This document shows positions 1 through 64,000 of a stretch of DNA of 64,000 nt, one piece after another (positions within the stretch are counted from its first letter, which is position 1; every line of letters begins with the position of its first letter). This DNA is from an uncultured Alphaproteobacteria bacterium (GTDB lineage: Bacteria > Pseudomonadota > Alphaproteobacteria > HIMB59 > GCA-002718135), in contig CACMJS010000005.1 of NCBI GenBank assembly GCA_902614085.1, forward strand, positions 1 through 64,000, written 5' to 3'. Below the pieces are notes generated by a model. That model was not told where the DNA came from. It ran no database searches and saw only the letters and a program-made list of their open reading frames with translations. The position numbers were made by a program, and so were the translations under genes.

Positions 1-1426
1 TTGATGCGTATATATTTGTATGATTAATTATTTGTTGATCAATTATTTTTATAATTGGTAAGTTATTTATATCAAAATCTAAATCTACACTTTCTTCTTC
101 TGATTTATTAATAATAAAAAAAGATAATGTCTTTTCCTCTTCATTTATTACAGCAGATGCATCTACATAGTTAACATCATCAGCTATATCACTTGAATAC
201 TTAGGTGAATTAATTTTAAGTTGAAGCGACTCCCCTCTTCCATATAAAGATGCAAAATAAAGTGGATAATAAACTGATTGCCTCCAACTAATTCCATTTT
301 TTACTGTAGAAATTGCCGGAATAACATTAACAAGTTGAGCCATACAGGCAATTTTAACAACATGTGAATTATTGATGAAAGTATTTAGCACTGTGCCTAC
401 AAGCAAGCAATCAAGAAGATTGTACTGATCCTCTAAAATTGGATGTGCTTTTGGCCAATCTTTTAAATCCGCATTTAAGTGCTCATTCATAAATTCTATA
501 CTGTGATACCAGGGCTGATACTCATCAAAACTAATTTTGACGTCTTTTTTTGATCGTTTTTTTGATTTTATAAAATTAATAGTACTCTCAACATCAGAAA
601 TGTATTTTTGAAGACCTATACTATTAGTTAAATAATTAGTTGTATTATACTTACCATTTTCTATTTCATCAGCAGGTCTATTTTCTGAATTACTCCAATA
701 TTTATGCATAGAAATATAATCTACGGAGTCATAAGTTAAATCTAATACTTCTCTTTCCCATTCTGGAAATGTTTTCATTGTGTCTGACGAACTTCCACAA
801 ACAACCAATTCAATATTTTTATCAAATAAACGCATAGCTTTTGCAGTTTCATTTGCAAGTCTTCCGTATTCATAAGCTGTTTTATGACCAACCTGCCATT
901 CACCATCCATTTCATTACCCAAGCACCACATTTTAATATTATGAGGGTCTTTAAAACCATGTTTTATTCGTAAGTCACTCCAATAAGAGCCACTTGGATG
1001 GTTGCAATATTCTATGATATTTCTTGCAGCATCAATACCTCTGGTTCCAAGATTAATAGCATAAATAGGCTCTGTGTTAACTTTTTTACACCATGTGATA
1101 AATTCATTTAAACCAAATTCGTTAGTCTCTTTACTTTTCCAAGCTAAGTCTAATCTTGTTGGCCTATCTTCTTTTGAGCCAATGGAATCTTCCCAATTAA
1201 AAGCTGAAACAAAATTACCACCGGGATATCTAACTGCAGGCATATTTAATTCAGAAACTAATTTCATTACATCTTTTCTAAATCCATTTTCATCTGCTTC
1301 TGAATGATCAGGTTCGTAAATACCTTCATATATTGCTCTCCCAAGATGTTCTAGAAATGAACTATATATTCTTTTATCAATGTGACTAATTTTATAATCT
1401 TTATGGAGAACAATTTTAACTTTCAT
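1..1426 (-). CDS. abfA: alpha-L-arabinofuranosidase, GH51 family (3' end cut by window edge)
   Basis: Retaining glycosidase that removes terminal alpha-L-arabinofuranose from arabinosides. About 475 residues are present and the C-terminus lies beyond the left edge; GH51 enzymes are usually about 500 residues. The N-terminal half is a TIM barrel with the RYPGGN motif near residue 67. The acid/base glutamate is in GNEMDGEW (about E172), and the nucleophile is in the SFDEYQPWY stretch (about E302). The start MKVKIVLHK at 1426 gives no signal peptide, so the enzyme should be cytoplasmic and act on imported oligosaccharide. It is divergent from the PhyH gene at 1514 and adjoins the arabinoside ABC operon with a GH127 enzyme, which supports an arabinose-related role. 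The family is confident; the exact linkage is inferred. Confidence 0.9.
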   Translation of the reverse strand, partial: MKVKIVLHKDYKISHIDKRIYSSFLEHLGRAIYEGIYEPDHSEADENGFRKDVMKLVSELNMPAVRYPGGNFVSAFNWEDSIGSKEDRPTRLDLAWKSKETNEFGLNEFITWCKKVNTEPIYAINLGTRGIDAARNIIEYCNHPSGSYWSDLRIKHGFKDPHNIKMWCLGNEMDGEWQVGHKTAYEYGRLANETAKAMRLFDKNIELVVCGSSSDTMKTFPEWEREVLDLTYDSVDYISMHKYWSNSENRPADEIENGKYNTTNYLTNSIGLQKYISDVESTINFIKSKKRSKKDVKISFDEYQPWYHSIEFMNEHLNADLKDWPKAHPILEDQYNLLDCLLVGTVLNTFINNSHVVKIACMAQLVNVIPAISTVKNGISWRQSVYYPLYFASLYGRGESLQLKINSPKYSSDIADDVNYVDASAVINEEEKTLSFFIINKSEEESVDLDFDINNLPIIKIIDQQIINHTNIYAS

Positions 1427-1513
1427 AAAATAATTTATATTAACAAGAATTAAAAAATCATAATTAAAAAAGATTTAATTACAATAATTATTAAAATATA
1501 AATTGGAATAGAT

Positions 1514-2314
1514 ATGAATAATTTACCTGATATTGATAATTTTTATAACTTAGAAAATGAAAAGATTGATTTTTTTTGGCAAAATGGCTTTGTAGTGTTA
1601 AAAAATGTTTTATCAAAGAGTGAAATTTCTGCATATAGAGATGAAATAAAAAAAGTAGCAGAAGAAAGAAATAAAGATAAAGATAAAGAATTTGGTGGTG
1701 CATTTTATCAAGCACTTAATATCCGCTATGATTCTAAAGGTGTTGAAAAATTTTGTTTATCAAAACGTTTGGGGAAAATAGCAGCTGATTTAATGAAGGT
1801 TAATGCTGTTCGAATATTTCATGAGCAAGCAATTTTTAAACATCCAGGAGATACAAAATCATACTGGCATCAAGATCAATTTTTTTGGCCACTTGATACA
1901 AATCTTCATATTGGATTATGGATGCCATTAATTGATTGTAATAAAGATATGGGAATTATGCGATTTGTAAAAAATTCTCACACAATGGGTGATTTAATGG
2001 GCATATCAATAAATGAAAGATCTGAAGATCATTATGATAAAATAATTGAAGAAAAGAAATTGGAAGTTGTTGAATTAAACTCAATAGATGCTGGTGATTG
2101 CACTTTTCATTTTGGATGGACTATTCATGGAGCTGGATTAAATAAATCAGACAAAATACGTGAAGCAATGGTTGTAACATACTATGCAGATGGATCTCGT
2201 GTAGGTAAACTTGATACAAAAGATAGAAAAGGAGATGCTGAATTATTTCTTGGTGGAAAAAAAGCAGGGGAAATAGCAGATCATCCGATGAACAAAATTG
2301 TTTATCAGCGCTAA
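1514..2314 (+). CDS. phytanoyl-CoA dioxygenase (PhyH) family protein
   Basis: Predicted Fe(II)/2-oxoglutarate-dependent oxygenase of 266 residues, normal for PhyH proteins. The metal triad is visible: WHQDQFFW supplies the His and Asp (about H119, D121), and FHFGWTIHGAG supplies the distal His (about H205). R216 in KIREAM is placed to bind 2-oxoglutarate. There is no signal peptide, so it should be cytosolic. It is divergent from the GH51 gene, and its TAA overlaps the stop codon of the minus-strand oxidoreductase gene. The substrate is unknown. Location beside an arabinoside locus suggests hydroxylation or oxidative breakdown of a sugar-linked small molecule, but PhyH relatives also act on phosphonates, ectoine and lipids. 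A second PhyH gene lies at 24419-25213. Confidence 0.85.
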   Translation: MNNLPDIDNFYNLENEKIDFFWQNGFVVLKNVLSKSEISAYRDEIKKVAEERNKDKDKEFGGAFYQALNIRYDSKGVEKFCLSKRLGKIAADLMKVNAVRIFHEQAIFKHPGDTKSYWHQDQFFWPLDTNLHIGLWMPLIDCNKDMGIMRFVKNSHTMGDLMGISINERSEDHYDKIIEEKKLEVVELNSIDAGDCTFHFGWTIHGAGLNKSDKIREAMVVTYYADGSRVGKLDTKDRKGDAELFLGGKKAGEIADHPMNKIVYQR

Positions 2315-3291
2315 ATATTTATAACTTTTTTTAACTTAAAAGATTTGATTGATGCGAGTGCAAGTTCTAAAGCTCGTTTTCCAGCCTTAGCATGTATTGG
2401 AGGGCTCTTCCCTTTTATGAAATTATTAATTACTTCTTTATAATGCTCATCAAACGTTCGCAAAAACTCTCTTTCGTAATCATTAAAAAATCCTGCTTTC
2501 CAAACTTCAGCGGTTTCACTATCTTTCTTATTAAATGTATATTTTTGTACCTGATCTTCTATTAAAATTCTTCCCTTAGAGCCGTTTATTTCAACATAAT
2601 GAGAATTAGGATATTGATAAGATGTATCATATGATCCAAGCAAGCTACCAATTGATTTGTTTTTGAAATTCATTGATACAACCATCGTACTAAAACCTTT
2701 TTTTGTTTTATCTGTCATAAATGAATGAACTGATTTTATTGGTCCATTTAAATATTCAAGCATATCAAATCCATGGCATTGAGTTTCAATTAAGTTTCCG
2801 TTAGGATCTAAATTTTTTCCACCTCCTCCACCTCCAAATCTCCATGTAATAAAATTAATTTCTCCTAACTGATTATTTTTAATTGCTTTAAACGCTTTTT
2901 TTACTGGAGTAGAATAATGCCAATTAAAATTAATTCCAAAAAAGAGATTTCTTTTTTTTGCTTCAGATAAAAGTTTATTTGCTTCGTTCATTTTAAAAAC
3001 AAGAGGCTTCTCAACAAATAAAGCAGTATTAGATTTAATTACTTTCATTGTCATGTCGTAATGATGCTCATTTGGAAGACTTATATTTATTAAATCAGGT
3101 TTTTGATTTTTTATTAGTTCGTTAAAATTAACATAATATGGAACATCATAAAGTTTAGCTCTGTTTTTAGTTCTTTCTTTATTTCTTCCTAAAATGCCAC
3201 AGAACTCCACTTGAGGGCTTTGTGAAAGAATACGGCAATGTTGTAAAGACCAATTTCCAGTTCCAATAAGTGCAACTTTTATCTTTTTCAT
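2311..3291 (-). CDS. Gfo/Idh/MocA family oxidoreductase
   Basis: NAD(P)-dependent sugar or polyol dehydrogenase of 326 residues. The N-terminal Rossmann fold begins with KVALIGTGNWS (GxGxxS nucleotide-binding loop near residue 10). The family's catalytic-lysine motif EKPLVF is near residue 94, followed by the GFO_IDH_MocA C-terminal domain. It is the last gene of the ten-gene sugar operon, 3 bases behind the alcohol dehydrogenase, and its stop overlaps the convergent PhyH stop as CTAA. Family members oxidise or reduce sugars, inositols or sugar acids; specificity cannot be read here. Operon position implies a role in processing the imported sugar. Confidence 0.88.
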   Translation of the reverse strand: MKKIKVALIGTGNWSLQHCRILSQSPQVEFCGILGRNKERTKNRAKLYDVPYYVNFNELIKNQKPDLINISLPNEHHYDMTMKVIKSNTALFVEKPLVFKMNEANKLLSEAKKRNLFFGINFNWHYSTPVKKAFKAIKNNQLGEINFITWRFGGGGGGKNLDPNGNLIETQCHGFDMLEYLNGPIKSVHSFMTDKTKKGFSTMVVSMNFKNKSIGSLLGSYDTSYQYPNSHYVEINGSKGRILIEDQVQKYTFNKKDSETAEVWKAGFFNDYEREFLRTFDEHYKEVINNFIKGKSPPIHAKAGKRALELALASIKSFKLKKVINI

Positions 3292-3294
3292 AAA

Positions 3295-4329
3295 TTAATT
3301 ATGAACAACAGCTATTTTACCTGCATCAGATTCAGGAGAGAAAAAATGTTCGTAAGATTTTTGAACATCTTCAATGTTATATTGATGTGTAATTATTTGA
3401 GATAAATATTCTTGGTTATTTTTAAGTAATTCATGATTTGCTTCCATCTCATTGTAAGAAAAATATTCACTTCCGAGAATACTTCTTTCAGGACCTCCCA
3501 TATCTGGATATTGTTCAAATTCCAAACCTTCACCATTACCAACCATAACTAACACACCTCTTTTAGCTAAAGCTTGAAGAGCATTTTTTCTAGCTATTGC
3601 TTTGCCTGTAGCATCAATAGCAACATCTGGATTTTTAATTCCGTGTTGTTCCATTCCCTCTTCTAAAGATTGTTTTGATAAGTCTATAGGTAAGCCACCC
3701 ATCTTTTCCGCTAATGGCAATCTAGATGATTTAACATCATTAATCAGAACAGGTAAATCTTTTGCAAAAGTTAATTTACTCATCGCTAAAAGTCCAAGAC
3801 CTATAGGCCCTGCTCCATTTATTAGCACAGATTGGATATCTTTATGAATTAGTTGAGCTCTTTTTGTAGCATGACCACCAGTACCCATTACATCTAAAAG
3901 TAATGTCGCATTGATTACATCTACACTTTCATCAACTGGAAAAAAAACATAATCATTTACAAGGTAATATTCACAAAAAGCACCATCAACGTTAAAACCA
4001 TAATCACAGTTTTTATGTAAACATTGATTAGTTAAACCTAATTGGCAACTTCGACATTTATGACAATAATCATACAAGTACACAGCGCCTTTCATACCAA
4101 TATCAAATTTAGCATTTTTTCCCTTATCTACAATTACTCCGGCTCCTTCATGTCCTGGAATACATTGAGGGCTTCCATTATAAAATTGATTTCTGTCTGA
4201 GCCACACAATAAATTTGCTTTTGCTTGAATCAAAAGTTGATTATCACCTGGAGTTGGTATTATTCTTTCTTCAAAATGAACTTTACCTTCTCCGGTAAAG
4301 ATTGGAACATTCATAAATTCATTTTTCAT
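3295..4329 (-). CDS. zinc-dependent medium-chain alcohol dehydrogenase
   Basis: MDR-superfamily alcohol/polyol dehydrogenase of 344 residues. The GroES-like N-terminal domain carries a catalytic-zinc Cys in LLCGSDRNQF and the GHEGAG motif. The structural-zinc cysteine cluster is CHKCRSCQLGLTNQC. The Rossmann domain contains NGAGPIGLG. Relatives oxidise secondary alcohols of sugars and polyols (sorbitol, threonine, arabinitol). It is encoded between a MalG-type permease and the Gfo/Idh/MocA enzyme with gaps of 3 bases each, so it is cotranscribed. The pair could form an oxidative route for the released sugar, which would fit the lack of isomerase or kinase genes in this window; that is inference. 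Confidence 0.88.
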   Translation of the reverse strand: MKNEFMNVPIFTGEGKVHFEERIIPTPGDNQLLIQAKANLLCGSDRNQFYNGSPQCIPGHEGAGVIVDKGKNAKFDIGMKGAVYLYDYCHKCRSCQLGLTNQCLHKNCDYGFNVDGAFCEYYLVNDYVFFPVDESVDVINATLLLDVMGTGGHATKRAQLIHKDIQSVLINGAGPIGLGLLAMSKLTFAKDLPVLINDVKSSRLPLAEKMGGLPIDLSKQSLEEGMEQHGIKNPDVAIDATGKAIARKNALQALAKRGVLVMVGNGEGLEFEQYPDMGGPERSILGSEYFSYNEMEANHELLKNNQEYLSQIITHQYNIEDVQKSYEHFFSPESDAGKIAVVHN

Positions 4330-4332
4330 ATT

Positions 4333-5151
4333 TTAAGTTGATGAAATTATACTCTTAAAATAAAATTTTTGAAGTAAAATGAAAATAACCATGAAAGGTA
4401 AGTAAGAAATTACATATCCGGCATATGGATAAATTGACCTAAAACTTATTTTAGAAAGAGTAACATTTAACATTTGCATATCAGCAGAATTCATAATTAT
4501 AAATGCAAGTAAATAATCTGTCCAAGAAACATAAATAGCAAATATAATTAGCGTAATTAAGCCAGGGATAGCTAATGGAATCATAATTAAACAAAGAATT
4601 TTAATTTCTGAACTATCATTCAAAATTGCTACTTCCCGAAGAGATTTTGGGATACTATTAAAAGAATTAAACATTAAAAAAAATCCAATTGGCATGACAT
4701 AAATAGTATAAATTATAATTAATCCTAGATAACTGTCATTTAGATTTAGTTTATAGAGTAAAATATATAAAGGAATAATAATTGAGTAAACTGGAATTAA
4801 GAAAGGTAAAATCAATAAAATAAATATAAAATTTTTATAAGGTATTTTTAGTAATGAAACAGCGTAACCAGCTAAAATATTTATAATTAGTGATAATACC
4901 ACTGTTCCACTTGTTACAACTAAACTATTAAAAAAAGATTGTTTGAAAGTATTTTTATTTGTTCTTATTTCTAAATCCCAAATAGAAAAAAAATTATTCA
5001 AAGTAAATGTACTTAAAAAATTATCAAACCTAATTTCAGTTGTAGTTTTAAGAGAAAGAATTAATATTATTAGAACAGGAAATAATATTAAAATAGATAA
5101 AACAGTATTAATCGTATAATACCAAAACTTGTCCTTAAAAATAAAAGACAT
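4333..5151 (-). CDS. MalG-type sugar ABC transporter permease (divergent fourth copy)
   Basis: Inner-membrane permease of the carbohydrate uptake transporter 1 type, 272 residues with about six hydrophobic segments. The cytoplasmic EAA loop that contacts the ATPase is present as EVAILNDSSEIKI followed by IPLAIPGL. It aligns with the three other MalG-type proteins of this operon but is the most diverged: it lacks their shared C-terminal tail GSAVKE and begins MSFIFKDKFWYYTINTVL instead of the DWYWYY-type start. It is 5 bases behind the preceding permease gene. No MalF-type partner accompanies it, so it probably shares the one at 10866-11744 or is a partner for something encoded elsewhere. Confidence 0.88.
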   Translation of the reverse strand: MSFIFKDKFWYYTINTVLSILILFPVLIILILSLKTTTEIRFDNFLSTFTLNNFFSIWDLEIRTNKNTFKQSFFNSLVVTSGTVVLSLIINILAGYAVSLLKIPYKNFIFILLILPFLIPVYSIIIPLYILLYKLNLNDSYLGLIIIYTIYVMPIGFFLMFNSFNSIPKSLREVAILNDSSEIKILCLIMIPLAIPGLITLIIFAIYVSWTDYLLAFIIMNSADMQMLNVTLSKISFRSIYPYAGYVISYLPFMVIFILLQKFYFKSIISST

Positions 5152-5156
5152 TGCTT

Positions 5157-6053
5157 TTATTCTTTAACGGCACTTCCTGTAATACCTCTAATAAAGTATC
5201 TTTGTAAAATCGAATAAATAATAATAATTGGTATAAAACTTATAATTGAACCTGCTGTTAAATTACCCCATTTCATTTCAAATTTAGCACCTCCCAGTGC
5301 AATTTTTGCAAGTGTAGTATTAAGCATAATATTTTCAGGACTGTTAATATAAATAAAGGCTAAAATGTAATCATTCCATGAAATATATAAGGCAAAAACC
5401 ATTACGGTTAATAATCCTGGAACAGCTAATGGTATCATTATCGTAGTCATAATTCTTAGTTCTGAAGTTCCCTCTAACAAAGCCACTTCTCTTAATGATG
5501 AAGGAATACTACTAAATGCATTTCTCATCATAAAAACACCAATAGGTAACATACCTGTTGCGTGTAAAAATATTAATCCAATATGAGTATCTGTTAAGCC
5601 AAGAGATTTTAGTAATTTATAGATTGGTATAATCAATGAAACTGCAGGAATTAATATCGGTAAAATTAATGCAATAAAAATTGCTTCTTTAAATGGTATC
5701 CTAAAAAAAGTTAAAGAATAACCAGCTAGTGTTGAAACAATTAAAGATAGAACAATAGTACCTAATGTGACTATGCCGCTATTAAAAAAAGCTCTTTCAA
5801 TACCTGCTGTTATTGTTGTACTTCCAGATATTTTTTTTTGCAGTTTAGTTCTCATTTCATCATCGAAGTTCCATGTTGTGTCATAGTACTCCCATGTCCA
5901 ATTATGAGGATAGAAAGTTGGGTTACTTGTAATTAATTCATCCGGAACCTTAACAGAAGAAATAAAAGTCCAGTAAATAGGGAATAATATTATAACTACT
6001 AAAGCATAGTTTATAACATAATACCAATACCAATCAGATGAATACCTTTTCAT
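5157..6053 (-). CDS. MalG-type sugar ABC transporter permease (third copy)
   Basis: CUT1-type inner-membrane permease of 298 residues. The N-terminus MKRYSSDWYWYYVINYALV is nearly the same as that of the MalG-type protein at 9939-10865, marking a duplication. The EAA loop is EVALLEGTSELRI then IPLAVPGLL, and the tail is RGITGSAVKE. A periplasmic loop after the first membrane segment (about residues 40-85) is the most variable part among the copies. It sits 1 base from the upstream permease and 5 bases from the downstream one, all in one operon. Its half-transporter partner should be the single MalF-type protein. Confidence 0.92.
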   Translation of the reverse strand: MKRYSSDWYWYYVINYALVVIILFPIYWTFISSVKVPDELITSNPTFYPHNWTWEYYDTTWNFDDEMRTKLQKKISGSTTITAGIERAFFNSGIVTLGTIVLSLIVSTLAGYSLTFFRIPFKEAIFIALILPILIPAVSLIIPIYKLLKSLGLTDTHIGLIFLHATGMLPIGVFMMRNAFSSIPSSLREVALLEGTSELRIMTTIMIPLAVPGLLTVMVFALYISWNDYILAFIYINSPENIMLNTTLAKIALGGAKFEMKWGNLTAGSIISFIPIIIIYSILQRYFIRGITGSAVKE

Positions 6054-6054
6054 G

Positions 6055-6912
6055 TTACTCTTTTACGGCACTTCCAGTCACTCCTCTAACAAAGTATTGT
6101 TGAAGAAAAATATAGAAAATTATAATAGGTACAAAACTTATTATTGCTCCAGCATTTAAAAGCCCCCAAAAAGTATCAAATTGAGATCCTGCGAATGTTA
6201 ATTTCATTAGGAAGACATTTAACATTTCCATATCAATCGTATTTACAAAGAGAAAAGCTAAAATAAAATCATTCCATGAACCATAAAGAGCAAAAACCAT
6301 GAGCGTTAAAAGACCTGGTATGGCTAATGGCAACATCACAGTAAACATAATTCGTAACTCACTAGAACCCTCTAACAAAGCTACCTCACGTAAAGATGTT
6401 GGTATACTCATAAAAGCATTTCTCATTAAAAAAACACCTAAAGTTAGCATGCCTGTGGAGTGAATTAAAATTAAGCCTAAATATGAGTTCATCAGCCCAA
6501 GCTCTTTTACTAATTTATAAAGAGGAATTAGGAGTGATATTCCAGGTATTAAAATTGGCATAATTATAAGTAAAAAAATAAAATGTCTAAATGGTGTTCT
6601 TAAAATAGTAAGAGCATATGCAGCTAAAGTAGAAATAACTGCTGACACCACTACAGTTCCAATTGAAACAATTGCACTATTTGTAAATGCGGATCTTACA
6701 TTACCTCTAGAGCTAGTGGGCTCTAAGTTCCAAATTCTTTCATAACTTTCAAATGTTGGATTTATAGGAAAGAGTGTTGGAGTATTTGTTATTAATTCAT
6801 CAGGTGGTTTTATAGATGAAACAAAAGCCCAATAAATAGGAAATGAAACAAGAATAATCAAAGTGATATTTATAAGATAATATAAATACCAATCTGTTTT
6901 ATATTTTTGCAT
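6055..6912 (-). CDS. MalG-type sugar ABC transporter permease (second copy)
   Basis: CUT1-type inner-membrane permease of 285 residues. The ATG at 6912 (MQKYKTDWYLYY) was chosen; an in-frame TTG one codon upstream is less likely. The EAA loop is EVALLEGSSELRIMFTVM with LPLAIPGLL. The C-terminal tail RGVTGSAVKE is the same as in the copy at 9939-10865. It begins 18 bases after the GH127 gene. Together with the genes at 4333, 5157 and 9939 it makes four MalG-type subunits in one operon, which is unusual for a transporter that needs one MalF and one MalG. Confidence 0.92.
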   Translation of the reverse strand: MQKYKTDWYLYYLINITLIILVSFPIYWAFVSSIKPPDELITNTPTLFPINPTFESYERIWNLEPTSSRGNVRSAFTNSAIVSIGTVVVSAVISTLAAYALTILRTPFRHFIFLLIIMPILIPGISLLIPLYKLVKELGLMNSYLGLILIHSTGMLTLGVFLMRNAFMSIPTSLREVALLEGSSELRIMFTVMLPLAIPGLLTLMVFALYGSWNDFILAFLFVNTIDMEMLNVFLMKLTFAGSQFDTFWGLLNAGAIISFVPIIIFYIFLQQYFVRGVTGSAVKE

Positions 6913-6930
6913 CAATTAAACTAATTAAAA

Positions 6931-8877
6931 TTAATTTTCGTTAACCCATACTAACATTTCATTTTCGCCTCTGTTAGACCAGCAATAATATGGAATAAAC
7001 TTGAGTGATGTTTCCATCATATCAGGTTTATCTTGAATATATAGATTATCAGTATCTTTAAATTTAAAACCTTTAGTTGTTAAAGAAATAATATCTTCAG
7101 AATTTATTTTTTCATTTTTTTCATCAAGATTATTATTTGTATTTAAAACTAATTTATTTAAATAATTACCATTATCATGTTCTTCTAGACAATAGAGAAC
7201 AGGTCCTCTGAATAAACATGCCCTTCCTACATTGTATCTAACATTAGGATTAGTTCGAACATACCTTGGTGAAAAATCAAAATGTAATTCAACAACATCA
7301 TTTTTCTGCCAACTTTTAGTTATTTTTGCATACCCATTAACAACTTCATAATCGACTTTAGATCCATTAAGATTAATTTGCATATTCTTGTCCCATGATG
7401 GAATTCTAAAATAAATTGTTGTTTCCTTATTAGCTGAGTCAATTATTTCAATTTTTGAATATCCTTTATGAGGAAAATCACTAGTTTGATTTAATTTTAT
7501 ACCTTGAGGTTTATTCATAAAATTAGTTTCTGATGAAATATACTGATCAACTACTAATGAATCTTCAAATCCATTGTAAATATACATATCCATACTTGCA
7601 AATAGACGTGTGATATTTGGAGGACAACAAGAACACATATGATACTCGTCCCTTATTCCATGTCTTCTTTGTTGAGAATGTAAGTAACCAGGATTACATT
7701 CTAAATAATTATCATAGAAAAATCCTTTACCATCAAGTGAAGTGCTAGCTAGTAATAAATTATACAAACTATTTTCAATAATATCGCCATACTCACTATT
7801 TAATTCCATCTTAGACATTCTATTAGCAAAATAAATTAATGCTATTGTTGCGCATGTCTCAGCATAAGCCATATCATTAGGTAAATCATAATCAAACGTA
7901 AATCTCTCACCAATATGAGCACTTCCAACTCCACTGTGTACATACATTCTTTTATCAACAATATTTCTCCATAATGTTTTGCAAGCATTTAACATTTGCT
8001 CATCATTATTTAATCTTGCTAAGTCTGCCATGGCAGTAAACATGTATAGAGCTCTTACAGAATGTCCTTCAGCTGTCTTTTGATCAACTGGTCTTTCATG
8101 AGCTTGCCAATATTGCAAATCTCTAAATGTTTTACCTAAGAAATCTTGATCAAAAGATGCAAAATCTCTCATTGCTGAAGGCAATAATGATAAATCAATT
8201 TCACCTTCTTTTTCCATTAATTTCTTTTTTTCTTTTACATAATAATGATCTTCGGGTTTATCGTGGGTTCCACGTTCATCAATAAAGTAAGTTGCTAGAT
8301 CAAGAAATTTTTTCTTATTTGTATGCTCGTAAGCTTTTACAAGTGCTAATTCAATTTCCTGATGACCAGGATAGCCTCTCATCTTACCTTCTTCTTTTCC
8401 AAATTTAGAAATAATATGATCAACATATCTTTCCATAGCATCGAAAAATTTTGAATTTCCAGTCGCTTTATGATGTTCAACTGCAGATTCCAATAAATGT
8501 CCTGCACAATATAATTCATGCCTATCTCTTAAATTCGTAAATTTATTATCCGGTTCATGTTTTGAGAAAAAATAATTTAAATAACCATCTTCCTCTTGGT
8601 TAGCGATAATTTTATCAATAATTGAGTCACATATTTTTTCTAATTTTTCATCTTTTTCTTGCTGCATAGAAAAAAAAGCACCTTCCATTAATTTTGCAAG
8701 ATCTGATTCCCAAAATATATGTGGTCTTTGTTTGATAGGATCATTGTCACCAGTCAACGCTTTAATTCTTCCAGTATCTTCAAATGATTTTAAAACAGCA
8801 TATAAAGAAACGCTTTTGTTTAATTCTTTTCTCTCTTTCCAGAAACCGCTATTAATTTTTGTATCTACAATGTTCAT
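6931..8877 (-). CDS. beta-L-arabinofuranosidase, GH127 family
   Basis: Retaining glycosidase that releases beta-linked L-arabinofuranose, for example from hydroxyproline-linked arabino-oligosaccharides. Its 648 residues match the family (Bifidobacterium HypBA1 is about 658). GH127 uses a zinc-bound cysteine nucleophile, and the pieces are visible: the AETCA motif (about E340, C342), MCSCCPPN (about C415, C417, C418), and the acid/base glutamate in HIGERFTF (about E324). The 16-residue spacing between E324 and E340 matches my recollection of HypBA1. No signal peptide is present, so it is cytoplasmic. Its start overlaps the ATPase stop by 4 bases, tying hydrolysis to uptake. An alternative is another activity in the old DUF1680 superfamily, such as GH146. 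Confidence 0.88.
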   Translation of the reverse strand: MNIVDTKINSGFWKERKELNKSVSLYAVLKSFEDTGRIKALTGDNDPIKQRPHIFWESDLAKLMEGAFFSMQQEKDEKLEKICDSIIDKIIANQEEDGYLNYFFSKHEPDNKFTNLRDRHELYCAGHLLESAVEHHKATGNSKFFDAMERYVDHIISKFGKEEGKMRGYPGHQEIELALVKAYEHTNKKKFLDLATYFIDERGTHDKPEDHYYVKEKKKLMEKEGEIDLSLLPSAMRDFASFDQDFLGKTFRDLQYWQAHERPVDQKTAEGHSVRALYMFTAMADLARLNNDEQMLNACKTLWRNIVDKRMYVHSGVGSAHIGERFTFDYDLPNDMAYAETCATIALIYFANRMSKMELNSEYGDIIENSLYNLLLASTSLDGKGFFYDNYLECNPGYLHSQQRRHGIRDEYHMCSCCPPNITRLFASMDMYIYNGFEDSLVVDQYISSETNFMNKPQGIKLNQTSDFPHKGYSKIEIIDSANKETTIYFRIPSWDKNMQINLNGSKVDYEVVNGYAKITKSWQKNDVVELHFDFSPRYVRTNPNVRYNVGRACLFRGPVLYCLEEHDNGNYLNKLVLNTNNNLDEKNEKINSEDIISLTTKGFKFKDTDNLYIQDKPDMMETSLKFIPYYCWSNRGENEMLVWVNEN

Positions 8878-9929
8878 ATTCTCAACCTCTCCTCACTATT
8901 AATATCAAAAAAGTAACAATCTTCCTTATTGAAGTTTAATTTTAAAACGGAATCAATATCGTAATTTGTATTTTTATCAGTTTTAACGATTAGATTTTGA
9001 TTATTTGATTTAAATGTAACAAGGTTTGCTTCACCTGTTAATTCAACAGAATACACTTTAGCAGATCCATTGTTTGTATCACTATCATTTACTATTTGAA
9101 TTTTATCAGGTCTGACGCCAAGAGTAATATCACCTTCATAATCAATATCAAAAGATGTCGTAAGACTATCAGAAATAAACTTTTTATTTTCTATACGACC
9201 ATCAATCAAATTCATTGCAGGTGAACCAATAAAACCAGCAACAAATTTAGAAGAAGGATCATCAAATATTACCTGTGGTTTATCAAACTGCAAAAGTTTA
9301 CCGTGGTTCATAACAGCAATTCTATTTGCAAGTGTCATTGCCTCTACTTGATCATGTGTTACATATATTGTTGTTACACCAAGTCGGTGATGTAAATTTT
9401 TTAATTCTGCTCTCGTTGTAACTCTTAATATAGCATCAAGATTTGAAAGAGGCTCATCCATTAAAAAGACACGTGGTTGACGAACTATTGCTCTTGCTAG
9501 AGCAACACGTTGTCTTTGACCGCCTGATAGTTCGGCTGGTTTACGGTGCAATAAATCTTGCAATTCAACAAGTGAAGAAACTTCTTTAATAAGTTTATCA
9601 TGTTCTGAACTTGGAATTTTTTTCATTTTTAGAGGATATGCAATATTATTTCTAACAGTCATATGGGGGAAAAGACTATAATTTTGAAATACCATTGATA
9701 CATCTCTTTTTCTTGGGTCAACATCATTTACAATTTCATCACCAATTTTGATCTCGCCATCAGTTATGTCTTCTAATCCAGCAACAAGACGCATAGTAGT
9801 TGTTTTACCACATCCTGAGGGCCCTAAAAGTACAACGAATTCACCTTCATTAATATGAAGATTTACTTCATCGACAGCAGTAACATCTCCCCATTTTTTT
9901 GTTACATTTTTTAAATCTACAGAATACAT
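8874..9929 (-). CDS. sugar ABC transporter ATPase, MalK/UgpC type
   Basis: Cytoplasmic energising subunit of 351 residues. The ATPase domain (about 1-235) has Walker A GPSGCGKTTTM, the signature LSGGQRQRVALARA and Walker B VFLMDEPLSNLD. The C-terminal part (about 236-351) has the TOBE/OB-fold layout of MalK-type proteins, including GVRPDKIQI. A strong purine-rich Shine-Dalgarno (GGGGG) precedes the ATG. It is the only ATPase of the operon, so it presumably drives every combination of the MalF subunit with the four MalG-type subunits. It lies between permease 1 and the GH127 gene. Confidence 0.94.
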   Translation of the reverse strand: MYSVDLKNVTKKWGDVTAVDEVNLHINEGEFVVLLGPSGCGKTTTMRLVAGLEDITDGEIKIGDEIVNDVDPRKRDVSMVFQNYSLFPHMTVRNNIAYPLKMKKIPSSEHDKLIKEVSSLVELQDLLHRKPAELSGGQRQRVALARAIVRQPRVFLMDEPLSNLDAILRVTTRAELKNLHHRLGVTTIYVTHDQVEAMTLANRIAVMNHGKLLQFDKPQVIFDDPSSKFVAGFIGSPAMNLIDGRIENKKFISDSLTTSFDIDYEGDITLGVRPDKIQIVNDSDTNNGSAKVYSVELTGEANLVTFKSNNQNLIVKTDKNTNYDIDSVLKLNFNKEDCYFFDINSEERLRI

Positions 9930-9938
9930 ATAAACCCC

Positions 9939-10865
9939 CTATTCTTTTACTGCGCTTCCTGTAACTCCTCTAACAAAATATTGCTGAAGAAAAGTATAAA
10001 AAATTATTATTGGAAGAAAACTAACAATTGAGCCCGCTGTTAGACTTCCCCATTTCATTTCAAATTGAGATCCACCTAATGCAATTTTCATTAATGAAAT
10101 ATTTAACATTGTATTTTCTGGTGAATTTATAAATATAAAAGCATAAATATAATCATTCCAAGAAACATACATTGCAAAAACCATAACTGTTAAAAGACCG
10201 GGAATTGCCAACGGTAACATAACAGAAGTAATAATTTTTAATTCACTTGATCCTTCAAGCATTGCTACCTCTCTTAATGAGGAAGGAATGCTGTTAAACG
10301 CATTTCTCATCATAAAGATTCCTAAAGGCAACATTCCACAAGTATGAATCAAGATTAAACCTAAATGAGTATTAGTAAGACCAAGGTCTTTTAATAATTT
10401 ATAAAGCGGTATTATAAGAGAAATACCTGGTATTAAAATTGGTAATATTACTAATAAGAAAAAAAAATTTTTTAAAGGAGTATTTAAAACAGTAAGCGCA
10501 TATCCTCCTAAGGTACAAACGATAATAGTTAGAATAATTGTTCCAGCTGAAACTATTGCACTATTCATAAAAGGTCTTTTGACTCCTTCACCATCAAGTC
10601 TAAATTTGCTCTCAATTTCAACACCAGATGACTCTGAGTCTTCTGACTCAGTATCTTGAAGTCTTTTAAGTCTATCAAAATTCCAAATTTGATCATAATA
10701 CTGCAAAGTTAAATCATGAGGATAAAAAGTAGGTTCACTAGTTATTAGTTCACTAGGCTTTTTAAATGATGAAATTAATGTCCAATAAATTGGAAAAATA
10801 ATTATTATAACTAAAGTATAATTAATTGCATAATACCAATACCAATCCGATGAGTAACGTCTCAC
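9939..10865 (-). CDS. MalG-type sugar ABC transporter permease (first copy)
   Basis: CUT1-type permease of 308 residues. It starts with GTG immediately after the TAA of the MalF-type gene (no gap), which indicates translational coupling and makes it the likely canonical partner. The N-terminus is MRRYSSDWYWYY; the EAA loop is EVAMLEGSSELKI with LPLAIPGLL; the tail is RGVTGSAVKE. A charged acidic insert rich in Ser, Glu and Asp (about residues 70-90) lies in the first periplasmic loop and is absent from the copies at 4333 and 6055. Confidence 0.93.
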   Translation of the reverse strand: MRRYSSDWYWYYAINYTLVIIIIFPIYWTLISSFKKPSELITSEPTFYPHDLTLQYYDQIWNFDRLKRLQDTESEDSESSGVEIESKFRLDGEGVKRPFMNSAIVSAGTIILTIIVCTLGGYALTVLNTPLKNFFFLLVILPILIPGISLIIPLYKLLKDLGLTNTHLGLILIHTCGMLPLGIFMMRNAFNSIPSSLREVAMLEGSSELKIITSVMLPLAIPGLLTVMVFAMYVSWNDYIYAFIFINSPENTMLNISLMKIALGGSQFEMKWGSLTAGSIVSFLPIIIFYTFLQQYFVRGVTGSAVKE

Positions 10866-11744
10866 TTAGTAATTCTTTCTAAATAAACGTAATTGAATTA
10901 CAGTAAGTACAAAAAGTATTATCATTATAATTACACCAAGAGATGCTGCGGGACCTAATTTAAAATAATCAAATCCCATATCTACAGTATGCATAACAAG
11001 TGTTTTAGTAGAGTTTGAAGGACCACCTCTTGTCATAATTACAAATTGTTCATATGCTTGAATTGAACCTGCTATGGATAAAATTAAAGCTAGGGCTATT
11101 GAAGGTCGTAAAAGAGGAAGTGTTACATTCCAAATTGTTTGCCATCGTGAAGCCCCCATTAATTTAGATGCTTCATAATAATCATCTCTTATAGCTTGTA
11201 ATCCAGCTATCAAAATAATCATTTGGATACCAGAAAACTTCCATGTAACCATAGCATTAACGGCCCACATTGAAGATGTCCCTGTTTTCCAAACATTAAG
11301 ATTTTTATTTTCTCCACCAAAACCAAAAAATTCTAATGCATAAACAATAACTCCATACATTTCGCTATAGAGCCATAACCAGACATAACTAGCTGTAGCA
11401 AAAGACATAACTACTGGTAAAAAATAGATACTTCTAAAAAAAGTTGTTCCCCAAGCTTTTGCGTTACATAATAGTGCAGTTCCAATAGCGACAACAAACA
11501 ACATTGGTGTAACAGTTAAGGTGTAAACAAAAGTAAATTTCAAAGATTCCCAGAAACGCTCATCCTGGAACATAAATATATAGTTATCAAGACCTACCCA
11601 CTTTGGTTTTCCAAAAAGTGGCCATTTGTGAAATGACATGTAAAAGGAATTTACAAGAGGATAAAGAAAAAAAACTGCAAGTAAAATTAATGCAGGCGAA
11701 ACCATTAAAAGACCAACGAGTTGTTCTTTTCGTAATCTGCTCAT
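10866..11744 (-). CDS. MalF/UgpA-type sugar ABC transporter permease
   Basis: The only MalF-side permease in the locus, 292 residues with six predicted membrane segments. After the N-terminal MSRLRKEQLVGLLMVSPA comes the family motif FYMSFHKWPLFGKPKWVGL. The EAA loop reads EASKLMGASRWQTI with LPLLRPSI. It is 27 bases downstream of the binding-protein gene and directly abuts the first MalG gene. Length is typical of UgpA-like proteins, without the long periplasmic P2 loop of E. coli MalF. Confidence 0.94.
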   Translation of the reverse strand: MSRLRKEQLVGLLMVSPALILLAVFFLYPLVNSFYMSFHKWPLFGKPKWVGLDNYIFMFQDERFWESLKFTFVYTLTVTPMLFVVAIGTALLCNAKAWGTTFFRSIYFLPVVMSFATASYVWLWLYSEMYGVIVYALEFFGFGGENKNLNVWKTGTSSMWAVNAMVTWKFSGIQMIILIAGLQAIRDDYYEASKLMGASRWQTIWNVTLPLLRPSIALALILSIAGSIQAYEQFVIMTRGGPSNSTKTLVMHTVDMGFDYFKLGPAASLGVIIMIILFVLTVIQLRLFRKNY

Positions 11745-11771
11745 AAGTTTCGCCTACAATGTTTTTATCTA

Positions 11772-12980
11772 TTAATGACCAGCATCAATGATTTTTTGCA
11801 TGATTGCATTTTGTTCATCAAGAACTGTCTGCACATCTTCACCAGCAAAAATTCGTTGATTTGCTACTTGCCATGGATCCATTAACTCCTGATAAACAGT
11901 TGTATAAGGAACATCTCCAACAGTAGATGCGTTTGCAAATACCATGTGATCATCAGTTAAGTATGGATTACCTTCAAATAGATCTGCTCGAATTGGTATA
12001 CCACCGTTTTTAGTATACACTTCGATTTGACCAGCTTCAGATAATACATATTCAATATATTCAAGAGCTGCTTCTTTAGCACCAGTTGTAACTGGGATTG
12101 CAATTAAGTCACCTCCGATAAATGCTGAATTTCTTGAACCATCACTACCCATAAATGCTGTAAATCCAGCATCTACTTTTTCTGTGTGATCTTTAACAAC
12201 ATTAATCATGAAGTTACCTGTACCAATCATTGCGATATCACCTGCTAGGAAGCCGTCTTGTTTATCTGGCCAATCCCAAACATCAACGTTTTCTGGCACA
12301 CAACCAATGTTAATTAAATTTTGGTAATGCTTAAACCATTCAACTGTTTTTGGATGATTTAACTCAGCTGTTTTACCATCTTTACTTACCCATGAACCGC
12401 CATTTGCCCAAGCAACTGGCATACCTGTAAAGATCATACCGCCATAACTTTTTGAAGGCCAAGCCATCATTAATTGTCCTCTAGCAGCAAAGTCTTCACA
12501 CATACTTGTCATCTCTGCCCAATCTTTTGGTGGTTTTGGCATAAGTTTTTTATTATAAACATAACCAGACACATCAGCAGCATTTGGTGCAGCAAAGTGT
12601 GTTCCATCATAAGATCCTAAAGCAAGCATTGGACCATTTAATTGATCATAATATGGTTGTGACTTTAAAAAGTCAGTCATATCTTCTAATGCACCTATTG
12701 CAGCATAATAAGGAACGTTAATTAAGTCGATGTTTGCAACATCAACTCTTTCACCTGCAGCAAGTGCAGCTGTAAATTTAACCTGAAAGTCAGCATGACC
12801 AATAAGGTTGTTAATAGCAACGATATCTTTTCCTTCGTCAGCCATTTTTTTATTAAACCCTTCAACCATCCAATCTGACCATCCACCTCTACTCCAAATG
12901 ATTAATTCTTCTGCAGAAGTAGTTTTAGCGAATGGAAGAATAGTTAAAGAAATTAAAAATAATTTTACTAGTAATTTCAT
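11772..12980 (-). CDS. extracellular sugar-binding protein (SBP family 1)
   Basis: Periplasmic ligand-binding component, 402 residues with the chosen start. An in-frame TTG lies four codons upstream (12992), but the ATG at 12980 is preceded by a GGGAGG Shine-Dalgarno that would lie inside the longer frame, so 12980 is preferred. The signal peptide MKLLVKLFLISLTILPF ends near AKTTSA|EE. The mature protein starts LIIWSRGGWSDWM, typical of family 1 solute-binding proteins. Tryptophan- and aromatic-rich stretches (DVWDWPDKQDGF) fit carbohydrate binding. It is the first gene of the ten-gene operon, with a good promoter just upstream. The likely ligand is an arabinose-containing oligosaccharide, inferred from the two arabinofuranosidase genes. 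Confidence 0.93.
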   Translation of the reverse strand: MKLLVKLFLISLTILPFAKTTSAEELIIWSRGGWSDWMVEGFNKKMADEGKDIVAINNLIGHADFQVKFTAALAAGERVDVANIDLINVPYYAAIGALEDMTDFLKSQPYYDQLNGPMLALGSYDGTHFAAPNAADVSGYVYNKKLMPKPPKDWAEMTSMCEDFAARGQLMMAWPSKSYGGMIFTGMPVAWANGGSWVSKDGKTAELNHPKTVEWFKHYQNLINIGCVPENVDVWDWPDKQDGFLAGDIAMIGTGNFMINVVKDHTEKVDAGFTAFMGSDGSRNSAFIGGDLIAIPVTTGAKEAALEYIEYVLSEAGQIEVYTKNGGIPIRADLFEGNPYLTDDHMVFANASTVGDVPYTTVYQELMDPWQVANQRIFAGEDVQTVLDEQNAIMQKIIDAGH

Positions 12981-13002
12981 AATACCTCCCAATAATAAAA
13001 AA

Positions 13003-13031
13003 ATTCTACAAAAATAATGATTGTTTTACAA
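13003..13031 (-). promoter_or_regulatory. sigma70-like promoter of the sugar-transport operon
   Basis: On the minus strand, a -35 TTGTAA (13026-13031) and a -10 TAGAAT (13003-13008) are separated by exactly 17 bases. Transcription would start near 12996, about 15 bases before the binding-protein ATG. The -35 is flanked by a short inverted repeat (ATTGT/ACAAT) that could be an operator, but it is too short to be sure. Confidence 0.5.
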
Positions 13032-13061
13032 TAGTTTCTGAAAATTATATTTATGATGAAA

Positions 13062-13940
13062 TTATGTAATATTACTATTTTCTGGCATTTTTTTTGAGTC
13101 TTTTTCTTTATAAGTAATCAACAAAACCGAAGAAAACACTACAATACCGCCAACCCATGTCCAAAAATCAGGATATTCATTAAATGCAAAATAACCAAAC
13201 GCAGATCCAAAAATTAAACCAGTAAACCAAACAGGCTGAGTTACAGAAAGATCTGCATATTTATAAGATAATGCTAGAGCCAGATGTAAAATTGTTCCAG
13301 AAATTGCAGCCACAAAAACATATATAAATGAAGTTAGAGAAGGCATTTGCCAAAAATATATTGCTAGAGGTAATGCAAAAATAGTCATTAATGTATATTG
13401 ATAAGTTACCATCGTGATAGGTGAATCATCTTTTGAAACAAATTTAGATAAAATAATTATAAACGACCAAAAAACTAGAGCAGTCAAAACCATAATTGTC
13501 CCAATATTAAAATCAACATATCCAGGTCTAATAATTATTAACATACCAATAAAACCAATTACTAATGTTAGAACACGAAACATATAAATTTTTTCTCTAA
13601 AAATTATGAAGCTTAATAAAACTACAATTATAGGACTCAAAAAATTTAGAGCTTTGAATTGCTCAAATGGAATATAAATTAATGCACCAAAACCCAGTAT
13701 CATCATGGGTAAATTTAAAAGACCTCGAATTAAATAAAATTTAAAATTTTTTGTTTTATATGTGGTGAATTTATTTTTTATTAAATATGGGAAAATAATT
13801 ACAAATCCAAAAAAAAATCTTAAAAAACCTATTGTATATACATTTGAATCATATTGAGCTGCACGAATAAGTGCCTCCATTAAAACTGCAAAAAATGATC
13901 CGCTCACAGTTAATAAGATTGCTCGAATATTATTATTCAT
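13062..13940 (-). CDS. EamA/DMT-superfamily transporter
   Basis: Ten-segment membrane protein of the drug/metabolite transporter superfamily, 292 residues, made of two EamA repeats of five helices each. The first repeat starts RAILLTVSGSFFAVLMEA. It is homologous to the next gene (13948-14835): both share the IRGLLN/LTRGVLN stretch, the SPIIVVLLSFIIFREKIY / TPIIVVVLSVIFLKEKIY stretch and a YQYTL motif, pointing to tandem duplication. It is the last gene of a three-gene operon led by the DmdA-like gene. Members export amino acids or other metabolites; the substrate is unknown. Confidence 0.9.
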   Translation of the reverse strand: MNNNIRAILLTVSGSFFAVLMEALIRAAQYDSNVYTIGFLRFFFGFVIIFPYLIKNKFTTYKTKNFKFYLIRGLLNLPMMILGFGALIYIPFEQFKALNFLSPIIVVLLSFIIFREKIYMFRVLTLVIGFIGMLIIIRPGYVDFNIGTIMVLTALVFWSFIIILSKFVSKDDSPITMVTYQYTLMTIFALPLAIYFWQMPSLTSFIYVFVAAISGTILHLALALSYKYADLSVTQPVWFTGLIFGSAFGYFAFNEYPDFWTWVGGIVVFSSVLLITYKEKDSKKMPENSNIT

Positions 13941-13947
13941 TAAAAAA

Positions 13948-14835
13948 TTAAAGTTTAACTGGTATTGATTGCTTTGCTATATCTTTTTTAAGATAGCTTT
14001 CTCTGTAAGTGATAATTAAAATTGATGAAAAAATAATTAAGCCTCCAATAATAGTCCATACATCAGGTATTTCATCAAAGATGATAAATCCAAAAAATGA
14101 CGCTATTAATAGTCTGGAGAAATTAACAGGTTGTAATACTGATAGATCAGTTAGTTTATATGCAGTATTAATACAAAGATGAACAATCGTTCCTGCTATA
14201 CCTGCAAAAATTAAATAAATTAATGTGACTGAAGATGGAGATTGCCAAAAATATAAAGCAATAGGGAAAGATAAGAAAGTAACCAGAGTATATTGATAAG
14301 ATAAAATGGTAAAAGCACTATCAACTCTAGCAGCAAATTTAGTAATTATAACAACTACTGACCAAATTGAACATGAACACAAAACTAAATACGCACCTAT
14401 ATTTATGGGAACAATACCTGGCCTTAAAATTACAAAAACTCCAATTAAACCGATTAACAAAGCTCCAATTCGTATTAAATAAATTTTTTCTTTTAAAAAA
14501 ATTACGCTCAACACGACAACAATTATAGGAGTAATAAATGAAATAGCCTTAATTTGTTCTAAAGGTATGAATTGCAGCGCTGAAAAACCAAGTAACATCA
14601 TAGGAATATTTAAAACACCTCTGGTTAAATGTATTTTAAGATTAGGTGTTTTGAAATTTTGAAATTTAGAATAAAATATAAATGGAAAAATAAGAATAAA
14701 ACCAAATAAAAATCTTAAAAAACCAGCAGTAAAAACATTAATATCTTGTAAAGAAAACTTTATAAGTACATTCATTGTTACTCCCGCTACAGAAGCAACC
14801 AAAGCTAAAATTATAGCTTTAACATTACTACTCAT
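13948..14835 (-). CDS. EamA/DMT-superfamily transporter
   Basis: Inner-membrane DMT transporter of 295 residues with two EamA repeats and about ten hydrophobic helices. It is paralogous to the adjacent 13062-13940 gene. It follows the DmdA-like gene by only 3 bases and precedes its paralogue by 7, so the three genes should be one transcript. Export of a product, or uptake of a substrate, linked to the demethylase-like enzyme is possible. Two neighbouring copies could form a hetero-oligomer or have different substrates. Neither point can be settled from sequence. Confidence 0.9.
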   Translation of the reverse strand: MSSNVKAIILALVASVAGVTMNVLIKFSLQDINVFTAGFLRFLFGFILIFPFIFYSKFQNFKTPNLKIHLTRGVLNIPMMLLGFSALQFIPLEQIKAISFITPIIVVVLSVIFLKEKIYLIRIGALLIGLIGVFVILRPGIVPINIGAYLVLCSCSIWSVVVIITKFAARVDSAFTILSYQYTLVTFLSFPIALYFWQSPSSVTLIYLIFAGIAGTIVHLCINTAYKLTDLSVLQPVNFSRLLIASFFGFIIFDEIPDVWTIIGGLIIFSSILIITYRESYLKKDIAKQSIPVKL

Positions 14836-14838
14836 AAT

Positions 14839-15948
14839 CTATACGAATGGAATATCGCAAATTTCTCCTGTATATTTTTTTGAATCAATAATTATATCAA
14901 ATTTATCTTTAGATAAAAAAAATGGTTTATTTATCATTGCAATGCCAATTACTTTATTAAATGTTGGTGAGTATACCGCAGATCTTATTTCTCCAATTAC
15001 AGAATTATTAATAGTTAAATTTATAGATGATCTTAAATTAATATTATCTATGTCTATCTTTACACCCATTAATTTTTTTTCTATTCCATTCTCTTTAATT
15101 TTAATTAGCTTATCTTTACCAAGAAACTCTATATTATTATCTAAATGGACAAACTTATCTAAACCACATTCTAGAGGATTATCATTTATATCCATATCAT
15201 TTCCATAAGATAGCAATGCACTTTCAATTCTTTCAATAAGATGGGGACATCCTGGTTTTACATTAAACTCTTTACCTTCTTCAAATAACAAATCATATAA
15301 CTCAAGACCAGATTTTGCATCCTCAACATAAATTTCTACTCCGCCCTGCTTTGACCAACCTGATCTAGCAATTAAGTGTTTAGAATTTTTAAAATTAAAG
15401 TATTTAAAATTATAAAATTTTAAATCTAAAATTTCTTTACCAAAAATTTTTTCTAATAGATTAAATGCCTTGGGACCCTGTACGGCCATAATATTCACAT
15501 CTGGTTCAGAAATAGAAACTTCTAATTTTTTTCCTATTGCAAGACCTTTAGCAAATAGCATTACATCTGAGTCAGCAATTGAAATCCACCATTTTTCATT
15601 ATCAAATTTAAGAACAACAGGATCATTGATCATACTTCCATTTTCATCAATAATTGGGCAATAATAACATTTACCTTCTTTGGACTTACTTAAATCTCTA
15701 CATGTCATTAATTGAACTAATTGATACGCATCCTTGCCTTTGATCTCTATTTGTCTCTCTGCTGATACATCCCATATCTGAACATGATTTTTTAAATGGT
15801 TATATGTTTCTTCTGGACTTCCTTCAAAACCAGCAGGAAGTAACATATGATTATAGATAGTATAAGAAGTAACACCCTGATTTTCAATTCGAGAAGAATA
15901 AATAGTACTTCTTAATCTTCTTGATTTAGCAACATATTGATTGGGCAT
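14839..15948 (-). CDS. dmdA: dimethylsulfoniopropionate demethylase-like protein (GcvT fold)
   Basis: A GcvT-family tetrahydrofolate-dependent methyl- or aminomethyl-transferase of 369 residues. It resembles DmdA, which transfers a methyl group from DMSP to tetrahydrofolate and yields methylmercaptopropionate. Stretches I recognise from the SAR11 protein include [39 protein letters not shown] and [10 protein letters not shown]. The length agrees with about 369 for SAR11 DmdA. It clearly differs from the true gcvT at 35122-36246. Many DmdA-like GcvT relatives have other substrates, and here it is cotranscribed with two EamA transporters rather than a betaine transporter. The fold is certain; DMSP activity is likely but unproven. 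Confidence 0.72.
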
Positions 15949-16016
15949 AAAAAGGTCGTATAAATATTTGTATTTAATTAGTCTACATATAATTAAATTA
16001 AATGTACGTAACCATT

Positions 16017-16187
16017 TTACATAAAATAATTATAGGCAAAGTAAAAAGATAAAACGACTAATACAATAGCTACCCAAATCGATAAGTTAGTAAAAAAGGT
16101 TTTAAAATTGCTATTAGAGCTTAAGAAAGAAGGTAGGACCAATAATAGTACCCCAATCATATAAATAATTGGAACTAGTTTATCCAT
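16017..16187 (-). CDS. 56-residue small membrane protein
   Basis: Short open frame with two hydrophobic helices: about residues 5-21 ([17 protein letters not shown]) and 37-54, joined by a polar linker [12 protein letters not shown]. It begins [10 protein letters not shown] 3 bases after the dehydrogenase gene stop at 16191, in the same direction, so it should be cotranscribed. The two-helix layout with an IY..LLLV start resembles the membrane anchor that precedes the clan-AA aspartic protease domain in many alphaproteobacteria, but no protease domain follows here. Function unknown. Confidence 0.6.
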
Positions 16188-16190
16188 TTA

Positions 16191-17051
16191 TTAGTATTTT
16201 TCCTTATCAATTAATTCACTGACAAGTAAATTACCAAATCCTTTTATTGAAGCTTGTTTATAAAATGATTTAGCCATTTTTGAGAGTTTATTAGCATTAG
16301 GTAAATCAGAAACAAGATCATTAATATAATTTAAATCTTTATATGTATTATCTACCGAAAAAACATATCCTTTGTAATTACCTTTTATAGCTTTATCAGC
16401 AATTCTATCTAAAGCACCTGAGTTTCCTGAGCCTAATCTAGCAACATCACATAACAGTTTAATATCGATATTTAGTTTTTTTGCAGATTTAAAAAACTCA
16501 ATCACAGTAGTAGTTGTCATCAATGATAAAAAGTTAGATAATAATTTTGCAGATGATGCTTTTGATACATCACCAAAATTAAAAACAGACTTACAAAAAG
16601 AATTAAGAAATTTTTTACATTTTAAAAAATTACTTTTTTTACCACCATAAATACCGCCTAATATACCCTGCTCACTTTGAACTGGACCTCCCATTACTCC
16701 ACAAAAATTATAACTTATTTTTTTTGATTTAAAAATTTTATCCATTTTTAAAGCACCATTTTTATTATGCGTTGTTAAATCTATTACAAGTGTTTTACTA
16801 TCAAGTTCTTGTTTAATTTTTTTTGCAACATTTAATGCTACGGGTGTATTTGTTACACATATCATTAAACAATCAAGTTTTTGTTTTTTGATTTCATTAT
16901 ATGATTTTAATTCTTTAGCCCCAATCTTTTTTAATTTGTTTATTGGTTTTCTATTTTTATGAGCAAATATAAATACATTATGCTTTTTTAATAAATTTTT
17001 TGCCATACCATAGCCCATATAGCCTACCCCTATAAATCCAACATTGCTCAT
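16191..17051 (-). CDS. NAD-dependent beta-hydroxyacid dehydrogenase (3-hydroxyisobutyrate dehydrogenase family)
   Basis: Cytosolic oxidoreductase of 286 residues acting on 3-hydroxy acids such as 3-hydroxyisobutyrate, tartronate semialdehyde or 6-phosphogluconate-like substrates. The Rossmann loop is GFIGVGYMGYGMA at the extreme N-terminus, which is why the ATG at 17051 (MSNVGFIG) is chosen over an upstream ATG at 17120 that would overlap the MFS gene. The substrate-binding motif region reads DLTTHNKNG rather than the usual D-S-T form, and the catalytic lysine fits SSAKLLSNF. The unusual substrate loop suggests a non-standard substrate. Confidence 0.82.
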   Translation of the reverse strand: MSNVGFIGVGYMGYGMAKNLLKKHNVFIFAHKNRKPINKLKKIGAKELKSYNEIKKQKLDCLMICVTNTPVALNVAKKIKQELDSKTLVIDLTTHNKNGALKMDKIFKSKKISYNFCGVMGGPVQSEQGILGGIYGGKKSNFLKCKKFLNSFCKSVFNFGDVSKASSAKLLSNFLSLMTTTTVIEFFKSAKKLNIDIKLLCDVARLGSGNSGALDRIADKAIKGNYKGYVFSVDNTYKDLNYINDLVSDLPNANKLSKMAKSFYKQASIKGFGNLLVSELIDKEKY

Positions 17052-17100
17052 AAAAATAACTATAGTGAAAAAATTATTATTTAAAAGTGAATTATCAAAT

Positions 17101-18261
17101 TTAATTATGCCTAGATGCAAACAAAGAAACTACTAAAACAATAATTAAAAGTGGTACACATAAAAGATTTATAACAGTCCAATTTGAAAAATATAAAAGA
17201 AAACCAGCAGATAGCGATCCTATACCTTGAGTAGAAAAAACAATAAAATCATTTAGACCTTGTGCTGTAAATTTATCCTTTTCTTCGTAAGAAACAACCA
17301 ACAAACTTGATCCTGAAACAAATAAAAAATTCCAGCCAATACCAAGCAATATTAAACCAAGCATATATGAATAATAAAAATCAAAGAATGTATTAGTTAA
17401 TATACTTAAAAACAAAATAACTACTCCTGCATATATAATATTTGTATTTCCAAATCTTTTAATTAAATCTCCAGAAAACAGTGAAGGTAAAAACATACCA
17501 ATGACGTGAAGTTGAATTACGATACTAGTTTCAAATAAAGTAAATTTATTAACAAGATGCATATGTAAAGGGGTGGCAGTCATAATTATAGCCATTGTAA
17601 AATAACCAAGACCAGCGCTTACGATTGATTGTATAATTTTAATATTTTTTAAAAGTTTGAAAATAGTTTCAATTTCAAATTTACTTTGATTATTAGAAGT
17701 TTTTGTTTCCTCATAAAAAAGAAGAACAAAGAAAGGAATGATTGCTGTAAAAGATAAGAAAATATAACTACCAAGAAATAAATAACTTGGAAAAAAATCT
17801 TTAAAATATTCTGCAAAATTAGATGAAAGTAGTGCAGAAACTATACCTAATAATAATATAATTGAGATAGATCTTGGAATAAATTCTTTTTTAACTGATT
17901 CAGATGCAGCAAATCGATACTGATGAATAAAAGCTTGTGAGCTACCAATTAAAAAATTACCTAATGCAAAAATAAAAAAATTTTCCAAATAAATTGCAAT
18001 AGAACAAATAATTAGAGCTGAGCAACTTAAAAGAGATGAAAATAAAAATCCTTTCTGTCTCCCCCAGATGCTCATAAACCTAGATGCAATAGGTGCGCTT
18101 ATTGCTATACCTATAATCATTAAAGTCATTGGTACTGTTGCTAATGAATCTTTCATCATTATCTGAGATGTAATTATTCCACCTAATAAAACTACAGCCA
18201 TAGGCGGAAAAGCTGCAATTGTAGAAGATATACAAATAACAATAAAATTTTTATTAAACAT
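17101..18261 (-). CDS. MFS transporter
   Basis: Twelve-helix major facilitator superfamily protein of 386 residues in the inner membrane. The loop between helices 2 and 3 reads SRFMSIWGRQKGFLF, matching the MFS motif A pattern (G-R-x-x-G). Transport is probably proton-coupled; the substrate is unknown. It ends about 50 bases before the dehydrogenase start and the two are likely cotranscribed. It is divergent from the aminotransferase gene at 18380 across a 118-base intergenic region. Confidence 0.88.
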   Translation of the reverse strand: MFNKNFIVICISSTIAAFPPMAVVLLGGIITSQIMMKDSLATVPMTLMIIGIAISAPIASRFMSIWGRQKGFLFSSLLSCSALIICSIAIYLENFFIFALGNFLIGSSQAFIHQYRFAASESVKKEFIPRSISIILLLGIVSALLSSNFAEYFKDFFPSYLFLGSYIFLSFTAIIPFFVLLFYEETKTSNNQSKFEIETIFKLLKNIKIIQSIVSAGLGYFTMAIIMTATPLHMHLVNKFTLFETSIVIQLHVIGMFLPSLFSGDLIKRFGNTNIIYAGVVILFLSILTNTFFDFYYSYMLGLILLGIGWNFLFVSGSSLLVVSYEEKDKFTAQGLNDFIVFSTQGIGSLSAGFLLYFSNWTVINLLCVPLLIIVLVVSLFASRHN

Positions 18262-18379
18262 TACAAAAGATAATTTCTAATTGGTTATATTAATTTGATC
18301 ACATGTCACTCTTTCATTTGCAATAAAAGTTAATAAAATTATTAAGTAGACAATATTTGCTATTAAGATAAAAATAATT

Positions 18380-19270
18380 ATGGTTTCAAGTCATGATTTT
18401 GTAGATGATAAAAGAAATAAAAATATTAAAATTTATATAAACGGAAAATTTTATAAAAGAAAAGATGCAAAAATATCAGTTTTTGACTCCTCAACAATGC
18501 TTGGGGATGGTATCTGGGATTCTTTAAGATACCATAATGATAATTTCATTTTTCTAAAAGAACATTTAGATAGGCTATACAAAGATGCAAAGCTTATTGA
18601 CTTAAAAATACATTTAACCCGTAAAAAACTTTCAGAAGCACTAATAAAGACTATCAAAATAAATAAAATGAAAACAGATGTTCATTTAAGAATAATTGTT
18701 TCTAGAGGTATTAAATCAACACCCTATCAATCACCTAAAGTTACAATATCCAAACCAACCATAATCATAATCCCTGAATATAAAAAACCAGATATTAAAG
18801 CATATAAGAAAGGATTAAAATTGGTTACAGTAAAAACTATTAGGGGGCCAATTAATGTTCAAAATCCACAAATAAATTCTCTTAGTAAATTAAATTGTAT
18901 ACTTGCATGTATTGAAGCTAATAAAAAGAATGCTGATGAAGCACTAATGTTTGATATTAACGGAAATGTCGCTACAAATAATAGTACGCATTTCTTCTTT
19001 GTAAAAAATAATACTGTTTTTACCTCAACAGGGAAATATTGTGTTACAGGAATTACAAGACAGAAAATTATAGATCTATGTAAAAAAAATAAAATAAAAG
19101 TAAAAGAAAAGAATTTTAAATTAAAAGAAGTTTTAAATGCAGATGAAGCATTTTGTACTGGATCTTTTGCAGGAATTGTTCCGGTAAATCAGATAAATAA
19201 GAAAAAATACTCATTAAAGAAAAATCCTATTACTAAAGAATTAACTAATTACTATAATAACTTATTTTAA
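18380..19270 (+). CDS. class IV (branched-chain / D-amino-acid type) PLP aminotransferase
   Basis: PLP-dependent aminotransferase of fold type IV, 296 residues. The N-terminal domain has the YINGKF start and the DSSTMLGDGIWDSLRYH stretch found in BCAT/DAAT/ADCL proteins. The PLP lysine is in SLSKLNCILA, followed by EALMFDINGNVATNN and TGITRQKII, the conserved glutamate and phosphate-binding segments. It may act on branched-chain, aromatic or D-amino acids. It is immediately followed, with no gap, by a sulfotransferase-like gene, a neighbour pair that I recall as one fused protein in plants. It is the first gene of a nine-gene run. Confidence 0.87.
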   Translation: MVSSHDFVDDKRNKNIKIYINGKFYKRKDAKISVFDSSTMLGDGIWDSLRYHNDNFIFLKEHLDRLYKDAKLIDLKIHLTRKKLSEALIKTIKINKMKTDVHLRIIVSRGIKSTPYQSPKVTISKPTIIIIPEYKKPDIKAYKKGLKLVTVKTIRGPINVQNPQINSLSKLNCILACIEANKKNADEALMFDINGNVATNNSTHFFFVKNNTVFTSTGKYCVTGITRQKIIDLCKKNKIKVKEKNFKLKEVLNADEAFCTGSFAGIVPVNQINKKKYSLKKNPITKELTNYYNNLF

Positions 19271-19984
19271 ATGATTAATTTATTTGTTTGGTCTGGACCT
19301 AGAAATATTAGTACTGCATTGATGCGATCCTTTGAAAATAGAAAAGATACTAAAGTTTACGATGAACCTTTTTATGCATATTATTTAAAAAGAACTAACT
19401 TAAATCATCCAATGAAAGATGAAATTATAAATCACTATCACACCAATGAAGATGAGGTAATTAAATTAATTACTAAAGATGATGATAATTATCAAATATT
19501 TTACCAAAAACATATGACTCATCATATTTTAGATGAAACACGTTTAGATTGGATCGATAAAGGTATAAATTGCTTTTTGATCCGTGATCCTGCTAAAGTA
19601 ATTGTCTCATATTTAAAAAAAAATACTTTACAATCAATTCAAGATGTAGGTTTTAAAAAACTTTATGAAATTTTTAAAAAATTAAATTCAAAAGATCCTA
19701 TAATAATAAACTCTGATTATTTATTAGAAAATCCTGAAAAGTATTTAAAAATTTTGTGTCAAAAAATAAATTTAAACTTTGACCAAAACATGCTTAGTTG
19801 GCCAAAAGGTTATAGAGATACCGATGGTATTTGGTCTAAAGTTTGGTATCAAGATGTAATTTCCTCTACTACTTTTAACACCAAAAATACTAAAGAATAT
19901 ATTGTACCTAAAACTTATGAAAATATTTATAAAGAATGTTTAGACATATATGAAGAAATTAATAAGTACGCAATTAAAGTATGA
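19271..19984 (+). CDS. sulfotransferase-like P-loop protein
   Basis: 237-residue protein whose N-terminus VWSGPRNISTALMRSFENR fits the 5'-phosphosulfate-binding loop of sulfotransferases. A later LIRDPAKVIVSY segment matches the 3'-phosphate-binding Arg/Ser region. It would move a sulfuryl group from PAPS to an unknown acceptor, or bind a related nucleotide. The ATG directly follows the TAA of the aminotransferase, and the gene overlaps the hydratase start by 4 bases, so the three are coupled. This group is often named branched-chain aminotransferase-like sulfotransferase because of that linkage. Substrate not deducible. Confidence 0.75.
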   Translation: MINLFVWSGPRNISTALMRSFENRKDTKVYDEPFYAYYLKRTNLNHPMKDEIINHYHTNEDEVIKLITKDDDNYQIFYQKHMTHHILDETRLDWIDKGINCFLIRDPAKVIVSYLKKNTLQSIQDVGFKKLYEIFKKLNSKDPIIINSDYLLENPEKYLKILCQKINLNFDQNMLSWPKGYRDTDGIWSKVWYQDVISSTTFNTKNTKEYIVPKTYENIYKECLDIYEEINKYAIKV

Positions 19985-20775
19985 ATAAAGAAGATATTCA
20001 AGAAGCTTCAAAAATTTTATTTGAACATAGATTAAATAAAACTGGCTTAAGTTCTTTAAAAAATCTAGAACCTAAAACAATTGATGAGGCTTATGCAATT
20101 CAAGATAATTTAAAACTTAGATACCTAGAACTGAAAGATAATACTTGTATTGGAAAAAAAATTGGCGCTACATCTCTAACTGCACAAGAGGTTTTAAATA
20201 TGAACGAACCTTTTTATGGAAATTTATACAGTAGATACAGTTTAATTAATGCAAAAAAGTTACATGCTAAAAATTTTTTTGAACCATATGCTGAACCAGA
20301 AATAAGTTTTAGAATTAAAGAAGATATAGATATCTCAAAGGCACCCTACTCTATAGACGATATAGATTTATTATTAGATGGATTAGTATGCTCAATTGAA
20401 ATTAACGATTTTAGATTTGCAAAACCTTTACCGGAAATTGGCGCAAGAAATGTTATCTCGACAAATGGAGCATCTGAATTTTGGTTACGTAATGAAAAAA
20501 TATATAATATTAATGATGTCAATCTCAATGATCTTGAAGTTACTTTATACATAGATAACAAAATAATGGACTCAGGAAATACTAAAAATGTTTTAAATAA
20601 TCCTTTAAATGCTGCTTTATGGTTAATTAATAATTTGGCAAAAAAAGGTGAGACATTACTTAAAGGTCAATTTATTTCTTCTGGTTCATGTACAAAACCA
20701 TCAAAAATTTTTTCTGGTAATCATATAAAAGCTCAATTTGAGCAATTAGATGATATTGAATTTCAATTTATTTAA
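19981..20775 (+). CDS. 2-keto-4-pentenoate hydratase / FAH-family protein
   Basis: Cytosolic enzyme of 264 residues in the MhpD/HpaH branch of the fumarylacetoacetase superfamily. These are metal-dependent hydratases or decarboxylases of 2-oxo-dienoates. The metal-binding stretch is EPYAEPEISFRI, followed by the conserved ARNVISTNGASEFW region. The ATG overlaps the previous gene's stop by 4 bases. No ring-cleavage genes are nearby, so it probably does not serve a meta-cleavage pathway here. Acting on a 2-oxo acid made by the neighbouring aminotransferase is plausible but inferred. Confidence 0.82.
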   Translation: MNKEDIQEASKILFEHRLNKTGLSSLKNLEPKTIDEAYAIQDNLKLRYLELKDNTCIGKKIGATSLTAQEVLNMNEPFYGNLYSRYSLINAKKLHAKNFFEPYAEPEISFRIKEDIDISKAPYSIDDIDLLLDGLVCSIEINDFRFAKPLPEIGARNVISTNGASEFWLRNEKIYNINDVNLNDLEVTLYIDNKIMDSGNTKNVLNNPLNAALWLINNLAKKGETLLKGQFISSGSCTKPSKIFSGNHIKAQFEQLDDIEFQFI

Positions 20776-20789
20776 ATTATTTTTCTTTT

Positions 20790-21155
20790 ATGGCTACTAA
20801 AGTTTATTTTAATAATTCATGCAGCATTTGTAGATTTGAAATAAATCATTACAAAAAACTACAAAATAATCTTGAATGGATAGATATAAGTACTGAAAAA
20901 AAATCAAAAAAAGATACGAATAAAAACGCCAAGGAATTGTTAAGACGTTTGCATACAGTCAAAAATAATAAAGTTTATTGTGGAGTTGATGCATTTATTG
21001 AAATGTGGTTAGAAATTCCACGATATAGTTTTTTGGCTAAAATAATAAGAAAACCTGTAATTTATCAAGTTTCATGGTTTTTATATGAAGTTTTTGCCCT
21101 AATTCTATTTTACAAAAACAAGAATCAACTAAATAAAATAGATAGAATTAAATGA
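20790..21155 (+). CDS. DCC-family (DUF393) thiol-disulfide oxidoreductase-like protein
   Basis: 121-residue protein with the family's N-terminal pattern: YFNNSCSICRFEINHY, where CSIC stands for the CxxC redox pair. The middle contains VYCGVDAFIEMW, the usual second conserved block, and there is a hydrophobic C-terminal region (YEVFALILFY). Family members are small, probably membrane-associated redox proteins of unknown partner. It overlaps the PsiE-like gene by 4 bases. Confidence 0.78.
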   Translation: MATKVYFNNSCSICRFEINHYKKLQNNLEWIDISTEKKSKKDTNKNAKELLRRLHTVKNNKVYCGVDAFIEMWLEIPRYSFLAKIIRKPVIYQVSWFLYEVFALILFYKNKNQLNKIDRIK

Positions 21156-21538
21156 ATACATATTTTGAATTATTAGAGAAAATAGTACTGTCCGTACTTA
21201 TTGTTTGTACGATCATAGCCATTGGAATGGAAGTGCAAGGAATGATTGCAGTTTATAGAGTAACATTAGCAGATATTCTTTTATTATTCATTTACATTGA
21301 AATAATTGGCATGATTAAAGAATACTGGATCTCTAAAGTTATTAGAATGAGTTATCCTTTATTTATTGCAATGACAGCTCTTGCAAGAATGATAATTATG
21401 CAAAGAAAAGATGTGGATCCTTCAGCCTATGTTTATGAGTCAATAGCAATTTTAATTATAGCTATCGCTATTGTGGTTTTAAGAGTGCGTCATATGGAAA
21501 TACTTAATAGACGATCTAAAAAATTATCTGACGATTAA
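21152..21538 (+). CDS. PsiE-like small membrane protein
   Basis: 128-residue integral membrane protein with about four helices, resembling the phosphate-starvation-inducible PsiE family. Recognisable stretches include ADILLLFIYIEIIGMI, ISYPL-like MSYPLFIAMTALARMIIM and AIVVLRVRHMEIL. Its role is unknown even in E. coli, where expression depends on phosphate and cAMP control. It overlaps the DCC gene and precedes the photolyase-like gene by 11 bases. No pho box was recognised upstream of the operon. Confidence 0.75.
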   Translation: MNTYFELLEKIVLSVLIVCTIIAIGMEVQGMIAVYRVTLADILLLFIYIEIIGMIKEYWISKVIRMSYPLFIAMTALARMIIMQRKDVDPSAYVYESIAILIIAIAIVVLRVRHMEILNRRSKKLSDD

Positions 21539-21549
21539 ATAATACATAA

Positions 21550-22728
21550 ATGTTTAAATCTAATATCAGCTTTGCTGAAGAGCAACTTTTATCTTATTTG
21601 CCTAAAACAGGAAAATATTATGAAGCAAATAGAAATTATAGTGAAGACAGATCTAATAATAAAACTACTTCTTTATTATCTCCCTTCATTAGATATAGAT
21701 TAATATCTGAAGAACAAGTTCTAAAAAAAGTTTTAGAAAAATATGAACCAAGAGATTGTGAAAAATTCATCCAAGAAATTTATTGGAGAACTTATTGGAA
21801 AGGATGGCTGGAACATAGACCATCAGTTTATTCTGATTATTTAGAAGATAGAAATAAATTAATTGAAGAATTTGGTAATAAAAAATTTTATTTAAATGCA
21901 ATTTCTGGAAATACAAATCTCTCATTTTTTAATAATTGGATTAATACTCTCAGAGAAGATGGGTACTTACATAATCATGTAAGAATGTGGTTCGCCTCAA
22001 TTTGGATTTTTACTCTTAAATTACCTTGGCAACTTGGAGCCGATTTTTTTATGCAACATTTATTAGATGGTGATCCTGCTTCTAATACTTTATCATGGAG
22101 ATGGGTTGCTGGGATACACACTAAGGGTAAAAATTATATAGCAAGAAAAAGTAATATAGAAAAATATAGTAATATTAAAATATTAGATAATGAAATTTTA
22201 AATGAAAATGCTAATCCTTTAGTTGAAGAAAAAATTTATAATGTCAATGAACTACATTTAAACTCTGATTATAATTTAGAAGAGATAAAATATATTTTAA
22301 TACCGACTGATGAGTTAAATATTTTAAAAGATTTAAATCACAAAAAAGTGAATGTCTTTACAGGTTTACCAATTGAAGATTATAATGATCACAATTTCTC
22401 TGAAAAAATAATTAAACATATAAAAAGTATTTGTATTTCATGTTTTAGTGATGATGATTTTTATAAAAATATTAAAATTGATATTGAATTTGAAAGTTAT
22501 TTTGAAAATTTAGACAAATGGATAGAAAAATTTCAAATTCAAGAAATATATTTACCCTATGTTACTAAGGGAAATTGGAAAAAAATTTATAAAAAAATAA
22601 TTACAAAATATCCATCTATTAATTTTATAATTTTTAATAGAAAATATGATGTTAATAGTTGGATTTTTTCAAAAAAAGGTTATTTCAAATTTAAACAAAA
22701 TATTCCAAATCTGATTACAAAAATTTAA
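21550..22728 (+). CDS. photolyase/cryptochrome-like FAD-binding protein lacking an N-terminal antenna domain
   Basis: 392 residues. Photolyases are usually about 450-500, with an N-terminal Rossmann antenna domain before the helical FAD-binding domain. Here the FAD domain begins at once: FAEEQLLSYLPKTGKYYEA, then KTTSLLSPFIRYRLIS, EIYWRTYWKGWLEHRP, DGYLHNHVRMWFASIW and DGDPASNTLSWRWVAG, the last being the flavin/DNA-lesion pocket. After about residue 225 comes a different alpha/beta-looking segment (EIKYILIPTDELNIL, EIYLPYVTKGNWKKIY, NFIIFNRKYD) that could be a displaced nucleotide-binding domain. A light-driven repair or sensing role is likely. Whether it repairs CPD lesions is unknown. Confidence 0.8.
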   Translation: MFKSNISFAEEQLLSYLPKTGKYYEANRNYSEDRSNNKTTSLLSPFIRYRLISEEQVLKKVLEKYEPRDCEKFIQEIYWRTYWKGWLEHRPSVYSDYLEDRNKLIEEFGNKKFYLNAISGNTNLSFFNNWINTLREDGYLHNHVRMWFASIWIFTLKLPWQLGADFFMQHLLDGDPASNTLSWRWVAGIHTKGKNYIARKSNIEKYSNIKILDNEILNENANPLVEEKIYNVNELHLNSDYNLEEIKYILIPTDELNILKDLNHKKVNVFTGLPIEDYNDHNFSEKIIKHIKSICISCFSDDDFYKNIKIDIEFESYFENLDKWIEKFQIQEIYLPYVTKGNWKKIYKKIITKYPSINFIIFNRKYDVNSWIFSKKGYFKFKQNIPNLITKI

Positions 22729-22731
22729 ATT

Positions 22732-23676
22732 ATGAAAAATATACTTGAGATAAATAACGTAACTAAATTTTATAAAAATTCAGTTAAAGCATTAGAAAAT
22801 GTAAATCTTGATATTAAAGAAGGAGAAATATTTGCTCTACTTGGACCAAATGGTGCAGGAAAATCAACACTCATAAACTCAATTTGTGGAATAGTAAATT
22901 TCAATACTGGAACAATAAAAATAAATAATATGGATATTATTAAAAATTATCGAAATACTAGAAAAATAACAGGTATTGTTCCTCAAGAATTAAATCTTGA
23001 ATCTTTTGAAACTGTCTGGAACAATGTTAATTATTCTAGAGGTCTTTTTGGTAAGAAACCTGATCATAATTATATAGAGAAGCTTTTAAAACAACTATCA
23101 TTATGGGACAAAAAAGATAATAAAATTAAAGAACTATCAGGTGGAATGAAAAGAAGAGTCCTAATAGCTAAAGCATTATCTCACCAACCTAAATTATTAT
23201 TTTTAGATGAACCAACAGCTAGTGTGGATGTGGAGTTACGCAAAGACATGTGGGATGTTGTTAAAAAATTAAATAAAGATGGAGTAACAATTATTTTGAC
23301 AACACATTATATTGAAGAAGCCGAAGATTTAAGTGATAGAGTGGCAGTTATAAACGATGGTAAAATAATTTTAGTGGATGAAAAAAATAAATTAATTAAA
23401 AAACTTGGAGAAAAAACAATTAAAATTGAATTATTTGAATCTGTAGAAAAAATAAATGGTAATTTATCAAAATATAATTTTACTTTAGATCAAACAAATA
23501 AAATTATCTCACATACCTATAATTTAAACTCAAACACAACTGATATTGCTGAGCTATTAAATGATGTAAAAAAAGATGGTTATAAAATAAAAGACATTAA
23601 TACTGAGCAAAGCTCACTTGAAGAGATTTTTATTAAACTTATACAGGAAAATAATAATGAATTGGTACGGAATTAA
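22732..23676 (+). CDS. ABC transporter ATPase (ABC-2 export type, YadG-like)
   Basis: 314-residue ATPase. Walker A is GPNGAGKSTLI, the signature ELSGGMKRRVLIAKA, Walker B LLFLDEPTASVD, and the switch histidine is in TTHYIEEAE. The C-terminal 80 residues form the variable domain seen in DrrA/NodI/YadG-type exporters. The next gene, overlapping by 20 bases, encodes the ABC-2 permease, so the two make a complete exporter. The substrate is unknown. Confidence 0.92.
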   Translation: MKNILEINNVTKFYKNSVKALENVNLDIKEGEIFALLGPNGAGKSTLINSICGIVNFNTGTIKINNMDIIKNYRNTRKITGIVPQELNLESFETVWNNVNYSRGLFGKKPDHNYIEKLLKQLSLWDKKDNKIKELSGGMKRRVLIAKALSHQPKLLFLDEPTASVDVELRKDMWDVVKKLNKDGVTIILTTHYIEEAEDLSDRVAVINDGKIILVDEKNKLIKKLGEKTIKIELFESVEKINGNLSKYNFTLDQTNKIISHTYNLNSNTTDIAELLNDVKKDGYKIKDINTEQSSLEEIFIKLIQENNNELVRN

Positions 23677-24418
23677 AGCAATATATATTCATGAAATGGA
23701 AAGGTTTAGAAGAACCTTATTCCAAAGTCTTGCCTCACCAATAATTACAACTTCACTTTACTTTGTAGTTTTTGGTTCAGCGATAGGATCGAGAATAACA
23801 GAGATAGATGGAATAAATTACGGTTCTTATATTGTGCCAGGAATGATTATGTTAACTATCCTAACTCAATCAATTTCTAATGCTTCTTTTGCTTTTTATT
23901 TCCCAAGATTTACAAATACCATATATGAAATACTTGCAGCACCGTTATCTTCGTTTGAGATAGTGCTTGGTTTTGTAGGAGCCGCAGCATCCAAATCATT
24001 AATAATTGGATGTGTGATTATATTAACTGCTAATTTTTTTGTAGATGTAAGAATAGATCACCCTCTTCTAATGATGTTTTTTTTAATACTGACATCTATT
24101 ACTTTTGCTTTATTTGGTTTTATAATTGGAATGTATGCAGAAGGTTTTGAAGGACTACAGATTATTCCAATTTTAGTAATAACACCATTAGTTTTCTTGG
24201 GAGGAAGTTTCTACTCTATTAATATGCTGCCAGAATTTTGGCAGAAAATATCATTACTTAATCCAGTTTTATATTTAATAAGTGGTTTCAGGTATAGTTT
24301 TTATGAAGTTTCTGATGTTTCACTATTTACAAGTACATTAACAATCCTAACAATTTTAATTGGATGCATTTTATTTATTACATATACATTTTCAAAAGGA
24401 TATAGAATTAAAGATTAA
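23657..24418 (+). CDS. ABC-2 type transporter permease (YadH-like)
   Basis: 253-residue inner-membrane permease with six hydrophobic helices. The ATG at 23657 (MNWYGIKAIYIHEMERF) matches the usual family start. An in-frame ATG at 23618 would add 13 residues and lengthen the overlap with the ATPase gene to 59 bases, so the shorter form is preferred. Family stretches include SLASPIITTSLYFVVFG, YIVPGMIMLTIL and EILAAPLSSFEIVLG. It pairs with the ATPase at 22732. Its TAA is directly followed by the ATG of the PhyH gene. Confidence 0.9.
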   Translation: MNWYGIKAIYIHEMERFRRTLFQSLASPIITTSLYFVVFGSAIGSRITEIDGINYGSYIVPGMIMLTILTQSISNASFAFYFPRFTNTIYEILAAPLSSFEIVLGFVGAAASKSLIIGCVIILTANFFVDVRIDHPLLMMFFLILTSITFALFGFIIGMYAEGFEGLQIIPILVITPLVFLGGSFYSINMLPEFWQKISLLNPVLYLISGFRYSFYEVSDVSLFTSTLTILTILIGCILFITYTFSKGYRIKD

Positions 24419-25213
24419 ATGATCGATAAAAAAATAAGTAATGAATTTCAAAATAATGGAGTTGTATTACTAAAAAAAATTATTGATCAAAAATGGATTG
24501 AAGAATTAAGAAAAGGTATTGAGTATAATTTTCAAAACCCAAGTGAATATAAATGTGTTTACGAAGAAGTAGATGATAAAGAAATATTTTATGATGATTA
24601 TTGTAATTGGCAAAAAATAAAAGAGTATAAAAATTTTATTTTTAATTCTAATATTGCCAAAATCGCTGGTTCATTAATGCAATCTAATAAAGTAAATTTA
24701 TTCCACGAGCATGTTTTAATAAAAGAAAAAGGGTCAAAAAAAAGAACTCCGTGGCATCAAGATCAAGGATATTACTGCGTACAAGGAAGAGATAATGTAA
24801 GTATTTGGATACCACTTGATAAAATTGATATTAATTCATCAATGGAATTCATACTGGGGTCACATAAATGGAATAAAATATTTTTACCTACAAAATTTAA
24901 AGGTTATGATTATGATCATAAAGATAAAGAATTTGAAAAAATTCCAGATATTGAAAATAATAGAAAAGATTATGAAATTATATCCTATGAATGTGAGCTA
25001 GGAGATGCCATTGCATTTAACTATGCAACAATTCATGCTGCATATGGGAATAATTCAAATAATAGAAGAAGAGCTTTTTCAGTTAGATTTACTGGTGATG
25101 ACGCGAGATATATTAAGAGGAAAGGTGAAATGTCTCCCCCATTTCCAAATATTAATCTAAAAAATAATGAAGTTTTAGATAGTGAAACTTTTCCTGTCTT
25201 AATTTCTTCTTAA
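24419..25213 (+). CDS. phytanoyl-CoA dioxygenase (PhyH) family protein
   Basis: Predicted Fe(II)/2-oxoglutarate oxygenase of 264 residues. PWHQDQGYYC gives the His and Asp ligands, NYATIHAAYGN the distal His, and RRRAFSVRF the 2-oxoglutarate arginine. It shares the fold and WHQD motif with the protein at 1514-2314 but is otherwise well diverged. The ATG abuts the permease stop codon, so it is the last gene of the nine-gene run. Its 3' end overlaps the convergent SBF transporter gene by 15 bases. Substrate unknown. Confidence 0.87.
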   Translation: MIDKKISNEFQNNGVVLLKKIIDQKWIEELRKGIEYNFQNPSEYKCVYEEVDDKEIFYDDYCNWQKIKEYKNFIFNSNIAKIAGSLMQSNKVNLFHEHVLIKEKGSKKRTPWHQDQGYYCVQGRDNVSIWIPLDKIDINSSMEFILGSHKWNKIFLPTKFKGYDYDHKDKEFEKIPDIENNRKDYEIISYECELGDAIAFNYATIHAAYGNNSNNRRRAFSVRFTGDDARYIKRKGEMSPPFPNINLKNNEVLDSETFPVLISS

Positions 25214-26035
25214 GAAATATATTAAAGGAAGAGCAGTTGCATACATTATTAGACTATATATTGCTGCAGGTATTAAATAAACCGTACTTGCAAAGAAAGT
25301 GTTAGCTACTACAATTGCTAAAGTTCCATTTTGTAGCCCAACTTCCATCAACCAACATCTGAATGTTTCTTTCGAGGATTTAAAAGTATTAGACAATAAA
25401 TAAACAATGATCATCATTATAATGTTTAAAAATAACATAACCAAACCTGCTTGCGCAAAGTAAGTAATAACATTTTCTCTTTGAGATAATATTGCTCCAA
25501 TAAGAACTAAAACAAATAAAATTATTGATATATTTTTTGCTATTTTTTCAAATGAAGATAGTACTCCACTTAATAATACTCCAACGATAACTGGTATTGT
25601 AACAATTAAAAACATTTGTGATGCAACACTAAATAATGACTGTCCCTCATTAATAGTACCCATGTCAAGAACACTTAATGATATCATTAATATTAATGGA
25701 ACTGTAATTACACATAAAATACTGTTTATCGCCGTTAAAGATATTGAAAGAGCAATATTTCCTTTTGCAAATGATGTTAAAACATTACTAGTTACACCGC
25801 CAGGTGCAGCTGCAAGAATCATAACTCCAATTGCTAACTCAGGAGATAAGGGCCAAAAAATAACGATTATTAATGCAACTATTGGAAGAACAATTATTTG
25901 AAAAAATAATCCAATAAGAAAATCTCTTGGTTTAAAAAAAACTCTAGTAAAATCACTTAGACTTAATCCTAAGCCCAATGAAAACATAATGAATGCTAGA
26001 GATAAAGGCAATATTACGTCAGTTACAATACCCAT
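25199..26035 (-). CDS. bile acid:sodium symporter (SBF) family transporter
   Basis: Inner-membrane protein of 278 residues with about nine helices. It contains the SBF-family stretch AIGVMILAAAPGGVTSNVLT (positions 25760-25830) and the second conserved block EVGLQNGTLAIVVAN. The family imports organic anions with sodium; bacterial members also include pantoate/oxoacid carriers. It is the last of a three-gene minus-strand group with the thioesterase and the enolase-superfamily gene. Confidence 0.86.
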   Translation of the reverse strand: MGIVTDVILPLSLAFIMFSLGLGLSLSDFTRVFFKPRDFLIGLFFQIIVLPIVALIIVIFWPLSPELAIGVMILAAAPGGVTSNVLTSFAKGNIALSISLTAINSILCVITVPLILMISLSVLDMGTINEGQSLFSVASQMFLIVTIPVIVGVLLSGVLSSFEKIAKNISIILFVLVLIGAILSQRENVITYFAQAGLVMLFLNIIMMIIVYLLSNTFKSSKETFRCWLMEVGLQNGTLAIVVANTFFASTVYLIPAAIYSLIMYATALPLIYFLRRN

Positions 26036-26081
26036 ATTTTTTATTTAACATTTGTTTGCTTATAAAAAAATATAAAATTAT

Positions 26082-26477
26082 TTAGATTTTTGATAATTGT
26101 AATTTTTCAAGCATATCAACAGGCATTTTTACGATTTTACCTTTACCATTCACAGGTGTGATTAAAATCTTCGAATCAATTAATAAATCTTTTTCTCTAA
26201 TTATTGACTGATGAAATATTATTTTTACTTTTGATATTTCATATATTTTTGTTTCTACATCCAACATATCTTCAAAATATGCAGGTAATTTGTAGTCTAT
26301 ATCGATATGCTTGACTACAAAGTAAAAATTAAGTGATTGGAGTAAGTTTTGATGATTATAACCTAATTTATATAAGAATTCTGACCTACCTCTTTCTAAA
26401 TATTTTAAATAATTTGAATGATAAACTCTACCTGACGCATCAGTATCTTCATAGTAAACTTTAATTTTATAATTCAT
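26082..26477 (-). CDS. acyl-CoA thioesterase, YbgC/4-hydroxybenzoyl-CoA thioesterase type
   Basis: Hot-dog-fold thioesterase of 131 residues. The active-site motif YYEDTDASGRVYHSNYLKYL contains the catalytic Asp (the D of the family's TDAxGxVYH pattern) and the following His. Its ATG lies inside the 3' end of the enolase-superfamily gene (11-base overlap), so they are cotranslated. In other bacteria YbgC sits with tol-pal; here it does not, suggesting a dedicated CoA-ester substrate. Confidence 0.85.
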   Translation of the reverse strand: MNYKIKVYYEDTDASGRVYHSNYLKYLERGRSEFLYKLGYNHQNLLQSLNFYFVVKHIDIDYKLPAYFEDMLDVETKIYEISKVKIIFHQSIIREKDLLIDSKILITPVNGKGKIVKMPVDMLEKLQLSKI

Positions 26478-27588
26478 AATATTGATTTAGATAATTTTTT
26501 GACATTTCTGAAAGATAAAATCCGATACCTATTGATGAATTTAATAATAGATTGCCATCTTTTATTTTTACAGAAGGTTTTAGCATATCAGTTCTGAGTG
26601 CATTTTCGTTAATATCATATTCTAAAAAACCACTTTGATTAATTGCAGACATTAAATGTGCTGAAGTAACTAAACCCACAGCACCACCTAAATAATGTAG
26701 ATATAATTTATCAGAAACTATTTTATCTTTTAAACTTATTATTTGTGAAATACCTCCATACCTAGCAATATCTGGTTGTAAAAATTTAATTGAAGTATCA
26801 TCATTTAATTTAACAAAGTTATTTATTTGAGTAATATTTTCACCAAAGGCTAAATTTTTATGATTATTTATTAAATTAATAATTTCATTTAATGAATTAT
26901 CAGCGCTAATTGGCTCTTCTAACCAATAATATCTGAACTTATTTAGAGCATTAATTTTTGATTTAACTTCATCTAGTTTCCAAGCTTGATTTACATCAAG
27001 CATATAATCTTCAGAATCATTTAGAATTTTTTCAATTGATGCTATACTTGAAATATCATCATTTAAATCATATCCAATTTTAATTTTAAATTTTTTAATT
27101 CCTAAATTTCTTGCTTCATTTATTCTTTCTTTATGTTCGTCTCTATTAATACCGCTAGCATAAACTTGAATCTTATCTGAAGAATTACTATTAATTAATT
27201 TGTTTAAAGGTATTTTTTTATTTTTTGAAAATAAATCCCAACAAGCACAATCTATTCCGGAAATAATATTACTAAAAGCTCCATAATCACCACTTTGAAT
27301 TTTTATTGAATTAAATTTTTCATTAAAAAAATCATAAGGAGCACTCGGCTTTTCAAAATCAAAATTTTTAAGTAAATTTGCAAAATAATCCTTTAAAATT
27401 TCAAATCTATATCTACCAGCATGATTTGGGAAATTACACCATATTTCCCCAAATCCACTATTGTCATTTTGATCAATTAACTCAACTATTAACGATGATC
27501 TAAAAGTCATTCTGCCAAATGAAGATAAAACTGGATTTTTATTCCTATACTTAAATAAATGAATTTTGATTTTATTTACTGTAATCAT
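26467..27588 (-). CDS. enolase-superfamily enzyme (mandelate racemase / muconate lactonizing / dipeptide epimerase-like)
   Basis: 373-residue cytosolic enzyme, starting at the ATG at 27588 rather than the TTG just upstream. It has the capping domain followed by the barrel residues of the MLE subgroup: FKIKIGYD gives the K-x-K pair, MLDVNQAW the first metal Asp, WLEEPI the Glu, and GENITQ the third metal region. A C-terminal Lys in the KDKIV segment could be a second base. These enzymes abstract a proton next to a carboxylate, giving epimerisation, dehydration or cycloisomerisation. The reaction cannot be chosen from sequence. Confidence 0.82.
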   Translation of the reverse strand: MITVNKIKIHLFKYRNKNPVLSSFGRMTFRSSLIVELIDQNDNSGFGEIWCNFPNHAGRYRFEILKDYFANLLKNFDFEKPSAPYDFFNEKFNSIKIQSGDYGAFSNIISGIDCACWDLFSKNKKIPLNKLINSNSSDKIQVYASGINRDEHKERINEARNLGIKKFKIKIGYDLNDDISSIASIEKILNDSEDYMLDVNQAWKLDEVKSKINALNKFRYYWLEEPISADNSLNEIINLINNHKNLAFGENITQINNFVKLNDDTSIKFLQPDIARYGGISQIISLKDKIVSDKLYLHYLGGAVGLVTSAHLMSAINQSGFLEYDINENALRTDMLKPSVKIKDGNLLLNSSIGIGFYLSEMSKNYLNQYYEL

Positions 27589-27641
27589 CAAATTAGCAAA
27601 CCATATATTGATTATCTTTTATCTACATAAACTATCAATAA

Positions 27642-27670
27642 TTGACATAATTAAAATCATAAATTTTAAA
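27642..27670 (+). promoter_or_regulatory. candidate promoter of the cysE block
   Basis: A perfect -35 TTGACA (27642-27647) and a weak -10 TTTAAA (27665-27670) are spaced by 17 bases, about 55 bases upstream of cysE. The predicted leader of about 50 bases can form short competing 4-5 bp stems (AATGC/GCATT, ATTG/CAAT), but no riboswitch class was recognised. Confidence 0.4.
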
Positions 27671-27725
27671 GAGAAATCCTCGTTACATTGAAAAAAATGC
27701 AATAATCACTAAATAGCATTACGAA

Positions 27726-28301
27726 ATGACTGATTATTTAGACTCAATAATTGAAAGAGATCCAGCTGCAAGAAGCAAGCTAAGTATCGTACTTACATAC
27801 CCAGGAGTGAAGTCTGTTTTCTTTCATAGAATAGCAAACAATCTTTGGAATTTAAATCTTTACACTCTAGCAAGAATAGTTTCCCAATTTAGTCGTTTTT
27901 TAACAGGAATTGAAATTCATCCAGCGGCTAAAATAGGTAAAAATTTATTTATTGATCATGGTATGGGAACTGTAATTGGGGAAACAAGTGTAATTGGAGA
28001 TAATGTTACTTTATACCATGGTGTTACACTTGGAGGAATTAGCCCAGCAGAAAATTCCAATGATCAAAGAAATACAAAAAGACATCCAACAATTGAAGAT
28101 AATGTAATCATAGGATGTGGAGCAAGTATTCTTGGCTCAATTAATATTGGGAGTTGTGCAAGAGTTGGGGCTAATACAGTTGTATTAAAAGATGTTCCTC
28201 CCTATGCAACAATGGTAGGTAATCCAGTTAAAAATATTAATATTAATAAGGATACTTCATTTAATCCTTATGGTGTAAGAGATATTGATGATAACAAATA
28301 A
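27726..28301 (+). CDS. cysE: serine O-acetyltransferase
   Basis: Transfers acetyl from acetyl-CoA to L-serine to make O-acetylserine, the committed step of cysteine synthesis. 191 residues, the short CysE/EpsC-like form. The left-handed beta-helix hexapeptide repeats occupy the C-terminal half: [19 protein letters not shown], then [19 protein letters not shown], ending in [19 protein letters not shown]. The catalytic His is in FIDHGMG. First gene of a cysE / cysteine synthase / trans-sulfuration operon; the next ATG overlaps its 3' end by 14 bases. Confidence 0.93.
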
Positions 28302-29286
28302 TGTTACTCAATTAATTGGTAACACCCCCCTAATAAAATTAAAATACCCTTCAGAGATTTCAGGTTGCGAAATATACGGCAAAGCTGAATTTATGAATCC
28401 AGCTGGTTCAGTGAAAGATAGAACAGCACTTGGTATTATCGAGGATGCAGAAGAAAAAAAATTATTGGAACCAGGTGGAACTGTTGTTGAAGGCACTTTT
28501 GGAAACACAGGAATAGGCTTAGCGTTAGTTTGTAATGCAAAAAATTATAATTTAGAAATTGTAATGCCTAACATAACCGTTCAATCTAAAAGAGATATAC
28601 TCAAAAATATGGGAGCAAAACTTCATTTAGTTGATGCAAAACCATATTCTGATCCTGGAAATTATCAAAAAGTCTCAAAGCAATTAGCTAAGGATATTGA
28701 AAAACAAACAGGTAAAAAAACTTTTTGGGCTGGTCAATTTGAAAATTTAGCAAACTACAAATTTCATGAAAAAACAACATCTGCAGAAATTTTTAAACAA
28801 ACGGATGGTAAAATAGATGGTTTCACATGTGCAATTGGAACTGGAGGAACTTTAACAGGTGTTAGTGTTGGGCTGAAATCAAAAAATAAAGAAATAATTA
28901 TCGCTTGTACAGATTCACAAGGATCATCAATGTTTAATTATTTTACTAATGGTAAACCAGAAAAAAAAGGTGAAGAATCTATCACTGAGGGCATCGGACA
29001 GGCTAGAATAACAAAAAATTTAGAAAACTGTCTTGTAGACCAATCATTTTTTGTAACTGATAAAGAATGTATGGAAATGTTATTTAAAATTATGAAAACA
29101 GATGGATTATTTCTAGGATTAAGTTCTGGGGTAAATATATGTGGTGCAGTAAAACTGGCAAAATCGTTGGGTAATGGTAAAAAAATTGTAACAATACTTT
29201 GTGATGATGCAAATAAGTATTATGATAAAATGTTTAATAAAGAATACTTATTATCCAAAAATTTACCTTATGCCGACTGGATGTGA
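28288..29286 (+). CDS. cysK: cysteine synthase (O-acetylserine sulfhydrylase)
   Basis: PLP fold-type II enzyme of 332 residues that makes cysteine from O-acetylserine and sulfide. The ATG at 28288 is chosen over a TTG one codon before it. The PLP lysine is in [12 protein letters not shown]. The phosphate and substrate loop reads [12 protein letters not shown], where the canonical form is TSGNTGIG or TAGNTGIG, and GTGGTLTGV binds the PLP phosphate. The Phe in the loop is slightly unusual. Cystathionine beta-synthase activity is an alternative because a trans-sulfuration enzyme gene follows immediately. Confidence 0.88.
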
Positions 29287-30449
29287 ACGTGAATACTAAA
29301 GATAAAAAGTTTAATTCTAAAGTAATTCATTCAGGTCATGGTGCTGATGAAACTACAGGTGCAGTAATGCCCCCTATTCATCTTTCATCAACTTTTAAGC
29401 AAAATTCTCCTGGTGACTTTACTTATGAATATGCAAGAACAGGAAACCCGACAAGAGATATATTAGAAAAGTTATTAGTTGAATTGGAAGATGGTAAATT
29501 TGCTTATGCTTTTAGTTCAGGTATGGCTGCAATTTCTGCATTATCAGATGCTTTAGGTAAAAATTATTCAATTATTTGTAGCGATGATGTTTATGGTGGC
29601 ACAAGAAGAATATTTGATAAAATTAAAACAGTAAATCAAGATGTAGAAGTAACATATGCCGATCTTAGTAAAGAAAATAATTGGCAAGGTCATCTAAAAG
29701 AAAATACAAAAATGATTTGGGTTGAGACACCCTCTAATCCATTACTAAAAATTATAGATATAAAAAAAATTAGAGAAAGCTTAAAAGATGATAATATCAT
29801 TATAGTCTGTGATAATACTTTTGCATCACCCTACAATCAGCAACCAATAAATAATGGGGCTGATGTTGTTATACATTCCTCAACCAAATATCTTGGAGGT
29901 CATTCAGATATAATTGGAGGTGCACTAATTATAAATGATAATAAAATTTTAGCTGATAAAATTAAATATATCCAAAATGCAGTTGGTGCTGTCCCCAGCC
30001 CTTTCGATTGTTATTTACTTATTCGATCAATTAAGACACTTGCTGTAAGAATGGAGAGGCACAATAATAATGCCTTAGAAATTGCTAATTATTTATTAAA
30101 ACATCCTAAAATAAATAACGTTTTTTATCCTGGATTAGAAAATAACCCAAGTTATGAAATTGCAAAAAAACAAATGACTGGATTTGGTGGAATATTATCA
30201 ATTGAATTAATGGGCGATATTAATTCAGCAAAAAAATTTCTTGAAACAATTCAAATATTTACACTAGCAGAAAGTTTGGGTGGAGTTGAAAGTTTAATTG
30301 AGCATCCAGCTATAATGACACATGCATCCATTGACAAAAAAATTAGAGATGAATTAGGAATTTCTGATACCCTAATCAGACTTTCAATTGGAATTGAAGA
30401 TATTTCAGACTTAAAGAAGTCTTTAGATGATGCTCTAAAAAATATTTAA
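29283..30449 (+). CDS. cystathionine gamma-synthase / gamma-lyase family PLP enzyme
   Basis: PLP-dependent trans-sulfuration enzyme of 388 residues. The start is GTG at 29283, overlapping the previous TGA stop by 4 bases, with a second GTG two codons later. The PLP lysine is in HSSTKYLGGHSD, preceded by FAYAFSSGMAAI and DDVYGGT, with the Tyr/Arg pair in TYEYARTGNPTRD. The family interconverts cystathionine, homocysteine and cysteine; synthase and lyase cannot be separated by eye. The operon with cysE and cysK suggests connection of cysteine and methionine pools. Its TAA shares the TTAA tetranucleotide with the convergent gene. Confidence 0.88.
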   Translation: MNVNTKDKKFNSKVIHSGHGADETTGAVMPPIHLSSTFKQNSPGDFTYEYARTGNPTRDILEKLLVELEDGKFAYAFSSGMAAISALSDALGKNYSIICSDDVYGGTRRIFDKIKTVNQDVEVTYADLSKENNWQGHLKENTKMIWVETPSNPLLKIIDIKKIRESLKDDNIIIVCDNTFASPYNQQPINNGADVVIHSSTKYLGGHSDIIGGALIINDNKILADKIKYIQNAVGAVPSPFDCYLLIRSIKTLAVRMERHNNNALEIANYLLKHPKINNVFYPGLENNPSYEIAKKQMTGFGGILSIELMGDINSAKKFLETIQIFTLAESLGGVESLIEHPAIMTHASIDKKIRDELGISDTLIRLSIGIEDISDLKKSLDDALKNI

Positions 30450-30814
30450 ATTATTTTTTTCAAATCTGGAGGTGAATAATTAGGACCCTTCATAACTTTA
30501 CCAAATTCATTATAAATTGGCTTACCTTCCTCTGAAAGTTTACTCATGTTACTACGATGAACTTCGTTAAAACATTTATCTAGGTCTATACCAAAAGCAG
30601 CACCCGCACCGTATGTTACAACTAAAATATCAGTTAATGCATCAGCAACTTCAACAATATCATTATCATTAATTGCATCTTTTAATTCATTAAATTCTTC
30701 ATCAATCAATTTTTTTCTTAATTCAACAATTTTATTTTCTGGAAATTCAGCACTATTTTTTACTTCTTGACCAAAAGTTGTCATAAATTCTTTTACTTTT
30801 TCAAAATTTGTCAT
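30446..30814 (-). CDS. MazG-like / phosphoribosyl-ATP pyrophosphohydrolase-like protein
   Basis: All-alpha NTP pyrophosphohydrolase-like protein of 122 residues. The ATG at 30814 (MTNFEKVKEF) is preferred because GGGAG lies just upstream; a TTG at 30826 would read through it. The metal-binding acidic residues follow the ExxE...ExxD pattern: DEEFNELKDA and EVADALTDIL. The C-terminal HRSNMSKLSEEGKP and GKVMKGPNY blocks match the nucleoside triphosphate pyrophosphohydrolase group rather than true HisE. It probably sanitises nucleotides. It lies 18 bases behind the RseP-type gene. Confidence 0.82.
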   Translation of the reverse strand: MTNFEKVKEFMTTFGQEVKNSAEFPENKIVELRKKLIDEEFNELKDAINDNDIVEVADALTDILVVTYGAGAAFGIDLDKCFNEVHRSNMSKLSEEGKPIYNEFGKVMKGPNYSPPDLKKII

Positions 30815-30832
30815 TTTATCTCCCAATAATAT

Positions 30833-31861
30833 TTATTTATAAAAAATATCGTTGTAAGTCACAACTATAAAGAGAAAAGATATTATTGTTATCCCCACAG
30901 CCAAATAAACTCTTGTAATAAACTCAGGAAGAGAGTTTGAAAAAATTCTTCTAATAATAAAATACATTATATGACCACCATCTAAAAGAGGAATAGGAAG
31001 CAAATTAAATAAGCCTACAAATAAAGAAATTATTATAAATAAAAAAAGTACTCCCCTTACTTGATCAAGCATCATTTGATCTGCATTTTTTACAATTCCT
31101 ATAGGTCCGGCTAACTGATCTCCTAATGTATTTTCTTTATATGATTGTTGAAGAAAAGAAAAAGAGGCTACATAGTATGTCGGAATGAATAAAGAAGAAT
31201 TTTTAATTGAATCAATTAAATTATATTTATCAATAATAGGATTTTGAGGTGAAGATATGCCAATAATATATCGATTTAATTCTGAATTAAATTTTAGATC
31301 AAAGTTTTTTTCAATTATCTGATTATTTCTTTCAATTAAAATATTAATACTTGGGTTATTGCCAATCGCTTTTGGTATATCAGAAAACTCTTCAATACTA
31401 ATATTGTTTATCTCTAGTATTTTATCACCTTCTCTAAGATCATTTTCAAAAGCAGATGAATTTTCACTGACTGATCCAATAATTGGCATTAAACTAACAA
31501 TTCCAAAAAAGAAAAATATGCAGAATAGAGCGAACCATGCACTAAAAATATTAAAAACACTTCCTGCTAAAAGAACCAATATTTTTTGAAAAAGTGTAAG
31601 AGATTGAAAGGATCCCTCCTCATCATTAGAGTTTGGTGAAAATATATTATCAAGTCCTTTGATTTTTACATATCCACCTAATGGAATAGGAGATAATTTC
31701 CATGTAGTGCCATTTTTATCAGTAAATTTTAAAAGTGGTTTGCCAAACCCAATTGAGAAATCAGTAACTTCAGCTTTAAACCATCTCGCAACTATATAAT
31801 GTCCGTATTCATGGATTGCGACCAAGACTAAAAAAACTAAAATAAGATTAATATAAATCAT
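30833..31861 (-). CDS. rseP: site-2 (RIP) zinc metalloprotease, RseP type
   Basis: Intramembrane protease of 342 residues that cleaves membrane-bound regulators in the inner membrane. The zinc motif is in VAIHEYGHYIVARWF in the first helix (HExxH). The LDG motif is PIPLLDGGHIMYF in the C-terminal part. A single PDZ-like region (about 105-190, around LREGDKILEINNISI) lies in the periplasm; E. coli RseP has two PDZ domains and about 450 residues, while alphaproteobacterial forms are shorter. It is not next to bamA, dxr or lpx genes as in many proteobacteria. Confidence 0.9.
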   Translation of the reverse strand: MIYINLILVFLVLVAIHEYGHYIVARWFKAEVTDFSIGFGKPLLKFTDKNGTTWKLSPIPLGGYVKIKGLDNIFSPNSNDEEGSFQSLTLFQKILVLLAGSVFNIFSAWFALFCIFFFFGIVSLMPIIGSVSENSSAFENDLREGDKILEINNISIEEFSDIPKAIGNNPSINILIERNNQIIEKNFDLKFNSELNRYIIGISSPQNPIIDKYNLIDSIKNSSLFIPTYYVASFSFLQQSYKENTLGDQLAGPIGIVKNADQMMLDQVRGVLFLFIIISLFVGLFNLLPIPLLDGGHIMYFIIRRIFSNSLPEFITRVYLAVGITIISFLFIVVTYNDIFYK

Positions 31862-31904
31862 AGTTGTTATTAAATTAGTGTTTTAATTTATTGATATATA
31901 GTAT

Positions 31905-34757
31905 TTATCCAGTTTTAGCCTCTTCGTATTCATCTATTGGAGGACAAACACAAAATAAATTTCTATCTCCATATACATTATCAATTCTACTAACTGGACT
32001 CCAGTATTTATTATTAATTAAATAAGCATGAGGGTAAGCAGCTTCTTTACGTGTATATTTATGATCCCAATTGTCAGAAGATACCTCTTCTATGGTATGT
32101 GGGGCATTTTTAATAGGATTATCTACTTTATCAAATTTACCATCTCTAATCATATTAATTTCATTATGAATAGAAATCATCGCTTCACAAAATCTATCTA
32201 GCTCCTCTTTTGATTCACTTTCAGTGGGCTCAATCATCAAAGTGCCTGGAACTGGAAAAGACATTGTGGGAGCATGAAATCCATAATCAATTAGTCTTTT
32301 AGCAATATCTTCATCTGAAATATTTAATTCTTGTTTAAACGGCCTGATATCAATAATAAATTCATGTGCTACCATATTATTCTTACCAGTATATAAAATA
32401 GGGTAATAATTTTTTAATCTTTCTTTAATATAATTAGCATTTAATATTGCTACTTGAGTTGCTAATTTTAAACCATCGTCACCCATCATAGAAATATAAG
32501 AATATGAAATAGGTAAAATAGATGCACTGCCCCAAGGCGCTGCTGAAACTGCCTCCTGATTGGTTAAACCTATTTCATTTTTAAAAATAGGATGCCCAGG
32601 TGCAAAATCTGCTAAATGTTTTTTTAATCCTATAGCCCCAACTCCAGGTCCACCTCCTCCATGAGGTATGCAAAATGTCTTATGGAGATTCATATGGCAT
32701 ACATCAGGTCCAAATTTACCTGGTTTAGCTACCCCAACCATTGCATTATAATTAGCGCCATCTAGATAAACTTGCCCACCAGCATCATGAATTTTTTTAC
32801 AAATCTCAACAATACTTTCTTCGAATACACCATGTGTTGATGGATAAGTAATCATTAAAGCAGACAGTCTATCACCTGCCTCTTCTATTTTTTTATCTAA
32901 GTGAGTTAAATCTACATTACCTTTGTCATCACAGTTTACAATTAAAATATCCATACCGCACATCTGTGCACTGGCTGGATTAGTTCCATGAGCACTTTTA
33001 GGAATTATACAAATATTTCTTTTAGTATCTGAATTTTTCTCATGATATTTTTGTATAGCTAATAAACCAGCAAACTCACCTTGTGCTCCTGCATTAGGTT
33101 GGAGTGAAACTGCATCAAAACCAGTAATATCTTTTAACATCGATATTAATTCACTCATCATTTCATTATATCCCTCACGTTGATGGGGCTCTAAGAATGG
33201 ATGCGCATTTGAAAAACCTGGTAAAGTAATTGGAAGCATTTCTGATGCTGCATTTAATTTCATAGTACAAGATCCAAGAGGTATCATTGATCTATTTAAA
33301 GCAACGTCTTTATTTTCTAATTTTTTTAAATATCTCATCATTTCTGTTTCAGAATGATAGATATTAAATACAGGATGAGTTAATATTTTGTCTTTTCTAT
33401 CTAAATCACTTTTGAAAATCGAATCTTCAATTTTACTTTCAATTTCTTCTGCGTATATTTCATTATTGTTTTCATTAAAAAATTTAATTAAATTATCTAC
33501 ATCTTGTAGTGATGTAGTTTCATCTAAGGAAATAGAAAAATGATCATCATTTACAAATCTAAAATTTATACCATTGTCTATAGATTTATTTACCCAGTAT
33601 TTAGATTTTGTATCTTTTATTAATAAGGTATCAAAATAATTTATTGATTTTACTTCAAAATTTAATATCTCTAATGATTTCTTTAGATATCTAGACTTAT
33701 AATGAATGTCCTCAGCAATATTTTTTAATCTAATTGGACCATGATATATTGCATATGAAGCAGATATAATTGCTAATAAGGCCTGTGCAGTACATATATT
33801 ACTTGTAGCTTTTTCCCTTCTAATGTGTTGTTCACGCGTCTGAAGAGCCATTCTGTAAGATCTTTTATTATTTCGATCAACTGATACACCAATTAGTCTT
33901 CCAGGTATCATTCTTTTATATTCATCTAATGTTGCAAAATATGCTGCGTGTGGACCTCCTAAACCCATTGGAACTCCAAACCTTTGAGTACTTCCAATAA
34001 CTATATCAGCTCCAAAATCTTTTGGTGATTTCATAACTACCAAGCTCATTATATCTGCTGCTATGATGGATAACGCATCGTGAGATTTATTTATATTTAT
34101 TAAATCGCTGAGATTAGCAATTTCTCCATATGTATCTGGATTTTGAATTAAGCAACCAAATGTATCGTCATCTGGATTATCAAAAATAATTTTTATACCT
34201 AAGGGTTTAGCTCTTGTTTTTAAGACAGATAGTGTTTGTGGATGACATTTATTTTGCACACAAAAAGTAAACTTTGCACTTTTTTTAATTTTAAAAGCCA
34301 TCATCATAGCCTCAGCTGCCGCAGTACTTTCATCAAGTAAAGATGCATTTGCAATATCCATTCCAGTCAAATCAATTATCATTTGTTGAAAATTCATTAA
34401 CATTTCCAACCTGCCCTGACTTACTTCTGGTTGATAAGGTGTGTAAGCAGTATACCATCCTGGATTTTCAAGAATATTTCTTAAAATAACGCTAGGAGTA
34501 ATAGTATTATAATAACCCATTCCAATATAAGTTTTTTTGAAATTATTTTTCAAAGATAAAAGTTGAGTATTAATTTTATTAAACTCCTCAGACATACCAG
34601 GTCTAAATTTAAGTTTATCTTTAAAAATGATATGATTAGGTACAGTTTTTTCAATTAATTCATCTAATGAAGAGCAATTTATTAATTTGAGCATTTCTCC
34701 AATATCTTCATTTCTAGGCCCTATATGTCTGCTAACAAATTTATCTATTTCAATCAT
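31905..34757 (-). CDS. gcvP: glycine dehydrogenase (decarboxylating), P protein, single-chain
   Basis: PLP enzyme that decarboxylates glycine and passes the aminomethyl group to the lipoyl arm of GcvH. 950 residues, the full-length fused P1+P2 form. The PLP lysine is in HMNLHKTFCIPHGGGGPG in the C-terminal half; the N-terminal half has RHIGPR and the GMGYYNT region. The gene starts directly after gcvH (no gap). It works in the cytosol with GcvT, GcvH and a lipoamide dehydrogenase (not in this window) to yield CO2, NH3 and 5,10-methylene-THF. It is under the glycine riboswitch at 36262-36405. Confidence 0.97.
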   Translation of the reverse strand: MIEIDKFVSRHIGPRNEDIGEMLKLINCSSLDELIEKTVPNHIIFKDKLKFRPGMSEEFNKINTQLLSLKNNFKKTYIGMGYYNTITPSVILRNILENPGWYTAYTPYQPEVSQGRLEMLMNFQQMIIDLTGMDIANASLLDESTAAAEAMMMAFKIKKSAKFTFCVQNKCHPQTLSVLKTRAKPLGIKIIFDNPDDDTFGCLIQNPDTYGEIANLSDLININKSHDALSIIAADIMSLVVMKSPKDFGADIVIGSTQRFGVPMGLGGPHAAYFATLDEYKRMIPGRLIGVSVDRNNKRSYRMALQTREQHIRREKATSNICTAQALLAIISASYAIYHGPIRLKNIAEDIHYKSRYLKKSLEILNFEVKSINYFDTLLIKDTKSKYWVNKSIDNGINFRFVNDDHFSISLDETTSLQDVDNLIKFFNENNNEIYAEEIESKIEDSIFKSDLDRKDKILTHPVFNIYHSETEMMRYLKKLENKDVALNRSMIPLGSCTMKLNAASEMLPITLPGFSNAHPFLEPHQREGYNEMMSELISMLKDITGFDAVSLQPNAGAQGEFAGLLAIQKYHEKNSDTKRNICIIPKSAHGTNPASAQMCGMDILIVNCDDKGNVDLTHLDKKIEEAGDRLSALMITYPSTHGVFEESIVEICKKIHDAGGQVYLDGANYNAMVGVAKPGKFGPDVCHMNLHKTFCIPHGGGGPGVGAIGLKKHLADFAPGHPIFKNEIGLTNQEAVSAAPWGSASILPISYSYISMMGDDGLKLATQVAILNANYIKERLKNYYPILYTGKNNMVAHEFIIDIRPFKQELNISDEDIAKRLIDYGFHAPTMSFPVPGTLMIEPTESESKEELDRFCEAMISIHNEINMIRDGKFDKVDNPIKNAPHTIEEVSSDNWDHKYTRKEAAYPHAYLINNKYWSPVSRIDNVYGDRNLFCVCPPIDEYEEAKTG

Positions 34758-35129
34758 CTATTGTTCCAAAAATTGTTTATACTCATCTTCTGACATAAGT
34801 TCAGAATATTGATTTGAATCAGAAATTTTCATTTTAAAAATCCATCCCTCGTTTTCTGCATCTTGATTAATAATAGCAGCGTCATTTTCTAAATTCTTAT
34901 TAACTTCAATTATTTCACCATCAATTGGAGCATAAATATCAGAAGCTGCTTTTACAGATTCAACGACGCATATTTCATCTTTTGCTTTAACCGAGTTTCC
35001 AACTGATGGTAATTCAATAAATACAATATCGCCAAGAGATTCTTGGGCATGATTGCTAATACCAATTGTGGCAATTTGATTTTCAATTGAAACCCATTCA
35101 TGATCTTTTGTGTATTTTTTTTCACTCAT
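34758..35129 (-). CDS. gcvH: glycine cleavage system H protein
   Basis: Lipoyl carrier of the glycine cleavage complex, 123 residues. The ATG at 35129 (MSEKKYTKDHEWV) follows a GGGAG Shine-Dalgarno; an in-frame ATG at 35141 would place that site inside the coding region. The lipoylated lysine is in VVESVKAASDIY, the conserved position. It overlaps the gcvT stop by 8 bases and abuts gcvP. Confidence 0.96.
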   Translation of the reverse strand: MSEKKYTKDHEWVSIENQIATIGISNHAQESLGDIVFIELPSVGNSVKAKDEICVVESVKAASDIYAPIDGEIIEVNKNLENDAAIINQDAENEGWIFKMKISDSNQYSELMSEDEYKQFLEQ

Positions 35130-36246
35130 ATACGCTCCCATTTTTTTTATAATTTTTTTTTACAAAAGGTAGATTGTTTATTTTTACTAATTCTAATTTT
35201 TTTCTAATTTCACAAAAAATTGGATTATCAGTATTAAATTCAGATTTTATGTAACCGATAGCAATAGATTTGTTAAGATTAGGAGAGAAACATCCACTTG
35301 TAATTTTGCCAATTTCATTATTATTATTATCGAATAACGTCATTCCATCTCTTAACATTGATTTATTGGTTGAAATTAAACCTATTTTTTTATTAGATAA
35401 TTTATTTTTTAATTGATCAGATAAAATCTTATTTCCATTTAAATTTTTATCTTCTAATCTTTCTTTATCTAGTGCCCATGATAAACCAGCTTCAATTGGA
35501 GTAATATTTTCATTTAATTCATGACCATATAAACTTAATCCAGCCTCAAGCCTCAATGAATCTCTAGAACCTAAACCACAAAGCATTGTATTTTCATTTT
35601 TAAGTAAATCAGTAATTAAATTTTCTGCACTTTCATTTGGAATAGAAAGTTCAAAACCATCTTCACCAGTATAACCTGATCTACTTACTATTATTTCATT
35701 GCTATCGTATTTACATATTAAAATATCAAAAAAATTCATATTATTTGGAATATCAATAATATTTTTTAAAACATTAATAGAGTCAGGTCCCTGAATCGCG
35801 AATAAACAATTTTTGTTATAAATTTTTTCTGCATTAGGAGCACAAGAAATAAATATTTCTTCGTCTTCTTTTTTTCGAGATGCATTATAAACAATATACA
35901 AATATGACTTATCTTTAATATCAATATTTGAAATAATTAGATCATCAATAACACCTCCATCTTTATTGAGCAAAAATGAATAATGCGATCTATTTTTAAT
36001 TAATTTTTTTAATTGTAATGGAATATATTTTTCTAATTTATGTAAATACGTTTCATTAATTTCAATTAAAATTTGCCCCATATGACTAACATCAAAAATA
36101 CCAGAGTGGTTTCTGACATTTTTGTGTTCATTAATTATTCCAGTTTTATAATTAATAGGCATGTTAAAACCTGCAAATGGCAATATCTTTGCACCATTAT
36201 TTTGATGAAAATTTTTCAGCGGAATGTCTAATGGTAACTGGTTCAA
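35122..36246 (-). CDS. gcvT: glycine cleavage system T protein (aminomethyltransferase)
   Basis: Transfers the methylene unit from aminomethyl-lipoyl GcvH to tetrahydrofolate and releases ammonia. 374 residues, typical. Recognisable segments are GIFDVSHMGQI (folate-site Asp region), FAIQGPDS, SRSGYTGEDGFELS and CGLGSRDSLRLEAGLSLYG. It is the first gene of gcvT-gcvH-gcvP, starting 15 bases downstream of the tandem glycine riboswitch. It is distinct from the DmdA-like relative at 14839-15948. Confidence 0.96.
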   Translation of the reverse strand: MNQLPLDIPLKNFHQNNGAKILPFAGFNMPINYKTGIINEHKNVRNHSGIFDVSHMGQILIEINETYLHKLEKYIPLQLKKLIKNRSHYSFLLNKDGGVIDDLIISNIDIKDKSYLYIVYNASRKKEDEEIFISCAPNAEKIYNKNCLFAIQGPDSINVLKNIIDIPNNMNFFDILICKYDSNEIIVSRSGYTGEDGFELSIPNESAENLITDLLKNENTMLCGLGSRDSLRLEAGLSLYGHELNENITPIEAGLSWALDKERLEDKNLNGNKILSDQLKNKLSNKKIGLISTNKSMLRDGMTLFDNNNNEIGKITSGCFSPNLNKSIAIGYIKSEFNTDNPIFCEIRKKLELVKINNLPFVKKNYKKNGSVYE

Positions 36247-36261
36247 ATAAATACTCCAAGC

Positions 36262-36405
36262 TACCCCTCTGTCTTTTTACCTGAGAGCTTTTCACCTTCG
36301 GTAGAGCTAAATGCTCTTTTCCAGAGTTTTTTTTTAACGGTCCATTGTGCCTGAGAGTTTCCGGGTCGTTGCTCCTTCGGCTCTGAAATTTCAGTATCTC
36401 CCGTT
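36262..36405 (-). ncRNA. tandem glycine riboswitch
   Basis: Two glycine aptamers in tandem on the minus strand, just before gcvT. Aptamer 1 (about 36335-36405) opens GGGAGATACTG, contains GCCGAAGGAGCAAC and closes with ACTCTCAGGCAC. A short A-rich linker follows (about 36325-36338). Aptamer 2 (about 36262-36325) contains CTACCGAAGGTG and AGCTCTCAGGTAAAAAGAC, then pairs with ACAGAGGGG. The CCGAAGG and CTCTCAGG blocks are diagnostic. When glycine binds, the riboswitch is expected to turn on the glycine cleavage operon. No terminator is evident between aptamer 2 and gcvT, so control may be at translation or by another structure. Confidence 0.95.
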
Positions 36406-36439
36406 AATTATTTGTATACTTATTTTTATAATTTAACAA

Positions 36440-37012
36440 TTAATTTAAAGGAATTTTATTATCAATTTTTGATTTTTGATAAATTTCTGACATTTTTTGG
36501 TACTCTTCTTTGATCTGATATATTTTATCTGATAATGAGCCCTCTATACCTAATCTTTTAATTTCCGATAAAATTGAGAAACTCTCCCAATAATCATTAT
36601 TAATATTATATTTACCATCTTTGATTTTAAATACTTCTGTCAAAATTTTAAGATCGTGTGGAATATGAAAACCTTCTTTTGTATCGGTATAGGAAAAAAA
36701 ATAGTAAAAATTGTCAAATCCAGCCCAGGTTATGGCTGATAAACACATAGAACAAGGCTGATGTGTACTTATGAAGTAATAATCTTTTGTATTAAACAAT
36801 TTCTTTTCAAATAAATTAAAAAGAGTTGAAATTTCTCCATGAAATAAAGGGTTTTTGATTTCCTGGTTTGTACCGAGACAAATAAGACTTAGGTCAGATT
36901 TTTTAACAATAAATCCACCAAATATTTTATTTCCTTCATTAATTGAAATTTTTGTTAATGGGATTAGATCATCTAAAATAATATCTAAGATTCTTTCATA
37001 ATTTGTTATCAT
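36440..37012 (-). CDS. nucleoside/cytidine deaminase-like zinc protein
   Basis: 190-residue member of the CDA/dCMP-deaminase superfamily. Zinc ligands and the proton shuttle are visible: HGEISTL (His and Glu) and HQPCSMCLSAITWAG (the two Cys). Bacterial relatives of this length deaminate guanine, cytosine or modified nucleosides; TadA is shorter and has a different surrounding sequence. The gene is transcribed toward the glycine riboswitch and lies 45 bases downstream of the stem-loop RNA and terminator at 37058-37172, so that structure could be its leader. Confidence 0.8.
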   Translation of the reverse strand: MITNYERILDIILDDLIPLTKISINEGNKIFGGFIVKKSDLSLICLGTNQEIKNPLFHGEISTLFNLFEKKLFNTKDYYFISTHQPCSMCLSAITWAGFDNFYYFFSYTDTKEGFHIPHDLKILTEVFKIKDGKYNINNDYWESFSILSEIKRLGIEGSLSDKIYQIKEEYQKMSEIYQKSKIDNKIPLN

Positions 37013-37057
37013 TATGAAATGTCTGATACTTTATTTATTAGATTTGTCCATAAAACA

Positions 37058-37085
37058 AAAAAAAAGGACCCAGCAAGCTAGGTCC
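37058..37085 (-). terminator. Rho-independent terminator of the candidate small RNA
   Basis: Minus-strand hairpin GGACC (37081-37085) with GGTCC (37066-37070), with an AGC/GCT inner pairing, followed by eight T on the minus strand (37058-37065). On the plus strand the hairpin is followed by only four T, so it points to minus-strand termination. Confidence 0.65.
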
Positions 37086-37172
37086 CTTTTGTGTATCGTG
37101 CATTTCCTCCCGATACAATTTAATAATCGTTTCCTTTTATTAAATTGATTATTACCTTTGCGTGTAATAATT
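37058..37172 (-). ncRNA. candidate structured small RNA or attenuator leader with three stem-loops and terminator
   Basis: Four perfect-stem hairpins in a row on the minus strand. H4: 37148-37155 pairs with 37164-37171 (8 bp, loop ACGCAAAG). H3: 37117-37126 with 37137-37146 (10 bp, loop AAGGAAACGA). H2: 37092-37098 with 37111-37117 (7 bp, loop GGAGGAAATGCA). H1: 37066-37070 with 37081-37085, followed by eight U, a Rho-independent terminator. A TTGATT/TAAATT promoter (17-base spacer) would start transcription near 37172, at the foot of H4. Two loops display GGA. It could be a free sRNA or an attenuator before the deaminase gene. I recognise no known family. Confidence 0.6.
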
Positions 37173-37178
37173 AAAATT

Positions 37179-37207
37179 AATTTATCTATTTGTTATTTAT
37201 CAATCAA
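37179..37207 (-). promoter_or_regulatory. candidate sigma70-type promoter of the small RNA
   Basis: Minus-strand -35 TTGATT (37202-37207) and -10 TAAATT (37179-37184) with a 17-base spacer. The expected start falls at about 37172, right at the base of the first stem-loop, which ties the promoter to the RNA. The region is AT-rich, so a chance match is possible. Confidence 0.4.
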
Positions 37208-37292
37208 TAAAAAAATGTATTTTTAAAAGTAAATAATCTTTTTTTGTTGATATGTTTGTTAATAAAATGTGCAAAATTAAATTTGATTAAAA

Positions 37293-38399
37293 ATGAGTAA
37301 AAATTCAAAACTTAATGTCTTAGGAGTTATGACAGGCACATCAATGGATGGCGTTGATATAAGTTTGATTAATACAAATGGGACTGACTTTGTAAAGATT
37401 AAATGTGAAAAATCATATAAATTTGATAAAAATTATCAAAATACACTAAACAATCTAATATTAAATAAACCAAAAACTAATAATAAAATTAAAGAATATT
37501 TTTTAAAAAAAGATGATCTCGTTACAGATATTTTAGAAAAAAAAATAATTTTATTTCTGAAACAAAAAAAAATTAATAAAAAAAATATCGATTTAATATC
37601 AATTAGTGGACAGACTGTTTACCACGACCCATCGAATAAAATATCTATACAATTAGGAAATGGAAACAAAATTGCAAAAAATCTTAAAGTTAAAACTATA
37701 AGTAATTTAAGAGATAATGATATTAAAAATGGTGGTCAAGGAGCACCAATTGGATCATATTATCATAAGTTTTTAATACAAAAATTTAAGGAAAAAGCAA
37801 TTATAGTAAATCTTGGAGGTATAGCAAATTTTTCAACTGTAGTTTCAAGAACATTATTATCATCGGATATAGGGCCGGCAAATTGCTTAAGTGATGATCT
37901 TTGCAATTATTTTTTCAAAAAAAAATTTGATAATGATGGAAATTATGCAAGAAAAGGTAAGATTGATAATAAATTAATCGAAAAATTCAAAAAAGATAAA
38001 TTCTTTAAGAAAAAGTTCCCAAAATCATTAGATAGAAATTATTTTAGAAATTATTTTAAAAAGCTTATTAAATTGAACAAATATGATGCGTTAATGACTG
38101 CTAACTACATGACTTACATTGGGTTTAAAGAATTATTAAAAAATAAAAAATTTAAGATTGAAAGAATTTTACTTACTGGAGGAGGAAGAAAAAATAAATT
38201 ACTCAAAGAAATATTAATGAATAAACTTAATAAAAAAATTGAACTTATTGATAAATATAAAATAAATGGTGATTTAGTAGAAGCTCAAATGTTTGCGTAT
38301 ATTGGCATGAGATCATTTAAAAATTTAGAAATAAGTAATAAAAATACTACAGGTGTGAAAAAAAATTTAAGTGGTGGTATTTTATATTTTCCAGATTAA
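37293..38399 (+). CDS. anmK: anhydro-N-acetylmuramic acid kinase
   Basis: Converts anhydro-MurNAc from peptidoglycan turnover to MurNAc-6-phosphate using ATP. 368 residues, typical. The N-terminal motif LGVMTGTSMDGVDISL is diagnostic, followed by SGQTVYHDP, NLGGIANFS and the LTGGGRKNKLL nucleotide-binding segment. It has its own upstream region and its TAA shares TTAA with the convergent dehydratase gene. The usual partners nagZ and murQ are not in the window. Confidence 0.95.
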   Translation: MSKNSKLNVLGVMTGTSMDGVDISLINTNGTDFVKIKCEKSYKFDKNYQNTLNNLILNKPKTNNKIKEYFLKKDDLVTDILEKKIILFLKQKKINKKNIDLISISGQTVYHDPSNKISIQLGNGNKIAKNLKVKTISNLRDNDIKNGGQGAPIGSYYHKFLIQKFKEKAIIVNLGGIANFSTVVSRTLLSSDIGPANCLSDDLCNYFFKKKFDNDGNYARKGKIDNKLIEKFKKDKFFKKKFPKSLDRNYFRNYFKKLIKLNKYDALMTANYMTYIGFKELLKNKKFKIERILLTGGGRKNKLLKEILMNKLNKKIELIDKYKINGDLVEAQMFAYIGMRSFKNLEISNKNTTGVKKNLSGGILYFPD

Positions 38400-39367
38400 T
38401 TAGTTAAATCTGACCATGTTTTTTTATCAATATTTGAGCCACACAATATCACCATTGTATTTTTGCCAATAAGCTTATTATTGATTTTATATTTTAAAGC
38501 AGCGAGTCCAGCAACACACGCGGGCTCAAGAAATAACTTAAATTTTTTATAACAAAAAACCATAAATTTTTTCATTTCATCATCAGAAACAGTTACCATT
38601 TCATCAATTACTTCTTTTGCTACATCAAAAGAATATTGCATATGTAAAGGTGCTGAAAGACTGTCAGCAATACTATTTACATTAATATTATTTAGTGGTT
38701 TGTTAGCTCTTAAACTTTGATTTAAACCATTAGCATTTTCAGGTTCAACGCCAATAATTTTAATCTTAGGATAAAATTGTTTTATATACGATGAAACACC
38801 ACTTATTAATCCCCCTCCTCCAACTGAAATTAGTAAATTGTCAATTTTAGTATTAATTAATTTTAAATATTCTACAATTTCTAATCCCAAGGTAGCACTA
38901 CCTTGTAATGTCAATGGGCCGTCAAAAGGGTGAATAAAATAGTAACCTTCATTTTTAGCATTTTCAGCATCAAGAAAGGCTTGTTTTGGGTTTGTAAAAA
39001 TAATGTTAGCACCATAATTTTTACAAGTTTGAACTCTATATTTATTTGCACTTTCGTATAAGAAAATTTTATTTTTCAGTTTAAATTGATTAGCCACAAA
39101 TGAAGCAGCGATCGCATGATTTCCAGCACTAACTGCTGTAATTCCTTTATTAAATTTATTATGATCTTGAGAAATTATATTATTAATAGCACCTCTTGCC
39201 TTAAATGAACCAGATTTTTGTAAAAATTCGCATTTAAAAAATAAATTAGTAGAAAAATAATTATCAATATCATCAGGACACTTTAAAAAAGGGGTTTGAT
39301 TAATAAATGGTCTAATTTTTTTATAAATTCTACTAATATTATCGACAGATAAATCTTTAGGTATCAA
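38396..39367 (-). CDS. threonine/serine dehydratase-like PLP enzyme
   Basis: PLP fold-type II enzyme of 323 residues, the length of catabolic threonine dehydratase or serine racemase without the ACT regulatory domain. The PLP lysine is in GSFKARGAINNI, with SVGGGGLISGVS binding the phosphate and CGSNID near the C-terminus. It may deaminate threonine or serine to a 2-oxo acid, or racemise serine. The lack of an ACT domain argues against feedback-controlled IlvA. It overlaps the TerB-DnaJ gene by 4 bases. Confidence 0.87.
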   Translation of the reverse strand: MIPKDLSVDNISRIYKKIRPFINQTPFLKCPDDIDNYFSTNLFFKCEFLQKSGSFKARGAINNIISQDHNKFNKGITAVSAGNHAIAASFVANQFKLKNKIFLYESANKYRVQTCKNYGANIIFTNPKQAFLDAENAKNEGYYFIHPFDGPLTLQGSATLGLEIVEYLKLINTKIDNLLISVGGGGLISGVSSYIKQFYPKIKIIGVEPENANGLNQSLRANKPLNNINVNSIADSLSAPLHMQYSFDVAKEVIDEMVTVSDDEMKKFMVFCYKKFKLFLEPACVAGLAALKYKINNKLIGKNTMVILCGSNIDKKTWSDLTN

Positions 39368-40107
39368 GAAATTCCTCTAATTTCTTTAATTTTATCGTAA
39401 GCAATATTAATAGCCGCTAATTCTTTATTAGATTGTTTAATAAATTCTTTAGGCATACCTTTGGCAATTAAATTATCTGGGTGATGTTCTTTATTTAATT
39501 TTATCCATTTTTTTCTTATTTCATTATCAGTGCTCGATCTATTCACACCCAATATTTTGTAAGGGTCAGATTCACTGTTTTTTAAATTTGATTGGAAAAT
39601 TCTTTGGAAATCTTTTTCACTAAATTTAAATGATTTAGAAATTGATCTTAAAAAATCTATTTCGCTAAGAGATACCTTTCCATCAGATGCAGCAATATAA
39701 AATAAATTATTTAATAATTCTTCCAATAAAATTTTATTAGCTGAAAATAAATCACCTACTTGATTTGCTATTTGTTTATAGCCATACGTATCTTTTTTTG
39801 CTTCATTGAAAATTTTTGCAACTTTAGGAATTTCAGATTTTGGAACTTTAAATTTTTCTTTAAATGCCCTGATTTCATCATCTGATACAATGCCATCTGA
39901 TTTAGCTAATTTTGCAGCTAAAATAATAAAACTTAATGTGAAAATTTGTTGTTTTTGATTATTATTTATTCGATTGAAGTTAAATGATGATTTTGATTTA
40001 GATCTTCTGTCAAAAGCACCGCCAGCCATTACACCTATGATAGCACCTATAGGTCCGCCTAAAGCAAATCCTGCTGCTCCGCCTATAACTCTTCCCCAAA
40101 TACTCAT
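39364..40107 (-). CDS. djlA: TerB-DnaJ domain membrane-anchored co-chaperone (DjlA-like)
   Basis: 247 residues with three parts. A glycine-rich N-terminal membrane segment (WGRVIGGAAGFALGGPIGA) comes first. A TerB-like all-helical domain follows (about 50-160, including AKLAKSDGIVSDDEIRAF and IAASDGKVSLSEIDFL). A C-terminal J domain starts at DPYKILGV and has the HPD motif in EHHPDNLIAKG. This is the DjlA architecture, which presents a J domain to DnaK at the inner membrane. It overlaps the EF-hand gene by 4 bases. Confidence 0.87.
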   Translation of the reverse strand: MSIWGRVIGGAAGFALGGPIGAIIGVMAGGAFDRRSKSKSSFNFNRINNNQKQQIFTLSFIILAAKLAKSDGIVSDDEIRAFKEKFKVPKSEIPKVAKIFNEAKKDTYGYKQIANQVGDLFSANKILLEELLNNLFYIAASDGKVSLSEIDFLRSISKSFKFSEKDFQRIFQSNLKNSESDPYKILGVNRSSTDNEIRKKWIKLNKEHHPDNLIAKGMPKEFIKQSNKELAAINIAYDKIKEIRGIS

Positions 40108-40352
40108 TTTAAAGATTCAATTATACTTTTTAATTCATTTATCTCATTTTGCGAAATTTTATTGTCTTGATTCAGATCTATAATTTGAAAGAGTAGATTT
40201 AATGATTGTTCAATTTCTTCATAGGAAATAACTCCATCATTATTTAAATCAACAAAATTAAAGTACATCTCTTCTTCTTCATTCAATTCAGAAGAAAATA
40301 CAATCGAGGAATATAAAAGTAAAAATGAAAAAAATATTTTTATCCAAACCAT
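40104..40352 (-). CDS. small secreted EF-hand protein
   Basis: 82 residues. The signal peptide is MVWIKIFFSFLLLYSSIVFS, cleaved near FSS|ELNEE. The mature part has two EF-hand loops: DLNNDGVISYEE (complete calcium pattern with Asp, Asn, Asp, Ile and Glu) and DLNQDNKISQNE (also complete, with Lys at the usual glycine position). It should therefore bind calcium in the periplasm. It overlaps the small membrane protein gene by 13 bases and the djlA-like gene by 4. The partner is unknown. Confidence 0.75.
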   Translation of the reverse strand: MVWIKIFFSFLLLYSSIVFSSELNEEEEMYFNFVDLNNDGVISYEEIEQSLNLLFQIIDLNQDNKISQNEINELKSIIESLK

Positions 40353-40567
40353 CTATACATTCCTATAATACCTGCACCAGCGTAAAAAAATTGTAAAAAC
40401 AATATTCCATTGTGTTTTAATTTATAAGCCCAGATTCCAATTAACACTGCTGATAGCAATAATAATGAAAAGCCAATAAATTCTAATCCAATGTTAAATG
40501 CAACTAGTAGGGAATAAAGGATGGCTGTAGTTACGCCAATCCATTCTAAAAGTTTGTTTGAATTCAA
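40340..40567 (-). CDS. small three-helix membrane protein, unknown function
   Basis: 75 residues, beginning MNSNKLLEWIGVTTAILYS, with three hydrophobic stretches (about 9-27, 30-48 and 55-70) and a YRWFG end. The layout resembles small inner-membrane proteins of the nicotinamide-riboside-transporter-like or DUF family type, but I do not recognise it. It lies 7 bases from the cold-shock gene and overlaps the EF-hand gene, so it belongs to the same run. Confidence 0.65.
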   Translation of the reverse strand: MNSNKLLEWIGVTTAILYSLLVAFNIGLEFIGFSLLLLSAVLIGIWAYKLKHNGILFLQFFYAGAGIIGMYRWFG

Positions 40568-40574
40568 TTAAATA

Positions 40575-40778
40575 TTATTTTTTCTTAATATTAATAGCGT
40601 TTTCTTTTCCACGGTTTTCACCGATTTCAAATTCAACTGGCATACCTTCTTCTAAAGTATCAATACCAGCAGCTTCTAAAGCTGAAACATGAAGAAAAAC
40701 ATCTTTTCCTCCATCATCATTTTCTATAAATCCATAACCTTTGGTCGGATTAAACCATTTAATTTTACCACTTGGCAT
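40575..40778 (-). CDS. cspA: cold-shock protein
   Basis: 67-residue single cold-shock domain, an RNA-binding beta-barrel. It starts [19 protein letters not shown] (RNP1 is KGYGFIE) and has RNP2 as [11 protein letters not shown] purine-rich site lies just before the ATG (AAGGAGAATAAA). The 126 bases between this gene and rlmJ at 40905 hold both divergent promoters; I see no strong -10/-35 pair and no long cold-shock leader. Confidence 0.95.
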
Positions 40779-40904
40779 ATTTTATTCTCCTTATTTTTTT
40801 TTGGGGGATTAAATTTATTTAACTTATATAAATATTGTATATTGATTAATTTAATACTTTAAATAACTAATAAGAAATTAATTTCAACAATTTTTTTTAT
40901 TTTT

Positions 40905-41735
40905 ATGCTTAGCTATAAACACGGATATCATGCTGGAAATCATGCAGATGTTATGAAACACATTATAATGCTTTACTTATATAATATTGAAAAAAAAGTA
41001 AATAATTCAATAAGTTATATTGATACTCATTCTGGTAATGGAATTTATAAATATATATCAAAATATATGGATAAAAATAAAGAGTATAAAGAAGGAATTA
41101 AAAAGATACAAAATTATAAAGGTAATAATATTTTAATTAAAAATTATCTTTCAACTATTTCTAAAATTACTGGAAAAAATAATTTTTATCCTGGATCACC
41201 TATATTTATTTCATCCATAGCCAATGAAAAAGATAAATTATTTTTTTGTGAATTACACAATAATGAATATGAATTATTAAAAAAAAACTTAAACAAATAT
41301 ACCAATGCTAAAATTTTAAATGCTGATGGATTTAACTTTATTTTTAATAAAGTTAGTAAAGAGAAGAATTATTTTGTATTTATAGATCCATCATATGAAA
41401 TAAAGGATGATTTTGAAAAAGTAGAAGAGATACTAAATAATGTTGATAATTTATTTTCAAATTCCAAAATCATAATATGGTATCCAGTTTTGAATATTTT
41501 GGAAAATGACTCCTTTATTCAGAATATTAGAAAAAAAGGTATAAGTAATATTATCAATGTTGAAGTTCCTATTATGAAATATGGAGACAATGTTGGAATG
41601 CAAGGAAGTGGCTTATTATTAATAAATTTTTCAAATAGATCTATAATGAAAAACCTCAAAGAGGTAATACATGAAATTCAAGATATTTTAAAACAAGAGG
41701 AAAATAGTACTAGGTTTAAATTAAGATATTTATAA
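40905..41735 (+). CDS. rlmJ: 23S rRNA (adenine2030-N6)-methyltransferase
   Basis: 276 residues. The N-terminus MLSYKHGYHAGNHADVMKH is diagnostic of RlmJ. SAM-binding and catalytic motifs include YIDTHSGNGIY, and FIDPSYE as the DPPY-like N6-adenine motif (here DPSY). It methylates A2030 of 23S rRNA, non-essential in E. coli. It is followed after 2 bases by the MATE gene. Confidence 0.93.
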   Translation: MLSYKHGYHAGNHADVMKHIIMLYLYNIEKKVNNSISYIDTHSGNGIYKYISKYMDKNKEYKEGIKKIQNYKGNNILIKNYLSTISKITGKNNFYPGSPIFISSIANEKDKLFFCELHNNEYELLKKNLNKYTNAKILNADGFNFIFNKVSKEKNYFVFIDPSYEIKDDFEKVEEILNNVDNLFSNSKIIIWYPVLNILENDSFIQNIRKKGISNIINVEVPIMKYGDNVGMQGSGLLLINFSNRSIMKNLKEVIHEIQDILKQEENSTRFKLRYL

Positions 41736-41737
41736 AT

Positions 41738-43111
41738 ATGAAAAAAATTAATTTACTTGATGAAGATATCTATAAGTTATTTATAAAAATTGCTTTGCCA
41801 GCCTCAATTGGAACTATATTTAACAATCTCTATTCTTTAGTTGATACTATTTTTGCAGGTAGAATGATTTCTGAAACTGCTTTAGCAGCTATTGGTCAAA
41901 CATTTCCTGTATATTTTATAATTATTGCACTTGGAATAGGGCTGAGCATAGCTACAACAAGTAATGTTGCTAATTCTTTAGGAGAAAAAAATATTAAAAA
42001 AGCAAGTCATGCATTTTCACAATCTTTTGTTGTAACAATTTTAGTAGGCTTAGGTATAACTATTTTTGGACTTTATTTTGGGAACATAATTTTAGAATCC
42101 ATAAATGATGACCCAGAAACCCTTAAACTTTCATCATTGTATATGAACGTAATTTATTTAGGATCAGTCATAATTCTTTTACTCATGGTATGTAATTCTT
42201 GTTTATCAGCTCAAGGAGATACTAAAAGTTATAGAAATGTTTTAATTTTTAGTTTTTTTCTTAATATAATTTTAAATCCAATATTAATTACAGGAAAAAT
42301 AATTAATTTTGAATTATTTATTCCAATGGGTATAACTGGAATAGCAATAGCTACCATACTGTCTCAAATAATTGGTCTGTTATATTTATTATATAAAATT
42401 TATAAAACAGAGATTTTTGAAAACTTTAAAAATAATTATTTAATTCCTAAATTAAGTTTAATTAAGGAAATTTCATTTCAGGCTATTCCAGCGGCATTAG
42501 GATTGATGATGATTGCTCTCGGATCATATATATTGCTATTTTTTGTCAGTCGTTTTGGTAATGATGCAATTGCAGGTTTCTCCTCAGCTGGAAGATACGA
42601 ACAACTGCTTTTCTTACCCTTGTTAGGATTAAGTACAGCAGTAACCGCAATTGTGGGTCAAAATTTTGGTGCAAAAAACTATGAAAGAATTTTAGAAACT
42701 TACAACAAAGCTATGATTACTGGTGTAATAATATTAACTATAGCAGGATTAATTTTATTTATAACTGCAGAAGATTCAATGAGATTATTTACTGATGATA
42801 AAGAAGTAATTTACTATGGATCGATATATCTTAAAATATACGCACTTGGTTTTCCTGCTTTTCCATTCTTCTTTATTTCTAATGCTTCATTCCAAGGGCT
42901 AAAAAAAGCAATAATAGTAATGTATATGGCCATACTTAGGTTTGTATTAGTGCCTATAATTGTAATATTATTTGTGAATAATTTTATAGAAGAAAACTAC
43001 ATCTATATGTTTATTGGGTTAACTCTTGTTCATTGGATAATTGGTATCTTATATTATTTTTATTCTTCGAATAAAATTCGAAATATTCAAAGAAGCTATA
43101 CTACACCTTGA
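41738..43111 (+). CDS. MATE family efflux transporter
   Basis: Twelve-helix multidrug and toxin extrusion protein of 457 residues. It starts with the typical ALPASIGTIFNNLYSLVDTI segment, then AGRMISETALAAIG, and the second repeat has IAGFSSAGRYEQLLFLP. It exports organic cations or drugs by Na+ or H+ antiport. Its 3' end overlaps the convergent pcm gene by 16 bases. Cotranscribed with rlmJ. Confidence 0.92.
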   Translation: MKKINLLDEDIYKLFIKIALPASIGTIFNNLYSLVDTIFAGRMISETALAAIGQTFPVYFIIIALGIGLSIATTSNVANSLGEKNIKKASHAFSQSFVVTILVGLGITIFGLYFGNIILESINDDPETLKLSSLYMNVIYLGSVIILLLMVCNSCLSAQGDTKSYRNVLIFSFFLNIILNPILITGKIINFELFIPMGITGIAIATILSQIIGLLYLLYKIYKTEIFENFKNNYLIPKLSLIKEISFQAIPAALGLMMIALGSYILLFFVSRFGNDAIAGFSSAGRYEQLLFLPLLGLSTAVTAIVGQNFGAKNYERILETYNKAMITGVIILTIAGLILFITAEDSMRLFTDDKEVIYYGSIYLKIYALGFPAFPFFFISNASFQGLKKAIIVMYMAILRFVLVPIIVILFVNNFIEENYIYMFIGLTLVHWIIGILYYFYSSNKIRNIQRSYTTP

Positions 43112-43722
43112 AGATTTGGAACAAATAAAACATCATCATATTCTTCAGAAATAATTTTATTATTATGTTTTATATATTTTACAAGTATTTGCTTGTTATT
43201 TTTAACAATAGGACAAACAATAATTCCTTCATTTTTAATTTGAGAAAAAATTTCATTATTTATTTTTTTTGATGCTGCTGTAAATATTATTCTATCAAAA
43301 GGTATTTGTTCAATCCAACCATTATTACCATCATCGTATTTTGAAACGATATTAGTTAATTTTAATTTCTCAAAAATATTATTAGAACCTTCATGTAAAT
43401 TTTTGATTCTTTCAATCGTGTATACACGCCTTGCCAAGATTGATAATACAGCACACTGATATCCACTACCAGTGCCTATTTCTAATACCTTGTGGTTACT
43501 TTTAACATCAAGTAATTCAGTCATCCTTGCTACAACGTAGGGCTGACTAATTGTTTGATTATTTTCAATTGGTAAAGCTATATTTTCATAAGCTTGATTT
43601 CTATAAGCTTCACTAATAAACTTTTCTCTTGGAATTTTTTCTATTGCAGAGAGAACTTCAGCATTACTAATACCTGACTCTCGTAACTCGAGTATCAATC
43701 TTATTTTCCTTACATCAAGCAC
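43096..43722 (-). CDS. pcm: protein-L-isoaspartate O-methyltransferase
   Basis: Repairs isoaspartyl residues in damaged proteins using SAM. 208 residues. Motifs: ISQPYVVARMTELLD (substrate side), VLEIGTGSGYQCAVL (SAM motif I) and VYTIERI. It abuts serS (1-base overlap) at the end of the dgt-argS...serS cluster. In most alphaproteobacteria surE separates serS and pcm; here there is no room for it. A degenerate paralogue lies at 58248-58907. Confidence 0.94.
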   Translation of the reverse strand: MLDVRKIRLILELRESGISNAEVLSAIEKIPREKFISEAYRNQAYENIALPIENNQTISQPYVVARMTELLDVKSNHKVLEIGTGSGYQCAVLSILARRVYTIERIKNLHEGSNNIFEKLKLTNIVSKYDDGNNGWIEQIPFDRIIFTAASKKINNEIFSQIKNEGIIVCPIVKNNKQILVKYIKHNNKIISEEYDDVLFVPNLQGVV

Positions 43723-44984
43723 TAGACAAGAGTATCAGAATTATTGAAATATTTTTTCAAAACTTCTGGAATTTTAATATTTCCATCTTTCATTTGATAA
43801 TTTTCAAGAATAGCAATTAGTGTTCTTCCTACTGCTAACCCGGATCCATTAAGTGTATGAACAAAAATATTTTTATTTTCTAATTTATATCTTGTATTCA
43901 TTCTTCTAGCTTGAAAATCATTACAATTTGAGCAGCTTGAAATTTCTCTATAAGTATTTTCACCTGGAAGCCACACTTCAATATCGTATGTTTTTGATGC
44001 TGAAAAGCCCATATCACCAGTACACAAAGTCATAATCCTATAATGAATATTTAAATCTTGAAGAATACTCTCAGCACTTTCAAGCATTCTTTCTAATTCA
44101 TCTTGTGAATGCTGCGGCTCAACTATTGAAACTAATTCAACTTTTGTAAATTGATGCTGTCTTAACATACCACGAGTATCCTTACCAGCAGCACCAGCCT
44201 CTGATCTAAAACATGGAGTATAAGAAGTTACTCTCATGGGTAATTGATTTTGGTTAAGTATTTCCTCTCTAACCATGTTTGTTAAAGGAACTTCAGCAGT
44301 TGGTATTAACCAATGATTTTCCCCAGCAGTAAATAAATCTTCACCAAATTTAGGTAATTGCCCTGTTCCAAAAAGAGCAGAATCTTTAACCAAAAAAGGT
44401 AAATTATATTCAATATAACCATTTTCATTTGTATGCTTATCTAACATAAAATTTGCTATTGCTCTTTCCAACTTAGAAAGTTGATTTTTTAATAAAACAA
44501 ATCTAGACCCTGATAATTTAGATGCAGTTTCAAAATTCATTAAACCTAAATTTTCCCCTAATTCAAAATGAGTTTTAGGATTAAAATCAAATCCTGGTTT
44601 TTCACCCCATTCTCTATATTTTGTATTGTCTGCTTCATTGCTTCCTATAGGTACAGTCTTATCAGCTATATTTGGCAGTCTTGAGAGGATAGTTTTTAAC
44701 TCCTCGTCTTTAATAGTCTCAAGTTCCTTTAAATTATTAATTTTATTTTTAATTTCATCAACTTTATTCATTTCTGATGAAGCATCTTTATTTTCACTTT
44801 TAAGTTTACCAATATTTTTTGAAATAGAGTTTCTTTCGGCTAAAAGATTCTGAAGAACAGTCTGAGTTTCTCTTTTAACTTTATCTAGTTCTAATATTTT
44901 ATTTGATATTGGATGCTCACCTCTTTGTTTCATATAATTATCAAACTCTGTTGGATTTTCTCTGATAAAATTAATATTATGCAT
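43722..44984 (-). CDS. serS: seryl-tRNA synthetase
   Basis: Class II synthetase charging tRNA-Ser, 420 residues. The N-terminal coiled-coil tRNA-binding arm spans about 30-105. The catalytic domain shows GTGQLPKFGEDLF, the motif 2 region TPCFRSEAGAAGKDTRG, and motif 3 in HTLNGSGLAVGRTLIAI. The ATG overlaps the tatC stop by 1 base. Confidence 0.97.
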   Translation of the reverse strand: MHNINFIRENPTEFDNYMKQRGEHPISNKILELDKVKRETQTVLQNLLAERNSISKNIGKLKSENKDASSEMNKVDEIKNKINNLKELETIKDEELKTILSRLPNIADKTVPIGSNEADNTKYREWGEKPGFDFNPKTHFELGENLGLMNFETASKLSGSRFVLLKNQLSKLERAIANFMLDKHTNENGYIEYNLPFLVKDSALFGTGQLPKFGEDLFTAGENHWLIPTAEVPLTNMVREEILNQNQLPMRVTSYTPCFRSEAGAAGKDTRGMLRQHQFTKVELVSIVEPQHSQDELERMLESAESILQDLNIHYRIMTLCTGDMGFSASKTYDIEVWLPGENTYREISSCSNCNDFQARRMNTRYKLENKNIFVHTLNGSGLAVGRTLIAILENYQMKDGNIKIPEVLKKYFNNSDTLV

Positions 44985-45739
44985 TACTTATCTTTATTTT
45001 TTTGTATTAGTTTTGCAATATAAATTGAAACTTCGTATAAAAATATAATTGGCAGAGCTAAACTTATTTGACTAAATGGATCAGGTGGAGTTAAGAATGC
45101 AGCGGATAAAAATGCTAATACAATTGCATATTTTCTAAATTTTTTAAGTGATTCATAAGTAACAATCCCTACTCTCGCCATTAAAGATAAAACAACAGGA
45201 AGCTGAAATGCCAAACCAAAAGCAAAAATAAATCGCATCATAAGGGATAAATATTCGCCCATTTTAGCTTCTAATCGAATAGGAACGCCACTAGAACCAA
45301 GGTTTTGATAAGATAAGAAAAAAGACCATGCCAATGGCGCAATAATATAATAAACCATTGATCCGCCGGCAAAAAATAAAATTGGAGTCGCAATTAAATA
45401 GGGTAAAAAAGCTCTCTTTTCCTTTTTGTATAATCCTGGTGCAATAAATCTCCATATTTGTATTGCAATTAATGGGAATGAAAAAAATAAAGCAAAGAAA
45501 AAAGCTATTTTTAATTCTGTAAAAAAAGCTTCTTGTAACGCTGTATAAATAAAACCTTGTCCTTTATCTTTATCAAATAGCTCTACAAGAGGACTGGCTA
45601 AAAAGGCAAATAATTCATCAGCAAAGTAAAAACAAACAATGAATATTAATAAAATATATAAAAAACTCCACAGTAGTCTTTTGCGTAACTCAGTAAGATG
45701 TCCTATCAGAGACATTTCTTCAAATTTTTCTTCAGCCAT
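44984..45739 (-). CDS. tatC: Sec-independent protein translocase TatC
   Basis: Six-helix inner-membrane receptor of the twin-arginine pathway, 251 residues. Starting MAEEKFEEMSLIGHLTELRKRL, it has the conserved HLTELRKR segment that helps bind the RR signal, and FAFGLAFQLPVVL in the fourth helix. It exports folded proteins together with TatA and TatB, encoded just upstream. Confidence 0.97.
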   Translation of the reverse strand: MAEEKFEEMSLIGHLTELRKRLLWSFLYILLIFIVCFYFADELFAFLASPLVELFDKDKGQGFIYTALQEAFFTELKIAFFFALFFSFPLIAIQIWRFIAPGLYKKEKRAFLPYLIATPILFFAGGSMVYYIIAPLAWSFFLSYQNLGSSGVPIRLEAKMGEYLSLMMRFIFAFGLAFQLPVVLSLMARVGIVTYESLKKFRKYAIVLAFLSAAFLTPPDPFSQISLALPIIFLYEVSIYIAKLIQKNKDK

Positions 45740-45754
45740 TACAAAATCAATAAA

Positions 45755-46069
45755 TTAATTTTTTTTTGAAAATTCATTCTCAGTCATCTTTACTGTTTCT
45801 TGAACTTCTTTAATCTCATTTTCAAAATTTTTTTTGATATTAATGCCGTCTTTTATTTTTTTTACTTCTTTAACTGATTTAGCTAATTCTTTAATTTCTT
45901 CCTCTTCAGCAATTTCATTTATAGATGACTTAAATTCAGAAGACATTTTTTTAATATATTTAGTAAAGGATCCAACTTGTTTAATGAATTTTGGAAGATC
46001 TTTTGGGCCAATAACAACAACAACTATTATCCCAATTAAGAAAATTTCACTCCAACCAAAAGTAAACAT
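45755..46069 (-). CDS. tatB: Sec-independent protein translocase TatB
   Basis: 104 residues: a single N-terminal helix (FGWSEIFLIGIIVVVVIGPKD, positions 46010-46069 region), an amphipathic helix, then a charged coiled coil. The GPKDLPKF hinge is the TatB signature, with the conserved Glu of the first helix in SEIF. It forms the TatBC receptor. Five bases from tatA. Confidence 0.95.
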   Translation of the reverse strand: MFTFGWSEIFLIGIIVVVVIGPKDLPKFIKQVGSFTKYIKKMSSEFKSSINEIAEEEEIKELAKSVKEVKKIKDGINIKKNFENEIKEVQETVKMTENEFSKKN

Positions 46070-46074
46070 TATAT

Positions 46075-46260
46075 TTACTTTTCTTCGTCGTTTTTATTCT
46101 CTAAATTTTTATCTTCTTTTTTTTCTTCGTCAGACATTCCTCTCTTAAATGATTTGATACCTTTTGCCATATCACCCATAAGTTGAGGTATTTTACCTCT
46201 ACCGAAAAGAAGCAGAACAATAACGAGTACGATTAATAATTGCCAAATACTAGGTGTCAT
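46075..46260 (-). CDS. tatA: Sec-independent protein translocase TatA
   Basis: 61-residue pore-forming subunit of the Tat system: [20 protein letters not shown] followed by the [20 protein letters not shown] hinge and amphipathic helix, then a short charged tail. Short even for TatA, in keeping with genome compaction. It lies between scpB and tatB. Confidence 0.95.
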
Positions 46261-46311
46261 AAGGGGGTTATACGGAAACTATAGGAAAAAAACAAGAATT
46301 ATAAGAATTAA

Positions 46312-46947
46312 TTAATTATTTGAAATAAAATCATCAATATTATTTTCATCATCCTGTTCTAAATTATCATTACTTTGTAAATTTTCATCATTTTTGGCAA
46401 GATCACTTATAGTTGCAATTGCTGCCCGTTTATCTAGAAAACCACTTGCCTTTAGTTCCTCTTTATTAGGTAAATCGGACAAACTATTTAACCCAAAATG
46501 TTCAACAAATAAATCTGTGGTAGACCATAAAGTTGGTTTACCTGGTATAGTTTTCCTACCTGAAGGACGTATCCACCCTATTTCCATCAAATGGTCTAGA
46601 GATCCTCTACCCATTTGAACACCTCTAATATTCTCAATTTCTGATCTTGTAATTGGTTGTTGGTATGCAATTATAGATAATGTTTCTAGTGCTGCTCTTG
46701 ATAATTTTCTTTTCTGTGTTTTAAAAATAGTTAATTCATCACTGAGATCTGCAGCAGTTCTAAAAGACCATTTGTTGCCAGTTTTTATTAAATTAATACC
46801 TCTATTTTTATAAAAATCTTTAATTTCTAGTAATAGCTTACTTATATTATCTTTATCTTTAATTTTTTCTTTTAAATCATTTTCATCAAGTGGCTCTCCT
46901 GATGCAAATAATATTGCTTCTAAAATTTTAATGTCTTTATTATCCAT
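46312..46947 (-). CDS. scpB: segregation and condensation protein B
   Basis: Winged-helix partner of ScpA in the SMC-kleisin complex that compacts and separates chromosomes. 211 residues. The start is LEAILFASGEPLDENDL, the central block LSRAALETLSIIAYQQPITRS and IRGVQ, and the C-terminus carries an acidic tail. Overlaps scpA by 8 bases. Confidence 0.96.
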   Translation of the reverse strand: MDNKDIKILEAILFASGEPLDENDLKEKIKDKDNISKLLLEIKDFYKNRGINLIKTGNKWSFRTAADLSDELTIFKTQKRKLSRAALETLSIIAYQQPITRSEIENIRGVQMGRGSLDHLMEIGWIRPSGRKTIPGKPTLWSTTDLFVEHFGLNSLSDLPNKEELKASGFLDKRAAIATISDLAKNDENLQSNDNLEQDDENNIDDFISNN

Positions 46948-47707
46948 TTTGATTAAATTTTATATAAATGTTTCCAAAACTTTCATCTTGTTTTAAGTCA
47001 ATAAAGCCATTTTTTGATAATTCTAAAGAAGCAACAAAGTTAGATGAGATGATTGATTTATTAATTGTTTTATTAGCTTTAATTAAATTTGGAATTACAT
47101 TTAAAAAATTAGTCCATTCTGTAATATTGCCAAAAATACCCTTTAATCTTTTAACTGCTTGATCAACTGAATAAAGTTCTGAATACTCAATAGTTAATTG
47201 CTTAACCTGTTCATTTGATTTAAGTATTTGACTATATGATTTTAGTAAGTCATATAAATTAGAAGTATAATTTATATTATATTTAACTTTGAGACCTTCA
47301 GATGACCCTCCATAAAACACATCTCTATTAACAAGAGGTCTTGAGTATATGATTTTAGAAATATTTTGGAAAGCCTCTAGTCTCCGTAATTGATATTTTA
47401 AAGCCTCTTCTAACTCATCGGCTGTATACTCATCTGTTTTTTCTTCTTTTGGCAATAGTAATCTTGATTTCAAATACGTTAGCCATGCTGCCATCACTAA
47501 ATAATCAGCAGCTATTTCAATATGAATATTTCTGTATTGATTAATAAAACTGATATATTGATCAGCTAATTCGGATATAGATATATCAGATAAATCAACC
47601 TTCTGTGATCTAGCCAAAATCAACAAAAGGTCTATAGGACCCTCAAAATTGTCTAATAATAGGTTAAATTGACCTTCTTTTATTTCTGTATCTGGTACAT
47701 TTAGCAC
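46940..47707 (-). CDS. scpA: segregation and condensation protein A (kleisin)
   Basis: Kleisin linking SMC heads, 255 residues. The N-terminal FEGPIDLLLILARSQKVDL is diagnostic, followed by YLVMAAWLTYLKSRLLLP. In other alphaproteobacteria nagZ directly precedes scpA; here the upstream gene is the SPOR-like membrane protein 40 bases away. Confidence 0.96.
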   Translation of the reverse strand: MLNVPDTEIKEGQFNLLLDNFEGPIDLLLILARSQKVDLSDISISELADQYISFINQYRNIHIEIAADYLVMAAWLTYLKSRLLLPKEEKTDEYTADELEEALKYQLRRLEAFQNISKIIYSRPLVNRDVFYGGSSEGLKVKYNINYTSNLYDLLKSYSQILKSNEQVKQLTIEYSELYSVDQAVKRLKGIFGNITEWTNFLNVIPNLIKANKTINKSIISSNFVASLELSKNGFIDLKQDESFGNIYIKFNQNG

Positions 47708-47746
47708 AACTTTTTATATAAAATTATTGAGATTCTCTCAATATTA

Positions 47747-48259
47747 TTAATTTTGTAAATTAAGTATTATGCAACTCTTAATAATAGTTAATAAATCACA
47801 AGCTTCAGAAGCATTACTCTTAGAGATGAAATTTTTATAGGTAATAAAATATTGAATACCTATTTCAGTTTTTTTATAAAAAACAAAAATATCTTCATAA
47901 TCTATAATTTCTTTTTTATTTTCTAATAAATTGCTCAGGTATTTATTAATATTTTCAAAATTATCATTGCTATACAATTGAATGGTAAAATCAAGTTCGT
48001 CTATATTTTTAAAATCAAAATCTTGAATTTCATTATCTATCTTATTTAAACTTTTCTTGTCTAAATAATCAACAACCTCACCTTCTTTATTTATAGGAAT
48101 AACAAAATATTTATCAGTAAATTTAGGAATGACAAAATACTCCCTACTACTAAAATAATAAAATGAGATAAGATAAAGAATAATAATAAATAACAATAAA
48201 AATAAAGAATATTTTAAAATGTAATTATTTTTTCTTTTAAAAATAATTCTTTTAATCAT
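47747..48259 (-). CDS. membrane-anchored SPOR-like protein, hypothetical
   Basis: 170 residues. A single N-terminal helix (about 15-36, LKYSLFLLLFIIILYLISFY) anchors a periplasmic region. The C-terminal part (about 90-165, from FTIQLYSN through EACDLLTI) has the beta-alpha-beta layout of SPOR domains, which bind denuded peptidoglycan. Sequence alone is too diverged to be certain. Position is the best support: in alphaproteobacteria a SPOR protein gene normally lies between argS and nagZ-scpA. The start overlaps the argS stop by 1 base. Confidence 0.65.
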   Translation of the reverse strand: MIKRIIFKRKNNYILKYSLFLLLFIIILYLISFYYFSSREYFVIPKFTDKYFVIPINKEGEVVDYLDKKSLNKIDNEIQDFDFKNIDELDFTIQLYSNDNFENINKYLSNLLENKKEIIDYEDIFVFYKKTEIGIQYFITYKNFISKSNASEACDLLTIIKSCIILNLQN

Positions 48260-49989
48260 TACATTGTTTCAGGTGCGCTTATATCAATAATTGAAAATAT
48301 ATCTTTTAAAACAACTCTAAATGACTCCAACCAAAATATTTTTGAAATTGTCTTTTCTGCATTTTTTTCATCTATAAAACGAAGTGATTCATTATCTTTA
48401 CCTTTATTCCAAATTGAATGAAAATCAGACGATATTTCTTCTAAGTAATTGATTAGTCTATGCGGCTCATTATAATATGATGATTGATACAACAAATAAG
48501 GATAACAAATTAATTTTTTGATTAATTTTACCTCCTCATCAGATAGCTTTTGTATTGCAGAAAAATTATAATCATTTTTAATTTTTATACCTAATTCATT
48601 TGCTTTATTAATTACTGATGAAGCTCTAGCGTGTGCGTATTGACAGTAAAAAACTTTATTATCTTTATTTTTTTCAACAACAGCATCTAAATCAAAATCA
48701 ATTGCTGTCTCATTTTTAGTAGAAATCATGTAGTACCTTATAGGATCTTTTCCAACCTTAGAATGAACATTAGCTAATGTCACAAAATTTCCAGATCTTT
48801 TTGACATTTTAATTTTTTGTTTATTTTGAATTAAAGTTACAATCTGGCAAGTTAAAATGTTTAAATAAGTTTCATCATCTTTAATAGCTTTTATTAACGA
48901 ATTCATTCTTGGAATATAGCCAATATGATCAGCCCCCCAAATATTTACTAATCTATCAAAATTTCTTTTACATTTATCTAGATGATATGCTGCATCATTG
49001 GCAAAATATGTCCATTCACCATTTGATTTTTTTAATGCTCTATCTTCATTGTCTAATATTTTAGAGGATCTAAATAATAATTGCTCTCTTGGCTCCCAAT
49101 CAGAATCATCACCTTTTGGCTTTTCCAAAACACCTTCATATAGTAATTTTTTTTCATCTAAGATTGCAAAAAGTTCATCAATAATTTTACTTTTTTCTAT
49201 TTCAGTTTCGTGAGTAAATTTATCAAATCTTATATTTATTAATTCTAAATCTGATTTTATGCTTAAAAGTATATTTTTTAATGCAAAATTTTTAAAATAT
49301 TGAATAGTTTCTTCTTGGTGAAAGTTTAACCACTTATCACCATCTTCATTTTTAATTTTTTTTGCAATATCTATTAGATATTCACCTGGATATTCATCTT
49401 CTAATAATTCAATTTTTTTATCAAATAATTGTAAGTATCGTTTCAAAAGAGAGTTTGATAATTTATCAATTTGAGAACCTGCATCATTTACGTAATACTC
49501 TCTAGTAACATTAAAACCTGTTTTCGTATAAAGAGAGCTTAATACATCTCCGAATACAGCACCTCTTATATGGGCTATATGCAAAGGTCCAGTTGGATTA
49601 GCTGAAACAAATTCAACATTTATTTTTTTATCTGAACCATAATTAATATAATTTAAAAAATTTTTATTATAAATTTCCTCTAAACTTCTTAATACAAATT
49701 CATCCTTAAGAAAAAAATTTATAAAACCATTTTTTGAAACCACAAAATGATCTATAAATCCAATTGATTTAATTCTATGATTTAGTTCATTTTCAATATT
49801 AAAATTTTCATTAATAATTTTTCTTTTAACAATTAAATAAAAGTTTGTTGCTAAATCACCTTGTTTATTATTTGAAGAGTAATCAATGCTAATCTGTTTT
49901 TTATTGATTGGAGATATAAATTTGTTACTCTCTAAAAAATCTGTAAAATCAAATAAAAAATCTGAAAGGTCTTTTATAAAATTATTCAC
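48259..49989 (-). CDS. argS: arginyl-tRNA synthetase
   Basis: Class I synthetase for tRNA-Arg, 576 residues. A GTG start at 49989 (VNNFIKDLSDF) is chosen because AAGGAG lies five to six bases upstream; an ATG at 50016 would put that site inside the coding region and overlap dgt by 35 bases. The HIGH motif is NPTGPLHIAHIRGAVFG and the KMSKS-like motif is KIKMSKRSGNF. The C-terminal DALR anticodon-binding domain ends in the PETM tail. Confidence 0.96.
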   Translation of the reverse strand: MNNFIKDLSDFLFDFTDFLESNKFISPINKKQISIDYSSNNKQGDLATNFYLIVKRKIINENFNIENELNHRIKSIGFIDHFVVSKNGFINFFLKDEFVLRSLEEIYNKNFLNYINYGSDKKINVEFVSANPTGPLHIAHIRGAVFGDVLSSLYTKTGFNVTREYYVNDAGSQIDKLSNSLLKRYLQLFDKKIELLEDEYPGEYLIDIAKKIKNEDGDKWLNFHQEETIQYFKNFALKNILLSIKSDLELINIRFDKFTHETEIEKSKIIDELFAILDEKKLLYEGVLEKPKGDDSDWEPREQLLFRSSKILDNEDRALKKSNGEWTYFANDAAYHLDKCKRNFDRLVNIWGADHIGYIPRMNSLIKAIKDDETYLNILTCQIVTLIQNKQKIKMSKRSGNFVTLANVHSKVGKDPIRYYMISTKNETAIDFDLDAVVEKNKDNKVFYCQYAHARASSVINKANELGIKIKNDYNFSAIQKLSDEEVKLIKKLICYPYLLYQSSYYNEPHRLINYLEEISSDFHSIWNKGKDNESLRFIDEKNAEKTISKIFWLESFRVVLKDIFSIIDISAPETM

Positions 49990-51100
49990 TAATCTCCTTA
50001 TATAAATTAAGAGCAAATCTATCTGTCATTCCTGAAATATAATCACAAATTAATCTTTCAATTTCGATATTTTGATTCCTCCAATCTATAGGTAGTTTAT
50101 TATTATTTTTTACGAAATAAGTAAACAAAGTAGATATAACCTTTTTTGAATACTGTCTCTTATCTGATAAATGACTATGATTATAAACTCTTTCAAACAA
50201 AAATTTTTTAATTATATCACAATTTTTCTTCATTTCATTTGAAAATGAAACAATGAAATTATTTTTTTTATGAATAGCATCAATAGAATTGATATTATTT
50301 TCAATTAAATTTTTTTTTGTAGTCTCATATATATCATTTATCATATTAGATATGGAATTTCTTAAAACTTGATATACGAGAAGTTTATTCGGAATATCTT
50401 TATAGTGATCTCTTAAATCAATTATAATTTTTTCAAAAAAACTTAACTCTGCAATATCATCTAATGATATTAAATTTGCTCTAATAGCATCCTCTACATC
50501 GTGATTATTATAAGCAATATCATCAGATATACTTGCAATCTGTGATTCTAAATAAGGTTGATCAGTTAAATTTAGATTATGAAATTTTGAGTAATTGTCT
50601 AAGTGATATGGTAAATGATCACTCAAAATTCCATTATGTTTTATTATTCCCTCTAAGCTTTCCCAAGTTAAATTTAATCCATCAAAATTAGGGTGTCTTT
50701 TTTCTATAAATGTTAAAACTCTTAAAGTTTGATCATTATGATTAAAGCCTCCAAACTTTTTCATTGAACTATCAAGTGCATCTTCACCAATATGACCAAA
50801 AGGAGGATGACCCAAATCATGTGCTAGTGCAACTGTTTCACCTAGATCTTCATTTAATTCAAGCAATCTACAAATTGATCTTGATATTTGAGCAACTTCC
50901 AAAGAATGAGTTAGTCTAGTCCTAAAATAATCACTCTCACTTTCAATAAAAACTTGAGTTTTGTGTTTTAATTTTCTAAATGAATTAGAATGAATAACTC
51001 TAGCTCTATCTCTTTCAAATGGATTTCTCAAATCATCATCTAGTTCATTATATAATCTTCCATTTGAATTATCGGGATTGGAAGCTAAATGTTTGAACAT
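49982..51100 (-). CDS. dgt: deoxyguanosinetriphosphate triphosphohydrolase-like protein
   Basis: HD-domain dNTP triphosphohydrolase of 372 residues that keeps dNTP pools in balance. HD motifs: RLTHSLEVAQISRSI and VALAHDLGHPPFGHIGEDAL (metal-binding His-Asp). The start MFKHLASNPDNSNGRLY matches alphaproteobacterial homologues. First gene of the minus-strand cluster; divergent from the ErpA-like gene with 54 bases between. Confidence 0.95.
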   Translation of the reverse strand: MFKHLASNPDNSNGRLYNELDDDLRNPFERDRARVIHSNSFRKLKHKTQVFIESESDYFRTRLTHSLEVAQISRSICRLLELNEDLGETVALAHDLGHPPFGHIGEDALDSSMKKFGGFNHNDQTLRVLTFIEKRHPNFDGLNLTWESLEGIIKHNGILSDHLPYHLDNYSKFHNLNLTDQPYLESQIASISDDIAYNNHDVEDAIRANLISLDDIAELSFFEKIIIDLRDHYKDIPNKLLVYQVLRNSISNMINDIYETTKKNLIENNINSIDAIHKKNNFIVSFSNEMKKNCDIIKKFLFERVYNHSHLSDKRQYSKKVISTLFTYFVKNNNKLPIDWRNQNIEIERLICDYISGMTDRFALNLYKEISE

Positions 51101-51154
51101 AAGAAAATTTATATTATAATTGTAAAAAAATAACTAATAACAATATTTAGATAA

Positions 51155-51481
51155 ATGGACAATATAATTGAAGTTACAGAAAGTGCTCAAAATCATATCA
51201 ACAAGATACTTCTATCTGAAAAATCTAACTATTTCAGAATTACTGTATTAGGTGGTGGTTGTGCTGGCTTTCAATATAAATTTGATTTTTCTGATAAACC
51301 AAATGAAGATGATTTAATCTTTAATTATAAAAATGCTGATGTATTGATAGATAAAACTTCAATTGAATTAATAAAAGGATCGAAAATTGATTATGTTAAT
51401 GAATTGATTGGATCGTCCTTTAAAATTTCTAATCCACTAGCATCTTCATCATGTGGGTGTGGAACTTCTTTTTCAATTTAA
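51155..51481 (+). CDS. erpA: A-type iron-sulfur carrier (ErpA/IscA/HesB family)
   Basis: 108 residues. The three cluster-binding cysteines are seen: LGGGCAGFQYKF, then SSSCGCGTSFSI at the C-terminus. It receives Fe-S clusters from the SUF or ISC scaffold and hands them to apoproteins. In alphaproteobacteria this gene is regularly divergent from dgt-argS, as here. The ATG of xth directly follows its stop. Confidence 0.93.
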   Translation: MDNIIEVTESAQNHINKILLSEKSNYFRITVLGGGCAGFQYKFDFSDKPNEDDLIFNYKNADVLIDKTSIELIKGSKIDYVNELIGSSFKISNPLASSSCGCGTSFSI

Positions 51482-52267
51482 ATGAAAATTACTACCTGGA
51501 ATGTAAATTCAGTTAATGCAAGAATAGAACATTTAATAAAGTTTATAAAAAAAGATCAATCAGATATATATTTAATTCAAGAATTAAAATGTACAAATGA
51601 AAGTTTTCCTAAGGAGGAATTAGAAAATATTAATTATAAATGTTATGTAAATGGTCAAAAAGCTTGGAATGGGGTAGCCATACTCAGTAAAGAGAGTATT
51701 GAAATTTCAAACTTAAAAATTCCTAATTACCAAGACGTAAATTCCAGATTTATTGAAACAGAAATATCCTTAAAAAATATAAAAAATAAAATTAAACTAA
51801 TAAATATTTATCTTCCAAATGGAAATCCAATTGAAACAGAAAAATTTGATTATAAAATTGATTGGATGATAAATTTTAATAAATATATCAAAGAATTAAT
51901 TGATAACAATCAACCAATTATTATAGGCGGAGATTTTAATGTAATACCTAATGATGAAGATGTGTATTCACCAGAAAATTTTAAAAATGATGCTTGTGCC
52001 CATCCACTAACAAGAGAAAAATTTAGAAATCTTTTGAATTTAGGTTTTATTGATACAGTTAAATACTTTGTTGATGGAAATACAAACTGGACCTTTTGGG
52101 GTTATAGAGGTGGTAATTGGCAAAAAGGCAATGGTCTACGAATTGATCATTTTCTTACTACACCAGAAGTAACTGATTTGATTAAATCAGTTAATGTTAA
52201 TCGTGAACCAAGAGGATGGGAAAAAGCTTCTGATCACACGCCAGTCACGATTGAATTAATTAATTAA
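51482..52267 (+). CDS. xth: exodeoxyribonuclease III
   Basis: AP endonuclease / 3'-5' exonuclease of base-excision repair, 261 residues. Metal Glu in YLIQELKCTNE (the common form is QETK; here Thr is replaced by Leu), GGDFNVIPNDEDVY (catalytic Asp and Asn), FWGYRGGNWQKGNGLRIDHF, and catalytic His in KASDHTPV. Directly downstream of the ErpA gene; ends 6 bases before the convergent ilvD. Confidence 0.95.
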   Translation: MKITTWNVNSVNARIEHLIKFIKKDQSDIYLIQELKCTNESFPKEELENINYKCYVNGQKAWNGVAILSKESIEISNLKIPNYQDVNSRFIETEISLKNIKNKIKLINIYLPNGNPIETEKFDYKIDWMINFNKYIKELIDNNQPIIIGGDFNVIPNDEDVYSPENFKNDACAHPLTREKFRNLLNLGFIDTVKYFVDGNTNWTFWGYRGGNWQKGNGLRIDHFLTTPEVTDLIKSVNVNREPRGWEKASDHTPVTIELIN

Positions 52268-52273
52268 TTAATA

Positions 52274-54004
52274 TTAAATATCAGCGTATGTATGTGTTTC
52301 GTCTTTTGCTCCTGGTTGAGTAACAGCACCCTCGTAAGCTGGCCCAACAGTTTGAGAGTATTTCCATATCGATCCAGAATTATGATTAGTTTTTCTTGGC
52401 TTCCAATCTTTTTTTCTCTTTTCTATTTCCTGATCTGAAAGCGTAACGTTGATTTCGCCTTTAACAGCATCAATAATAATCTCATCGCCATCTTTAAGTA
52501 AACCTATCATACCTCCTACAGCTGCTTCTGGTCCTACATGACCAATACAAAATCCCCTTGTTCCGCCTGAAAATCTTCCATCTGTAATTAATGCAACAGT
52601 TTCACCTAGTCCTTGACCATATATTGCACCTGTTGTTGAGAGCATTTCACGCATACCAGGACCTCCTTTAGGGCCTTCATATCTAATTATTACCGCATCT
52701 CCTGCTTTAATTTCATTTTTTAAAACTGCAGTTAAAGCATCTTCTTCTGAGTCAAAACATTTAGCTTTTCCTTTAAAAGTTAAATTTTTTAAACCTGCAA
52801 TTTTTGATATACATCCATCTGGAGCAAGATTACCCCACAACCCTACTACTGAACTATTTTCACTTATTGGATTTTCGCATTTATAAACAACATCTTGATT
52901 TGTAGGGAATATTACTTCTTTATGATTTTCAGCTATTGTTTTTCCTGTAACAGTTATACAGTCTCCGTTTATATAACCACCATCTAATAAAGATTTAATA
53001 ACAACTGGCACACCTCCTACATCATATAAATCTTTAGCAACATACTTTCCGCCAGGTTGCATATCTCCAATATAAGGAGTCGAATTATAAATTTCTACAA
53101 CATCTCTTAAAGTAAATTTTAAACCTGCTTCATTAGCTATCGCAGGAAGATGAAGTGCTGCATTAGTTGAACCTCCGGTAGCTGCAACTACTCTTGCAGC
53201 GTTTACTAATGAATCAATAGTTACTATATCCCTTGGTCTTATATTTTTTTCTAATAAATTCATTATAGCTTTACCACTCTTTTCACCATAAGCTTTTCTT
53301 TCTTCAGTATTTACTGCTGGTGGCATAGCAGAATTTGTTAGAGCTAAACCAACTGCTTCAGAAATACATGCCATTGTATTTGCTGTAAACTGACCTCCAC
53401 ACGATCCAGCAGATGGGCAAGCAACTTGTTCAATATCCTTTAAATCTTGATCTGAGATAGTTCCAGCGGCATGTTTTCCTACTGCTTCAAAAACATCAAT
53501 AACAGTAACATCTTTACCCTTGTATTTTCCTGGTAAGATTGAACCTCCATAAATGAATACAGATGGTACATTTAATCTAACCATAGCCATCATTAAACCT
53601 GGCAAAGATTTATCACAGCCAGCAAGTCCAACAATTGCGTCATAACAGTGACCTCTCACAGATAATTCAATAGAATCTGCAATAACTTCTCTACTAATAA
53701 GAGAGGATTTCATTGCCTCATGGCCCATGGCAATTCCATCTGTTACTGTTATAGTTGTAAATTCTCTTGGTGTTCCTCCAGCATCTTTGACACCTGTCTT
53801 CACATGTTGCGCTTGATCCTGAAGAGTAATATTGCAAGGAGCTGATTCATTCCAAGTGCTAACAACTCCAACAAATGGTTGATAAATTTCATGTTCTTTC
53901 AAACCCATAGCATAATAATACGATCTATGAGGTGCACTTTTAGGCCCTACACTAACATATCTACTAGGTAGATTAGATTTTCTATTTGAACCCTTATCTT
54001 CCAT
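52274..54004 (-). CDS. ilvD: dihydroxy-acid dehydratase
   Basis: Fe-S dehydratase in valine, leucine and isoleucine synthesis, 576 residues. Cluster-binding cysteines sit in [12 protein letters not shown] and [16 protein letters not shown]; another conserved Cys is in [11 protein letters not shown]. The [16 protein letters not shown] segment is also diagnostic. One base from valS, linking valine synthesis with valyl-tRNA charging in a single transcript. Confidence 0.97.
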
Positions 54005-54005
54005 T

Positions 54006-56633
54006 CTATTTGATAGTATTTATTATTTGATCAATTTTTTCAATAGAAGATTTATAAATATTTGCCTCATTTTTAAATTTATTAATAATTTCTTCTGAGG
54101 CTTTACTCATAAAATTATCATTGTTTAATTTATCATTAACTTTATTAAATTTTTCTTGCTCAACTTGCTTTTTCTTATTTAATTTTTTTAGTTCTGCTTC
54201 TGAGTCAATAATACCATCTAAATGTATTAAAACTGATAATGATGTTAATACAATTAAAGCTGAATTCTTATTAGGTTGAATTTTATCAAAACTAATATCC
54301 TTGGTTTTTAAAAAATTACTTATTTCATTTTTATATGCAATTAGAAAATTATTAAGTTCTTCATTTTTTGCTTCTATGCAGATATTAATTAATTGTTTAT
54401 ACGGTATATTTAGTTCTGATCTCAAATTTCTTATAGATGTTATGAATTCAATAAATATTTCGAAGTTTTTTTTAGAACTATTAAAAGAATTATTTGCTGA
54501 ATAATTTTGAAAAACTTGGTTCATTAAATATGATTTATCGTCAACTAAAGATCTCCATAATTTTTCACTTATAAATGGCATAATGGGATGTATGATCTTT
54601 AAAACTTGAATAAATGTCCATCCTGAAACTTTTTTAATTTCATCGGAAAATTTTTCATTTTCAAAATTTTGTTTAATAATTTCAATGTACCAATCACAAT
54701 AAGTATGCCATACAAAATGATATATTTTATTGGCTATTTCATGAAACAAATACTTTTTAGTTAATTGATCAAGTTGAGTGTTCAAATCATTCAATTCTTT
54801 TATTATCCATTTGTTTGCATCAAAAATAATTAAATCGGTTGAAATATCATCTATAAAAATTGAATTATTCAATTGTAAAAATTTTCCAGCATTCCAAATT
54901 TTATTTGTGAATGATTTATATCCCTTAACTCTAGCTTCAGATAATTTTACATCTCGTCCAGGATTTAATAGTGCTGTTAGTGTAAATCTTAATGTATCAG
55001 CACCATATTTATCTAATAACTCTAAAGGATCAATTATGTTCCCTTTTGATTTAGACATTTTTTGTCCTTTTTCATCACGTATTAAAGGATGAATATAAAT
55101 ATCTTTAAATGGAGTTTCCTTCATAAAATAAGAACCCATCATCATCATCCGAGCAACCCAAAAAAATATGATATCAAAACCAGTAACCAAAACGTTACCA
55201 GGATAAAATTTATCTAATTCATACGTTTTATTTGGCCAATCTAAAGTAGAGAATGTCCATAGAGCAGAGGAAAACCAAGTATCTAGAACATCTTCATCTT
55301 GTTTAAGCTCAACATCCTTTCCATAAAATTCTTTTGCTTGATTTTTTGCCCCTTCTAGTGTTTCACTAACGAAATATTTATTATCAGGACCATACCATGC
55401 AGGAATTTGATGTCCCCACCATAATTGTCTTGAAATACACCACGGTTGAATATTTTCCATCCAATTATAAAATGTATTTTCCCATTGTTTGGGAATAAAT
55501 TTAGAACTATTATCTTTAACAGCTGATATTGGATCAACTGATAATTTTTTTGCATCACAAAACCATTGGTCTGTCAGCCATGGCTCAATAACAACACCTG
55601 ATCTATCACCATATGGTATGACCATTTGTTGTTTTTCTTCTTTAATTAATAAATTCATTTCATCTAATTTTTTTAAAATTAGTTTTCTTGCTTCAAATCG
55701 ATCTAAATTTTGAAATTCTTCAGGCGCATTTGAATTCAGTTTAGCATTTTCATCAAAAATATTAATAAATTCTAAATCATGTCTCTTTCCTACCTCAAAA
55801 TCATTAAAGTCATGTGCAGGTGTAATTTTTACAGCCCCAGAACCTTTTTCAGGATCTGCATATTCATCAGCAATAATTGGTATTTTCTTATTTGAAATTG
55901 GTAAGTTACAAAATTTACCAATTAGATTTTTATATTTTTTATCATCTGGATGAACGGCAACTGCAGAATCACCTAACATTGTCTCAGGTCTTGTTGTTGC
56001 AACTATGATATGATTATTTTCATCTATAGGATATTTAATATGCCATAAACTTCCTTCAGTATCTCTTTGCTCTACTTCTAGATCAGAAATAGCAGTTAAA
56101 AGTTTTGGATCCCAGTTAACCAATCTCTTATCTTTATAAATAATTCCATCATTGTATAAATTAACAAAAACTTTCTTAACGGCATTGGAAAGACCTTCAT
56201 CCATGGTAAATCTTTCTCTTGACCAATCTGCAGAAGCACCAAGTCTTCTTAATTGATTACTTATCTGGCCACCCGACTCTTTTTTCCATTCCCATACTTT
56301 TTCGATAAACTTTTCTCTACCTAGAGATCGTCGATCTAGGTTTGACTCATTTAATTTTCTTTCAACCACCATCTGTGTTGCTATTCCTGCATGATCTGTC
56401 CCGGCTTGCCACAATACCTCCATACCCTTCATTCTATGGTATCTGATTAAAATATCTTGAATTGTAAAGGTTAAAGCATGACCCATATGTAAACTGCCTG
56501 TAACATTAGGTGGTGGCATCATTATAGAATAAGGCTCACCTCCTTTTTGTGGTTTAAAACAATTTGATTGCTCCCATTGTGAATAAAGATTTTTTTCATC
56601 TTTTAAAAAATCAAAAAATTTATCAAGCTGCAT
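54006..56633 (-). CDS. valS: valyl-tRNA synthetase
   Basis: Class I synthetase, 875 residues. HIGH motif in [17 protein letters not shown], the editing domain in the middle ([17 protein letters not shown]), KMSKS in [14 protein letters not shown], and a C-terminal coiled-coil arm (the last 65 residues are Lys/Glu-rich). It follows the popZ-like gene by 5 bases, the usual alphaproteobacterial order. Confidence 0.97.
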
Positions 56634-56638
56634 CGTAA

Positions 56639-56923
56639 CTATTTTGAATTGAAATAATTTTTTAGTAATTTTGGGATTTTCTCATCAAGTATTTTTTCAA
56701 TTTTATTTTCTACAAGATAAGAGAGTTTTTGGTCTATAATATCATTAATTTCACTATTTATTTCTTCGTCTTTTTGAAGTAATTTTATTGTACCATCACT
56801 GTTAACCTTTTGATTAAGTATTAAAATATTAGATGAAGAATGTTTATTTGAAACGTTTTTCTCATCTTCAAGTGCTCTTCGTATGACCTCAAGAGATTCA
56901 TTGATAGAATTTTTTGTATTCAT
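56639..56923 (-). CDS. popZ: PopZ-like polar organizing protein (DUF2497)
   Basis: 94 residues, compared with 177 for Caulobacter PopZ. The N-terminal helix (NESLEVIRRALEDEK) is the partner-binding segment. The C-terminal helices (INDIIDQKLSYLVENKIEKI, then LDEKIPKLLKNYF) match the oligomerisation region. The long acidic-proline linker of Caulobacter PopZ is almost absent. The location directly upstream of valS and downstream of tolC is the conserved one. It may anchor ParB/centromeres at the pole; in a tiny cell that role is inferred. Confidence 0.8.
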   Translation of the reverse strand: MNTKNSINESLEVIRRALEDEKNVSNKHSSSNILILNQKVNSDGTIKLLQKDEEINSEINDIIDQKLSYLVENKIEKILDEKIPKLLKNYFNSK

Positions 56924-56960
56924 ATACGTATTATAAATGTTTAATTAAATTAATAAAACT

Positions 56961-58247
56961 CTAATTATAGCTAGGAAGATACTCCTCAAATAATTTAATC
57001 AGTGAACCATCTAAAGCTAGTAAATTAAAATAATTAATAAGATAGTTTTTATTTGCATTAAAATATTCAACATTTACGTTTAAAAGATTAGTTTCTGCTT
57101 CTATTAGATCAGTGATAGATTTTGTCCCAAGGTTGTATTCCTCTTGAGTGCTTTCTAAAAGAGTATTTGCATACTCTATTGTTAATAAAGATGTATTTAA
57201 ATTTGATTTACTAACTAAATAGTTTTTATAATAGTTTGATACCTCAATATTTAAACTTTCTTTGAGATCCTCTAACTCAATTTCAGTTTGTAAAATTTGA
57301 GAACTTATTTTTCTAATGTCTGATTTGTCAATGTTTTGCTGAAATATAGGAATTGTTAAAGTTAACCCTATTGTTGCATTGGTATTTTCACTTCCTGCAT
57401 CTATTCTTGAAACATCTGAATACTCTGTGGAAGCTGTTATATCTAAGCTAGGTCTATTAGAACGTTTTTCTTTTGAGAGATCAAGTTCTTTAATTTTAAT
57501 ATTATTTTGAGCAATTAAAATATTAAAATTATTCTTATAAACTTCAGAAAGTATGTTATCAAAATTCAAATCGTCTTCTATATTTACATAATCTTCTAAA
57601 TTAATAGCTTCTTTACCAACAATTGACTTAAATGTTTTTAAACTAACTTTGTAGTTTTGTTCAGCTGAAAAAAGATTTGTTTCAGCAATTGAAAACGCAC
57701 TCTCAGCATTTTTCAGTTCAGTTATGGTTGCTGATCCTAATTCATATTTTAATTTTACTTCTTCTAAAAATCTTGAAACAGAATCAAAATTCTTTTCAGA
57801 AGCCTCTAATGATTTTTCATAATTTATGACTGTCAAATAACCTTCTACTGCTGTTAAAGATAAATCTTGAACTGTTTTGTAAAAATTTATTACTGCATTT
57901 TCATAAATAATTTTTGATCTTTCAATTTCTAAATTTTTTTCACCACCATCGTACAAATTTTGAGTAATACTAATTTTATACTTATCTGTAAAAGTCTCTG
58001 GTGTTGTTGATACGCCAGCTGCTGATGTTATATCACTATTACTATATGTGCCAGAAATTGTACCAGTTACTGTTGGAAGTTTTTTTCCTATAGCTACTTC
58101 AATAGTTTCTTTGCTTTCATTCAGTTTTTCAAAAGCAATTTTTACCTTCAAATTATTAGCAATCGTACTTTTTACAGAATCATCTATTGATAATGCGAAT
58201 AAAGATTTAGAATAAATAAGTAATAATAGTAATATAAATAATCTCAT
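56961..58247 (-). CDS. tolC: TolC family outer-membrane channel
   Basis: 428 residues with the signal peptide MRLFILLLLLIYSKSLFA. Two repeated coiled-coil units follow, rich in Ser, Glu and Asn, with the TolC pattern (KLKYELGSATITELKNAESA in the first half, QEEYNLGTKSITDLIEAETN in the second, positions 57060-57760). It forms the outer-membrane duct for type I secretion and RND or ABC efflux. It follows the Pcm-like gene directly with no gap and precedes popZ. Confidence 0.93.
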   Translation of the reverse strand: MRLFILLLLLIYSKSLFALSIDDSVKSTIANNLKVKIAFEKLNESKETIEVAIGKKLPTVTGTISGTYSNSDITSAAGVSTTPETFTDKYKISITQNLYDGGEKNLEIERSKIIYENAVINFYKTVQDLSLTAVEGYLTVINYEKSLEASEKNFDSVSRFLEEVKLKYELGSATITELKNAESAFSIAETNLFSAEQNYKVSLKTFKSIVGKEAINLEDYVNIEDDLNFDNILSEVYKNNFNILIAQNNIKIKELDLSKEKRSNRPSLDITASTEYSDVSRIDAGSENTNATIGLTLTIPIFQQNIDKSDIRKISSQILQTEIELEDLKESLNIEVSNYYKNYLVSKSNLNTSLLTIEYANTLLESTQEEYNLGTKSITDLIEAETNLLNVNVEYFNANKNYLINYFNLLALDGSLIKLFEEYLPSYN

Positions 58248-58907
58248 TTAAAATTTAAAACCCTCTTCTTGTTCTTGAATTTGATAACTACTCATTACAT
58301 CAAATAAATACTCAGATGAATATAAATCTTCATTTCTTATCACTTTATATGCTTTGCCTAAATTTTCATGTATTTTTTTAATATATATTAACCTACCACC
58401 ATTCATTACTAATTGCTTTTTTAAATTATCAGTTATATTAAATATAGGTCCGTCAATAATAATTAAATTAAATGGAGCTTTATCAGCTAATCCGTCTAAC
58501 AAATTTTGATTAAATAAACTAATATTAGTATTATCAGTATTCTTAATATTATCTTCTAATAATTTAAATAGTTGTCTATTTTCTTCTATAACATGAAGTT
58601 CTTCACATAGTGAGCTAATAAGTACAGAAAAGTAGCCCGTTAAACCACCAATATGCAATACTTTATCATTAGGTGATATTTTAGAATATTTTATAATTTG
58701 GGCTAGGTGTAAATTTTTAAGATATCCTCTTTTATCAGTTATATCTAAATTATTATCTAGATAGCAATTCTTACCTAAACCGACATCCAAATAATTTTCT
58801 TTAGGGGTATTTTTGAATATATTTAAGATATTTTCTTCGTTAATTTTATTTGGTCTTAACTGATTAAGAACCATATTTTTTCTAGCAATTTCGAATGTTT
58901 CACTCAT
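58248..58907 (-). CDS. degenerate protein-L-isoaspartate methyltransferase-like protein
   Basis: 219 residues with the start IARKNMVLNQLRPNKI typical of the alphaproteobacterial Pcm-like protein encoded beside tolC. SAM motif I reads VLHIGGLTGYFSVLI, where functional Pcm has VLEIGTGSGYQ-type sequence; the Glu/Asp and one Gly are altered. Motif II region LHVIEENR is kept. The degenerate motif suggests weak or lost methyltransferase activity and perhaps a structural role in the tolC neighbourhood. A canonical Pcm is at 43096-43722. Confidence 0.78.
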   Translation of the reverse strand: MSETFEIARKNMVLNQLRPNKINEENILNIFKNTPKENYLDVGLGKNCYLDNNLDITDKRGYLKNLHLAQIIKYSKISPNDKVLHIGGLTGYFSVLISSLCEELHVIEENRQLFKLLEDNIKNTDNTNISLFNQNLLDGLADKAPFNLIIIDGPIFNITDNLKKQLVMNGGRLIYIKKIHENLGKAYKVIRNEDLYSSEYLFDVMSSYQIQEQEEGFKF

Positions 58908-59030
58908 TTCTTTAAGATGCTTTATATAAACTAATCATATAATCAATTATTTAAACTATGTTATCACTCTTTAGATTTTTTTTTCATTAATTGACTAGAA
59001 ATAATATAGTGATAATTGTCATTTTTTTTA

Positions 59031-59104
59031 GGCTCGGTGGCAGAGTGGTGATGTAGGGGCCTGCAAAGCCTTGCACAGCGGTTCGATTCCGCTCCGAGCC
59101 TCCA
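59031..59104 (+). tRNA. tRNA-Cys (anticodon GCA)
   Basis: Cloverleaf with acceptor GGCTCGG (59031-59037) pairing CCGAGCC (59094-59100). The anticodon loop is CTGCAAA, the T arm GCGGTTCGATTCCGC, the discriminator T at 59101, and an encoded CCA at 59102-59104. A run of T follows, which may end transcription. Confidence 0.95.
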
Positions 59105-59151
59105 AATTTTTCTTGTTTTTTAATTTTTTTTTATTATCAACAAAATTGTGT

Positions 59152-59226
59152 TCCTCGGTAGCTCAGTGGTAGAGCAATCGGCTGTTAACCGATCGGTCGC
59201 TGGTTCGAGCCCGGCCCGGGGAGCCA
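59152..59226 (+). tRNA. tRNA-Asn (anticodon GTT)
   Basis: Acceptor TCCTCGG (59152-59158) pairs CCGGGGA (59216-59222) with one G-U pair. The anticodon loop is CTGTTAA, the T arm contains GGTTCGAGCC, the discriminator G is at 59223, and CCA is encoded at 59224-59226. It lies 47 bases after tRNA-Cys and ends 6 bases before the convergent umuC stop. Confidence 0.95.
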
Positions 59227-59232
59227 TTTTAT

Positions 59233-60537
59233 CTAAGCCTTAACTTCCACCAATTCTTCAAAACGTGTTGTATAACATGGGGATACGTTTTCTCTTTTCA
59301 TCTTCCATATTTTTTCTATACCTTCGGAAGCTATCTTTAACGTTGAACTTCCATACCTAGAATTAATATTATCAATAGTATTCATTATTCTATCCGATGT
59401 ATCACGGTCATAATCAAGTAATCCTCTAGTTACATTGTGCCTGCTAAGACCATATAATATAATTCCAGCTTTTTTATAACGAAATCCTGGTCGATATATT
59501 TTTCTAATTCCTTCAAGAGCTCTTTTAACAATTTTTATGCTATTATTTGTTGGAAAAGGTAAATGTAGTTTTATTGAATTTGAATATTGTTTCTCTCTTC
59601 TATTAAAATGATTTGTCAAAACAAAAATACTCATCGACTCAGCAACTAACCCCTCTTCCCTTATCTTCTCTGATACTCTCGATCCATAAGTTGATATTGA
59701 TTCCTCCAAATCAAATAATTTTTCTATTGGTTGACTAAATGATCGTGAAACACAACAACTTTGTTTGTCACTTGGAACCAAATCAAGCTCTAAACATGAT
59801 ACACTATTTAATTCTAGATATGTCTTCTCTCCCACTACACCCATATTTTTTCTTACCCATCCTCTGTCCATTTGTGAAAATTGATAAGCATTATGAATAT
59901 TATATTTTTTCAGGAAAAGAGATAATCTTCTTCCAATGCCCCATACTTCTTCAATGGATGTTAATTCTAATGCTTTTTTTATTTCTATTTTATTTTTTAG
60001 TATGCACACACCTTTATAGTCTGGTTGTTTTTTTGCTAAATGATTAGCTATTTTTGATAGTGTTTTTGTCGGGCCCACTCCAATACTAACTGGAATACCA
60101 ACCCACCTCTTAATTGTTTGTCTAATATGTCTGCAATAAGTGTTTAATTCATAGTTCTCAAAACCATTTAAACCAAGAAATGCTTCATCTATGGAGTAGA
60201 TTTCTACCTCTGAAGAGAAACTTGATAAAGTCTCCATTACTCTCTGAGAAATATCACCATATAAAGAATAATTAGATGAAAAAACTTTAACATCATTTTT
60301 TTCAATAATATTTTTTGCTTTAAAATAAGGTTCACCCATTTTTATCCCTAATTTTTTTGCTTCTTTTGATCGTGCAATGATACAACCATCATTATTGGAA
60401 AGTACGACAATTGGTTTTCCTATAAGTTTTGGATTAAATATTCTTTCACATGACGCATAAAAATTATTGCAATCTATCAATGCTATAGATTGATTTACTG
60501 AGTTATGATTTCTATTAAGTAGTTTTGTGTATGACAT
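59233..60537 (-). CDS. umuC: DNA polymerase V catalytic subunit
   Basis: Y-family translesion polymerase of 434 residues, typical for UmuC. Catalytic acidic residues are in ALIDCNNFYASCERIF (first Asp) and YSIDEAFLGL (second Asp-Glu pair); the conserved SNNDGCIIARS segment contacts the nucleotide. The last third (about 290-434) is the little-finger and UmuC C-terminal region. It overlaps umuD by 23 bases, so they are cotranslated, and both should be induced by DNA damage through the LexA-type box at 61015. Confidence 0.94.
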   Translation of the reverse strand: MSYTKLLNRNHNSVNQSIALIDCNNFYASCERIFNPKLIGKPIVVLSNNDGCIIARSKEAKKLGIKMGEPYFKAKNIIEKNDVKVFSSNYSLYGDISQRVMETLSSFSSEVEIYSIDEAFLGLNGFENYELNTYCRHIRQTIKRWVGIPVSIGVGPTKTLSKIANHLAKKQPDYKGVCILKNKIEIKKALELTSIEEVWGIGRRLSLFLKKYNIHNAYQFSQMDRGWVRKNMGVVGEKTYLELNSVSCLELDLVPSDKQSCCVSRSFSQPIEKLFDLEESISTYGSRVSEKIREEGLVAESMSIFVLTNHFNRREKQYSNSIKLHLPFPTNNSIKIVKRALEGIRKIYRPGFRYKKAGIILYGLSRHNVTRGLLDYDRDTSDRIMNTIDNINSRYGSSTLKIASEGIEKIWKMKRENVSPCYTTRFEELVEVKA

Positions 60538-60952
60538 ATGTCACTACCCCCCATATAAAACACTCCATTTCTTCTTTAACTTGAATACTAGGATACTCGC
60601 TATTGGCAGAAATTAAAAATAGTGACTGATCTTTCTTTTTCAGTTTTTTAACTGTTAGGTCGCCAAAGATGGAGGCTATAACAATATTGTCGTTACGAGG
60701 TGTAATACTTCTATCAACAATAAGTAAATCACCTGATAATATGCCTGCATCAGTCATAGAAGGGCCATTAGCTTTAACAATATAGGTTGCTGTTGGACGT
60801 TGAACCAAATATTCATTAAGATCAAGTTTGTTTTCCATATAATCAGTAGCTGGAGATGGAAAACCTGCAGATACTGTATCAAGAAAATAAGGTGTTATTT
60901 GATCTCCTCTGGATTCAGCTTTAAATATTAAGTTTTCTATTTTTTTAGACAT
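60515..60952 (-). CDS. umuD: UmuD-type LexA-fold self-cleaving subunit
   Basis: 145 residues. The cleavage region is DTVSAGFPSPATDY, with the Ala-Gly cut site; the catalytic Ser is in NGPSMTDAGI and the Lys in GDLTVKKLK. After RecA-stimulated cleavage, UmuD' activates UmuC as polymerase V. No DNA-binding domain is present, so it is not LexA itself. The promoter region carries a GTTC-N7-GTTC box 63 bases upstream of the start. Confidence 0.92.
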   Translation of the reverse strand: MSKKIENLIFKAESRGDQITPYFLDTVSAGFPSPATDYMENKLDLNEYLVQRPTATYIVKANGPSMTDAGILSGDLLIVDRSITPRNDNIVIASIFGDLTVKKLKKKDQSLFLISANSEYPSIQVKEEMECFIWGVVTYVIHKTT

Positions 60953-61014
60953 AATATTAGAAAAAATATTTAAATAATTGATAAATAATAATTATATTAT
61001 TTATAAAATTATTT

Positions 61015-61029
61015 GTTCTACTTTTGTTC
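61015..61029. promoter_or_regulatory. alphaproteobacterial LexA (SOS) box
   Basis: GTTC (61015-61018), seven bases, GTTC (61026-61029): the direct-repeat GTTC-N7-GTTC operator established for LexA in Rhodobacter and other alphaproteobacteria. It lies almost exactly midway between the umuD start (60952) and the alaX start (61092), so it could repress both. The match to the four fixed bases of each half is perfect and umuDC is a classic SOS target. Confidence 0.75.
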
Positions 61030-61091
61030 TAATTTATTCAGAATGAGAAAAAAGTCAATATAATATTTTTAAAATACTGTTAAAAAACGCT

Positions 61092-61793
61092 ATGACAAAA
61101 TTATTCGAAGATGATGCGTACCTTAAAGAATTTAAAGCAAAAATTACAGGTATTGTAAAAGAAGAAAATCGTATTGTGTTAGATAAGACAGCATTTTATG
61201 CAAAAAGTGGTGGTCAACCTGGGGACACAGGTGAAATAGAAACTGAAAGTATAAAAATACAAGTTTTAGATACTATTAAAGAAAATAATAAAATAATAAA
61301 TATTGTAGATGATCTCAAAGATCTTGAAGAGAATACTGACATAATTGGAAAAATAAATTGGGATTTAAGATACATGCATATGAGAATGCATACTGCACTG
61401 CACTTGTTGTGTTCTATAGTCCCTTTAGGAGTAACTGGTGGTCAAATTGGTTATGAAAAAAGTCGATTAGATTTTAATGATCCAGATAAACAAATAAATA
61501 AAGAAGAATTAGAAGAAAAAATAAATTTGTTGGTTGAAGATAATCATACCGTTACTAGTGAAGTAATTGAAAGTAGTATATTGGAAGAAAAACCTGAGCT
61601 AGTCAGAACTATGTCAGTAAAACCGCCTCAAGTAGATGGTAAAATAAGATTAATTAGAATTGGTGATATTGATTTACAACCTTGTGGTGGTACACATGTG
61701 AAATCAACTAATGAGATTGGTAAAATTCAAATCGGCAAAATAGAAAACAAAGGTAAAATGAATAGAAGAGTTAATTTATTGTTATCTTCTTAA
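61092..61793 (+). CDS. alaX: alanyl-tRNA editing protein AlaX
   Basis: Stand-alone editing domain that hydrolyses Ser- or Gly-mischarged tRNA-Ala. 233 residues, the AlaX-M size. An N-terminal barrel (DKTAFYAKSGGQPGDTGEI) is followed by the metal site: MHTALHLLCS (HxxxH) and LQPCGGTHVKSTNEIG (Cys and His). It ends 1 base before the convergent aapP. It may complement a weak editing site in AlaRS. Confidence 0.92.
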   Translation: MTKLFEDDAYLKEFKAKITGIVKEENRIVLDKTAFYAKSGGQPGDTGEIETESIKIQVLDTIKENNKIINIVDDLKDLEENTDIIGKINWDLRYMHMRMHTALHLLCSIVPLGVTGGQIGYEKSRLDFNDPDKQINKEELEEKINLLVEDNHTVTSEVIESSILEEKPELVRTMSVKPPQVDGKIRLIRIGDIDLQPCGGTHVKSTNEIGKIQIGKIENKGKMNRRVNLLLSS

Positions 61794-61794
61794 A

Positions 61795-62538
61795 TTACTG
61801 ATGAAGAATCTGACTTAAAAACAACTTTGTACGATCACTTTCTGGATTATTAAAAAACTTATCTGGGCTAGCTTGCTCAACAATTTTACCTTCATCCATA
61901 AACACCATTCTATCAGCTACTGTCTTAGCAAAACCCATTTCGTGAGTAACAACAATCATTGTCATTCCACCGTTTGCCAAGTCAACCATAACATCTAGAA
62001 CCTCTTTAATCATTTCGGGATCTAGAGCTGAAGTTGGTTCATCAAAAAGCATGATGTTAGGATTCATTGCAAGGGATCTAGCAATTGCTACTCTTTGTTG
62101 TTGACCGCCAGATAATTGACCAGGATACTTGTTGGCTTGTTCAGGAATTTTTACTATTTCTAACTGTCTCATAGCCAGTTCCTCTGCTTCTGCCTTTGGC
62201 ATTTTTTTAACCCAAATTGGAGCTAACGTTATATTTTCTTTTACAGATAAATGAGGGAATAAATTAAATTGCTGGAATACCATTCCAACTTCTTTTCTAA
62301 CATTATCAATATTTTTTAAATTTCCTGTTAACTCAATTCCATCAACAACAATTGAACCTTCTTGGTGCTCTTCCAATCTATTAATACATCTGATCATTGT
62401 AGATTTACCTGAACCAGAAGGGCCACAAACTACAATTCTTTCTTTCTTCTTAACTTCAAGATTTACATCTTGTAATACATGAAAATCTCCAAACCACTTG
62501 TTAACATTTTTTAATGAAATTATAGATTCTTCACTCAT
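61795..62538 (-). CDS. aapP: general L-amino-acid ABC transporter ATPase
   Basis: 247-residue ATPase of the polar amino-acid class. Walker [14 protein letters not shown], signature [14 protein letters not shown], Walker [16 protein letters not shown], switch [10 protein letters not shown]. It is encoded directly after aapM with a 1-base gap. It energises uptake of many L-amino acids together with AapQ, AapM and AapJ (AapJ beyond the window). Confidence 0.94.
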
Positions 62539-62539
62539 T

Positions 62540-63673
62540 TTAATCAGCCCCCATATTAATACCTGTTTTTAATTTCTTTTCCAAATACAAACTGTATCTA
62601 GACATTCCAAATGTGAATATAAAAAATACCAAACTTACAAAAAAGTAAATTTCATAAGATAAACCTAACCAATTGGTATCTGCTAAAGTACCTCTTCCAA
62701 TTCCTAATAAATCCAATATTCCTACAATAATAACTAAAGTTGTATCCTTAAATAAACCTATAGATGTGTTGACAATTGGTGGTATGGAAATTCTAATAGC
62801 TTGAGGAAGTATTATTAATAAATTCATTCTCCAATAAGACATCCCAAGTGATTTAGCAGCTTCATATTGACCAGGAGGTATTGCCTGTAGTCCTCCTCTT
62901 ATAACCTCTGCCATATAAGCGGATTGAAATAAAGTAACTGCAACAAGAACTCTTACCAAACCATCCATATCTATTCCTTCTGGTAAAAAAAGAGGAAGCA
63001 TTACCATTCCAAAGAATAATAAAGTTATAAGAGGAACACCTCTAATAAACTCAATAAACAATGTACACATCATGCTAATAACTGGTAACTTAGATCTTCG
63101 GCCTAAAGCCAACATAATTCCAATAGGAAAAGCTAATGCAATTCCAGTACAGCCTAAGACGAGTGTTACTAGAAGACCGCCCCATTTGTTAGTAGAGACT
63201 TCAGTAAATCCCAACCCGCCATTAAGTAAAAAATAAGCAATAATAGGAAAAATGTATGTAAAATATAAGAAGTACTTTCTATATGGAAGTTTTGCATACA
63301 AAAGAGGTAGTAGCGCAAAAGCTAACATCACATATGCTAAATTAACTCTCCAAACTTCAACCTTTGGATAAAATCCATAAATAAACTGATAAAACCTTAC
63401 ATATATAACTGCCCAACAAGCTCCACCATTTTCAGGATCTAAATTTCGTGAACACATTTCTTGGTTAGTAATTTGTTCACCAAGATAATTATATTTAAAG
63501 TCAGCTGAAAATATTGTCCAATCTAAAATCCAAGGAATAAACTGATACAAACAATAAATAACAAATAATGTTATTAATGAGTTTGTCCAATTGAAGAATA
63601 AATTTATTCGTAACCAACCAATAATACCTGTTGTTGCTACTGGTGGTTTTCTAACTTCATTCATTTCGTTCAT
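62540..63673 (-). CDS. aapM: general L-amino-acid ABC transporter permease AapM
   Basis: 377 residues, matching the long AapM form (ordinary polar amino-acid permeases are about 220). The N-terminal [20 protein letters not shown] is the AapM start. The C-terminal half is the HisM/GlnP fold with [20 protein letters not shown] and the ALGL-type EAA loop [20 protein letters not shown]. The ATG at 63673 overlaps the aapQ stop by 1 base. Confidence 0.94.
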
Positions 63674-64000
63674 TACTTTTCCTTAAATTGTATACTTCTA
63701 TTATAAATGTTCATAAAGAAAGATATTGTCAGACTAATTGATAAATAAGTTGCCATAACAATTGCCATACATTCAATAGCTTGACCAGTTTGATTTAAAC
63801 TTATTCCTCCAAAACCGTGAACAAGGTCAGCATATCCGACAGCAATTCCTAAAGAAGAATTTTTAGTTAAGTTTAGATACTGACTTGTTAGTGGAGGGAC
63901 AATCACTCTAAGAGCTTGAGGTATAATGATTAGTCTCATAATCCATGTTTGTTTCAAGCCTATAGCAGCAGATGCCTCTCTTTGTCCTTTTGAGACAGAC
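63673..64000 (-). CDS. aapQ: general L-amino-acid ABC transporter permease AapQ (5' part beyond window)
   Basis: Only the C-terminal 108 residues are in the window. The frame stays open to the right edge, reading SKGQREASAAIGLKQTWIMR, the EAA loop (EASAAIGL), then LIIPQALRVIVPPLTSQYLN and LTKNSSLGIAVGYADLVH, typical of AapQ. An internal ATG at 63957 is not the real start. Pairs with AapM in the inner membrane. Confidence 0.92.
   Translation of the reverse strand, partial: SVSKGQREASAAIGLKQTWIMRLIIIPQALRVIVPPLTSQYLNLTKNSSLGIAVGYADLVHGFGGISLNQTGQAIECMAIVMATYLSISLTISFFMNIYNRSIQFKEK

Follow-up and report, generated by a model that had tools for sequence, protein, structure and literature searches.

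The open reading frame at 21550-22728 of the window (the whole stretch of 64,000 nucleotides that was analyzed, from an uncultured alphaproteobacterium) encodes a protein of 392 residues, which we interpret, with a probability of about 85%, as a photolyase of the NewPHL type that carries the two standard domains of the superfamily in reversed order. What the analysis shows is the gene, the order of its domains, how each of them is predicted to fold, and the family to which the protein belongs. On the sequence, a light-driven enzyme for the repair of cyclobutane pyrimidine dimers (CPDs) is the best reading, since most of the catalytic residues of the E. coli photolyase are kept. The gene places a photolyase of reversed order in a streamlined, SAR11-like open-ocean alphaproteobacterium that has two other photolyase-family genes.

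The gene and its catalytic domain

The frame starts with ATG and ends with TAA. The features of the gene and its surroundings are as follows.

20790-21538: upstream genes, a DCC1-like thiol-disulfide oxidoreductase (PF04134) and a PsiE-family protein (PF06146), assigned by Pfam
21550-22728, + strand: NewPHL-type photolyase gene, 392 residues, stop codon included (ORF list, translation and homologues)
21550-22218, + strand: catalytic FAD domain, residues 1-223 (PF03441, structure match and residue pairs from the alignment)
22219-22281, + strand: linker, residues 224-244, modeled without regular secondary structure up to residue ~242
22282-22725, + strand: C-terminal α/β domain, residues 245-392, of predicted photolyase antenna fold (model, structure comparison, profile chain and conservation)

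Both the frame and its domain order are real and conserved, and chance is excluded by full-length homologues with the same order, which occur in Actinomycetota and Verrucomicrobiota as well as in Alpha- and Gammaproteobacteria (132 loci were confirmed, of which 78 were kept). Their hosts include SAR11-like and SAR86 single-cell genomes, Nevskia, Wenzhouxiangellaceae, Curtobacterium, Microcella and one Spartobacterium, among others. With the source genome counted in, homologues were found in 28 of 37 genomes of its genus (E <= 1e-60), and same-order homologues in 27 of 385 genomes of its class. Two genomes of the genus hold a C-terminal fragment only (G001:C1:315753-316010, which contains three stops, and G036:C93:22546-22671), with ~48-49% identity; these are perhaps decayed copies. 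The Wenzhouxiangella limi copy (L061, 4974-6209) is split by an in-frame stop into ORFs of 90 and 314 residues.

The DCC1-like neighbor is kept in 55 of the 56 loci of the lineage and in two of the 22 others; since it is so rarely kept outside the lineage, the gene neighbors were not used to assign function. A PsiE gene lies directly upstream at two Pelagibacteraceae loci as well, in surroundings that are otherwise different. The two other photolyase-family genes of the genome combine PF00875 with PF03441 and DPRP with PF03441 (PhrB-type), respectively; the former scores below every NCBIfam cut-off, with the plant-type cryptochrome model giving its best score.

A preliminary description of the gene had placed FAD-binding segments within the first 15 residues and had considered the N-terminal antenna domain to be missing. 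The match to FAD_binding_7 (PF03441) in Pfam covers residues 73-199 (3.3e-19) and so begins well behind those segments; residues 1-223 nevertheless superpose on the catalytic halves of photolyases (1iqr 174-411 with Z 15.5, 1dnp 195-461 with Z 14.3), from which we conclude that the catalytic domain begins at the N-terminus despite the late start of the Pfam match. The absence of an N-terminal antenna domain is borne out, as Pfam matched neither the antenna domain PF00875 nor the DPRP domain PF04244 (N-terminal in PhrB and FeS-BCP) in the 392-residue protein. The model of the whole protein, built from a 55-row alignment (pLDDT 95.3, pTM 0.92), displays helices up to residue ~207, followed by five strands alternating with helices. 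Comparison of this model with the PDB gave a list that was filled by the catalytic domain, with the C-terminal half hardly aligned.

Alignment to the E. coli photolyase (1dnp) pairs E76 with E274, W79 with W277, N142 with N341, R145 with R344, M146 with M345, W160 with W359, N179 with N378, W183 with W382 and W185 with W384; we take these E. coli positions to contact the dimer or FAD or to carry electrons. Arg342 is changed (H143); all 17 class I rows have Arg at this position, whereas 51 of 52 NewPHL-type rows and all 17 rows of the SPL (short photolyase-like) proteins have His. Trp306 of E. coli, presumably the third electron-carrying tryptophan, is paired with Phe108, in a part of the alignment that is weak.

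By analogy with photolyases of this fold and conserved residues, and with the NewPHL literature, the N-terminal helical domain would bind FAD and a flipped-out CPD, and blue light would drive electron transfer from the reduced FAD to the dimer, which would then split. The substrate DNA is most likely single-stranded, a specificity taken from the NewPHL literature.

Photolyases and cryptochromes are not separable by fold alone, and the protein could in principle be a light sensor of the cryptochrome kind that does not repair DNA. We consider this very improbable: the dimer-contacting positions are kept throughout the family (N142, M146 and W79 in 52 of 52 NewPHL-type rows, W185 in 50 of 52), and DNA repair is reported for relatives. 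The DASH cryptochrome model TIGR02765 (NCBIfam) scored 54.3 bits, below its cut-off of 317.05.

A different substrate is raised by Haney et al. (2022), who suggest repair of 6-4 photoproducts for Phr4/5/6 (PMC9426592). The same activity might be expected here from the reversed order, which is common to Phr4/5/6, and from the fact that the C-terminal domain finds its top structural match in the antenna of PhrB, a 6-4 photolyase. The catalytic domain, however, has a single cysteine (C70) and lacks the four-cysteine Fe-S set, while a separate PhrB-type gene is present in the same genome. Moreover, N142 and M146 are as in the aligned CPD enzymes, whereas eukaryotic 6-4 enzymes have, as we understand it, a His pair at these places. 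Repair of 6-4 photoproducts is thus quite unlikely, and CPD repair is the reading that we retain.

The C-terminal domain

The last ~165 residues had initially been described as α/β, and either a circularly rearranged antenna domain or a new fused domain had been proposed. The α/β architecture is confirmed, with strands at residues 248-252, 268-272, 309-313, 332-336 and 358-362 of the whole model and helices between them. The last 163 residues modeled alone gave a pLDDT of 90.9 and a pTM of 0.85, so the region is confidently modeled rather than disordered, and it does not align with the standard helical domain either (profile probability 0.1). Residues R364, D367, W371, G377 and F379 are conserved in the 55-row alignment.

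When the C-terminal model was subjected to VIA comparison, N-terminal antenna domains of photolyases and cryptochromes accounted for 18 of the top 19 rows. The best match is PhrB (6dd6; Z 9.2, 117 residues, 3.0 Å), the PhrB and FeS-BCP antenna domains span Z 9.0-9.2 and E. coli 1dnp follows with Z 8.8 (145 residues, 4.1 Å, model 16-163 on chain 1-166), although many of the Z values fall in the range 7-9, which the tool calls common. The first universal stress protein (Usp) appears at rank 20 with Z 7.1, tied with weaker photolyase rows. The remaining top-19 row is the chain 7pua_Ff; 7pub_Ff heads the catalytic-domain list. These chains, from a Trypanosoma mitoribosome assembly intermediate, match the catalytic domain with Z 14.5 and the antenna domain with Z 7.3, and represent a photolyase-fold protein in ribosome assembly with its domains in the ordinary order.

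Foldseek was equivocal and gave no match to the C-terminal model at E <= 0.001. Ordered by E-value, its list begins with universal stress proteins (from 2.9e-3 downwards), which would suit a nucleotide-binding, universal-stress-like domain of the HUP type, unrelated to the antenna, that provides nucleotide or stress input in place of a relocated antenna. Antenna and Usp domains probably have a common general fold, as the class I antenna profile matches the Usp profile with a probability of 43.8 over 78 columns. Z (9.2 for the antenna versus 7.1 for Usp) and the Foldseek TM-score and probability, which place PhrB first (0.58 and 0.99, versus TM-scores of 0.33-0.41 on the query for the Usp rows listed), favor the antenna. 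The profiles do so as well, with a probability of 12 over 30 columns for Usp versus 91.7 over 129 columns for a set of small proteins encoded next to SPL genes. We therefore regard the HUP-type domain as unlikely and favor the antenna domain.

The profile link to the antenna family runs through these small proteins. When the 55 rows of the C-terminal domain were compared directly with the 17 rows of the class I antenna, the profiles did not match (probability 3.4, score 21.2, with two of 50 column shuffles scoring as high). The C-terminal domains match 11 rows of the SPL-adjacent small proteins with a probability of 88.6 over 138 columns (score 41.5; the highest of 100 column shuffles reached 18.9), and the small proteins match the 17 class I antenna domains with a probability of 93.7 over 131 columns (score 49.5, compared with at most 19.5 in 100 column shuffles). 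Enlargement of the small-protein set to 15 rows, by four Deinococcus sequences (one small protein and the C-termini of three fused proteins), gave the above probability of 91.7 to the C-terminal domain and 96.5 to the class I antenna. In the control comparisons, the DPRP profile reached 32 over 111 columns against the C-terminal domain of the 392-residue protein, and against the small proteins Usp reached 60 (36 columns) and DPRP 16 (55 columns). Pfam detects PF00875 in four of the 11 small proteins, with a best E of 0.013, below the Pfam cut-off. Among 13 genomes, an HMM of the C-terminal domain detected the fused copies in three but, in the ten SPL genomes, none of the small ORFs next to the SPL genes, and the link to the small proteins hence relies on profile-profile comparison. 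The same HMM gave one weak additional match in the source genome (E 0.01, contig C2).

Since antenna domains lead the structure comparison and the profile chain via the SPL-adjacent proteins leads to the same family, the models support an antenna domain that was not lost but relocated whole to the C-terminus. The proposal of a new fused domain finds no support. That of a rearranged antenna is supported as to the fold, but the strand order is ordinary and the domain appears to have moved as a unit, without internal rearrangement. This superfamily antenna domain, placed behind the catalytic domain, most likely packs on the latter and covers the FAD site, as judged by analogy.

Pfam searches with each of the 55 C-terminal domains found no family common to all; the commonest match, ALP_N (four of 55, best E 0.013), was taken as chance. 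When PDB sequences were searched with the profile of the C-terminal domain, six matches lay within E 10, the best at 0.019; five of the six are ETV6 fusions, and the matches were taken as spurious.

FAD-first relatives and the genes downstream of SPLs

The tree contains 86 catalytic domains, namely 69 FAD-first rows (52 NewPHL-type and 17 SPL) and 17 class I rows, and was rooted at the midpoint. The FAD-first rows, with the SPL rows beside the NewPHL-type rows, are separated from class I with a support of 100/100, at a deep split where, as the tree program warns, long branches meet. All 52 NewPHL-type rows cluster together (99/98). Their group includes the protein of Ruegeria sp. TM1040 (Roseobacteraceae), which matches the 392-residue protein over 97% at 35.5% identity and serves as a proxy for the characterized proteins of Dinoroseobacter shibae and Methylobacterium mesophilicum, listed in PMC13274461 as A8LJA9 and M7YZC8. 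On the basis of this topology, the lack of the Fe-S cysteines and the proxies for characterized proteins, the protein is filed as NewPHL-type.

The SPLs, which Xu et al. are said to have described in 2021, reportedly consist of the FAD domain only, without an α/β domain, and have reportedly been proposed in print as antenna-less ancestors of the photolyase superfamily. In all 14 SPL loci examined, an antenna-like small ORF lies directly downstream of the FAD-only gene. The loci comprise all ten SPL genomes among the 385 genomes of the class and four more relatives, and cover seven of the 20 order relatives with an SPL-type frame. The small antenna-like genes downstream of the SPL gene are located as follows.

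L125, 1034-1429, - strand: small antenna-like gene
L126, 2160-2579, + strand: small antenna-like gene
L127, 2172-2633, + strand: small antenna-like gene
L152-L162: small antenna-like genes

Twelve of these ORFs were found by script: eight, in the four HIMB59-like and other loci, certainly overlap the FAD gene by four bases, and the rest overlap it by four or eight bases or lie 14 bases apart. The other two (L152 and L156) were read from ORF lists, inside longer frames.

Ten plasmids also contain an SPL-like match. The plasmid of Deinococcus sp. QL22 has the split form, with a small overlapping gene that is annotated as a hypothetical protein and matches PF00875 at 2.3e-4, below the Pfam cut-off. 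The form on the Deinococcus sp. AJ005 plasmid is fused, with PF00875 at 7.2e-4 in the C-terminal part, again below the cut-off, and two further Deinococcus records are fused likewise, as judged from their sequences. One genus thus has the module both fused to an SPL-type FAD domain (three records) and separate (QL22). The plasmid records of Ruegeria, Asticcacaulis, Novosphingobium and Niveispirillum are fused and of the same type as the 392-residue protein. The SPL-like genes of two Persicobacter plasmids have an extra C-terminus, which Pfam did not match in L173, and were left out of the antenna count; in both, the SPL-like gene is followed, with slight overlap, by a second full-length photolyase-like ORF (L173, 3495-5015; L176, 3570-5039). 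Among 198 genomes of the phylum of Microcella there were 11 matches at threshold, the identified one being the fused Microcella copy, and among 398 genomes of the phylum of the source bacterium there were 23, one of them at SPL strength.

We tentatively propose, at somewhat less than even odds, that all photolyases with the FAD domain first, NewPHL and SPL alike, belong to a single old branch. In this branch the antenna module would always come after the catalytic domain, whether fused to it (NewPHL, Phr6 and some Deinococcus) or as the next gene (SPL), usually with an overlap of a few bases. If so, the SPLs proposed as antenna-less ancestors would be two-subunit enzymes, as the chain from the C-terminal domain through the small SPL-adjacent genes to the ordinary antenna domain predicts, and the superfamily would be deeply split by an inversion of the domain order rather than by the gain of an antenna. 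The downstream antenna-like gene itself has a bearing on the published proposal that the ancestral photolyase lacked an antenna domain.

Comparison with known systems

The architecture is not new, since reversed-order NewPHL, Phr7 and Phr4/5/6 proteins are already in print, and the gene adds another photolyase of this kind. The identification of the C-terminal domain through the profile chain, together with the regular downstream gene of the alphaproteobacterial SPLs, may add to published work. In the literature searched, the two-gene reversed form is described from cyanobacteria only (Haney et al., 2022; PMC9426592), and earlier reports from elsewhere are possible.

NewPHLs are listed as one of eight groups in PMC9178010. 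Haney et al. (2022; PMC9426592) describe Phr7 of Prochlorococcus as having its FAD domain at the N-terminus, a 'Z-domain' at the C-terminus and no Fe-S cysteines, and cite Emmerich et al. (2020) for D. shibae and M. mesophilicum, where proteins of this kind repair CPDs in single strands. The 392-residue protein resembles NewPHL and Phr7 in having the FAD domain first and the second domain last, and in lacking both the Fe-S cysteines and an N-terminal antenna.

The same source (PMC9426592) reports a reversed-order photolyase that is encoded by two genes (phr4 and phr5) or by one (phr6) in marine Synechococcus and Cyanobium. The domain order is the same as in the present protein, but Phr4/5 is split over two genes whereas the latter is fused, and Phr4 and Phr6 are reported there with four conserved cysteines, compared with the single one in its catalytic domain. 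SPLs have a related FAD domain, fall on the same side of the tree and have His at the class I Arg342 position; their polypeptide is FAD-only, with the antenna-like domain in the next gene at the loci examined, whereas the 392-residue protein carries its α/β domain at the C-terminus.

PhrB and FeS-BCP resemble it in the fold of the antenna domain, that of PhrB being the top structural match, but their antenna (DPRP) is N-terminal, the Fe-S cysteines are absent here and the DPRP profile matches only at the probability given above. Class I CPD photolyases have both domains, their folds and most of the catalytic residues in common with the 392-residue protein; they carry PF00875 at the N-terminus, in the opposite order, and the protein described here lies on a separate branch (100/100).
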